From contig MHCB01000003.1 of the NCBI GenBank assembly GCA_001816455.1, forward strand, positions 1 through 38,936: a stretch of DNA of 38,936 nt, in the 5' to 3' direction. The stretch is from Candidatus Blackburnbacteria bacterium RIFCSPHIGHO2_12_FULL_44_25. GTDB taxonomy: Bacteria; Patescibacteriota; Microgenomatia; UBA8517; UBA10165. The notes beneath the pieces were generated by a model. That model was not told the DNA's origin and did not search any database. It saw only the letters and a program-made list of their open reading frames with translations. This document shows positions 1-38,936 of this stretch, piece after piece. Numbering within the stretch: the stretch's first letter is position 1; every line of letters begins with the position of its first letter. A program made the translations under genes and the position numbers.

Positions 1-3000
1 GCCAACACTCTCCTTATCCAAAACCTTTCTCTATCCTCCCCACTAGTTGCTTCTCAAGTTTGGAACCAAGCAGAAAAAGCTTCCCAAGAAGTTTTGGATG
101 CAGCAGCTGATGTCCAAGGGGAGCCCCCAATACCGCAGGATTTATCTGTAAGTATTCAAAAGCTAAAAGAACAAGGTTTAATAACTCCGGAAGAAAGCGA
201 TAAAATCTATGGGCTTGGTACAAGAGCCGGCGTCAGAAGTGAACTTGATAAATTCACCGCTTCTGGCCAGTTTCCAGCAACCGAGCTGGCCAAACTTGAC
301 CAAGCAGTTGCTACAAACTACCCCGAAACATACAAACAAACAAGCACAATCCTTCAGTTTGCTGAAATCAGGATGTACGAAACATATCCGCAGCCAACCG
401 AAGAGTTACAAGAACAAATAAAAGCCTGGCAAGACCTGCCTGGCGATTCCCCACCACCCACCGAAATCCGCCCGTACTTATATCACACAAGAGCTCAAGA
501 ATTAGCAACCAAAATAGACTTTACTAGCTTCCCGTCAGAACAACAAACAGAAGTGGCAAGATTTTACCCACAAGCTGTAGCAGAAAATTCAACATTTACA
601 AGCCAACTTCAACAAGAGCCTACACCAACTCCAAGTCCACTACCAACTCCCTCATCAGAAGGAACGAGCGAAACCACACCAACTCCAAGTCCACTACCAA
701 CTCCCCCTCCACCAGAAGTTTCACCATACCTAACAGAGTACAACGGTCCGCTTCCCGGAGACCCAACCTACTTAGGAAAACTGCTCAGTGAAGGAGTAAG
801 TACTTTTTTTGCTTTCGATCCAGTAAGACGCGTGGAGCTTAAAATGCAATACGCCGACGAACGACTAAGAGAGGCAAATGCCCTAAGTAAAGATACAAAA
901 AAGGCAAACCTATACGAACAAACCCTTAAAAAATACCAGCAAACAATAGATTCAGTCTCCAATAGTATAAAAACCTCCTCATCAATCCCAGAAGACAGAA
1001 GACTTGAATTGGCGGAAAAATTAGAATCAGAAGCAGCTCGTCACGGCGTGGTTTTTGAAAAAGGCTTACTTCCCCCGGCAACCAACGACACCACCATCTT
1101 AAGCGATATGATACTAACTGCTCAAAATGCAACGGACATCGCAGCTGATGTTCAAGGTAGACTTCCACTTCCAGCAATACTAGCCAACCGCTTACAAGAT
1201 ATGAAAGCCCAAGGCCTTATTCTTCCCGAAGAAGTAGAGCAACTAACCCAAGCAAAAACAAGAGAAGAGGTAAGAGAAAGAATACGAAAACTTACAGAAA
1301 TTGGTGCTTTTCCGCCAGCAGACGCCAAAAAATTAGACGAAGCCCAACTATTAAATGCTCCTGGTGACTATAACCAATTGACAGAGGTTAGAAAAATAGA
1401 GGAGCTGCAAAACCTAAGATCAGTCCAAACTGATTTGGCCCAAACTCCCACCCTTAAAAATAACGCTGATGTTTTAAGTCAAAGAGAAAAAAGCTTGACT
1501 CAGAGTATTGATACCTCGTTAATTAAACCTGAAGATTTAACAGGCAGAGAAGATTTGAAGGGGGTTTTTGATAAACTGGCGGCCAGTGGTTCGGCCCGGC
1601 CAATTAACAGAGGTCAATTTGGAGCTCAACCGCCGTCGCCTACAGATGCTGTTTTAGCCACCTGTCCTGTGGGTGCTACATTTAAAACAAATGAAGGTTG
1701 TGTTTGGGCTGATTCGGGTAACAAAATTAATGATTATGACCAATATAAATGTTCCAGTGCGGGGCAGTACTATTCTTTTGCAGCTAAAAAGTGTGTGCCA
1801 AATCAACGTGGTGGGGGTTTTGGAGATGATGCTTCTCCTGTTTGTCCGGCAGGTTATAATTGGGTATGGCAGAGCCAAAGTTGTCAAATCTCTGACAACG
1901 AAGTAACCCCTTTACCTACTCCGGGTCCGGGGGATTCAGAGTCTTGTCCTCAAGAATCATCCTACCAAGCGCCAAATGGTTGTGTATGGGATAATAATGG
2001 CAAAAAAGTTACTGATTCCACAGATTACAAATGCGAGCGCAATCAGTACTATTCTTTTAGTCAGTTCAAATGTGTTCTCTATCCCACGGACGGATTTATT
2101 TCTCCCGACGACTTCGTGCCTTCTTGTAAAGATCCTAATGCTTATTGGAGTTGGTCGGATGGTAAATGTACTATGCCCAGACCCATTGAGGGGGGTATTA
2201 AGGAAATAAATATTCCGCAACCTACTTTTGTCCCCCCCGGCAATCCACTCTATTTTGTTAAACAGTGGGGTGAGGGTTTGCAAAAAACATTTGCTTTTAC
2301 TCCTCAAGCCAGAGAGCAAGTTAGTTTATCTCAAGCCAAGGAAAGACTGGCTGAAGCAGCCTATGCTTTGAAAAAAGATGATAAAGCAGGAGTAAAAGCT
2401 GCCATTACTTCTTATATTTCGATGATGCAAAGCATAGTGGCTGATGTACCTCGGGAGGGTCTTTCCGAGGGGGCCAAGCAGGAGATTGCCAAACGCTTAA
2501 GTGATGGATCGGTTGAGCAAAACCTGATGTTGCAGAAGCTGTCGGCTTGGGCCAAAGAAGAAGATGATGATTTGATTCAAGCTGCTATTTCTATGCCGGT
2601 TTTAGGTGTTGACAGGGCGTCTGATGTTTTGGGTGAGCCGGTTATTCCTGATGATGTTAGGGCCAAAATTGAGGCCTTGCCGGCAGAGATGATTTCCGAG
2701 GAGAATAAGAAAAAACTGCTGGAAGCAGATTCCCGGGTGGCAGTCAGGGCAGAATTGACTAATCTTTCAAATGTTGGAGGTTTGGGAAGAGATGATGTGG
2801 TATTTTTGAATGATGATTTTGATAAAGTTGACAGCGGAGCTCAAATTGAGCTGGAAGAACTTTCCAAACTGGCAGAAATTGCCGACATTACCAATCAGAA
2901 GGATGATATTAATCAAAAGGTAGAAAAAAATGAGGATATTGTTACAAAACTGGGCGAGTTCCAAAAAAACTTTGAGCCGGGTCAAGAAATTCCCGCGGAA

Positions 3001-4644
3001 ATCCGCCCTTATGTGAGATTAACCAGGATTGATGAAATAACTCAAACTATCCGTCCCGATATTGTGAGACTGGAAGATTTCCAGAATCGCAAAGACGTAC
3101 AGCTTGCCGTGGCGACACTTCAGGAAGAATTCAGACCTACCAGTCAATCTATCCAGCAGGTGCGAGATTTTAAAAGAAGAAATCCTAATGCCGCCCTGCC
3201 TTTTGATCTGGCCAGGATTGAAGCGTTATCATTTAGTTTGGGTGTAAGACAAGAAGCAGGAGCATGTTATCTGCCTACTCCGCCTTTCCCAGCTAATACT
3301 CCTTGTCCTGCTCCGGGTGCGTCCATACCAATCGCCTCATACTATGGTGGTTATTCCAATGGGCCTGCTAATTTTACCTCGCCCACTCCCGCTGTTGATA
3401 AAGACGGAAAACCATATACCTATGGTCAGGGACCACAAGCCCAAAGTGCCGGGGTTTGCCCTGACGGCTATCATTGGATGTACGACAGCGGTGGTTGGTG
3501 TATGAGCAATGGTGGAAATTATAGTCCATCTTATAACTATACCCCAACAGGTACAGGTTCTGGTTATACTCCTTACAGCCCTTATTATACTGCTCCGGGA
3601 GCTCCTCCTGCTACTTACGGTTATCCCACAGGAGGTAATTATTCTTCGTCTCCTTACTCATATGGCGCGCCCAGTTATTATGGTCCGGCTCCTACCAATT
3701 ACACTACTAATCCGCCATCAGGCACTGTACCGGGTTCAGGGCCCGCGCCTATCTCTCCGGGTCAATGTCCATCCGGTTTCCACTGGATGTCTGACTCCGG
3801 CGGTTGGTGTATGTCAAATGGTAATACTTATGTGCCAAGCGGGACTTCTGGTGGCATTCCTTATTCTCCCAACTTAACTCAATCAAGCTGTGGCCCCGGG
3901 TACTATTGGGACGGCCAGGGTTGCATCCGCACAAGTCCTACCGATACTCCCAGCTCATACCAGTACGGCTGCACTCCAGGTTACTATTGGGATAACGGTA
4001 AGTGCGTTGCAGGCAACTATGAGGGTGGAAATTGGTCAGATACCGCTGCCCGCTCCAGAAGCTATTGCCAACCCCCTTCGGGCGGTTGTGGATATAGTTC
4101 TTACTGGGATTATGGTAGTTGTTCTTGCAGAGGTGCTAGTACTTACAGCGGGGGCAGCACCACAACCCCAGGTTCCTATTCCTCAGGGTATAATACTTCC
4201 ACTGGCTCCTGCACTCAACAAACCTGTAGAAGTAGTGAATGGTTTGATTGGGGAACATGCTCCTGCAGGCCCACCGGCAATACCTATACACCCGTTCCCG
4301 GAACAACTGGCACCTCTGGGTCATCTTCAGGGTCATGTCCTTCTGGATCTCACTGGATGAGTGATAACGGAGGATATTGCATGTCAGATGGCGGTGGCAG
4401 CTCCTCGTCAAGCACCTCAGGCGGCTCCTGTCCTTCAGGCTACCATTGGATGTCAGATTCGGGGGGCTGGTGTATGTCAGATGGCGGAGGGGGAAGCACT
4501 TCCACCTACACACCACCAAGCTCTACAAGTACTCCATCCTCGCCTGCTCCATCCTCTGAACCCGCACCAACAACTGCTCCATCCTCTGAACCCGCACCAA
4601 CAACTGCTCCATCCTCTGAACCTGCACCAACAACTGCTCCATGA
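1..4644 (+). CDS. Giant modular cysteine-rich secreted surface protein (5' end outside window)
   Basis: The frame is open from base 1, so the true start lies upstream; a TTG at 94 is only the first possible start inside the window. The visible protein is about 1,547 residues. It is modular: a roughly 80-residue module with the core [AS]DV[LQ]G occurs three times (near 79-310, 1126-1350 and 2593-2830). A segment with EIRPY occurs twice (near 460-600 and 2990-3130). Two segments (near 718-1020 and 2230-2450) match my knowledge of DUF5667 (PGDPTYLGK..., PGNPLYFVK...). Cysteine-rich blocks follow, including four copies of a motif like CPSGFHWMSDSGGWCMSNG (starting near 3457, 3766, 4336 and 4429). 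A Pro/Ser/Thr tail ends the protein, with no C-terminal membrane anchor or LPXTG. I infer a secreted adhesin or envelope protein. Codon use changes abruptly inside the gene (see findings). The stop overlaps the next start (ATGA). Confidence 0.85.
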   Translation, partial: ANTLLIQNLSLSSPLVASQVWNQAEKASQEVLDAAADVQGEPPIPQDLSVSIQKLKEQGLITPEESDKIYGLGTRAGVRSELDKFTASGQFPATELAKLDQAVATNYPETYKQTSTILQFAEIRMYETYPQPTEELQEQIKAWQDLPGDSPPPTEIRPYLYHTRAQELATKIDFTSFPSEQQTEVARFYPQAVAENSTFTSQLQQEPTPTPSPLPTPSSEGTSETTPTPSPLPTPPPPEVSPYLTEYNGPLPGDPTYLGKLLSEGVSTFFAFDPVRRVELKMQYADERLREANALSKDTKKANLYEQTLKKYQQTIDSVSNSIKTSSSIPEDRRLELAEKLESEAARHGVVFEKGLLPPATNDTTILSDMILTAQNATDIAADVQGRLPLPAILANRLQDMKAQGLILPEEVEQLTQAKTREEVRERIRKLTEIGAFPPADAKKLDEAQLLNAPGDYNQLTEVRKIEELQNLRSVQTDLAQTPTLKNNADVLSQREKSLTQSIDTSLIKPEDLTGREDLKGVFDKLAASGSARPINRGQFGAQPPSPTDAVLATCPVGATFKTNEGCVWADSGNKINDYDQYKCSSAGQYYSFAAKKCVPNQRGGGFGDDASPVCPAGYNWVWQSQSCQISDNEVTPLPTPGPGDSESCPQESSYQAPNGCVWDNNGKKVTDSTDYKCERNQYYSFSQFKCVLYPTDGFISPDDFVPSCKDPNAYWSWSDGKCTMPRPIEGGIKEINIPQPTFVPPGNPLYFVKQWGEGLQKTFAFTPQAREQVSLSQAKERLAEAAYALKKDDKAGVKAAITSYISMMQSIVADVPREGLSEGAKQEIAKRLSDGSVEQNLMLQKLSAWAKEEDDDLIQAAISMPVLGVDRASDVLGEPVIPDDVRAKIEALPAEMISEENKKKLLEADSRVAVRAELTNLSNVGGLGRDDVVFLNDDFDKVDSGAQIELEELSKLAEIADITNQKDDINQKVEKNEDIVTKLGEFQKNFEPGQEIPAEIRPYVRLTRIDEITQTIRPDIVRLEDFQNRKDVQLAVATLQEEFRPTSQSIQQVRDFKRRNPNAALPFDLARIEALSFSLGVRQEAGACYLPTPPFPANTPCPAPGASIPIASYYGGYSNGPANFTSPTPAVDKDGKPYTYGQGPQAQSAGVCPDGYHWMYDSGGWCMSNGGNYSPSYNYTPTGTGSGYTPYSPYYTAPGAPPATYGYPTGGNYSSSPYSYGAPSYYGPAPTNYTTNPPSGTVPGSGPAPISPGQCPSGFHWMSDSGGWCMSNGNTYVPSGTSGGIPYSPNLTQSSCGPGYYWDGQGCIRTSPTDTPSSYQYGCTPGYYWDNGKCVAGNYEGGNWSDTAARSRSYCQPPSGGCGYSSYWDYGSCSCRGASTYSGGSTTTPGSYSSGYNTSTGSCTQQTCRSSEWFDWGTCSCRPTGNTYTPVPGTTGTSGSSSGSCPSGSHWMSDNGGYCMSDGGGSSSSSTSGGSCPSGYHWMSDSGGWCMSDGGGGSTSTYTPPSSTSTPSSPAPSSEPAPTTAPSSEPAPTTAPSSEPAPTTAP
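4545..4644 (+). repeat. 30-bp tandem repeat encoding the APSSEPAPTT tail
   Basis: Three consecutive 30-bp units start at 4545, 4575 and 4605, followed by a partial unit to 4642. Only one base differs between them (C to T near 4622). Each unit encodes ten residues rich in Pro, Ser, Thr and Glu, at the extreme C-terminus of the giant surface protein. The near identity implies recent expansion, and copy number probably varies between strains. Confidence 0.9.
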
Positions 4645-5021
4645 CCAGTGTAAAGAAAAAGAGGAAGGTTCTATTACAGATATGTGCAGTTTCCCTTTTA
4701 GTACTCGCCTTAGTACTCGCCAGTATACTTTTTCTAAAAACCCAAAAAACAAAACACGCCATCTCCTACGACGGAGAGGCGTTCGCCCCAGAATTTATAG
4801 TCATCCACCTCGGTGACTCGGTAAAGATCAAAAACAGCTCACAAAAGCCAGCAGAAATAGCAGTAGGAAGGCACGAGAACCATAAAACACTAAGCGGATT
4901 CCAAGAAAGAATTATCAAACCAAAAGAAGAATACGCATTCACCCCCCTGGAAAAAGGAGTGTTTGATCTCCACAACCACCTCAACCCCAAAAACCAAGGG
5001 TACCTCATCATCGACAAATAG
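4641..5021 (+). CDS. Membrane-anchored cupredoxin-like protein
   Basis: 126 aa. An N-terminal KKKRK cluster is followed by one hydrophobic segment (about residues 10-32), so the rest should lie outside the membrane. The outer part reads as a small beta-sandwich: EFIVIHLGDSVKIKNSS, then FTPLEKGVFDLHNHLNP, then GYLIID at the end. This layout resembles cupredoxin-like domains common in CPR genomes. In a type 1 copper site one expects a Cys between the ligand histidines; here the loop has HNH and no Cys, so copper binding, if any, is non-classical. The ATG overlaps the stop of the surface protein by 4 nt, so the two are probably translationally coupled. The fold assignment is from pattern only. 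Confidence 0.7.
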   Translation: MTSVKKKRKVLLQICAVSLLVLALVLASILFLKTQKTKHAISYDGEAFAPEFIVIHLGDSVKIKNSSQKPAEIAVGRHENHKTLSGFQERIIKPKEEYAFTPLEKGVFDLHNHLNPKNQGYLIIDK

Positions 5022-5088
5022 CACACTAGCATGTCCTCGAGCTTACCTAAAAACGACGAAGATTTTCTTAAAGTCACAAAATATCTGA

Positions 5089-5094
5089 TATAGT
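5089..5094 (+). promoter_or_regulatory. -10 box (TATAGT), probably leaderless
   Basis: TATAGT ends 6 nt before the ATG at 5101. The transcript would therefore start at or next to the start codon. No Shine-Dalgarno sequence is visible, and the -35 (TCTTAA at 5066-5071) is poor. Confidence 0.45.
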
Positions 5095-5100
5095 TTCTTT

Positions 5101-5865
5101 ATGAGACTCTCATCAAGAATCTTCCTAAGTATCCTTTTTATCCCTATCCTTGGAATCTTCTTGGTTCTCACTTCCGTCAAATTCCAGCTTCTAAACTACA
5201 ACTTTGTGACTCAGAGTTTTAAAAAACACGACTCCTATTCAAAAGTCCCCATCCTTCTTAACTCAAGCATAGCCGAAGGAGAAGACGACCTCGATAAAGA
5301 AGAAAAGCAAGGTCTCGAAGAAGTAGTAAAAATAATAACTCCCGAATTCGCCGAAAGTATCGTCGAGAGAAATTTAAAAGAAATAGCAAACTTCGTTGAC
5401 GGAAAATCAGACGACATAGTCCTTTACTTTCCCCTTCAAAAACCTGAAACGTTCTCACTATCAAACCTTGGTGGAGATCGTGTAAAAAGTCAGATGAAAC
5501 AAGCCAGAAACACAAGCAGTTACCTTCTACTGGTCTGGGCGATAATCCTTTTTCTTCTAATCAGTCTACTTTTTATGCACTACAAGCTAGGCGGTAACAA
5601 AAAGCTAAAAGGCACAGGGATACTTCTAATTATCTGTGGAACCATCTTTACCATCCTTGCAACACTAGCCATGTTCTTCCTAAGACACACGGCCGAAGAC
5701 CTCATAAAACCAGGCAAGGAGCCCGCCCAAAACCTTCTGGGAATTCTTGCCTCCTCTGTCTTACCAGAAATCACCCAAACATGGCTAACAGTAGCAGTAG
5801 CACTGCTAACAACAGGGGTTGTGCTATCTCTGTTCTCCAACTTCAGCCCACACAAAAATTCTTGA
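5101..5865 (+). CDS. Four-segment membrane protein of unknown function
   Basis: 254 aa. Hydrophobic segments lie near residues 7-27, 139-161, 171-194 and 224-246. An acidic, soluble stretch between the first two (about 28-138) contains EGEDDLDKEEKQ. The predicted topology is a large loop of about 110 residues followed by three close helices. I do not recognise the family, and there are no catalytic motifs. It has its own -10 box 6 nt before the ATG and no ribosome binding site. It lies 79 bp after the cupredoxin gene, so it is probably a separate transcript. Confidence 0.75.
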   Translation: MRLSSRIFLSILFIPILGIFLVLTSVKFQLLNYNFVTQSFKKHDSYSKVPILLNSSIAEGEDDLDKEEKQGLEEVVKIITPEFAESIVERNLKEIANFVDGKSDDIVLYFPLQKPETFSLSNLGGDRVKSQMKQARNTSSYLLLVWAIILFLLISLLFMHYKLGGNKKLKGTGILLIICGTIFTILATLAMFFLRHTAEDLIKPGKEPAQNLLGILASSVLPEITQTWLTVAVALLTTGVVLSLFSNFSPHKNS

Positions 5866-5926
5866 ACTAAGCCTTCGCCCCCCGCAAACATAGCAATTTC
5901 CGTCTGTGTTACATCCAGTTTTTTGG

Positions 5927-5932
5927 TATACT
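5927..5932 (+). promoter_or_regulatory. -10 box (TATACT) upstream of the DUF5652 gene
   Basis: TATACT lies 21 nt before the ATG at 5954. Unlike most promoters in this window it leaves a short leader, which contains AGAAAG near the start codon. No clear -35. Confidence 0.35.
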
Positions 5933-5953
5933 AATTGCAGAACTCACAGAAAG

Positions 5954-6166
5954 ATGCTCGATCTCTCTCAAATGCTCCCGATAGACAAGAACTTAACCTT
6001 CCTGTTAGTTTTACTTGCAACTTGGGAGCTAGTTTGGAAAGGTATGGCCCTCTGGAAAGCCAGTAAAAACAATCAAAAGAATTGGTTTGTTGCTCTTCTT
6101 CTAATAAACTCGATCGGCATTCTACCAATCCTCTACCTGAAACTCTTCCAAAAAAAGCACCGTTAA
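5954..6166 (+). CDS. DUF5652-like small membrane protein
   Basis: 70 aa. There are two hydrophobic stretches (about residues 13-30 and 46-63). The first is followed by WELVWKGMALWKASKNNQK and the second contains NSIGILPILYL. This Trp/Gly/Ala pattern is what I remember of DUF5652, a short membrane family of CPR bacteria and archaea with unknown role. I start at the ATG at 5954 because it follows a -10 box and gives the family-like N-terminus; the frame is open further upstream to 5906. It converges on the RlpA-like gene. Confidence 0.7.
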   Translation: MLDLSQMLPIDKNLTFLLVLLATWELVWKGMALWKASKNNQKNWFVALLLINSIGILPILYLKLFQKKHR

Positions 6167-6234
6167 ACTCCGCTAAATTACCCAAAATTTTTCCCACCAA
6201 AAACACACAAAAGGCCCCTCCGACAGACCAATGG

Positions 6235-7191
6235 TCAGCATTGCAACAAACCAATTTCAACTTTCTGATCTGTCTGGAGACCAATTTGTTTGGCCAAACC
6301 CAAAGACAAGTCTGCTATTCGATCGTGCATTTTAAACCCTCCACGATCAGTCACCCTACCCATGGCTTCTAGCCCAGTAACCAAATTACGAACATTAACC
6401 CAAACGTTCAACGGGGTGTCCATGAACGCAAGGGTGGGCGCGTTTTCATTAAAAGGTTCTCCATTTGCCATTATCTGACCCGGACTACAACCCAAGCACC
6501 CAGCGTTAGAGTAATAACTAGCCTTTCCAACCCAAGTGGGGCCAGGCAAACAAACCTTCTGCTCCGACTCACTCCATGTACTTGAACAGGGTATGGTGAG
6601 AACAGACCCGAAATCCCATCCCACTTGAACAGCCAATTGCCCCGCAAGAGATCTCTCAATCCGTCCATCAAATTTCTGAACCACATAATTTTCAAACGCC
6701 CAGGCTTCCATGCCCTCATACTCCGTATAAGCCAAAACCTCCCCAGAAATAAGAGCCCTGTGATCTTCGAGATACTTTTGGATATCAGAAGGCAAATCGT
6801 CAACAAAGGCTTGAGGGAAAGGCAAGGCAACACCATAAACCAACGGGTCATCAATACCCAAATCCACCCACTTCTCGTGAAACTCGCGAACCAAAGGAGC
6901 CATTACAAACTCCCCAGTAGACAAGTTCTTATCCAAAGCAACTGTCTGATACAAAACTCGCATACGATTCTCCTCCACTAGATATGGCTCCGTCAAACGA
7001 TACTCTTCGGCAGTCAACCCAAACCGACTAGCAGCACCAGCAAACTCCCGCCCTGGCCGGACATTATCCTCAGGATAATCTTGAGCCCTTACAGTTTCAG
7101 GCAGCAAAGAACTGCCAGCAAGAAGAGCTCCTGCAGCCGCACCGGCCTCAACTAAAAACACTCTTCTAGTTTGACTAGACAATCTTTCCAT
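6235..7191 (-). CDS. Exported RlpA-like double-psi beta-barrel protein
   Basis: 318 aa. The N-terminus TRRVFLVEAGAAAGALLAG resembles a twin-arginine signal, with processing near VRAQ. Residues from about 218 to the end form an RlpA-like barrel: VGKASYYSNAGC, then GQIMANGEPFNENAPTLAF, then VTDRGGF, then DRIADLSLGLAKQIGL. RlpA proteins cleave peptidoglycan strands lacking stem peptides. The DRG and GE positions are kept, but the TAAH-type histidine appears replaced (TLAFMD), so activity is uncertain. The roughly 170-residue region between signal and barrel is unrecognised. I chose the ATG at 7191 because it gives a proper signal peptide and has AGGGG upstream; a TTG at 7227 is possible but worse. 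Confidence 0.75.
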   Translation of the reverse strand: MERLSSQTRRVFLVEAGAAAGALLAGSSLLPETVRAQDYPEDNVRPGREFAGAASRFGLTAEEYRLTEPYLVEENRMRVLYQTVALDKNLSTGEFVMAPLVREFHEKWVDLGIDDPLVYGVALPFPQAFVDDLPSDIQKYLEDHRALISGEVLAYTEYEGMEAWAFENYVVQKFDGRIERSLAGQLAVQVGWDFGSVLTIPCSSTWSESEQKVCLPGPTWVGKASYYSNAGCLGCSPGQIMANGEPFNENAPTLAFMDTPLNVWVNVRNLVTGLEAMGRVTDRGGFKMHDRIADLSLGLAKQIGLQTDQKVEIGLLQC

Positions 7192-7261
7192 AATAAAACC
7201 CCTGCACACGCAAAAAGGCGCACGCAAACAAAAATAAAGTATTGAAGGGAAAACTAAATTA

Positions 7262-7445
7262 ATGAAGAATCCCCTCCCTAGCCCCGCTGAGCGGGGGGAT
7301 GCTTTGCTGACATTTGGTCAACACTGTTTGGTTACAGCTACAACACCGCGTACAGAAACTGTACGTGGACATGTCATTTGCTCAAAGGAGTTCGAGCGCT
7401 TATCCCGCTATCGGCGGGACAGTTCTAGCACCACTTGTTGGTAGT
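7262..7445 (-). mobile_element. Probable IS200/IS605 (tnpB right-end) relic, hairpin-rich
   Basis: This fills most of the 303-bp gap between the RlpA-like and GTG-start genes. Three hairpins are visible: CCCCGC-TGA-GCGGGG (7282-7296), CGTACAG-AAA-CTGTACG (about 7353-7369) and CCCGC-TATC-GGCGGG (about 7404-7418). Read on the minus strand, one frame gives a coherent peptide tail (SNSFEQMTCPRTVSVRG, then VVAVTKQC and stop) interrupted upstream by TAG in the hairpin. About 30 nt after that stop comes a GC-rich hairpin followed by GGGGATTC. A tnpB C-terminus followed by a terminal hairpin is the layout of IS200/IS605 right ends. No intact tnpA or tnpB is present. It could instead be an unrelated structured RNA. 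Confidence 0.4.
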
Positions 7446-7459
7446 ATACCAAAAACCTA

Positions 7460-7488
7460 TTGAAAATAAAGAGAAATTCCCCCATACT
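7460..7488 (+). promoter_or_regulatory. Promoter TTGAAA-17-CATACT, leaderless GTG
   Basis: The -35 is TTGAAA (7460-7465), the spacer is 17 bp, and the -10 is CATACT (7483-7488). The GTG at 7495 begins 6 nt after the -10, so transcript and coding sequence should start together. This fixes the start of the downstream gene. Confidence 0.55.
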
Positions 7489-7494
7489 TTCCAA

Positions 7495-7896
7495 GTGAAA
7501 CGTTTCTTGCTCCTCTTTCCTCTACTTCTAGTCTTTGCAGGCTATGCATTAATGCCGAGGCAGATAAACGCAGAAACGTCTAAAAAATCAAAAAGCCCCA
7601 CATTTTCTGCATCCCGCCCTAAAAACAAACTGTCAGTCCAAGCTTCGTTTGCAAACCTTTCGAAGGTTAAATCAATCTCCTACGAACTAACCTACGGTTC
7701 TGCAAAAGGTCCCCAAGGCGCAGGTGGCACCATAAAAGTAGGCCCAACCAACAAAACCCTTTCTCGAAAAATACTCCTGGGAACCTGCTCAGGCAAGGTT
7801 TGCACCTACCACAAAGACGTCAAAAACATAAAACTCTCTGTAGCTTTTAAACTTAAATCAGGCGGCGTAGTCTCCTACGAAAGAACCATAAAATAA
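7495..7896 (+). CDS. Small secreted protein, CPR-typical unknown
   Basis: 133 aa, starting at GTG. Residues 1-26 form a signal peptide (VKRFLLLFPLLLVFAGYALM... then INA). The mature part has a Ser/Lys linker and then one all-beta domain. It contains SISYELTYGSAKGPQGAGGT and LLGTCSGKVCTYHKDVKN; the two Cys may form a disulfide. I recall similar short secreted proteins in Microgenomates but know no function. The frame is open upstream to 7435, but the -35/-10 pair at 7460-7488 supports GTG 7495. Its stop lies 2 nt before the DedA gene, so the two share an operon. Confidence 0.7.
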   Translation: MKRFLLLFPLLLVFAGYALMPRQINAETSKKSKSPTFSASRPKNKLSVQASFANLSKVKSISYELTYGSAKGPQGAGGTIKVGPTNKTLSRKILLGTCSGKVCTYHKDVKNIKLSVAFKLKSGGVVSYERTIK

Positions 7897-7898
7897 TC

Positions 7899-8537
7899 AT
7901 GGAATTCATAAAAACCCTTGAAACACTACTTACCTCCTACGCCGATAAAGTCCCCTTAGAGTTGTTTATCTTCTTCGGATCAGCCATCGAAGAAATAATC
8001 GCCCCCATCCCGTCCTTTGCCGTAGTTACAGTCGCCGGCGCCACTGCAGCGCTCCAACGCCAGCCCCTAATAACACTGTTCGTGCTAGCAGGTTTCGGTG
8101 CAATAGGAAAGGTAATTGGTGCTTACTTTCTCTACATCCTATCAGACAAAGCGGAAGATCTTGTCGTTAAAAGATTCGGAAAATTCTTGCGCGTTTCCCA
8201 TAAAGAAATAGAAAACATCGGCCGCCACTTCGGCTTCGGAAGAAGAGACCTCTTCATTCTCACTCTACTTCGCGCCCTTCCTATCGTTTCAAGCACTCTC
8301 GTCTCAGTAGTTAGCGGCGCAATAAAACTTAACATGCGCACTTACCTCATTGGTACCCTAATAGGAACTTACTTCAGGGATCTAACCTTCCTATATTTCG
8401 GATACGCCGGCGTGGGAACCTTCGAATCAATAACCTCCGGACTTGAAGACTTGGAATCAAAAATCCAGGCTCTCGCCGTAATTGCCATCCTTGGAATCCT
8501 AATCTGGCTGTTCTTCAAGAGAAAAAAACACCAGTAG
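7899..8537 (+). CDS. DedA/VTT-family membrane protein
   Basis: 212 aa. It has hydrophobic segments near residues 20-50, 57-80, 120-140, 145-170 and 190-208. Near the N-terminus FGSAIEEIIAPIPS corresponds to the conserved acidic/proline motif of DedA proteins. GFGAIGKVIGAYFLYILSD and ALPIVSSTLVSVVSGAIKLN match the glycine and proline motifs of the VTT domain. The family includes lipid scramblases and proteins needed for proton-driven membrane homeostasis and drug tolerance; the substrate cannot be told here. It is translated just after the secreted protein upstream. It converges on the next gene with 20 bp between and no visible terminator. Confidence 0.88.
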   Translation: MEFIKTLETLLTSYADKVPLELFIFFGSAIEEIIAPIPSFAVVTVAGATAALQRQPLITLFVLAGFGAIGKVIGAYFLYILSDKAEDLVVKRFGKFLRVSHKEIENIGRHFGFGRRDLFILTLLRALPIVSSTLVSVVSGAIKLNMRTYLIGTLIGTYFRDLTFLYFGYAGVGTFESITSGLEDLESKIQALAVIAILGILIWLFFKRKKHQ

Positions 8538-8557
8538 GGAACCATTTTTGCAAACCA

Positions 8558-10030
8558 CTACTTTCTAGAAGGATACTTAGCCAAAATCTCTGCCAAAGAA
8601 GCGCCAAGAGCATCAAAAACAACCTGTTTTTGAGATTTGTCCTCATAATCTACCAAAGAGAGGGCATACTTCGAAGAAACCTGTGTGTTAATCCCCTTCG
8701 CCCCATCATTCGTGTAAGAAGTCAAATACCAGCTGTACGAATAAGGCGCCTGGCGAACATACGCCCCATAGACACCATCTTGAGAAAACAACTCAGCAAG
8801 GTCAACTCGCGAAGGAGCAAAACGACCTGTTGCTAAAGTGTTCAAGACTTCTCGAGAAGACAGATATTTCAAGAACTCCCAAGACAAAACTTTCGCTTTA
8901 CTTGTGCTAGAAACAGCCTGAACCCTGTATGAAGCCCACGTTATCGGAGTAGGATCAACGGTGGTAGTAGCAAGCTGAGGAACGGGAACCACCTTGAAAG
9001 TTAGATCCGGATTCATTTCCTTTATCTCTCGAGCTCGCCACGCCGGACCAAAGTAAAACAAAGTTCTACCTTCCGCGAATGCCTGAGTCGAGGTAGGTAA
9101 CGTCTCATCCCAAGAACCACCACTCTGGGAAAAACTCAAGAAAAAAGAGAAAGCGTTCACAGCCTCCTCCCCTTGTGGATAAGATAAGTCTGCCCGATTT
9201 TGAGTAAGCATCAAGCCCAATACATCCTGCCACTGGTCGACATTGTTGGTCTCACCCAAAGCCACCCCAGCTCGCGTTACTCTCTTATTCAAATCCCGAC
9301 TAGTTAAATCAAAGGCAAGTTGTCTGAATTTATTCCACTCGTCAGGAGGTACAACTTCCAAAGAGAGAAGCTCGGATTCATTGTAAAAAAGACCTAAGCC
9401 ATCAATCTCCAAAGGAATCCCGACAAAACTTTCTCCCCGAGAAAGATCCCTCACAGCCACAGGATAAAAAGTACCCGCATAAGTAGTCTTATCCAAAACT
9501 TCCGGGGGCAAAATATCCAAATATTTTTCCAACACCATCGCCCACGTATTGTGTATCTCGAAAACGTCCGGCCCTTCTCCTCGCGCTAAAGCTGCCACAA
9601 GCCTGTCCTGATAATCTTCCTTGGCCTGTTTAATATACCTGACATGAGTCCCAGACTTTGCTTCATAGTCCTTCAGAACCTGAGCAAGATCAGCCTCGTC
9701 AAACTGTGTACTCCACCAAACAATTTCTTTTATTTTAGTTGGCGTAGAAGCCCGATCAAGCCAAAATGTTTTAGCTGCCCAAACCCCAAGAGAAATAACC
9801 ACAAGTGCAACCAAAACACCAATTAATGTGCGAGAAGAAAATCTCGAAAGCAAGTTTTTGAATCGTGAAGGCGGCACACCATCAGAGGAAACAGCCGCCA
9901 TTTGCGGCGAAGAATTGGCAGGCTCTGACACAACCGATGAAACACCAACCTCTTGAGGAGTTGGTACCATAGATTGAGGTGGCTGAGGCTGTTTTGGTAC
10001 TGAATCCATAAGGGTTTCCCCAACCTCCAT
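8558..10030 (-). CDS. Membrane-tethered family 1 extracellular solute-binding protein
   Basis: 490 aa. Residues 1-60 are Pro/Gln/Ser-rich and presumably cytoplasmic. One membrane segment follows (about 68-88, LIGVLVALVVISLGVWAAKTF), then a periplasmic-binding-protein fold starting IKEIVWWSTQFDEADL. Typical family 1 features are FEIHNTWAMV, GIPLEIDGLGLFYNESEL, TSTQAFAEGRTLFYFGPAW and a C-terminal SSREVLNTL. Such proteins bind sugars for ABC importers. Here there is an uncleaved anchor with a cytoplasmic tail instead of a lipobox, and no permease or ATPase genes are nearby, so it may be a sensor or scaffold. The ATG at 10030 may be too close to the -10; ATG 10009 is an alternative start. Confidence 0.82.
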   Translation of the reverse strand: MEVGETLMDSVPKQPQPPQSMVPTPQEVGVSSVVSEPANSSPQMAAVSSDGVPPSRFKNLLSRFSSRTLIGVLVALVVISLGVWAAKTFWLDRASTPTKIKEIVWWSTQFDEADLAQVLKDYEAKSGTHVRYIKQAKEDYQDRLVAALARGEGPDVFEIHNTWAMVLEKYLDILPPEVLDKTTYAGTFYPVAVRDLSRGESFVGIPLEIDGLGLFYNESELLSLEVVPPDEWNKFRQLAFDLTSRDLNKRVTRAGVALGETNNVDQWQDVLGLMLTQNRADLSYPQGEEAVNAFSFFLSFSQSGGSWDETLPTSTQAFAEGRTLFYFGPAWRAREIKEMNPDLTFKVVPVPQLATTTVDPTPITWASYRVQAVSSTSKAKVLSWEFLKYLSSREVLNTLATGRFAPSRVDLAELFSQDGVYGAYVRQAPYSYSWYLTSYTNDGAKGINTQVSSKYALSLVDYEDKSQKQVVFDALGASLAEILAKYPSRK

Positions 10031-10032
10031 GG

Positions 10033-10039
10033 TATCATA
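10033..10039. promoter_or_regulatory. Overlapping divergent -10 boxes
   Basis: On the plus strand TATCAT (10033-10038) ends 6 nt before the ATG at 10045 of the VanW gene. On the minus strand TATGAT (10039-10034) serves the solute-binding protein gene. The two -10 boxes share five base pairs, so polymerase can occupy only one direction at a time. Neither -35 is clear. Confidence 0.45.
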
Positions 10040-10044
10040 TGCTG

Positions 10045-11760
10045 ATGAAAATCTGGAAACCCACCCTCATCTGGTCTCTACTCTTTTGGGCCACCATCCC
10101 AATAGCCTACCAGACAATCTTTTGGAATCGTTTCTACCCCAACGTGCAAGTAGCAGGTATAAGCCTTGGTGGCAAAACCCAAGTCCAAGCTCTAGAGCTT
10201 TTAAAAAAGGTCGAGGGTCCCAAAGTAACCCTGATTTCTGAAAACCCTAAAGTAGAAATCCCTCTCGAAAAATTAAAAATCCACTACGACACCGAAAAAA
10301 CCATACAAGAAGCTTTTACGGTAGGACGCACAGGCAACCTCAAAACAAAAAGCCTCCAAAAGTTAAAAGCCCTATCCGAAAAAATCAACATTCCCCTATC
10401 CTTCACAACTGAAGGAGACATTGGTCGGTATATCGCACAAGCCGAAGAGTCAATAAACATTCCCCCAACAGAACCAACCATCTCGGTAGAAAACAACGAA
10501 GCCATAGTCAACAAAGGAAAAGATGGCGCTGAGACAGACAAAGAACTGCTTATAAAAAGCATTAACAAAAACATCGCTTTTGTGAAATCTGAACCTATTG
10601 TGATACCTATAAAAATAACCAAGGCAGAACTGTCAGACCAAGAAGCAGAATTAATTAGAGAGCGTGCACAAAAACTTATAAAAAAAGCCATCAAGGTGAC
10701 ATTTGAATATCAAGCTCTTTCCTACAACACAAACGATCTCATCGCGTTACTTGCACCAGAGGGCTTCAAAGAAGAAAGGGTGGGTGTGGTAGTAGCAGAT
10801 ATTGCTAAATCCGTAAACCGCCCACCTCAAGACGCAAGACTGGTATTCGAAGAAGGCAAAGTAAGAGAATTTACCCCAGGAAAGGATGGTGTAGAAACAA
10901 TACAAAACGAATTAAAAACAGCCTTCAAGGCAGGAATAGAAAACCTAATCGTCACAGACGAACAATCACAAAAGATAGAGGTCCCGGCAAAAAGAACCAA
11001 ACCCCAAGTCGCAACAGGTGACGTTAACACCTTAGGAATTAAAGAGTTGATCGGCCGAGGAACCTCGCGCTTTGCCGGCTCAATCGCTTCCAGAATCCAC
11101 AACATAGAGCTAGCAGCAAGTCGAATAAACGGGCTGCTAATAAAGCCAGGGGAAAATTTTTCGTTCAATGACGCTCTTGGAGATGTATCTGCCTACACTG
11201 GCTACCAACAAGCCTATGTTATACAAGGAGGTAAAACCGTCTTAGGAGATGGCGGAGGCGTATGTCAAGTCTCAAGTACCCTCTTTCGGGCAGGATTAAA
11301 CGCAGGACTCCCCCTCTTAGAAAGAAGAGCCCATTCGTATAGGGTAGGTTACTATGAGCAAGATTCAAAACCAGGACTAGACGCCACAGTCTACTCGGGA
11401 ACAGCAGACCTAAAGATTAAAAACGACACATTGGGGCATATCTTAATCCAATCAATTTTTAATAGAAAAACCGCTACCCTAGTGTTCGAACTCTATGGCA
11501 CCTCAGACGGCCGCGTTGCAACAATAACCACCCCTCGAATCTGGGACGTCGTACCCGCCCCTCCCCCACTTTATCAAGAAGACCCCTCCATTGCTCCCGG
11601 CACAAAAAAACAAATAGACTACGCCGCCTCCGGAGCAAAAGCCGCTTTCGATTACAAGGTCACAAAAAACGGCGAGGTCCTACAAAATAGAACATTCTAC
11701 TCAAACTACCGACCTTGGCAAGCAATCTACCTTGTTGCCCCCGGCACCCCAACTCAATGA
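10045..11760 (+). CDS. VanW-family cell wall protein with PG_binding_4-like repeats
   Basis: 571 aa. One N-terminal membrane segment (about residues 7-25) anchors an outer region. Two modules resembling PG_binding_4 follow (about 30-320; for example the SVENNEAIVNKGKDGAE and FEEGKVREFTPGKDGVE strands). A VanW domain spans roughly 330-475: GTSRFAGSIASRIHNIELAA, then GENFSFNDALGDVS, then GDGGGVCQVSSTLFRAGL. The C-terminal 80 residues look like a G5-type beta domain. VanW is linked to vancomycin clusters but its reaction is not established. I start at ATG 10045, not 10039, because of the leaderless -10 spacing. The stop overlaps the kinase start (ATGA). Confidence 0.85.
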   Translation: MKIWKPTLIWSLLFWATIPIAYQTIFWNRFYPNVQVAGISLGGKTQVQALELLKKVEGPKVTLISENPKVEIPLEKLKIHYDTEKTIQEAFTVGRTGNLKTKSLQKLKALSEKINIPLSFTTEGDIGRYIAQAEESINIPPTEPTISVENNEAIVNKGKDGAETDKELLIKSINKNIAFVKSEPIVIPIKITKAELSDQEAELIRERAQKLIKKAIKVTFEYQALSYNTNDLIALLAPEGFKEERVGVVVADIAKSVNRPPQDARLVFEEGKVREFTPGKDGVETIQNELKTAFKAGIENLIVTDEQSQKIEVPAKRTKPQVATGDVNTLGIKELIGRGTSRFAGSIASRIHNIELAASRINGLLIKPGENFSFNDALGDVSAYTGYQQAYVIQGGKTVLGDGGGVCQVSSTLFRAGLNAGLPLLERRAHSYRVGYYEQDSKPGLDATVYSGTADLKIKNDTLGHILIQSIFNRKTATLVFELYGTSDGRVATITTPRIWDVVPAPPPLYQEDPSIAPGTKKQIDYAASGAKAAFDYKVTKNGEVLQNRTFYSNYRPWQAIYLVAPGTPTQ

Positions 11761-12701
11761 TTACCCCATTTAATATCACAAACAACAATCTAGTTAAGAT
11801 CTTGAACGATCAGTATGGTCTATCTACGGTAAATCTGACATTCCTACCCAAAGGGGAAGCCTCGTGGTGCTACATTGTAGAAGCAAAAAATGGTAAATTT
11901 TTTCTCAAAATCCACAAAGCAAAAAACCTCTCGCCTAATCGTTTTCAGTTACTCCACGACCTCCACACAAAGGCCAGCATACAAAATATCATCTATCCTA
12001 CCCCAACATCAGATGGAAAGTTGGAAACAAAAATAGACGACTACCCCACCGTACTATTTAACTTCACAGAAGGTAAAACTGCACTAGATACCAAATTTAA
12101 CAACATGCAGTACGAAGCTCTTGGCAAACTCCTCGCTCAAATTCACCAAAGCAAAATCGATTATCCACAAAAGGAAGACTTCTCTATTCCTTCAAAAGGA
12201 GCTCTTCTAAAAACAATCACCCTACTCAACCAATCACCACCAGAAAGCGCAGTGAAAGAAGCGTGGGATCTACTAGTCTCAGCCAAAGAAGAGATAGAAA
12301 ACAAACTAGCCGAAGCAGAAAGATTAAGTTCAGAACTAAAAAATGCCAACATTAACTTCGTTGTCTGTCACGGAGAACCAAGCCCTGGAAATATTATGGC
12401 CAACAAAGAGGGTGACGTCTACCTAATTGATTGGGACGAACCAATCCTTGCGCCGAAAGAAAAAGACTTAATGTTTTTCGGAAAAACCATGGAAGCATTT
12501 ATGCGTGGCTATCGCATATACTCCGCTGACACAACCATCAACACAGATGTTGTGTCGTTCTACAAGCACCTTTGGAACATAAACGAGGTTGTAGATTTTG
12601 GAGAAAGACTTTTGCTGAACAATGCCTCAGATGATGAAAATACACACAACCTTAAACAATTCAAGCACTTTCTAGACTATTCAGGACTAAGAAAATCATG
12701 A
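11757..12701 (+). CDS. APH/choline-kinase-like phosphotransferase
   Basis: 314 aa. The kinase-like fold is indicated by the ATP-lysine region KFFLKIHKA, the catalytic loop VVCHGEPSPGNIM (about residues 201-213) and the metal-binding LIDWDEP that follows. The usual HGD of the catalytic loop is HGE here; I recall HGEPHPGN in some phosphotransferases, so activity is still likely. The substrate is unknown; relatives phosphorylate aminoglycosides, choline, homoserine or sugars. The start is the ATG at 11757, which overlaps the VanW stop; the frame extends upstream only inside VanW. Its own stop overlaps tsaD by 4 nt, so VanW, kinase and TsaD are translationally coupled. Confidence 0.82.
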   Translation: MITPFNITNNNLVKILNDQYGLSTVNLTFLPKGEASWCYIVEAKNGKFFLKIHKAKNLSPNRFQLLHDLHTKASIQNIIYPTPTSDGKLETKIDDYPTVLFNFTEGKTALDTKFNNMQYEALGKLLAQIHQSKIDYPQKEDFSIPSKGALLKTITLLNQSPPESAVKEAWDLLVSAKEEIENKLAEAERLSSELKNANINFVVCHGEPSPGNIMANKEGDVYLIDWDEPILAPKEKDLMFFGKTMEAFMRGYRIYSADTTINTDVVSFYKHLWNINEVVDFGERLLLNNASDDENTHNLKQFKHFLDYSGLRKS

Positions 12702-13744
12702 TAATACTCGGTATCGAAACATCATGCGATGAAACCTCAGCAGCTATCATCAAAAACGGAAAAAAGATTCTCTCAAACGTTACAGCCACCTCCGCCGACA
12801 TGCATGCAAAAACTGGTGGCATCATTCCCGAACAGGCAGCAAGAGAACAAATAAAAAGTATTATTCCGGTAATTGAAACAGCGATTCACGATTCACAATT
12901 AACAATTAACGAGATTGATGCAATCGCAGTAACCTACGGACCAGGCCTAATAGGATCACTGCTTGTAGGAGTGGAAACAGCAAAAACATTATCTTTCGTC
13001 TGGAACAAACCACTAGTACCAGTAAACCATCTAGTAGGTCATATCTATGCCAATTGGCTAGAAACGCCTGATAGAGCCGTACAAGAGCCCACACTACCCG
13101 CAATAGCCCTGGTCGTATCAGGCGGACACACAGACTTAGTCCTACTTAAAAACCACGGCAAACTCGTCTGGTTAGGCGGAACAAGGGACGATGCTGCAGG
13201 AGAAGCTTTCGATAAAACCGCCCGACTTCTTAAACTTCCTCGTCCAGACGGCCCATCCCTTGCTTCTGCCGCAGCAATGTTCAACCCTTCTGAAAAAAAA
13301 CTGAACATCAAGCTACCAAGACCAATGCTTGATCAAAACAATTACGATTTCTCTTTCAGTGGTCTAAAAGCCGCCGTATTGCGAGAATATGAGCTACTCG
13401 AGAACAAGAATGAGATTAACGACAATTCAGTAAACGAGCTTGCTTATGAAGTCCAAGAAGCAATAACAGATTGCCTTGTTGAAAAAACAATGAGGGCACT
13501 TAAAGAACATCGCATGACGACACTGCTTGTGGCGGGCGGAGTAGCTGCAAATTCCCGCCTCCGCGAAAAGTTTAATTTGCAAATTGCAAATTGCAAATTG
13601 CAAATTAATTTACACATTCCCCCACCAAAGCTATGTACCGATAACCCAACATTCATAGCCGCAGCCGCAGAATTCAACCACAAACCGGTTCCCTGGCAAG
13701 AAATAGCGGCCAACCCAAGCCTAACAATTGACAGCACAGTCTAG
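12698..13744 (+). CDS. tsaD: TsaD, tRNA N6-threonylcarbamoyladenosine transferase
   Basis: 348 aa, normal length for the family. TsaD transfers the threonylcarbamoyl group to A37 of ANN-decoding tRNAs, working with TsaB and TsaE. Visible signatures: LGIETSCDETSAA at the N-terminus, GGIIPEQAAREQ, the metal-binding HLVGHIYA, SGGHTDLVLL, DDAAGEAFDK, FSFSGLKAA, GGVAANSRLREK and PPPKLCTDN. Two heptanucleotide repeat tracts are embedded in frame (12883-12910, 13577-13604). They encode atypical residues in variable loops and leave the active site intact. The ATG overlaps the kinase stop by 4 nt. Confidence 0.97.
   Translation: MIILGIETSCDETSAAIIKNGKKILSNVTATSADMHAKTGGIIPEQAAREQIKSIIPVIETAIHDSQLTINEIDAIAVTYGPGLIGSLLVGVETAKTLSFVWNKPLVPVNHLVGHIYANWLETPDRAVQEPTLPAIALVVSGGHTDLVLLKNHGKLVWLGGTRDDAAGEAFDKTARLLKLPRPDGPSLASAAAMFNPSEKKLNIKLPRPMLDQNNYDFSFSGLKAAVLREYELLENKNEINDNSVNELAYEVQEAITDCLVEKTMRALKEHRMTTLLVAGGVAANSRLREKFNLQIANCKLQINLHIPPPKLCTDNPTFIAAAAEFNHKPVPWQEIAANPSLTIDSTV
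12883..12910 (+). repeat. In-frame heptanucleotide tract (GATTCAC)2(AATTAAC)2
   Basis: Exactly 28 bp made of two copies of GATTCAC followed by two of AATTAAC, inside tsaD. It encodes part of IHDSQLTINEID. The 7-bp period recurs at 13577-13604 and 29813-29838. Heptamer tandem repeats are known as STRR sequences in cyanobacteria; here the sequences differ and the similarity is in period only. Confidence 0.85.
13577..13604 (+). repeat. In-frame heptanucleotide tract (TTGCAAA)4
   Basis: Four perfect copies of TTGCAAA (28 bp), flanked by TTTAAT and TTAATTT. They encode NLQIANCKLQIN in the stretch of TsaD before PPPKLCTDN. That spot normally holds a variable helix, so the tract is tolerated. Same total length and period as the tract at 12883. 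Confidence 0.9.
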
Positions 13745-13755
13745 GCAGTTCCATG

Positions 13756-13761
13756 TATAAT
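13756..13761 (+). promoter_or_regulatory. -10 box TATAAT of valS, probably leaderless
   Basis: A perfect TATAAT ends 8 nt before the valS ATG at 13770, with no ribosome binding site between. A TTGACA at 13728-13733 inside tsaD is 22 bp upstream, too far for a standard -35. Confidence 0.5.
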
Positions 13762-13769
13762 TAGCCTCA

Positions 13770-15956
13770 ATGGAAAAAGACCAGCAAACAAAGGAGCAAG
13801 AAATATACAAGTTTTGGGAAAAGGAAGGCCTATTCAGTGCCGATCCGGATTCCAATAAACCCCCATACTCTCTCCTCATGCCTCCGCCCAACTTAACCGG
13901 GGATCTTCATTTAGGCCACGCCATGCAGCACGCTATCTTAGACGCTGTCACTCGCACAAAGCGTATGCAAAGATTTGATGTATTGCTCCTACCCGGCGTA
14001 GATCATGCGGGTATCCAATTCGAGGGTACATTAACTAAACTCCTAGAAAAAGAAGGATTATCAAAACACAAACTGGGTCGGGAAAAATGGTTAGAACGAG
14101 CATGGCAATTTAAAAAAGACGTCTATAAATCTTTCCACAATACCTGGACTGTAATGGGAATCTCAGCCGATTGGTCCCGTGAGGTGTTCACATTTGAACC
14201 AAGAATTCAAAAAGCGGTTTTTGAAGAGTTCAAAACCTTTTGGGAACAAGATCTTCTATATAAAGGCGCATATATTGTCTCCTGGTGTCCAAAATGTGGG
14301 ACAGCAATCGAAGATGTCGAAATGGAGTACGAAGAAAGAAGAGAAACGCTTTACTTTGTAAGATATCAAATCGAGCAAAGCCAAGCTAAAAGCGATTTTG
14401 TTAACTACCAAATACAAGACGGCGATGAATTCATAACCATTGCAACCACTCGTCCTGAAACGATCTTCGCAGACACAGGTATCGCAATCTACAAGAACCA
14501 TCCAAAGTTTTCCAAATTCGCAGGCAAAAACGCCATAAACCCTCTTAATGGAAACGTTATTCCTATATTTGAGGATAAGCGTGTTGATAAAGAATTCGGG
14601 ACAGGGGCTCTTAAAATAACCCCAGGGCACGATCCACTAGACTACGAGATTGGCAAAGACCACGCCCTCCCAATACTGCACGTAATAGATAAAACAGGTC
14701 GTATGACAGAACTTGCTAAAGATCTTGCAGGACTAAAAATTGATGAGGCAGAAAAGGAAGCAGCCAAAAAACTGGAAAGGTCAGGAAGTCTTATTAAGAC
14801 AGAAGAGCTTATACACTCAGTTCCAATCTGTGAACGCTGTAAAACCACAGTTGAGCCACTCGTTTCTGAAGAGTGGTTTCTAAAAATGGAACCATTGGCT
14901 AAAAAGGCTTTGGGGAGAATTGATGAGATCAACTTTTATCCTACAAACTACAAAAAAATACTTACCGACTGGTTGGAAAAAATCCACGACTGGTGTATTT
15001 CTAGATCTCAATGGTGGGGACACAGAATTCCTGTTTGGTATTGTTCAAAATGCAATCCTGGACATGCAGTAGGAAAAAGTAAAGACATGGTTGTGTCCTT
15101 TGAAGAACCGGGCAAAAACTTGCCTGCCGGCAAACAGGATTGTCAGACGTGCGGCGAGAAACACTGGGAACAAGACGAACAAGTCTTTGATACCTGGTTT
15201 TCATCCGGTATGTGGCCAATTACGACTCTTGGATGGCCGGAAAAAACCAAAGAGATCAAACGCTACTTTCCATGGGATTTTGAACTCACGTCGCCCGAAA
15301 TTAAGTATCTCTGGATAGCTCGAATGATTATGTTGTCTCTACGTTTTAAAGACAATGTCCCTTTCAAAAACATGTTCTTCCATGGAATGCTTCGCCCGCT
15401 AACTGGCGCAAAGTTTTCCAAATCCCTTGGAAATGCTGTCTACCCTGACGAACTAATAAAAGCCTGGGGAACAGACGCCACACGAATGACTCTCTATACC
15501 TATTCTGCCCCAGGTCGCGACTCGCGCACCTCAAAACAATTAATGGACGAGCGTGCAAAAAACTTTAGAAACTTTAGTAACAAACTAAGAAACATCGCTA
15601 AGTTCACAATCGAACTGAAACCAGAAGATTCCGCTACTGAAATGAGTAACCACGAAGACGACAAGTGGATACTTGAAGAATTAAATAAAACAATCGAACA
15701 GGCTACAAAGAACATCGAAAAATTCGAACTCCACCTGGCAACAGAAGAACTTTATGACTTCATTTGGCACAAATTTGCAGACATCTATATCGAAAAATCA
15801 AAATCCCGAAGAGAAGAAGCCCAACCAACTTTAGAATATGTTTTAGAGACCTCTCTTAAACTCCTCCACCCCTTCATGCCCTTCACAACAGAAGAACTCT
15901 GGCAAAAAACACACCCCGGAAAATCCATAATGGCCGAAGCGTGGCCAACCACATAA
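13770..15956 (+). CDS. valS: Valyl-tRNA synthetase, short form
   Basis: 728 aa. ValS charges tRNA-Val and edits mischarged threonine. Signatures: PPPNLTGDLHLGHA with the HIGH motif as HLGH (residues 47-50), a zinc-type SWCPKCGTAIEDVEMEYEE, the editing-domain TTRPETIFADTGIAIY, WCISRSQWWGHRIPVWYC, DTWFSSGMWP, and the KMSKS motif as KFSKS (548-552). Bacterial ValS is usually about 870-950 aa. This one stops after the anticodon-binding helices and lacks the C-terminal coiled-coil arm, a plausible CPR streamlining. A GC-rich element encoding NLPAGKQD is embedded at about 15119-15141. It converges on bL25 with a 6-bp gap and no terminator. Confidence 0.96.
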   Translation: MEKDQQTKEQEIYKFWEKEGLFSADPDSNKPPYSLLMPPPNLTGDLHLGHAMQHAILDAVTRTKRMQRFDVLLLPGVDHAGIQFEGTLTKLLEKEGLSKHKLGREKWLERAWQFKKDVYKSFHNTWTVMGISADWSREVFTFEPRIQKAVFEEFKTFWEQDLLYKGAYIVSWCPKCGTAIEDVEMEYEERRETLYFVRYQIEQSQAKSDFVNYQIQDGDEFITIATTRPETIFADTGIAIYKNHPKFSKFAGKNAINPLNGNVIPIFEDKRVDKEFGTGALKITPGHDPLDYEIGKDHALPILHVIDKTGRMTELAKDLAGLKIDEAEKEAAKKLERSGSLIKTEELIHSVPICERCKTTVEPLVSEEWFLKMEPLAKKALGRIDEINFYPTNYKKILTDWLEKIHDWCISRSQWWGHRIPVWYCSKCNPGHAVGKSKDMVVSFEEPGKNLPAGKQDCQTCGEKHWEQDEQVFDTWFSSGMWPITTLGWPEKTKEIKRYFPWDFELTSPEIKYLWIARMIMLSLRFKDNVPFKNMFFHGMLRPLTGAKFSKSLGNAVYPDELIKAWGTDATRMTLYTYSAPGRDSRTSKQLMDERAKNFRNFSNKLRNIAKFTIELKPEDSATEMSNHEDDKWILEELNKTIEQATKNIEKFELHLATEELYDFIWHKFADIYIEKSKSRREEAQPTLEYVLETSLKLLHPFMPFTTEELWQKTHPGKSIMAEAWPTT
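15119..15141 (+). repeat. Embedded GC-rich element in valS (encodes NLPAGKQD)
   Basis: CTTGCCTGCCGGCAAACAGG, containing the palindrome TGCCGGCA, lies in frame in a zinc-ribbon-like region of ValS before CQTCG. In the coding direction it aligns with an element in yidD that reads CTTGCCGGCGGGCAGGG (22882-22900). I recall LPAGRQ-type peptides recurring in unrelated CPR proteins, but that is memory and not checked. Confidence 0.6.
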
Positions 15957-15962
15957 AAAGCA

Positions 15963-16700
15963 TTATTCCTCTTCAGATTTTTCTTCAACACCCTCTTTAG
16001 TCTCTTCTCCACCTTCAGCTGGAGTCTCGCCTTCAACCTTCTCACCCTCGCCCACTTCACCTTCCGCAGCCGGAGCTTCTTCAATTACCTCTTCCTTCGC
16101 AGGAGCTGCAATTGAAACAACAATTCTCTCTGGATCTTCCTCCTTAACTTCAACCTTTGAACGATCCACTTTAAGATCTCCAACCTTTACCGCATCATCA
16201 ACCGCAGCAAGACCAGATATGTCAACTTCAATCTTCTCTGGAAGCTCAGCCGGAAGCGCTTCAACCTCAACCTCATGCATTTGCTGGACCAATACCCCTT
16301 CCTCCGCCTGGACTGCTGGAGATTCCCCTATTATCTCAATAGGAACAGTAGCAACAACCTTTTCGGAAAGATTAACTTCCAAAAAGTCAGCATGAAGCGG
16401 GATCCCATATACAGGATCCCAGTGAATCTCGTGAATCAAAACAGGATGCAGCTTACCCTCAAGCTCCAAAGAAACTAAACCAGTTTCACCAGCTCCAGAA
16501 AAAACCTTATTAAACTCATCCAAACGCAGTTGAACAGAAATAGAATCTATGTGCTTTCCCGTAATGTTTGCAGGCAAAATCCCCTTCCTTCGAAGCTGCT
16601 TAACCTTCCTCCCCAAAACAACCCTATTTTCCGCCGCAAGGGAATAACTAGAGCCCGGAATAAGAGGACCTGTGGATTTTTGCTTTACTGTTTTTGCCAT
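15963..16700 (-). CDS. rplY: Ribosomal protein bL25, long CTC form
   Basis: 245 aa. The N-terminal bL25 domain binds 5S rRNA (RKVKQLRRKGILPANITGKH; later HPVLIHEIHWDPVYGIPLHADFLEV). The TL5/CTC C-terminal beta domain follows (VPIEIIGESPAVQAEEGVLVQ, ELPEKIEVDISGL). The last roughly 45 residues are an acidic, low-complexity Glu/Gly/Ala tail. The N-terminus has about 20 extra residues (MAKTVKQKSTGPLIPGS). The start overlaps the end of the SDR-DUF4012 gene by 16 nt, so both are probably on one transcript. Confidence 0.93.
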   Translation of the reverse strand: MAKTVKQKSTGPLIPGSSYSLAAENRVVLGRKVKQLRRKGILPANITGKHIDSISVQLRLDEFNKVFSGAGETGLVSLELEGKLHPVLIHEIHWDPVYGIPLHADFLEVNLSEKVVATVPIEIIGESPAVQAEEGVLVQQMHEVEVEALPAELPEKIEVDISGLAAVDDAVKVGDLKVDRSKVEVKEEDPERIVVSIAAPAKEEVIEEAPAAEGEVGEGEKVEGETPAEGGEETKEGVEEKSEEE

Positions 16701-19576
16701 TTACTGTTAAACTCCAAATCGTGGACGAGTCTCGTATTGTAACTAATGCTTGATTTGCTTGTCAATGAAGGTGCTGGATAAACAAAACCCAAAAGAGATC
16801 CCGGCTTGGCTATATTAACCCAAAGGGAGTCTCCAAAAGTTCCCGGTTGCTTTTGCCATAAAAGTTTATATTCAGTCTGATCTTGATAAGGAATGCTCCA
16901 ACTCAAAACTATTTGCCCCTGGCTACCTGGTGCGAGCTCAACAAACCCACCAAGAAAACTTTTCCCTTTTTCTTGGCCTCTGTCAAGAGAAATCTCCTCC
17001 TGCTTGCCACTTGCCTGGTCAACAAACATTGCAGTTACCTGATCCGCTTTCAAGGGTGTATATAACCTAAAGTAGTTCTTATAACTCAAAGAGGTGGTCC
17101 TTAACCCATATCCAATAGTCAGCTTGTGTAATACCTGTGTTTGGTCGAAGTCTACATCCAAAGAAAAGGTACGATCAAGAAAGTAGTTAGCCTGACTTTT
17201 TCCTAAGTTAGCCTCCGAAAAATATATGTAGTCGGCAACACATGCCTGGTCGACAGAACAATCGACTCCAGCAAACCCGCCACTCCAACCAGCCCCAGAT
17301 AAAACCGAAAGTGCGCTTGGCTGACGAAAATATATTGAAAGGTGTTTCTGCGCCAAAGCCTCCAAACTAACCAGGCCCATATTCGACACAGTAGAAACAC
17401 CACCCTCCCCCACCTTTTCAAACAAAGCCTGCGCTATACGTAAAACCCCAGCTCGCGAATCCGCTGGCCCAGAAACCACTTTCTTATAAAACCCTTCGGA
17501 AGTTACTCTACCCAAACCTGGTACATCAACCCCCCCAAAAACACCAAGCATCTGCTTGAGATATTCGAAATCTAATGCAATCACCCCATCCACTTTCTGG
17601 TCAAGCTCCTTCTCGATAAACCAACTAGCCCTTTGGGCTGCAGTAGGAAAATCCGGACTCCACAAAGCATCCTTCAGAAACCACGTCGAATCTCCCAGAT
17701 ACTTTCTGATAGGTTCCGGCGGATTAACTTGGCCAAAAAGCTGAGAGTCTGCAACACTTGCCTCGTTAAACTCCACCCCTCGCAAATTTCCTCTCTCAAA
17801 AGTTAGAAGCCCATATCCAACAACAACTCCCCCCGCCGGCCTTAGTTCTGTATTATCCTGAATAAGAAGAAGGTATTTTCTAGGGCTCCTTTCCCCTAAA
17901 ATATCTGGGGCCTCCCCCACTAACCCCGCCAAAGAAAAGGCGCTCGAGCTCCACCTTTTAAGTTCTCCCATCAAATTACCCGGTAAATACTTCTCCAAAA
18001 AAGTCCGATCAGCCTCGCTCAGGGTAGAAAGCTCAGCATCCAGAAACGCCAACTGCTGTCCCATTAAGGCCAAATTATTACCCAATACGAGCGATTGCGC
18101 AGTCAACGCAACGGGAGATTCACCAAACATTCCAGAAATCAACCTGTGAAACTGAACAACCGCCACCCGATGCTGCCTGGAAATCTGCGCCAAGCCCCCC
18201 AAGACTACGCTCCGCCTAACATATTTAGAAGACGAATCAGAAAAAAATGGTACAAACCTCCACAACCCAAAACCGCCTTGTGCCTGATTAAACCAAAAAG
18301 AAGACGCCGACAGCCAAACTTCCGCCTTCGGGTCTCCCCTTTTTGCATAAGAGTACGCCAACTTTAGGTCCCCCAATCCCAATACTAACTCCAACAAAGG
18401 CCAAAGCAAAAACCAACCAAAAAAAGCAAGAAGGAGAAACAAAGCCAAACTATTGTATCTCCAAAACCTCATCCCCCACCCCCCAAAGTCCAAAGGAGTT
18501 TTTTTAAAAACATCCTTCGGCCAGAATTCTCGACGAACGGGCACTTTCTGATCAAAAACAACAGGACGAGCGTCAGTGCCAACACCTTCCTCCCTCAAAG
18601 CTGAGCCCCCCTTCTGGCTGCTAAGCCACAGAACAGTCGAAGCAATGCCTTCAACCAAAGTTGTATGTGGTTCCCAAGAAATAAGTTCCCTACCCGCCCG
18701 TAAAACTTCCCTTGGTATCTGGTCACGAGGAAGGCTATCTTGGCCTACGTAATGCATAGCAACACCAGGAGCAACAGCCCGAAAAGCCTCAGCAACTTGT
18801 CCAAATGACGTGTACTCGCCGGCAAGAGATATAATGGCATTCCTGGTACCACCAGAAAGAACACTCCGAACAATCCCCCACACAACGTCGTCAACATACA
18901 CAGGATAAAGAAAGGCCTCGCCGAAAACTCTCAAAGGACGGCTGTAAATAAATGACTTAAAAAGCTCAGCCAAAGGGCTTCCGGAGGACAAAGGCATACG
19001 AGGACCATAAACATCCCCCAAACGAACAATACGAACATCCAAGCCCTTTTTTGTACCATACTCGGCTACCAAAGCCTCAGCAAAACGCTTAGCCTCGTGA
19101 TGAGAATACCAACCTTCAAGAGCCCTCGCCTCCCCAAAATAGTTAGAAACAGTCTGGGAAGAGATATTCGCCGAAAAGATATCTATTGTGGACACAAGGG
19201 TAAAACGGGACCGGGTCGCAAGAGCTAAACTTAGAAGATTTTGAGTACCCAAAGAGTTGGTCTGTAGAGTTTCAATAGACAGGTCCTCGCCGTTCATATA
19301 GGCATCAATACCAGCCAAATGGACAACATAATCTAAGCGAGCGATTCCATCGAATCGGGCTTTATCGATGTCTGCCTCGACCAAAAAAAAGTTAGGATTA
19401 CCACGAAGGTGGGAGACGTTGTCACGAAGTCCGGTTTGCCAGTTATCGACACAAATGACACGAACCTTGCGGGCTAAAAACTCCTCACACAATCTAGACC
19501 CAACAAAACCAGCACCCCCCCCAACCAGCACAACAGGGAACACACCAGAAAAAAAAGAAGGCGGGGGAGAGGTCAT
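16685..19576 (-). CDS. SDR (NAD-dependent epimerase-like) - transmembrane - DUF4012 fusion
   Basis: 963 aa. Residues 1-320 form an extended SDR domain: a Rossmann motif VVLVGGGAGFVGS, DYVVHLAG, then VRLGDVYGPRMP and YVDDVVWGIV, like sugar-nucleotide epimerases or decarboxylases. The catalytic YxxxK appears as HHEAK (His159, Lys163; Tyr157 is two residues too far), so it may be inactive. After a linker, a membrane segment (about 372-398, SLALFLLLAFFGWFLLWPLL) leads to an outer region. There KYLLLIQDNTELRPAGGVVV begins a DUF4012 domain (about residue 567 onward; DALWSPDFPTAAQRASWFIE). DUF4012 proteins are envelope proteins of unknown role, often beside polysaccharide genes. A flippase lies upstream. 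ATG 19576 is preferred over TTG 19597 because of the promoter. Confidence 0.85.
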   Translation of the reverse strand: MTSPPPSFFSGVFPVVLVGGGAGFVGSRLCEEFLARKVRVICVDNWQTGLRDNVSHLRGNPNFFLVEADIDKARFDGIARLDYVVHLAGIDAYMNGEDLSIETLQTNSLGTQNLLSLALATRSRFTLVSTIDIFSANISSQTVSNYFGEARALEGWYSHHEAKRFAEALVAEYGTKKGLDVRIVRLGDVYGPRMPLSSGSPLAELFKSFIYSRPLRVFGEAFLYPVYVDDVVWGIVRSVLSGGTRNAIISLAGEYTSFGQVAEAFRAVAPGVAMHYVGQDSLPRDQIPREVLRAGRELISWEPHTTLVEGIASTVLWLSSQKGGSALREEGVGTDARPVVFDQKVPVRREFWPKDVFKKTPLDFGGWGMRFWRYNSLALFLLLAFFGWFLLWPLLELVLGLGDLKLAYSYAKRGDPKAEVWLSASSFWFNQAQGGFGLWRFVPFFSDSSSKYVRRSVVLGGLAQISRQHRVAVVQFHRLISGMFGESPVALTAQSLVLGNNLALMGQQLAFLDAELSTLSEADRTFLEKYLPGNLMGELKRWSSSAFSLAGLVGEAPDILGERSPRKYLLLIQDNTELRPAGGVVVGYGLLTFERGNLRGVEFNEASVADSQLFGQVNPPEPIRKYLGDSTWFLKDALWSPDFPTAAQRASWFIEKELDQKVDGVIALDFEYLKQMLGVFGGVDVPGLGRVTSEGFYKKVVSGPADSRAGVLRIAQALFEKVGEGGVSTVSNMGLVSLEALAQKHLSIYFRQPSALSVLSGAGWSGGFAGVDCSVDQACVADYIYFSEANLGKSQANYFLDRTFSLDVDFDQTQVLHKLTIGYGLRTTSLSYKNYFRLYTPLKADQVTAMFVDQASGKQEEISLDRGQEKGKSFLGGFVELAPGSQGQIVLSWSIPYQDQTEYKLLWQKQPGTFGDSLWVNIAKPGSLLGFVYPAPSLTSKSSISYNTRLVHDLEFNSKWQKQ

Positions 19577-19585
19577 ACCAACTTC

Positions 19586-19614
19586 ATGGTAGGTCAATTA
19601 CCGCGCCTTTTCAA
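19586..19614 (-). promoter_or_regulatory. Promoter TTGAAA-17-TACCAT
   Basis: On the minus strand the -35 TTGAAA (19614-19609) and -10 TACCAT (19591-19586) are separated by exactly 17 bp. The ATG at 19576 follows 9 nt after the -10, giving a leader of about 0-3 nt. This supports ATG 19576 over the TTG at 19597, which would lie upstream of the predicted transcript start. Confidence 0.5.
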
Positions 19615-19698
19615 CAAAGATAGCGGTAAAAATAAAAGCCAGATGTGCTACTGCGATGTGAAATTAGACAAATTTGACGCTTGGAATTTCCTCAGCAC

Positions 19699-20127
19699 TC
19701 ACTCCAAAGGCCACCGCTTGTCCAACGCGAGATTAACCAAACAATCAGCTTCCTTGTTCTGCTCCCTACGTACATGTTGATAGTGAATGGCCCCAAGAAA
19801 CTTTTTCTCAAGTTGACGGATCGCAAAAACAATCTGCGCTAACCCCAGGTTCTTAACTTTATAAACCCCTGTCAACTGGCGAACAACAAGTTCCGAATCC
19901 AGTAAAAAAAGAACGCGCGCCGGTTGGTTATAGTTCTCAACCAACCATTCTAAAGCCATAAAAACAGCCGTGTATTCAGCAACATTATTTGTCGCGTTCC
20001 CAATTGCTTTTGCGTCTTGATGTAAAACTCCTCCGCCCAAATCAGCAACAACAAAAGCGCTTGCCGCAGGTCCAGGATTACCACGCGCACCCCCATCACA
20101 GTTTACTTTAATCAAATAATCACTCAT
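19699..20127 (-). CDS. rnhA: Ribonuclease HI
   Basis: 142 aa, normal for a minimal RNase HI. The enzyme cuts the RNA strand of RNA-DNA hybrids. The acidic active site is complete: Asp11 (in VNCDGGARGNPGPA), Glu51 (in NNVAEYTAV), Asp77 (LLDSELVVRQL) and Asp128 (REQNKEADCLVN), with His118 in QHVRREQ. It resembles the RnhA-like subgroup lacking the basic protrusion. The start ATG 20127 has GGAG upstream and overlaps the end of the flippase gene by 8 nt, so it is translationally coupled; the longer frame to 20172 lies inside that gene. Confidence 0.92.
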   Translation of the reverse strand: MSDYLIKVNCDGGARGNPGPAASAFVVADLGGGVLHQDAKAIGNATNNVAEYTAVFMALEWLVENYNQPARVLFLLDSELVVRQLTGVYKVKNLGLAQIVFAIRQLEKKFLGAIHYQHVRREQNKEADCLVNLALDKRWPLE

Positions 20128-21379
20128 TTTTCTCCGTAAAATACGCTCTGCCAATAGTAAACCACAAGGCAACAGAAGATAATACCAAAACCAACGCCTC
20201 AGTAGCGATCGTCATATACGAAGAAGCGATAAGCGAATACCTTGGTATAAAAGAAAAATTTCCCAACAAGTTAACAAGTAACGCAACACAAGCAATCAAA
20301 AGGGAGGCACGCTGCTTACCAATAGCGATTAGTGTGTATCCTGTTAAGTGGTTAAGGTATGAAAAAAGCAAAGCAACAGAGAGGATTTGAAGAGAAGTAA
20401 CAGACCCAACAAATTTACCCTGAAAGATTCCGGGCAAAAAAGGAGCAAGAAAAAACACACCCAGAGAAAGACCAACAGCCAAAACACTCAAAAAACCAAA
20501 GGCTTTAAAAAAGTAACTCCCAAAAGCTCCTTTTAAACCGTCCTTAACATAAACAGCCGACAGAATGGGGAAGACCACATTCATAATATAAGAAGCCCCC
20601 AAGCCAAGGGTTTCGTAAATCTTATATGCCAAACCATAATTCCCAACAGCCGCACCCGGATAAAAATGCTGCAATACCAAAATATCCAGACGGTTATAAA
20701 CAGAAAAAACAACCAACAAAGCCCCGGTAGGCGCAGCCTCGCGAAGCATCTTTAAGGCCGTTTGTAAACTCCAAGCAAAAGGCCCTAAGAACCTTCGAGC
20801 CCAGACAAATCCCAAAACCAAACCCAAGAAAGTCGAGAATACCCAGGAAGCCATAACCGGGGTTAAACCAAAGCCGCTTACAACAAAAAAAACGGCCAAA
20901 CCAAAAAAAACCAGGGTGGAGAAGACCTCGACCAATGCAGAAAAATCGAATCGCAAGATTGTTTGAAAGACTATGCCAAAGGAAGTCTTCAAAGAAAGGA
21001 GGGGTAAGATAAACGAAGCAACTGTTGTTGGGACAACCAAACCAGCCCAAGCCGAATTTAAACGAACCATAATGTTTACCAAAATAAAGGCAAGGATAGA
21101 AAGTAAAAAACGAACAGTAAAAGCAGTAGAAAACACTAAATTTCGATTTGCCTTTGAAGAACTCATCGAAGCCTCTCGAACCGAAATAAACGTAGTACCC
21201 CAATCAGCAACGGTTCCAAAAAAAAGGATTATAGTCATCACCAAAACATATACTCCATAACCACTTTCCCCGAGCTTGTTCCCCAAGAAGTATGTAAGAA
21301 AAACAGAGCAGAAAATACTAACAACCTTAGCAGAAGTTTGAAGAACAGTATTCCTAAAAATCAATCGAAAGAAGGACAT
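20120..21379 (-). CDS. Wzx/MVF-type polysaccharide flippase
   Basis: 419 aa, about 12 hydrophobic segments spread over the whole length, no soluble domain. The N-terminus FRNTVLQTSAKVVSIFCSVFL and following YFLGNKLGESGYGVYVLVMTI match oligosaccharide flippases of the MATE/MVF superfamily. Later RLDILVLQHFYPGAAVGNYGLAYKIYE is the typical mid-protein repeat of that motif. It should move lipid-linked sugars across the cytoplasmic membrane for surface polysaccharide. No glycosyltransferase gene is in the window, so the substrate is unknown. Its end overlaps rnhA. Confidence 0.88.
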   Translation of the reverse strand: MSFFRLIFRNTVLQTSAKVVSIFCSVFLTYFLGNKLGESGYGVYVLVMTIILFFGTVADWGTTFISVREASMSSSKANRNLVFSTAFTVRFLLSILAFILVNIMVRLNSAWAGLVVPTTVASFILPLLSLKTSFGIVFQTILRFDFSALVEVFSTLVFFGLAVFFVVSGFGLTPVMASWVFSTFLGLVLGFVWARRFLGPFAWSLQTALKMLREAAPTGALLVVFSVYNRLDILVLQHFYPGAAVGNYGLAYKIYETLGLGASYIMNVVFPILSAVYVKDGLKGAFGSYFFKAFGFLSVLAVGLSLGVFFLAPFLPGIFQGKFVGSVTSLQILSVALLFSYLNHLTGYTLIAIGKQRASLLIACVALLVNLLGNFSFIPRYSLIASSYMTIATEALVLVLSSVALWFTIGRAYFTEKNE

Positions 21380-21404
21380 GGGTGGTTAGACACTCCTCAC
21401 CATC

Positions 21405-21410
21405 ATCATA
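21405..21410 (-). promoter_or_regulatory. -10 box TATGAT of the flippase-rnhA unit
   Basis: TATGAT on the minus strand lies 25 nt before the ATG at 21379, near the 3' end of jag. A TTCTTA 18 bp further upstream is a possible -35. The leader contains GAGGAG about 12 nt before the start codon. Confidence 0.35.
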
Positions 21411-21414
21411 CCAC

Positions 21415-21918
21415 TCACAACCGGGGTTTAAGAACAAGGTGGCGCTCACGACCCTCACCCTCTGATTCACTAACAACTCCGGGGTCTTCAGAAAACATCA
21501 TGTGAACGACCCGCCGCTCAGAAGGGGAGAGGTCATACAAATGCTGGGGTATGCTAGTTGCACGAACTTTCCCAGCGGCACTCGAAGCCAGCGATCGGAC
21601 AACTTCCTCCCGCTTGTCGCGCCAATCACCAACGTTCACAACAACACGAGCGGCCAAGCTGGTCTGTTGATAAACAACCTGTCTTAAGACTGTCTGAAAA
21701 GATGCTAATGTCTCCCCCCGATGTCCTATCAAGATCGCAGCCTGATCAGTATCAACTTGAACAGTGTAAAGCTCGTTCTCCATGTCCTGGGTAACCTCAA
21801 CAGACCCCTGAATTCCCACCAACTCAAGAATCCTTTCCGCCTCCGACCTAATAAGCTCACTTACCGTTCTCACGGAAGCTTTCATCACCTTTTTCTTTAC
21901 TGCCTTTTTTATTACCAT
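21415..21918 (-). CDS. jag: Jag/KhpB RNA-binding protein (KH + R3H)
   Basis: 167 aa. The N-terminal lysine-rich stretch is short, so the Jag_N domain is missing or reduced. A KH domain has the signature AILIGHRGETLASFQ (about residues 81-95). An R3H domain follows (about 120-165) with LSPSERRVVHMMFSED. KhpB/Jag binds RNA together with KhpA and affects cell wall growth in firmicutes. The position directly downstream of yidC is the conserved order rpmH-rnpA-yidD-yidC-jag. Confidence 0.92.
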   Translation of the reverse strand: MVIKKAVKKKVMKASVRTVSELIRSEAERILELVGIQGSVEVTQDMENELYTVQVDTDQAAILIGHRGETLASFQTVLRQVVYQQTSLAARVVVNVGDWRDKREEVVRSLASSAAGKVRATSIPQHLYDLSPSERRVVHMMFSEDPGVVSESEGEGRERHLVLKPRL

Positions 21919-21931
21919 GGAGGCTATTCTA

Positions 21932-21952
21932 CCACCCCGCTGAGCGGGGTGG
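21932..21952. repeat. Perfect hairpin between yidC and jag
   Basis: A 9-bp perfect stem (CCACCCCGC / GCGGGGTGG) with a TGA loop sits 14 nt upstream of the jag start codon. Its 15-nt core CCCCGCTGAGCGGGG is identical to the hairpin at 7282-7296. There is no T-run, so it is not a standard terminator; it may stabilise the yidC mRNA end or limit jag translation. Confidence 0.75.
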
Positions 21953-21973
21953 CAAGTTCCGCACGACCAACTT

Positions 21974-22762
21974 TCACGAAGAAAGCTTCAGACGACGCAC
22001 ATAAGGAGCCAAACCACCCCAACCTGAAACAAAATACTGCTGAACCCCCTGAAACAAGGAAAGGGCACCCCAAAACAAAACTATACTCAAAGGAAAACTC
22101 AAACCAACAACAAGTGTAATTAAGGGAAACATATAAATCATTTGCTTCTGCATCGACACCGCCATATCGTCAGACACTTCCGTTGTCGCTTTAGCAACCT
22201 TCTCAAGTTTCTTTACCTCAGGTAGCATCATTTTTGATGAAAGAAACTGCAACAATGCAACAAAAACTAAAAACAAACCAGGCAAGGGAAAAGGAACCAC
22301 AGAAACAGCAATAACATCAGGACGGGTTAAATCCTGTCCCAAGAAGTACTTGTTAACTTCGCCAGAAATTCTAAGAGAAGGGTACAAAATTTGGTTCAAG
22401 CTCGCCGTCACGTCACTTGTCCTAAAAACCGTAGAAAATCCGTTAAACAAAGCAATAAGTATCACAAAGTTTATTATTTGAGGTAAACACCCAGAGGCAG
22501 GATTAATACCCTTTTCCTTATAAAAATCCGTCTGGGCCTGCAACTGCTTCTGCTTGTCGTCCTTATATTTTTTCTTAATCCGCTCAAGTTCCGGATTGTG
22601 ATCCTTTATCTTCTGCATCATCTTCATTGAGGGGAGAGTCAGAGGGGTAAGTACAAGTTTCATAAACACAGTAAAGGCAATAATCGCCAAACCCAAATTG
22701 GAGAACAAGAGGTGGTAAAAAACAATTATTAAGTTAAGTAGTGGTTGATAAATTATTTGCAT
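21974..22762 (-). CDS. yidC: YidC/Oxa1-type membrane protein insertase
   Basis: 262 aa, the short form without the large periplasmic domain found in proteobacteria. The core has five membrane helices: residues about 5-24, 28-45, 103-125, 155-175 and 210-235. Typical motifs are GLAIIAFTVFMKLVLTPLTL with the basic groove region, a charged cytoplasmic hairpin (KIKDHNPELERIKKKYKDDK), and NPASGCLPQIINFVILIALF. It inserts proteins into the cytoplasmic membrane with or without SecYEG. It lies 4 bp from yidD. Confidence 0.95.
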   Translation of the reverse strand: MQIIYQPLLNLIIVFYHLLFSNLGLAIIAFTVFMKLVLTPLTLPSMKMMQKIKDHNPELERIKKKYKDDKQKQLQAQTDFYKEKGINPASGCLPQIINFVILIALFNGFSTVFRTSDVTASLNQILYPSLRISGEVNKYFLGQDLTRPDVIAVSVVPFPLPGLFLVFVALLQFLSSKMMLPEVKKLEKVAKATTEVSDDMAVSMQKQMIYMFPLITLVVGLSFPLSIVLFWGALSLFQGVQQYFVSGWGGLAPYVRRLKLSS

Positions 22763-22766
22763 GAGT

Positions 22767-22973
22767 CTACCAAGGATTACATTTTAATATACGCTTACCC
22801 CCAAAAAGCAACCCGCGCAACACGCCCTCCTTCTTTATCTTCTCAATTGTGTACTCGGAACAACTCGGGTTTTGCGGACAACCCTGCCCGCCGGCAAGAG
22901 AAAGAAAACCCCCAGGCGAAGAGAAAAAAAATTGATAAAACTCAACCAATTTAATAACTATGAATCTAAGCAT
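22767..22973 (-). CDS. yidD: YidD membrane insertion efficiency factor
   Basis: 68 aa. The family pattern is clear: KLVEFYQFFFSSP at the start, CPQNPSCSEYTIEKIKKEG in the middle and GGKRILKCNPW at the end, with three Cys. YidD is a small amphipathic protein that helps YidC/Sec insertion. The segment SLAGGQG just before the first Cys comes from a GC-rich element related to the one in valS. It is close to rnpA (5 bp) and yidC (4 bp), the classical order. Confidence 0.93.
   Translation of the reverse strand: MLRFIVIKLVEFYQFFFSSPGGFLSLAGGQGCPQNPSCSEYTIEKIKKEGVLRGLLFGGKRILKCNPW
22882..22900 (-). repeat. Embedded GC-rich element in yidD (encodes LAGGQG)
   Basis: In the coding direction this reads CTCTTGCCGGCGGGCAGGG and is followed by TTGT (Cys). 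It aligns with the valS element at 15119-15141 (CTTGCC, four extra bases, GGC, RRR, CAGG, RTTGT). Both encode Leu-(Pro)-Ala-Gly-x-Gln-x-Cys before a Cys-containing motif. Confidence 0.55.
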
Positions 22974-22978
22974 AGCGT

Positions 22979-23308
22979 CTAGAAAGAAACCTTTCCAAAG
23001 ATATTTTCCAAATCAGTCAGCATCTCCCCCTTAGTTTTACCCAAAACAGAAGATTTAGCTACCACCACCATTCGCAGCGGATAAGGGAGAGTTGGTAGCC
23101 TACTCCTGAAAAACTCCCTCACAACTCTTTTTATCCGGTTCCGCTCTGTAGCTTTTTTAGAAATCTTATTAGAAACAACCAAACCCAACTGTGATGTCTC
23201 CGACAAAAGCCAAGAAAGCCGAAACAAATCACCTTGTATCTGTTTCCCAACTTTGAAGAGTAACTTAAAATCAGAGTCACGAACCAGACGGTTTTGTCTC
23301 GGAAGCAT
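22979..23308 (-). CDS. rnpA: Ribonuclease P protein component
   Basis: 109 aa. It is the protein subunit that helps the RNase P RNA remove 5' leaders from tRNA precursors. Typical features: LPRQNRLVRDSDFKLLFKVG at the N-terminus, the strand LGLVVSNKISKKATERNRIK with the RNR motif, then RVVREFFRSRL, and MVVVAKSSVLGKTKGEM near the end. The start lies 3 bp after rpmH, so the two are cotranscribed. Confidence 0.95.
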   Translation of the reverse strand: MLPRQNRLVRDSDFKLLFKVGKQIQGDLFRLSWLLSETSQLGLVVSNKISKKATERNRIKRVVREFFRSRLPTLPYPLRMVVVAKSSVLGKTKGEMLTDLENIFGKVSF

Positions 23309-23311
23309 TGA

Positions 23312-23452
23312 TTATTTGAGTTGGCGCTTTCTCCCTTTCAAACTTCTACGCTTTAGGACTTTCTTTCCTGAAGCTGTTTTACCACGAGTACGATAACCCA
23401 CCTTACGTCGTCGGCGTGTTTTACTCGGCTGATATGTTCTCTTTGTCGACAC
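23312..23452 (-). CDS. rpmH: Ribosomal protein bL34
   Basis: 46 aa, starting at GTG 23452 and ending with TAA at 23312-23314. It begins [20 protein letters not shown], continues [20 protein letters not shown] and ends RKRQLK. This is the typical bL34 pattern (KRTYQPS..RR...GFR.R...GR.VL..RR.KGR), very rich in Lys and Arg. The start is set by homology and by a promoter 7 nt upstream. It heads the rpmH-rnpA-yidD-yidC-jag cluster and is divergent from dnaA, as in many bacteria. Confidence 0.95.
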
Positions 23453-23459
23453 ACTTCAG

Positions 23460-23488
23460 ATTCTACCGTTCTTTTCCGACATCTGCAA
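23460..23488 (-). promoter_or_regulatory. rpmH promoter TTGCAG-17-TAGAAT, leaderless
   Basis: Minus strand: -35 TTGCAG (23488-23483), 17-bp spacer, -10 TAGAAT (23465-23460), then 7 nt to the GTG at 23452. This is one of the clearest promoters in the window and gives a leaderless transcript starting with GTG. Confidence 0.6.
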
Positions 23489-23534
23489 CTTACACCCCAT
23501 GACTTCCAACCAACTGCTTCGGCTATTTTAAGGG

Positions 23535-23565
23535 TTGCTCAATTGTGGATAACTCCGTATATATT
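23535..23565 (+). promoter_or_regulatory. dnaA promoter with an internal DnaA box
   Basis: Possible -35 TTGCTC (23535-23540) and -10 TATATA/TATATT (23558-23565). A perfect DnaA box TGTGGATAA (23544-23552) lies between them. The ATG at 23572 follows 6-8 nt after the -10. DnaA bound here would block polymerase, the classical autorepression arrangement. Confidence 0.6.
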
Positions 23566-23571
23566 GGCAGT

Positions 23572-24942
23572 ATGGACACCAAAAGACTTTGGAAAGATGT
23601 TTTAGGGAATATAAAAATTTCGATCTCGGCTGCAAACTATCAAACATGGTTTTCTCAAACTTTCATAACCTCAATTAAAGAAGTTGGGGAAGGAAGACAA
23701 ATTATAGAAATTGGGTGCTCATCTGCCTTTATTGCAGACGGGATTGAAAAAAGATATGTAGGGCTCCTACAAGACACCTTAAATCAAATAACAGGCCTTA
23801 AAAATGACATCATTTTTGTCGTAAAACAAAACCCCCAAATCCAAGAAAAGCTAGATCAGCCGCTCTTCACACTAGAAAAAAAGGGTGGAGAAGAAATAGT
23901 CACTTCCGCATTAAAAAAAGGAAGAATAAGACAAGGTTTTACGTTTGACAACTTTGCAGTATCAGGAACAAACCAAATGGCGCATGCCGCGGCCGAGGCA
24001 GTTGCCAGAAACCCAGGCAACGCCTATAACCCACTCTTTCTCTACGGCGGGGTAGGGGTAGGAAAAACCCACCTTATGCTCGCAGTAGCCCAAAGAGTTT
24101 TAGAAAAAGACCCGGACGTTTCGGTTCTATATTGTATGGGAGAAGAGTTCACAACCGAAATAGTCGATGCGATAAGGAATAAAACCACTATACTCTTCAA
24201 AAACAGATACCGTCGCTTAAAACTCCTAATGGTAGACGACATCCAATTTATAGCCGGAAAGACCGCAGTCCAAGAGGAATTCTTCCATACCTTCAACACC
24301 CTCCAAAGAGAAGGCGGGCAAGTAATCCTAACCTCAGACAGACCTCCCAGTGAAATAGAAAGGCTCGAGGAACGCCTTAAAAGCCGATTTGAGGCTGGCT
24401 TAACCATAGACATTTCACCTCCAGATTTTGAACTACGTGCAGCAATTACTTTAATCAAAGCAAAGGAGCGGGGAATAGAGCTAGAAATGGACGTTGCACA
24501 AACAATAGCAGTGAACATTGACAGTCCACGCCGAATAGAAGGGTTCTTAACAAGACTCTTCACGGAAGCCAAGCTTGGTGAAAAAACAATAGATATAGAT
24601 CTTGTAACTAAACTTCTAGGCATCACAAACGGCGAAGCACGGGCATTCAAAAAACCCTTATCCGCCCAACAAGTGATCAACGCCGTCTCAGATTATTACT
24701 CTTTAGGGAAAAGGAGTCTTCTCGGGGCAAGTAGAACCCAAACAATAGCCTTGCCACGCCAAATCCTAATGTACATATTAAGAATCGACCTCGGCCTGCC
24801 TTTGCAAGAAGTAGGAAGGCTTGTCGGAGGAAGAGATCATACAACCGTAATGCACGCTGTGGAAAAGATATCTAAAAACTTAGGTCAAAACAGTGGATTA
24901 CAAGAAGATATTCTGGGGATTAAAAAAGGCATATCCCCATAA
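23572..24942 (+). CDS. dnaA: Chromosomal replication initiator DnaA
   Basis: 456 aa. Domain I is at residues 1-80 (LWKDVLGNIKISISAANYQTW), a short domain II linker follows, and the AAA+ domain III runs from about 120 to 335. It shows Walker A GGVGVGKT (159-166), Walker B LLMVDDIQFIAG, and the sensor/arginine-finger region LTSDRPPSEIERLEERLKSR. Domain IV (about 360-456) carries the DNA-binding signature GRDHTTVMHAVEKI. The ATG at 23572 is chosen over GTG 23545 because the latter lies in the DnaA box and would precede the promoter -10; the N-terminus also fits the family. Confidence 0.97.
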   Translation: MDTKRLWKDVLGNIKISISAANYQTWFSQTFITSIKEVGEGRQIIEIGCSSAFIADGIEKRYVGLLQDTLNQITGLKNDIIFVVKQNPQIQEKLDQPLFTLEKKGGEEIVTSALKKGRIRQGFTFDNFAVSGTNQMAHAAAEAVARNPGNAYNPLFLYGGVGVGKTHLMLAVAQRVLEKDPDVSVLYCMGEEFTTEIVDAIRNKTTILFKNRYRRLKLLMVDDIQFIAGKTAVQEEFFHTFNTLQREGGQVILTSDRPPSEIERLEERLKSRFEAGLTIDISPPDFELRAAITLIKAKERGIELEMDVAQTIAVNIDSPRRIEGFLTRLFTEAKLGEKTIDIDLVTKLLGITNGEARAFKKPLSAQQVINAVSDYYSLGKRSLLGASRTQTIALPRQILMYILRIDLGLPLQEVGRLVGGRDHTTVMHAVEKISKNLGQNSGLQEDILGIKKGISP

Positions 24943-25101
24943 AGAAAAATAGAAACGGTAGTTTTGCACAAACCCTCAACCAAAGTGGATAACTTATCAA
25001 CAAAAGAGTCAAACCTGTTATCCACCACTTTCTGGGTTTCTTTTACACATCCCCACACTCTCTACAACAACAACAATTTGGTATATAAGGAACCGAAAGT
25101 A
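24943..25101 (+). other. Candidate oriC: DnaA-box cluster between dnaA and dnaN
   Basis: Three DnaA-box-like nonamers lie within 43 bp: AGTGGATAA (24984-24992), TTATCAACA (24994-25002) and TTATCCACC (25018-25026), each one mismatch from TTATCCACA or its complement. A fourth, perfect box is in the dnaA promoter. The dnaA-dnaN gap is a usual origin site. A short AT-rich stretch with GGTATATAAGG (25079-25089) could be the unwinding element. The strand bias does not obviously switch here, which argues for caution. Confidence 0.5.
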
Positions 25102-25133
25102 TTGACTTCCCCCCCTGTTCCATGGTGTATTGT
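25102..25133 (+). promoter_or_regulatory. dnaN promoter, TTGACT -35
   Basis: TTGACT (25102-25107) is a good -35. At 17 bp spacing the -10 would be GTGTAT (25125-25130), leaving 6 nt to the ATG at 25137; TATTGT (25128-25133) is a better -10 sequence but at 20 bp. Either way the transcript begins at or near the start codon. Confidence 0.4.
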
Positions 25134-25136
25134 CCT

Positions 25137-26255
25137 ATGAAACTCTCTGTTCTCCAAGAAGACCTACTAAAAAGTGTTGCGCTCGCCTCCAAATTTACCT
25201 CCAGTAAAGCCCAACTCCCCATACTTGGAAACATACTCCTCCGAGCAAAGGAAGGAAAACTCCAATTAGCAGCAACCAATCTGGAAACCGGAATATCAAC
25301 TAAACTCCCTGCAAAAATTGAAAAGGAAGGAGAAATTACTGTCCCAGCAAAAATTATACTTGAACTCATAAGCCATTTCCGCCCCGGTCAAGTTTTATTA
25401 GAAGAAGAAAAGGGACAGCTAAAAGTTTCCTCTCAAAACGCCAAAGCCAGCGTTTCGGGGCTGTCTACTAAAGAATTTCCCAATGTCCCAAATAGTCTTA
25501 ATAAAAAGTCTTTTTCCTTAAAAAAAGAAACAATTTCAGTTTTGTCAAAAGAAGTTTGTTTTGCGGCAGCCTCAATGGATACAAGACCTGTTTTAAGCGG
25601 AGTATACATTAAAATTGGGAATAATCCCGTCGCCGTAGCAACAGACGGTTTTAGACTGTCTTACAAAGACTTAAAAAGCGAGAATAGTGTCGTTTTGAAG
25701 GACAAAGAAAGAACAAGTTTTCTTCTACCAGCAACAATTATCCAAGAGTTAGGAAAATCTCTAAATCCCCAAAGCGAAGACATTAATGTTGAATTAAACG
25801 ACAAAGAAGGTCAAATTATATTTGAATCCGAGGAAGCAGTTTTAACAGCAAGACTCATAGAGGGCCAGTTTCCAGATTATCAAAAAGTACTTCCGAAGGG
25901 GTGGTCCGTAAAAACAGAAATATCAAAAGACGAACTATTGCAAGGAGTCAAAGCAGCCAGTGTGTTTGCCAAAGAGGCAGGAAGTGTCATCAAACTAAGT
26001 TTCAAAAAAGACGGCCTAAGTATTTCAAGTGAAAGTAATCTTTATGGAAGCGAAGAAATATCAATAGATTCGCGTGTAGAAGGAGAAGAACTAACAATTG
26101 CTTTCAATTACAAATTCGTTCTAGATTTTCTAAACTCGATAACTGGAGACAGTGTTTTAATCCAAACTCAAAGCGCGACCTCACCAACACTTTTCCAAAA
26201 TACAAAAGACGACTCCTACAAACACATAATAATGCCCGTTCGCCTACAAAGTTAA
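25137..26255 (+). CDS. dnaN: DNA polymerase III beta sliding clamp
   Basis: 372 aa, normal length (about 365-380). It forms the ring that tethers DNA polymerase III to DNA. The N-terminus MKLSVLQEDLLKSVALASKF and LPILGNILLRAKEGKLQLAA are typical of clamp domain 1. FAAASMDTRPVLSGVYIKI is the standard domain 2 start, and the C-terminus ends IIMPVRLQS, like the family MPMRL ending. I prefer ATG 25137 to ATG 25122 because the latter overlaps the -10 region and adds residues absent in relatives. Confidence 0.96.
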   Translation: MKLSVLQEDLLKSVALASKFTSSKAQLPILGNILLRAKEGKLQLAATNLETGISTKLPAKIEKEGEITVPAKIILELISHFRPGQVLLEEEKGQLKVSSQNAKASVSGLSTKEFPNVPNSLNKKSFSLKKETISVLSKEVCFAAASMDTRPVLSGVYIKIGNNPVAVATDGFRLSYKDLKSENSVVLKDKERTSFLLPATIIQELGKSLNPQSEDINVELNDKEGQIIFESEEAVLTARLIEGQFPDYQKVLPKGWSVKTEISKDELLQGVKAASVFAKEAGSVIKLSFKKDGLSISSESNLYGSEEISIDSRVEGEELTIAFNYKFVLDFLNSITGDSVLIQTQSATSPTLFQNTKDDSYKHIIMPVRLQS

Positions 26256-26263
26256 AATCAGCC

Positions 26264-27241
26264 TTATTTCTTAACATACCTTGACTTAACCGCCGGTATG
26301 TAAATATAAACAGGGACTTCCCCAGCTTCCGTTCTCGCTTTCCCGTCAAGAGTGTAAACAGGCAAAAGCGCAGTTGGGTTCTCAGGAGAATATAAAAGTC
26401 CCAGCTCAATAAGCTCAATACTTATCTGGCTAGGCACCAAAAGAAGCGGCGTTTCTGACGCTTCACCAAGGCTTAACATTTTACCTTCTACAACAAATGC
26501 ATTTTTTATTTCCTCTAAATTTTTCAACGGATAGGGAACCTGCATTACGGGTGTCGTAAAACCACTCCTATAAATCAAACCATAAATTTTTCCATCCTTA
26601 CCCAAATAAGCTGAAACAAGAGGTGTTTTAGGGTTAGTATCAACAATTTTTATCTTGTCGAAAGTGGGGTCTGCCGAAACTTCCAGTAAACTATCGTTAA
26701 ATACAGACACCGTTTTTTCAAAAGCAAAGTCAACGCCCGAAACATCCAAATCATTTAAGGTTAAAACGTTTTTAACAAAGTCAATACCAGTCTGCTCAGA
26801 AGGAAGATCGCCTTCGGTAGGTGGAGAAGCAAGGGACGGATCCTGACCAAGACTTATGTCCAAAGGAGAAAGCCTTATAGATAAACTTTGTGAGCCCGAC
26901 AACCACAAGTAATAATCTCCAAAAGTAGCGTCTTGAGATATGTTAGAAGGCTCTTCAGGAAACCCAAACGTTTTTGCCAGTACCTTTGCTTGTAAAGGGG
27001 TCATGGCCCGCGGAGAGGTCTTATACACGGCCATCTGAGTAGGGAGCACAGTAGAAACAAATGTTACTTGAGTAGAAGTTAAAACACTCTGCCCAGGCAA
27101 CTTCGGATAAGATATAACTGGTAAGTCGGGTAAATCCTCCTTTCTCTCTCTTGATCTCCCTTGAATCCACAGAAACAACAAAAGCACAGCAGAAGCAGTA
27201 ATCAAGAATAAAAACCAGTTTTTTTTAACAAAACCCATCAT
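26264..27241 (-). CDS. Membrane-anchored extracytoplasmic protein of unknown function
   Basis: 325 aa. One N-terminal membrane segment (about residues 7-25, NWFLFLITASAVLLLFLWI) is followed by a basic turn (QGRSRERK) and a roughly 295-residue outer domain with no motif I recognise. The outer part is mixed alpha/beta with several YLGKDGKIYGL-like strands and ends in a basic SRYVKK. The first ATG pair (27241 and 27238) follows the TGA of the M23 peptidase gene directly, so the two are translationally coupled. I therefore place it in the secretion operon, perhaps as an envelope accessory. It converges on dnaN with 8 bp between. Confidence 0.75.
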   Translation of the reverse strand: MMGFVKKNWFLFLITASAVLLLFLWIQGRSRERKEDLPDLPVISYPKLPGQSVLTSTQVTFVSTVLPTQMAVYKTSPRAMTPLQAKVLAKTFGFPEEPSNISQDATFGDYYLWLSGSQSLSIRLSPLDISLGQDPSLASPPTEGDLPSEQTGIDFVKNVLTLNDLDVSGVDFAFEKTVSVFNDSLLEVSADPTFDKIKIVDTNPKTPLVSAYLGKDGKIYGLIYRSGFTTPVMQVPYPLKNLEEIKNAFVVEGKMLSLGEASETPLLLVPSQISIELIELGLLYSPENPTALLPVYTLDGKARTEAGEVPVYIYIPAVKSRYVKK

Positions 27242-27243
27242 AA

Positions 27244-29340
27244 TCAACGTTTACATGTAGCCGGCGGCCAAATGCTTCCTACATCAGGCGAACACAAAAG
27301 GTAAGGAGCTATCTTACCTCCTCGAACCTCATAATGTAAATGGTTTGGATCACCATCTTGACGAGGAACGCCTTCTGCCCCGACTATACCCACAACATAC
27401 CCCTTGCTTACCTTTTTTGTTTCACCAGCTCCTAAAGCTACAGTCCTCATGTGGGCATACAAAGTTGAAATCTTTTTACCCCTGCAAACAGTCTCTATGG
27501 TGACCCATTGACCATAGCCTGGATACATATCAGGTTGTCTGGTGGCAATACCTCCATGTGTCGCCATAACTCCCTGCCCGGTAATAAGTTTTCCGTCAGC
27601 ATGTCCAATATCAATAGCCTCAAAACCAGCATGGCTAAATGATCCCCCAGGGCCTTGTGTAATCCTACCAAATGCCGTAGGCCATTCAGAAGGACACTCC
27701 TCTGGAGGATTACCAACAATTACACTGAAACTGTTTGAAGAAGTTTGAGTGTTGGTTTGACTTGCCACCTCAGCATGCGCCACAACAGATATAGTTACAC
27801 TGCTATCTTTCAACGAATCGTCCAACTCCACCTCGACCTCTTTTGTTTTATCGGTAGTCCAACTAAGATCGCCACCCTTAATACTCTTAGACCCATCTTT
27901 GTTAGTTGCCGTAACAGTCGTCGTTGCCGATAAAGATTTAAACGGCTCTTTTTCCTCCTTTATTGTTATAATAAATTTAACCTTCACAGGTAAATCCTCG
28001 TTCTTCATGTTTACCCGGCTAGCCTTTATATCTATCTGAACATACTGTGACCCTTGAGGAGTCGGAGGACCACTACCTTGTTGCCCTGCCACAAGCGCCG
28101 CGTGTTGGTTGCCTATAGAGCTTAATCCTGGTATGACAGCAAAGCCACTACCCAATATGATCAACAAAAGAACAGCAACCAAAACGCCACCACCTATAGC
28201 TGCCCCGGTAGGATTCAAGAGTGCCAAACGCGCACCAAAAACCGCCATCTGTCTTCCTAGCCACGAACCGGCTCCGCGCATAGCCCCAGCAGCCAGTCCT
28301 CGTCCTCCAATTGAGCCTTGGGAAACGGCGGTCTTCAATGCCGATCCGGCAGTTTGTCTTATTGTTGAACCCAACGGTAAACCAGGAGTAGGAACAGGAG
28401 CGCTTGGCGTCCCGACACGAATAAAATTACGAGCAGAGTTCAGGTCTATTTGTAAAAAAGACGGGCGATCATAAGCCGGCCGAGCATCTTCCTCCTGAAA
28501 ACGGCTTGGTGGTATTAAAACATACGAACCGACCCCGCGAGGCAACTGCCCTGTGGCTTGAACTTCAACCTCTCGGCTTACATCCGGCAAACCTTGTTGT
28601 AGAAGTTTCATCTCCTCTGTTTGAGCAAGCTGAGGTTCTTCCCTGGCAAATTGCCCTAGTGCTTGCTGCAATTTTTCTTGTGTAGACCTGGGTAGTGGTA
28701 TGAGACCAAACGTCAAAGGAGAAAAAATTTCCTTAAATTGGTCCAAAATCAACTCCTGCCAACTTTTTGGCTTGAGAGCAAGCCGAAGCATTGAGGCAGC
28801 ATGTTTTTCTCTCAGTCGTTCTGCAAGTCTTGAGTCTTCCGAACCCTCTTGAGTAGTAGGAGAACTAACAATAGGAGCAACTCGCCTTGTTGGTCCCATC
28901 CGAACAAACTGAAGCCCAGGGTCCAACGCTTCCTCGTCCGGCCCGGGAGTTTGCCCCTCCGAAGCCTGCGGTGTATGTTTCTGAAGAGACTGCCAGGCCG
29001 CAAGTTGAGATTTCTGAGACAAAGCTTCCTGAACCGGGCTTTGATAAGTTGGTTGTGCCGGTTGAGTCTGTGGAGATTGTGGAGATTGAGGTTCAGTTGC
29101 CCTTTCCTCGCCAGATCTTATTCGACCCGGCCGTGTCGTTAAAGTAGATGCATCATAAACAGTCCCGGGAGTAACTTCTTTGCCTACTGGTGGCGGAGGG
29201 AAAGGGGGAGTCTCTTGAGTTTTAGTAGGGATCGTTGGGCGCGGTCCGTGCTTACGAAAAAAATTCCGAGCGACAGTTTCTCGTGCATCAGAAACAGCAT
29301 TCCCTATTAAATCAAACAAACCACGCGATTTCTGAGCCAT
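27244..29340 (-). CDS. Membrane-tethered M23 (LytM-type) peptidase of the secretion locus
   Basis: 698 aa. Residues 1-350 are Pro/Gln-rich, of low complexity and presumably cytoplasmic. A Gly/Ala-rich stretch (GRGLAAGAMRGAGSWLG) precedes one strong membrane segment (about 382-408). Outside there is a beta domain (about 430-540, VQIDIKASRVNMKNEDLPVK) and then an M23 metallopeptidase: HAGFEAIDIG, TLYAHM, and HLHYEV with the zinc-binding His/Asp set. It should cut peptidoglycan cross-links, opening the wall for the secretion apparatus. A -10 TACAAT lies 5 nt before the ATG at 29340. The long inner region is unusual for murein hydrolases and may bind the VirB4/PrgI machinery. Confidence 0.85.
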   Translation of the reverse strand: MAQKSRGLFDLIGNAVSDARETVARNFFRKHGPRPTIPTKTQETPPFPPPPVGKEVTPGTVYDASTLTTRPGRIRSGEERATEPQSPQSPQTQPAQPTYQSPVQEALSQKSQLAAWQSLQKHTPQASEGQTPGPDEEALDPGLQFVRMGPTRRVAPIVSSPTTQEGSEDSRLAERLREKHAASMLRLALKPKSWQELILDQFKEIFSPLTFGLIPLPRSTQEKLQQALGQFAREEPQLAQTEEMKLLQQGLPDVSREVEVQATGQLPRGVGSYVLIPPSRFQEEDARPAYDRPSFLQIDLNSARNFIRVGTPSAPVPTPGLPLGSTIRQTAGSALKTAVSQGSIGGRGLAAGAMRGAGSWLGRQMAVFGARLALLNPTGAAIGGGVLVAVLLLIILGSGFAVIPGLSSIGNQHAALVAGQQGSGPPTPQGSQYVQIDIKASRVNMKNEDLPVKVKFIITIKEEKEPFKSLSATTTVTATNKDGSKSIKGGDLSWTTDKTKEVEVELDDSLKDSSVTISVVAHAEVASQTNTQTSSNSFSVIVGNPPEECPSEWPTAFGRITQGPGGSFSHAGFEAIDIGHADGKLITGQGVMATHGGIATRQPDMYPGYGQWVTIETVCRGKKISTLYAHMRTVALGAGETKKVSKGYVVGIVGAEGVPRQDGDPNHLHYEVRGGKIAPYLLCSPDVGSIWPPATCKR

Positions 29341-29345
29341 GCCCA

Positions 29346-29351
29346 ATTGTA
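29346..29351 (-). promoter_or_regulatory. -10 box TACAAT of the M23 peptidase gene
   Basis: TACAAT on the minus strand ends 5 nt before the ATG at 29340. No ribosome binding site is present, so the transcript is probably leaderless. This suggests the M23 gene and its downstream partner are transcribed apart from virB4. Confidence 0.4.
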
Positions 29352-29389
29352 TCGCATTTTAATCAATGTTACTGATTTATAGCAGCATT

Positions 29390-29681
29390 CAAGAAAACTC
29401 CAGACTTTCAGTCTGGAGATGAATTGAACGCTGATATGTCATCCTCCTTTAGAGGAGACCCCGCTCTTCAGAGCGGGGAGGATGTCATACAAATTCCAAA
29501 CCCGCATTGAACTGAATAGTTTTTTTGCATAGTTTTCCTTACTTGGCAAAAAACTCTTCCAATTGTGCAAACAATTGAGAGTGACTGTTGCGTAGTTTCC
29601 TACCGCAAAGCGGCAAGGTCTTACGAAGTAAGTTCTTATCGAAGCATACAGCAAGGTTCTCCGATTCCCAATCGGAGGTTC
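29390..29681 (-). mobile_element. Hairpin-rich IS200/IS605-like relic between virB4 and the M23 gene
   Basis: The 341-bp gap between virB4 and the M23 gene has no full gene. It holds a perfect 9-bp hairpin CTCCAGACT/AGTCTGGAG (29398-29418). A nested structure has ATCCTCC/GGAGGAT arms around CCCCGCTC-TTCA-GAGCGGGG (29459-29478). Further hairpins are CAATTGT/ACAATTG (about 29560-29580), CTTAC-GAA-GTAAG (29620-29632) and CTCCGATT/AATCGGAG (29659-29677). On the minus strand a frame gives a coherent peptide with LLRKTLPLCGRKLRNSHSQL ending at a stop, followed by these hairpins. GACATCCTCCCCGC with a paired GCGGGG, then a second hairpin, is the pattern I associate with IS200/IS605 right ends. No transposase is intact. 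A structured RNA is the alternative. Confidence 0.42.
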
Positions 29682-31646
29682 TTACTCTTCTTCTACTTGG
29701 TAAATCGGCCCTGCTGGCTGCGAAGGCGGTTGTGGGGGAGTAGGTGGTATTACGGGAACTAGCACCACAGGAGCAGTCTGTTGTGTTGGCATTGCCTGTG
29801 TTGGGTTGCCCTGAGTCCCGAGTCCCGAGTCCCGAGTCTTTCTTTCCACCTCCCTCTCTTCAACAGTCTCCGAAGGCTTCGTGCTTACTAGTTTATATTC
29901 TTCTTCCGACGCAACAACCCGAATTGCAACATGATTGGATCCCGCAAAAAAGATCCCTTCTCCAATATCTGACGCCAAAAGTAACTGCTTCTCTCCTTGA
30001 GAAAGCTTAAAAACCTCTCCAACAGTGTCGATTGCAGTAGGGGACTGTTTCATGAGAAGCCTTAAAGCAGAATTTGTAACAATAGCTTTTCCAATGTCCA
30101 AAGATAAAAAGTCTTGAACGTCCTGGGTAATAGTGGTCAATCCCAAGTAGTACTTTCGCGAACGTTTTGCAACGGAATACAAAAACGCCGCCGTATCAGG
30201 GTACCGCATCATATGCCAAGCCTCGTCAACTATTAATATCCTTTTCTTCAAAGTTTCCTTTACCCTAGTCCATATAAAATCCAAGATCACAAACATCGCA
30301 ATTGGGCGAAGTGCCTCTTCTAAATCTCGAACCGAAAAGACAGTAAAAGGGTTAGTTAAATTAATGTTTGTGTGCTGATCAAAAATTCCAGCAAATGACC
30401 CCTTTACAAATTTCTCTAATCTATCCGCCAAAGATCTGCTAACCTGATCCTCCATACCAATTAAAGTCTTATAAAGATCCTCCATCAAAGGCGGCGGCTT
30501 GGTTTGAGTAGTAGGGTCAGGTGTTATCCCCTTAGCCTTGTAGGTTGCAATTAGAGCCCTGTCCAAAACCGCCTGCTCCGAAGGATTAAGCGTCCCCATT
30601 ATTACCCCAAACAAAGAATGTAAAGACAAAATCTTAAGACTAAGTTGATTCTCCTCGTCCTGCCGAACGGTTGACAAGTCAAAAGGGTTAATCTTAGCCT
30701 GAGAACCAAAAGAAAAAGATATAAATTCTCCCCCTACAGCCCCTGCTAGTTTTTGATACTCCTGCTCAGGATCAATAATAAAAACCTCAGCCCCAAACAT
30801 TAACGAACGCAAAGCCTCAAGTTTTACAGCAAACGATTTTCCCGCGCCCGAAGTAGCAAAAATAACCGAGTTGTAATTCTCCAAACTAAATCTATCAAAA
30901 ACTACCAAAGAATCATTATCTTCGTTTATCCCATACAAAACCCCTCGGTCAGAAGAAAGTTCAGCCGACGAAAAGGGAAAAGTTGTAGCCAAAGAAGTAC
31001 TATCCATGTTTCGGGTTATAGATAGCCGATCTTCCCCCAAAGGTAGAGTCGTTAAGAATCCATCCTCCATCCTCAAACTTGTTTTTTTTGCAACAATAAG
31101 GATAGATCCCAAAGTAGACTCAACCTGCGCCGTTATATTGTTTAACTCTTCCAAATTCGAAGCAGGAATCGTTATGTAAAAGGAAAACTGAAAAAACCGT
31201 TCAGCCCCCTTTACTAGTTGCTCTTGAAGACCCCTGGCATCCTCAAGTTTTGCTTCTGTCGAAGGGTTAAGTATCTTTCCGCGCTGAATATCCGTTGCAA
31301 TCTCAGCCTCCATCTCAGTAATTTTGCGTCGAAGGTCATCCAAGACCCCTTTTCCCTGGACAGGATAAATAAAGAAAGAAAGATCTAAAGAATGGTCAAA
31401 GTTTATAACCGGATCGAGCCAGCCAGGATAGACAAACCGGGGATACCCGGAAATAAACAAGGTTCTAAAATACCTTTCGTTTATTATCATATAATCAAAA
31501 TCAATCTCAATTTTCTTTGGAGCAATAATGTCCTGGATCGACTTACTTGTAGTCGGTTTTTTTTCAAGATTTGTGGGGACAGACCCAGTAGTCGGGTGGT
31601 TAACACCAGATTTCTTAAACATTGATAGCGGATTTGGTAATTGCAT
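29682..31646 (-). CDS. virB4: VirB4-like type IV secretion ATPase
   Basis: 654 aa. The N-terminal part (about 40-230) is the VirB4/TraC-type domain. The C-terminal RecA-like ATPase has Walker A FATSGAGKSFAVK (about residue 270) and Walker B RILIVDEAWHMM (about 470), followed by GLTTITQDVQDFLS, which is typical of the family. VirB4 energises substrate transfer and pilus assembly at the inner membrane. The last roughly 60 residues are low complexity (Pro/Gln/Thr) and include a heptamer-repeat-derived RDSGLGTQG. It starts 15 bp after the TraC-like gene, in operon with prgI. A VirD4 coupling protein is absent from the window. Confidence 0.93.
   Translation of the reverse strand: MQLPNPLSMFKKSGVNHPTTGSVPTNLEKKPTTSKSIQDIIAPKKIEIDFDYMIINERYFRTLFISGYPRFVYPGWLDPVINFDHSLDLSFFIYPVQGKGVLDDLRRKITEMEAEIATDIQRGKILNPSTEAKLEDARGLQEQLVKGAERFFQFSFYITIPASNLEELNNITAQVESTLGSILIVAKKTSLRMEDGFLTTLPLGEDRLSITRNMDSTSLATTFPFSSAELSSDRGVLYGINEDNDSLVVFDRFSLENYNSVIFATSGAGKSFAVKLEALRSLMFGAEVFIIDPEQEYQKLAGAVGGEFISFSFGSQAKINPFDLSTVRQDEENQLSLKILSLHSLFGVIMGTLNPSEQAVLDRALIATYKAKGITPDPTTQTKPPPLMEDLYKTLIGMEDQVSRSLADRLEKFVKGSFAGIFDQHTNINLTNPFTVFSVRDLEEALRPIAMFVILDFIWTRVKETLKKRILIVDEAWHMMRYPDTAAFLYSVAKRSRKYYLGLTTITQDVQDFLSLDIGKAIVTNSALRLLMKQSPTAIDTVGEVFKLSQGEKQLLLASDIGEGIFFAGSNHVAIRVVASEEEYKLVSTKPSETVEEREVERKTRDSGLGTQGNPTQAMPTQQTAPVVLVPVIPPTPPQPPSQPAGPIYQVEEE
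29813..29838 (+). repeat. In-frame heptanucleotide tract (GAGTCCC)3.7 in virB4
   Basis: Three copies of GAGTCCC plus GAGTC (26 bp), read in virB4 as GACTCGGGACTCGGGACTC and encoding DSGLGTQ. It lies in the low-complexity tail, where insertion does no harm. It has the same 7-bp period and nearly the same length as the two tsaD tracts, but a different sequence. Confidence 0.88.
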
Positions 31647-31661
31647 TATTGGTTCGACATC

Positions 31662-32318
31662 TTACGCTGTCGGTTGTGTTTGTGGAACATCGCCAACGTT
31701 TTCCGGATTATAGATTTTGAAAAGCAAAGTAGCGAGCTCCTCTGTAGTCAACTGCTCCACTCGAATTCCCAAACGCCCCACCTGGCGTGACAAGTGATCT
31801 CGTTTTGGGTAAAGTACCGTTTTTGCTTTTTTGATTACATACTCTTTCGAAAAAGGAAGCCGCTTCGTCTTCTTTGAAGTTACCGTCGAGATAAAATTAC
31901 TCGGAGTGACCCCAAGTTCAAAAGGAGAGAAGGGGATTATCATATAAAACTCTTTTTCCAAAACATTTCTCTTCTTCACAGTCTGCGAAATAAAGGTTCT
32001 ATAAGAAAGCATAAGGCTTTTTAACTTTTGATTAGTTTGCACTTTCTCCTGTTCGTCCAGATAATTCAAATATCGAGTGATGTCCTTCTTTTGAGAACGA
32101 ACCAAGATCTGAATTGGAAATGACAAAGAGTTAATCAAAGCCGCATACGCCAGAGTAACAGCTTCTTGTTCATTCTCGGAAAGCAAAGAAAAGTTTAATG
32201 CCGTAGAACGAAGTACCAACGCCGCTCCGCCATCTTTAGTCAGAACAATATCCTCAACAATATCCGAAACTATTATGTGGTGCTGCGCATAAGCAGAAAT
32301 TGGTAAGATTTTAGTCAT
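31662..32318 (-). CDS. TraC-like protein (VirB4 N-terminal-like partner)
   Basis: 218 aa, no membrane segment. It contains IVEDIVLTKDGGAALVLRST, then LNFSLLSENEQEAVTLAYAA, then LNSLSFPIQILVRSQKKDI. This is the pattern of the N-terminal domain of TraC/VirB4 ATPases, found as a separate gene next to virB4 in CPR and Gram-positive conjugation systems. It lacks the ATPase part. The predicted role is assembly with VirB4 and PrgI at the membrane. Spacing to prgI is 4 bp and to virB4 15 bp, a tight operon. Confidence 0.78.
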   Translation of the reverse strand: MTKILPISAYAQHHIIVSDIVEDIVLTKDGGAALVLRSTALNFSLLSENEQEAVTLAYAALINSLSFPIQILVRSQKKDITRYLNYLDEQEKVQTNQKLKSLMLSYRTFISQTVKKRNVLEKEFYMIIPFSPFELGVTPSNFISTVTSKKTKRLPFSKEYVIKKAKTVLYPKRDHLSRQVGRLGIRVEQLTTEELATLLFKIYNPENVGDVPQTQPTA

Positions 32319-32322
32319 AGAG

Positions 32323-33300
32323 TCAACCCTTCGCTTTGATCAATATCGGTGGAATGATCTCTCCTATTGCCTGCAGTTTAACCGCCTCAAACACCAAACC
32401 ATCCTTTTCTGTTTCAATCTCATACTCTCCATTTTTAAGCGACGTAACCGTTAAGAAATGTCCGACCTTGTTTGTTCTCAACGCGCGGACTGGGCTCCCA
32501 CCGACCTCCCGAATCTCCAAAATAGCTCCCTCTACAATCCGTCCGTCCTGAGTTAAAACCTGTCCGGTAATTGTGTTTGGGATAGTAGGAGGATTCGGCG
32601 GTGAAGCCTCAAGATTAAATATAGCCTGGGCCGCGTTGTTTTGCGCCGAAGGGTTCACCATTACAGGGGCAACATTTTGCGGAGTATAGGTAACATTTGG
32701 CGGGGGAGTGGTAGGTACCGAAGTAGGCGTCGGTTCAACCTTGACAGGCTGTGACGGGGGAACCGCAACAGGAGAAGAGTTTTCAGTAAAAGCCTGTTGT
32801 TGTATGGGGGCCGTGCGAATTTGGGTAGTTTGCGCAAAAAGATCAAGAACCCATGAGAAAAATTTTTTCTCATGTTGCTCAAAAGGCTCAACTATGGAAG
32901 GCTTTGGAATAGAGGACAAGTATTCTTGAGCCTTTTCTTCGCCTTGAGTTGAAACAATACCGTCTCCCACGGTAACTGTCGAACTTTGCTGGTAAACATC
33001 CTCAGACCCCCCATCCTGCCAGGCATAAACAGTAGGGGAGTATATCGCCTTTACAAAAGAAAAAATCCAATGAGAAAGTGGACGCTCTTCAATCGGCAAA
33101 AATGCCAATGCCGCGCCTCCTAATGCTGCCAGAGTAACCAAAGGCCAACGAACAAAGGCGGGAATAGGAGTCACAAAAAACAAAAAAGCCACACCAACCC
33201 CTCCTGCCAACTGCAGGAATTGTTTTAAAGTCATATCGCCTACAAGGCGAAACTCATAACTGGAAATCTCTTGTGGGACAGGGTGCTGTTGTAGAGGCAT
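32323..33300 (-). CDS. PrgI-family protein with C-terminal carboxypeptidase-regulatory-like domain
   Basis: 325 aa. Residues 1-100 match PrgI: PVPQEISSYEFRLVGDMTLK, two membrane helices (about 27-45 and 50-68), then PLSHWIFSFVKAIYSPTVYAW. PrgI is the VirB3-like inner membrane component of Gram-positive T4SS and interacts with VirB4. A Pro/Gln/Thr linker (about 150-235) follows. The C-terminal beta domain TGQVLTQDGRIVEGAILEIR with ALRTNKVGHFLTVTSLKNGE is a carboxypeptidase regulatory-like/transthyretin-like fold. Standard PrgI is about 100-130 aa, so the added domain is notable. Confidence 0.85.
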   Translation of the reverse strand: MPLQQHPVPQEISSYEFRLVGDMTLKQFLQLAGGVGVAFLFFVTPIPAFVRWPLVTLAALGGAALAFLPIEERPLSHWIFSFVKAIYSPTVYAWQDGGSEDVYQQSSTVTVGDGIVSTQGEEKAQEYLSSIPKPSIVEPFEQHEKKFFSWVLDLFAQTTQIRTAPIQQQAFTENSSPVAVPPSQPVKVEPTPTSVPTTPPPNVTYTPQNVAPVMVNPSAQNNAAQAIFNLEASPPNPPTIPNTITGQVLTQDGRIVEGAILEIREVGGSPVRALRTNKVGHFLTVTSLKNGEYEIETEKDGLVFEAVKLQAIGEIIPPILIKAKG

Positions 33301-33386
33301 TCTTTTTTAACGTCACCCTTAACTTACCATATGAAAATAGCTTTGCAACAAACCTGTTTTCACAAAAACGAAAAAGGGAGAAAACC

Positions 33387-34934
33387 CTACGCTGATTTTT
33401 TGATTCTATCAATAAGCCATGACCCAAAAAAACTAAGGGCATCCCTATCCATTCGGTTTCTTACCAAAGGCGCCTCCGATTGAGTTTCTGGTATAATCCT
33501 CCTTCTTAAAGCCTCCAGTTCCACTCGATTTCGCCCGTATTTTTCCTTTAAATACCCAACAACAACATCATCCTGTCCCACCAAATACTGCCTAAGATCC
33601 ACAGCACCCAAACCTGTGTTTTTTGGGGACCTAGCAAGGTTTTGAACCAGGCTACCAACCTCAACCAAAAGTCGACCTTTTTCATAAGCAGGATTAATTG
33701 CCACAGTGACAAGTCTACCAATAACCCCTAAAAGAACTCGATCTCGTCCGGACAATTCCGGGGCCTGTGGAGCCGAGGGTTGCTGGCCACCAAACAAAGC
33801 ATTAAAAACATTACCCCAACCACCCGTAGGTTGAGGAGGCGTTACGCGAGCGGGTACCGTTTGCCAAGCTTTTTTCCAATAGGCATCAGCAGCCGTCCTC
33901 CACCCGGCCATCTTCTCCTCCAGTTCAGTATCATCACCATTCTCTGAAACCGCCGCCGCCGCCGCCGCCGCCGCCCTGGCCGCCGCCTGCTCTCTTCTGC
34001 GCAGTATCTCAGGAGCAGGCCCTTTGGGTGTCGGAGCGGAAACGTGTGGTGGGGTTGGGGGTCGGACTGGTTCCGCAGCCTGTGCTTGCTGAGGTTCTCC
34101 CTGCGCCCCCGTCGAAGCCTCGGATCTTCGCCTGGCCTGATCGGCCGCCCACTTCTGCACAGCCTCCTCTTGGGCAACCTTCAATTCCTCCTGCCGCCTT
34201 TCCTCCTCGTCTTCAAAAAATTTCTTTCTGGCCGCCTCCCAATCCTCGGCGGGTGGAGCGACCTGCGCCCCAGCTTTAGGCATCTCTTTACCAGCCCTCT
34301 CAAACGCTTCTCTTAAAGCCTTTCCAAGGTTACCCTCTCCACCAAGCGGCTCTCCGACATTCGCCTGTCGCTCCGTTGCTTCCCCAAGATTACCCACCTC
34401 GCCCTTGGCATCCACCTGCTGCTCCGCCACATCCTCCACAGTAGCCAAAGTTGAAATTGGTGCAGTTATTTCTGCATCTTCTGTAGCGGTTGCAGCAGGT
34501 AAGGTCTCAGAAATCGCATTTGGTTCCGGCGCCACATTGGCTGGGTTTTGAGCCACAAGTCTCGTAGTTCGTCTTGCACCTTCTCGGAAATTTGTAAGCC
34601 CAATTAATTTATCTTTGTCCAACTTCTCGTTTGGACCAAGGCCAAACATATACTCTAGCCACTTGGTAACGCGATAATCGGATGGCAAAGCAGAAACATC
34701 CTTCGCTAAACGATCACAAAAAAGCTCTTGATAAGCAACCATTGACCGTTCTTTACCTTTTTCCCAATCATTAAGTTGTTCATTAAAGTAAGCACTCCAA
34801 ATATCTGGGTTAACAAGGGAACCGGGGAAATCCAAGTCTCTTATGTCTAAAGAACGCGCAACCTGGCCGATAAGCTGCAACCGCAAGTTCATTCTTTCTT
34901 CTTGATGTCTCAAGGGTTGTTGTATCTCTACCAT
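33387..34934 (-). CDS. 515-aa cytoplasmic protein of the secretion locus, unknown
   Basis: 515 aa, no signal or membrane segment. Residues 1-120 look folded (MNLRLQLIGQVARSLDIRDL, WLEYMFGLGPNEKLDKDKLI). The middle (about 125-370) is Ala/Glu/Pro-rich and charged, probably coiled coil or disordered, and includes an alanine run from a (GCC)8 repeat. The last roughly 130 residues look folded again (DRVLLGVIGRLVTVAINPAY, LRQYLVGQDDVVVGYLKEKY). I recognise no family. The leaderless -10 TACAAT and its position just upstream of prgI suggest it is the first gene of the minus-strand secretion operon. It is divergent from the 639-aa orphan. Confidence 0.7.
   Translation of the reverse strand: MVEIQQPLRHQEERMNLRLQLIGQVARSLDIRDLDFPGSLVNPDIWSAYFNEQLNDWEKGKERSMVAYQELFCDRLAKDVSALPSDYRVTKWLEYMFGLGPNEKLDKDKLIGLTNFREGARRTTRLVAQNPANVAPEPNAISETLPAATATEDAEITAPISTLATVEDVAEQQVDAKGEVGNLGEATERQANVGEPLGGEGNLGKALREAFERAGKEMPKAGAQVAPPAEDWEAARKKFFEDEEERRQEELKVAQEEAVQKWAADQARRRSEASTGAQGEPQQAQAAEPVRPPTPPHVSAPTPKGPAPEILRRREQAAARAAAAAAAAVSENGDDTELEEKMAGWRTAADAYWKKAWQTVPARVTPPQPTGGWGNVFNALFGGQQPSAPQAPELSGRDRVLLGVIGRLVTVAINPAYEKGRLLVEVGSLVQNLARSPKNTGLGAVDLRQYLVGQDDVVVGYLKEKYGRNRVELEALRRRIIPETQSEAPLVRNRMDRDALSFFGSWLIDRIKKSA
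33952..33975 (+). repeat. (GCC)8 trinucleotide repeat
   Basis: Eight perfect GCC units (GCG in the coding direction) encode a run of alanines in the linker of the 515-aa protein. It is GC-pure in an otherwise moderate-GC sequence and prone to slippage by whole codons, so length variation would not break the frame. Confidence 0.9.
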
Positions 34935-34941
34935 GTAATTT

Positions 34942-34947
34942 ATTGTA
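34942..34947 (-). promoter_or_regulatory. -10 box TACAAT, leaderless start of the 515-aa gene
   Basis: TACAAT on the minus strand ends 7 nt before the ATG at 34934. No ribosome binding site lies between. No clear -35. Confidence 0.45.
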
Positions 34948-34982
34948 ACACCGAATTGTTCCCTAGCCGCACCATTATGTGG

Positions 34983-34988
34983 TAAACT
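34983..34988 (+). promoter_or_regulatory. -10 box TAAACT of the 639-aa gene
   Basis: TAAACT with an extended TGTGG before it lies 9 nt upstream of the ATG at 34998. Together with the minus-strand TACAAT (34942-34947) it makes a compact divergent promoter of about 65 bp. Confidence 0.35.
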
Positions 34989-34997
34989 CTACCAACT

Positions 34998-36917
34998 ATG
35001 CCAGAACGCGATGACCCAGGCCCTCCAGGTATGCCTGGACCGGAAGGACTACCTGGTGCCCCTCTAGGATCCGAACTGTCTGACGAATTAAGAAGGAGAT
35101 TGCCTACCCCTGAAGCTTTACCGCGGGTAGAAGACCCACTAGAAGTAAGATTATCCACCCGAGCGAGAGAAAGAGCATGGCTCCGAAGACCAGACGCATT
35201 TAGTCATCAGATGGCCATGACTTATGTGTATACACCCCTGGCCGAACAGGCCGAAAAATGGCAACAACACCTCGATCTTCCACCAGAAATCCAAGCCAGG
35301 AGGGAAGCAACCGGTGCATTCGAGACAAGACTTAGGACTGCGGAAGAGAAACAAGCATACGCAGAGGCCCTGTCTGAAAGTGCCGAAGAAATACTAGCGA
35401 TTGCCCGACTTTTGGAAAGCTGGGGGCAGCACGAAAAATTCAGCGGAACCATAGAGGGAATAACGGAACTGTTTACCGCCCCTTGGGCAGTTTTTCCCCG
35501 TGCCGGGGAATACGGAACAATTGGTCGCATGCCTGAAACTCTTCCCGGCAAGGAGAGAATGGGCAAAATGGTGGACAGGGCATTGCGAACGTGGGTTGAT
35601 ATGGCTGAAGGAAGAGTCACCGACCCCTCTCCTCGTTCTCAACTCAGAGAAAACGACAAAATGCCCAACCCATTTGGCTCATCCATATATAGTGACATGC
35701 AAGAGAAACAAATCGAATATGTTGCAAACCAAGTTGGAGACCGGGACGCTGCGATACTCGCCCTTAGACTTGCCGAACATTGGAATATAAATCTTCGCTA
35801 TGGAGTAAGTGGAGGTAGCGTTAACCCGGACAGCTTCATGGCCAAAATGCTTCGTGAAGTGGGTCGTGTGGAAGGAAACAATTTTCTCCTAGACGAACAA
35901 ATAGAATTGGCCCAACGTAGAGGAGAAGTCCAAACCGTAAGAAATGGTAGCGGAGACGAGACCAAAAGATTAGCCACAATCGCCCTCAATGTAAGCGACT
36001 CCACAAGCGATATGGTGAAAGCCATGTATATAAGCCTAAGACAGTTATCAGAATCCTCAAAAGACAACCCTTTTGCTGTAGCAGCTCCAGCGACTCTTGG
36101 CTGTTTTCCCACGATGGTGGGAACGGCACTTGACGTTTTTCAAGCCGAAGGGAGAAGGGGAGACAAAGTTACCTTCTGGGAGTTGTGGAGAAATCAAGGA
36201 ATCGAGCTGGGGAATCTTCCATGGAGCCAAGCAGAATGGGAATTCAGACGCCGGGACGGAGAGTTCAAAGGCTGGTACGAAGGTGTAGGCCGAGGCGCAA
36301 GGCACATACCCTACGCCCTACAACTTTGGTATTCTGCCGGAAAGGTATACGACGCCATAATGGACACAGATTTCAAAAAAGCCGGAGAGAAAATTGTTAA
36401 CCCTCAAGAGCTTCTCAGACTCAATAAGCCGTTTACAAATGGGCTCAGAGCAATGCTTGACGGAGTGGCTCTGAGTAGGGGGGTTAAACTTAAAGGGGAA
36501 ACACTAACAAAGCTAGTTCAACTCACAAAAGTAAATTGGCTAGCCGGTATAGCAGTTGCAAACACCTCTTACCAAAGTACTAGAATGGATGATCCAGTCG
36601 AATTTCTCAAATTTCCCAAGATCGACATCGGTTCCCTCAACCAAAGAGTAAACAGAGGTACAACAGATACAATATACACAAAATCCATCCTGGAAGCTGC
36701 CAGACAAGTAGGTTTTTTGAGTTCTGTCGAGTCAATGAAACAAAGAGGAGTCAGAATTGGAGGTAAACCACTTTACGACGCAGAACGCGAACTGTTTGAA
36801 GGGATACTAAATAACAAAAGAAGGATTGGATTCAAACCAAGCGCCTCGGGCTGGTTTGACTCAAGTGAGATAAACGACCTCAACAAAGCAGCACTATTTG
36901 CGCCGTTTAAGGCATAG
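34998..36917 (+). CDS. 639-aa orphan protein with collagen-like N-terminus
   Basis: 639 aa, no signal peptide or membrane segment. Residues 7-25 form a short collagen-like Gly-X-Y run (GPPGMPGPEGLPGAP). The rest is mostly helical and charged, with no family I recognise. Visible blocks include AFSHQMAMTYVYTPLAEQAE, a region with SDMQEKQIEYVANQVGDRDA, and a C-terminus GWFDSSEINDLNKAALFAPF. It is the only plus-strand gene inside the secretion locus, divergent from the 515-aa gene and followed by a hairpin with a T-run. I infer a cytoplasmic or secreted partner of the system; a T4SS substrate is possible but unsupported. Codon use is similar to the neighbours. Confidence 0.75.
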   Translation: MPERDDPGPPGMPGPEGLPGAPLGSELSDELRRRLPTPEALPRVEDPLEVRLSTRARERAWLRRPDAFSHQMAMTYVYTPLAEQAEKWQQHLDLPPEIQARREATGAFETRLRTAEEKQAYAEALSESAEEILAIARLLESWGQHEKFSGTIEGITELFTAPWAVFPRAGEYGTIGRMPETLPGKERMGKMVDRALRTWVDMAEGRVTDPSPRSQLRENDKMPNPFGSSIYSDMQEKQIEYVANQVGDRDAAILALRLAEHWNINLRYGVSGGSVNPDSFMAKMLREVGRVEGNNFLLDEQIELAQRRGEVQTVRNGSGDETKRLATIALNVSDSTSDMVKAMYISLRQLSESSKDNPFAVAAPATLGCFPTMVGTALDVFQAEGRRGDKVTFWELWRNQGIELGNLPWSQAEWEFRRRDGEFKGWYEGVGRGARHIPYALQLWYSAGKVYDAIMDTDFKKAGEKIVNPQELLRLNKPFTNGLRAMLDGVALSRGVKLKGETLTKLVQLTKVNWLAGIAVANTSYQSTRMDDPVEFLKFPKIDIGSLNQRVNRGTTDTIYTKSILEAARQVGFLSSVESMKQRGVRIGGKPLYDAERELFEGILNNKRRIGFKPSASGWFDSSEINDLNKAALFAPFKA

Positions 36918-37079
36918 CTCAAGATATCGGACAAAAGGACCAGCTCTACCTTGGGCCTTTTTTATCTCAATAGCTTCAAGTATCTTTGCAGCAAACAGAA
37001 ACCGCACAACACCCACAGCTTCTCTCAAAACCAGTCCACCAAAACCTAGACTCGAACCACCGGAACGCTCTTTAGTCAT
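36894..37079 (-). CDS. Possible small basic protein (61 aa), doubtful
   Basis: A frame from ATG 37079 to 36894 encodes 61 aa: MTKERSGGSSLGFGGLVLRE, a hydrophobic/amphipathic middle (AVGVVRFLFAAKILEAIEIK) and a basic end (LCLKRRK). An in-frame ATG at 37142 would overlap the VirB6-like gene. It lies downstream of that gene, overlaps the 3' end of the 639-aa gene and runs through the terminator hairpin. It has the same strand as the operon but no clear ribosome binding site. It may simply be an untranslated 176-bp gap. Confidence 0.3.
   Translation of the reverse strand: MTKERSGGSSLGFGGLVLREAVGVVRFLFAAKILEAIEIKKAQGRAGPFVRYLELCLKRRK
36933..36963 (+). terminator. Hairpin with T-run after the 639-aa gene
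   Basis: AAAAGGACC pairs with GGGCCTTTTTT (one mismatch) across a loop of about 11 nt, ending in a run of T. It starts 16 nt after the stop of the 639-aa gene. The A-run on the other side allows weak use for the minus strand as well, which fits the convergent arrangement. Confidence 0.6.
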
Positions 37080-37093
37080 CAGTAAAAGTAAAG

Positions 37094-38536
37094 CTAAGCA
37101 ATCCAACGCCGCTGTTGAGCATATTTTTGCACCCTCTGCCATGTAGGTTGAGGTACACCAAGTCCGCCCGTAGCACTGCCGGCATAATCACTAATCTTCT
37201 GCCCGGCAAAATATCCAGCTCCCGACCTTCCCGCTTCTCCTAACAACGCAGCTGGCCCAAGTGTCTCACCGATAGCAAAACCAAGTCCGCGAATACCAAA
37301 CATTGTCCGGATCGCCTGTGGAACCTGCGGCGCAATTAACATAAAACCAAACCCAATCAATAAGGGCACAGCATTAACACCAAGTATATTCCCAGCAATC
37401 ATAGGTGGAACCCACAACTTATCTCCTGCTTCACCAGCAATCCCAACCATAACCTGCGCCAAAAGCAGAACAAAGGCAACCCCCGGAAAGATCAGGATAT
37501 TAGCCATTATATTCTTAAACCATGACCCAAACCCAGGCATCCCGGGTATTGTTCCAAAAGCTATCTGAAGGGGAGCAAGTACAATAAGTATTATGATCAT
37601 AATATAGGCACGCATTAACTCTATAAACAATCTAAAGAGCAGTAACAAGATGATCACCAACATGATTAGCAAAGGCAAACCCGCACCAAGAGCCGTAACC
37701 CAACCGAGAGGGCTAATCATGAAAGAAAGGCCAGCAGTGACAAGACCAGCAACACCCAAAGCCGCCCCGCTCGCCAAGTTAAAACCTCCCCCTAGTGTCG
37801 CAAAAACCTTACCAATAACCTGTGCAAACCCTCCATTAAGAAATTCGTCTTGTATTTGTTTAGCAGATAAAAAGTTAGGAACCTCACCAAAAATCACTCC
37901 CAAAAGAGCAATCATGACATACATTAAATCAATCAAAAGCCCCGCAATTGCATACGAAAAAGAAAGTAGCAGTAACCCAACAATTATTCTTGGAATCGCA
38001 GATTGAATAGTCAAAGTAGTTCGGGGATCAAGTTTCATCCTAAACATTACTGCCAAACCTATTGCTATAAAAACCATAGCAAAAAAAGCATACGCAAAGT
38101 TCCGAAAAGCCTTCCAGACTGGAAGTATAGGGGAGAGTGCATCATACCCTGTTCCGGTTTGGGCATACACCGGCCCAACGACGTTAAACCTCTTCATAAC
38201 ATCGGCAACATAGACAACTCCCGATGCAGGAGGATTACGGTAAAGCCCCGCAATCATGCTGCTTGTTGCCCCAATCGCTCCAACCTTCAACCCCTCCGGA
38301 CACTTTGCATCATCACACCCTCCAACAATCTGCCCGGCAATAGTATTTTGCCATTGCTCCGTGTTGTTGTACACAAACTTATTAAGGTTCTGCCCGTCAG
38401 CACTAACCCCATCATAAAAATCCAAAAGCCCCGCCCCTCGCGCAACGGGAGCAATAACCAAAAAACAAAACACAAAAAAAGCAAGGACTTTTCGATAGCG
38501 AATTATAGAAGCGAGCAAGCTTCCTAAAAATTTCAT
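37094..38536 (-). CDS. VirB6/TrbL-like polytopic channel protein
   Basis: 480 aa from ATG 38536. The N-terminus MKFLGSLLASIIRYRKVLAF continues as a signal-peptide-like segment ending near ARGA. An outer region (about 35-130) includes a Cys pair (GGCDDAKCPEG). Six or more membrane segments follow (about 140-160, 178-215, 280-310, 315-345, 355-385 and 395-425). IELMRAYIMIIILIVLAPLQIAFGTIPGMPG is the recognisable core of CPR VirB6/TrbL-like proteins. It should form part of the inner-membrane channel. An ATG at 38611 in the same frame would add 25 residues before the signal-like segment; I judge it less likely. Confidence 0.82.
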   Translation of the reverse strand: MKFLGSLLASIIRYRKVLAFFVFCFLVIAPVARGAGLLDFYDGVSADGQNLNKFVYNNTEQWQNTIAGQIVGGCDDAKCPEGLKVGAIGATSSMIAGLYRNPPASGVVYVADVMKRFNVVGPVYAQTGTGYDALSPILPVWKAFRNFAYAFFAMVFIAIGLAVMFRMKLDPRTTLTIQSAIPRIIVGLLLLSFSYAIAGLLIDLMYVMIALLGVIFGEVPNFLSAKQIQDEFLNGGFAQVIGKVFATLGGGFNLASGAALGVAGLVTAGLSFMISPLGWVTALGAGLPLLIMLVIILLLLFRLFIELMRAYIMIIILIVLAPLQIAFGTIPGMPGFGSWFKNIMANILIFPGVAFVLLLAQVMVGIAGEAGDKLWVPPMIAGNILGVNAVPLLIGFGFMLIAPQVPQAIRTMFGIRGLGFAIGETLGPAALLGEAGRSGAGYFAGQKISDYAGSATGGLGVPQPTWQRVQKYAQQRRWIA

Positions 38537-38654
38537 TAAAACCAGCTTTCCTTTCTGTGCACTATGCACTATTTTCCATGTACTACCTCTGAGCCTACCA
38601 TTTAAAGCCATAGTTTTGCAAATACTTTATGCCGTATACTAGAAATTAGCGGCA

Positions 38655-38683
38655 TTGACATTTGTAATACATTGTAAGACAAT
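38655..38683 (+). promoter_or_regulatory. brnT control region: TTGACA and an ATTGT/ACAAT inverted repeat
   Basis: TTGACA (38655-38660) is followed 17 bp later by GACAAT (38678-38683), directly before the ATG. ATTGT-AAG-ACAAT (38671-38683) is a perfect inverted repeat next to the start codon, a likely operator. In BrnT/BrnA systems the antitoxin represses its own promoter. Because the -10 touches the ATG, another -10 (TACATT 38668-38673, or TATACT 38635-38640) may be the one used. Confidence 0.4.
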
Positions 38684-38936
38684 ATGACAAGAATTAAAAT
38701 CAAAAGGTTAATCTGGGACGACTGGAATAAAGAGCATATTACAAAACATGGCGTAACAGAAAACGAGGCTGAGATGGTTGGGAACAGCTTCATTTATCAC
38801 CAAAGAAGCTACAATCAACGCTATCTGGTTGTTGGGAGAGTTGGACCACGAATAGTTTCCTTAGTGCTTGCGCGAGAAGGAAGTGGTCAATATTATGTAG
38901 TTAGCGCACGAGATGCGGACAAAAAAGAAAGGAGAA
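38684..38936 (+). CDS. brnT: BrnT-family toxin (3' end outside window)
   Basis: 84 visible residues, open at the window edge. The pattern is that of BrnT (formerly DUF497): LIWDDWNKEHITKHGVTENE at the N-terminus, RYLVVGRVGPRIVSLVLARE in the middle, and YYVVSARDADKKERR at the end, matching the family SAR..(T/D)..ER. BrnT toxins fold like RelE and cut mRNA. The antitoxin brnA would be expected immediately downstream, outside the window. This is the only recognisable toxin-antitoxin component seen. It is divergent from the VirB6-like gene. Confidence 0.85.
   Translation, partial: MTRIKIKRLIWDDWNKEHITKHGVTENEAEMVGNSFIYHQRSYNQRYLVVGRVGPRIVSLVLAREGSGQYYVVSARDADKKERR

Follow-up and report, generated by a model that had tools for sequence, protein, structure and literature searches.

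Mosaic genes formed by interspecies recombination are known from Campylobacter, in which introgressed alleles are mosaic (PMC3139442), and from the lipoprotein loci of Borrelia (PMC11389397). As described, such genes share with the one treated here the in-frame replacement of an inner segment, sharp steps in identity and conflict between segment trees. The exchanges covered there, however, occur between strains or close species, whereas the present gene involves different genera and orders and has saturated silent sites outside the exchanged tract. A further difference is that its putative import carries the signature of the opposite replication strand.

Among groundwater Patescibacteria gene-level transfer is common, and most single-gene transfers detected in one study took place from one member of this group to another (PMC12455944), which is also the situation proposed below; that study scored whole genes and islands, however, and the term 'intragenic' is absent from its text. 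GC skew has been used to infer inverted genes (PMC6220195), although this use is disputed (PMC9098844). The likeness to our case lies in reading strand skew as a memory of a former gene orientation; the difference is that whole genes were considered there, while here the switch falls inside one gene and is backed by independent evidence of ancestry.

The window analysed, that is, the whole stretch of 38,936 bp, is one contig (C3) of the genome G000, a Microgenomates-type member of the Patescibacteria with 840,956 bp in 39 contigs and a completeness of 95.7%. Three further genomes of its own family carry the giant gene described here, namely G002 (Candidatus Blackburnbacteria RIFCSPHIGHO2_01_FULL_43_15b), G003 (Candidatus Blackburnbacteria RIFCSPLOWO2_01_FULL_40_20) and G005 (Microgenomates Gr01-1014_5). 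Family f5 belongs to another order of the same class and includes G097 (one contig, 99% complete), G387 (75% complete), G276, G282 and G357; DnaA of f5 genomes is 36–40% identical to that of G000, compared with 62–68% within the own family. We conclude with high confidence that the giant gene, which encodes a DUF5667 protein, is a mosaic created by homologous replacement between lineages, and that the replaced tract covers about 2.4 kb (about 1387–3835) in at least two blocks.

Architecture of the giant gene

The open reading frame at 1–4644 of the plus strand encodes 1547 amino acids of a giant protein of the secreted or surface type, its 5' end being truncated by the start of the contig; full-length relatives have 1674–1901 amino acids and a hydrophobic, signal-like stretch at the N-terminus. 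The whole protein matches DUF5667 (PF18915) with 78 bits, where the curated cut-off is 27, and like other proteins of this family it has modules above the Pfam cut-off, one in the 5' part (751–1059, 55.5 bits) and one further downstream (2230–2448, 43.1 bits). The other matches in G000 differ in that they sit in open frames of 164–332 amino acids, and the form of 1500–1900 amino acids was found in this analysis only in some Microgenomatia genomes. In addition, the protein contains Cys-rich CPxGxxWxxxxGxC modules and a Ser/Thr/Pro-rich tail. It is predicted to be a surface or secreted protein, and as such it may gain from exchange. The PDB holds no sequence relative of it and NCBIfam gave no match above the cut-off, while an AlphaFold2 model of 352 amino acids, comprising DUF5667 and the helices that follow, is all-helical with modest confidence (mean pLDDT 68).

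Several stretches can be distinguished along the frame, all on the plus strand. The 5' part (1–1386) has A/C-ending codons of the native lagging-strand type, and its silent sites are saturated with respect to the sampled relatives. A 5' junction zone (1387–1440) lies within NQLTEVRKIEELQNLRS, the best-conserved stretch of the 5' half, which spans about 1261–1440 and contains all 5' edges reported below. The middle tract starts with block A (1441–2880), a putative imported cassette with G/T-ending codons of the leading-strand type, which is delimited by 4-fold site identity, trees and codon scores; it contains Cys-rich modules and the second DUF5667/helical module, and is common to G000, G002, G097 and G387. 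Block B (2881–3834), which is near to G002 only, consists of a helical EIRPYVRLTRIDEITQTIRPD region and Gly/Tyr-rich repeats. A 3' junction zone (3835–3880) follows immediately 3' of a repeated CPSGFHWMSDSGGWCMSNG module and is marked by the edge of the ancestry model and by the end of the codon-type segment, and the 3' tail (3881–4644), made of Cys/Gly/Ser-rich repeats, has the native codon type again. The next gene (4641–5021, plus strand) is cupredoxin-like.

A codon and skew switch inside one frame

Up to about 1440 the raw GC skew of the giant gene ranges from about 0 to -0.44 and the AT skew from +0.16 to +0.39; between about 1441 and 3000 the GC skew reaches up to +0.35 with an AT skew near 0 or negative, and the skew is then mixed up to about 4560, from where the sequence is C-rich again. 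Among the window genes tested, those on the plus strand prefer A/C-ending and those on the minus strand G/T-ending codons, and these two sets served to train lagging- and leading-type tables, respectively, for an amino-acid-conditioned codon log-likelihood ratio (LLR). With amino-acid content held fixed in this way, the giant frame is of the lagging type at 1–1428 (LLR -122), of the leading type at 1429–3879 (+110) and of the lagging type at 3880–4644 (-27). When the protein was simulated 300 times with codons of the lagging type, the maximal segment scored at most 11. Chunks of 80 codons behaved uniformly in the control genes, as none of the 45 from 9 other plus-strand genes exceeded -5 and none of the 73 from 14 minus-strand genes fell below +7. 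Furthermore, the giant gene was alone among 12 long genes in having a segment of the wrong strand type that far exceeds what codon shuffling gives (130.6, compared with 61.7 for the 99.9% null), the next best gene having p=0.011.

Both raw skew and conditioned scores thus confirm the abrupt switch inside one frame that the initial annotation had noticed, and the skew is not uniform along the gene, although the change lies nearer to 1430–1440 than to the proposed position of about 1540. The same annotation called the effect strongest to about 2860 and mixed thereafter, which agrees with the finding that two blocks of different ancestry meet at about 2880. The tract itself has its 3' end at about 3835.

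The dnaA area, classically the neighbourhood of the origin, lies elsewhere in the window (21974–26255, with rnpA–yidC on the minus strand and dnaA at 23545 and dnaN at 25122 on the plus strand). Here the skew of G000 is unchanged and the plus strand is C-rich on both sides, and in the syntenic region of G002 the sign of the GC skew flips near dnaA; the replication origin of G000 may have shifted away from dnaA.

Silent-site ancestry and junctions

Synteny between the window and contig C31 of G002 extends from the giant gene to the far end. Pooled over 20 other genes, G000 and G002 agree at 590 of 1868 4-fold sites (32%), and the flanks of the giant gene do not depart from this level (31% in the 5' part and 29% in the 3' tail), while the tract at 1441–3834 agrees at 204 of 314 sites (65%; Fisher p=7e-29 against the baseline). 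Since silent sites are saturated elsewhere, the shared ancestry of the middle is far more recent than that of the rest of the two genomes. The cupredoxin-like gene is syntenic in G002 and its silent sites are saturated, therefore the shared tract stops short of it. A two-state HMM on the codon alignment of the two genes, used to locate the ancestry edges, placed the main ones at 1387 and 3835 and left a brief interruption at 3340–3405.

G002 has a similar codon switch at the same place of the alignment, with a centred segment of 123.5 (shuffle maximum 63) that corresponds to 1273–3829 in G000 coordinates. Within the tract, synonymous differences between the two copies run almost equally in both directions (88 vs 73), and amelioration therefore gives no order in which G000 and G002 came to hold it. 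G003 and G005 have neither G/T-ending codons in the middle nor silent-site conservation at 1441–3834.

Other parts of the G002 gene deserve mention in their own right. Its 5' part (L039 2340–4260) is of the same extreme A/C type as that of G000, other G002 genes being weakly skewed, and it may be foreign as well. In the tail, repeat modules of G002 and G005 (L039 and L040, equivalent to window 4225–4533) agree at 66–74% of 4-fold sites over a baseline of about 30% and share the string MSDAARDGSTSGGSTTTGGST, which indicates that the tail was exchanged too; overall, the tail modules look reshuffled between lineages.

The 5' junction recurs near 1370–1440 in all four carriers of block A. The G097 gene resembles its family member G357 on the left side (131 of 164 informative sites) and G000 from 1369 on (165 of 237), and a comparison of G387 with G276 places the switch at 1429. 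Replacement occurred at the homologous position and the frame was kept, the other carriers included. The 3' edge adjoins, on its 5' side, the repeated CPSGxHWMSDSGGWC module. The flanks are about 54% identical in DNA.

Relatives of the middle tract in another order

A DNA search for the tract in 374 genomes of the class found it in G097, from another family and order, at 76% over its whole length, and in G387 of family f5 at 80%. The two blocks behave differently. For block A, 4-fold identity to G000 is 72% in G387, 68% in G002 and 60% in G097, and DNA identity is 86% in G387 and 78% in G097, both of which are themselves recombinant; for block B, 4-fold identity is 62% in G002, 46% in G097 and 35% in G387.

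The trees of the segments disagree among themselves and do not follow the kinship of the genomes either. The block A tree joins G000, G002, G097 and G387 into a single clade (100/100) that is placed inside f5 (100/99), and forcing the own family (G000, G002, G003 and G005) together costs 277 lnL (p-AU 8e-5). The block B tree unites G000 with G002 (97/95) and G387 with G282 (98/94), while the tree of the 5' part excludes G000 and G002 from f5 (100/99). Monophyly of the own family is also rejected for the 5' part (p-AU 2.5e-6), because G003 groups there with f5 and G336. This means that the whole gene family is reticulate and that neither flank provides a clean vertical reference.

The 5' part of the G003 gene (L041 6587–11989) groups with f5 and G336, and not with its own family, at 100/100; judging by this placement, it is another cross-family exchange.

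Alternative explanations

The alternative that fares best, although it is unlikely, is an assembly chimera, in which reads from two organisms would have been joined in the contig at conserved parts of the giant gene. The gene is repeat-rich and lies at the start of a contig from a metagenome-assembled genome, and a related contig, C40 of G387, looks mis-joined, with a jump in GC content to 0.60 and a TonB-receptor-like end. However, the switch of G002 at the same alignment place and the nearly identical 5' junction in G387 and in the single contig of G097 mean that several separately assembled genomes have this edge in common, which argues against misassembly. Moreover, the tract differs by 14–24% in DNA from every known copy, the closest sampled one being that of G387, and is therefore not a collapsed copy of any of them, and the frame is open throughout.

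As for C40 of G387 itself (L138, 1–2000), the 3' end of its giant gene continues in frame into GC-rich (0.60) TonB-receptor-like sequence, which makes an assembly chimera probable at this end of the contig in a public genome.

Less probable still is the reading of the initial annotation, by which a paralogue elsewhere in G000, on the opposite replication strand, donated the middle by gene conversion. The leading-type codons of the middle and the repetition of DUF5667 modules within the protein would fit it, but G000, at 95.7% completeness, holds no such paralogue: searches of the genome by DNA, family and protein found no donor, the only other match being 72 residues at 32%. In addition, copies in other lineages match the tract in the corresponding region, and the similarity extends to silent sites. 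The broader claim that the protein is a recombinant chimera is borne out by junctions near 1387–1440 and 3835 that ancestry and codon use both support, and recombination stands as the origin of the middle, although it took the form of same-position replacement from other lineages in at least two blocks, not of one event.

That nothing was transferred, and that the middle was inherited vertically and only experiences stronger selection on protein or codons in G000 and G002, is very improbable. The protein of the middle is indeed better conserved than that of the flanks, but a VirB4-like gene of the same genome pair has 87% amino acid identity and yet only 29% identity at 4-fold sites, so strong protein conservation cannot produce the silent identity of the tract, and this comparison rules out stronger purifying selection. 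The grouping of block A with another order against the own family and the lack of G/T-ending codons in the middle of G003 and G005 speak against it as well. The weakest alternative, which can be dismissed with near certainty, is that amino-acid composition or low-complexity repeats alone produce the skew: this is partly true for 3840–4560, where codons end in T/C up to about 4560 partly because Gly/Tyr/Ser/Asn-rich repeats favour NNY codons, but the conditioned codon scores (+110 for 1429–3879) exclude it as the cause of the skew at 1429–3834.

Carriage by phage was considered separately and rejected, as IMG/VR contains no relative.

Strand of the donor copy

In f5 the giant gene usually lies beside rplJ–rplL, as judged from translated neighbours. 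Two f5 genomes, G276 and G282, have it inverted relative to rplJ–rplL (L099 3485–8509 and L101 5135–10453), in a leading context and with G/T-type codons. These inversions are a natural test of how codons respond to the strand: the LLR per 50 codons for the 5' part and the tract is +9.1 and +5.8 in G282 and +6.7 and +6.1 in G276, and about 0 in the lagging-context copies of G357, G332 and G161. In G387 the gene is encoded by the G-rich strand of the contig, and most genes of the row in which it stands are of the G/T type. Together, the copies of G276, G282 and G387 indicate that the family related to block A includes versions of this gene that are on the leading strand and of the G/T type. The G097 gene is now in the lagging orientation, yet it is of the G/T type in the shared block A.

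The donor copy of the middle was therefore probably on the opposite, leading strand. The leading-strand copies of f5 agree with the earlier proposal that the donor was on the opposite replication strand, but the G097 copy is lagging and the closest copies are recombinant.

A possible route of exchange

Repeated homologous replacement by inter-lineage recombination is the most likely origin of the mosaic. A middle of about 2.4 kb was swapped in frame for the corresponding part of the copies of other Microgenomatia lineages. Block A probably comes from a lineage related to f5 in which the gene was leading-oriented, an orientation that would have made its third positions G/T-rich, and block B is shared with G002. 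The codons would be inherited from the donor and still be unadapted to their present position on the lagging strand.

RecA-dependent exchange usually needs an identity far above 54%. The simplest guess is that short conserved anchors and missing mismatch repair together allow exchange at the flank identity found here. The anchors could be the VRKxEELQ region on the 5' side and the repeated CPSGxHWMSDSGGWC module on the 3' side, and an apparent absence of MutS may have aided the process by relaxed mismatch checking: MutS was found in 11 of 14 control genomes and not in G000, where the missing 4% could hold it. Natural transformation is probably the route, with free DNA taken up via ComEC and then exchanged in a RecA-dependent manner. 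G000 encodes both ComEC and RecA, and ComEC-dependent natural competence has been shown in Saccharibacteria (PMC10633639).

A further, tentative reading, which we consider possible but doubtful, would make block A an intragenic cassette that circulates and prefers one 5' breakpoint. Independent lineages from two or more orders would then have exchanged the same piece of 1.4 kb at a conserved anchor, although the flanks are only about 54% identical in DNA. If true, this would suggest either a hot spot of recombination or an exchange process in reduced bacteria that tolerates extreme divergence.

Implications

An imported gene segment can be recognised by its replication-strand skew, which also informs on the orientation of the donor copy, and a skew-based screening of genomes for chimeric genes could work without a known donor. 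More generally, the giant gene points to the exchange of gene segments between distant lineages of Patescibacteria, in which mostly whole-gene transfer has been reported, and the exchanged segment is part of a giant secreted protein with possible contact to other cells.
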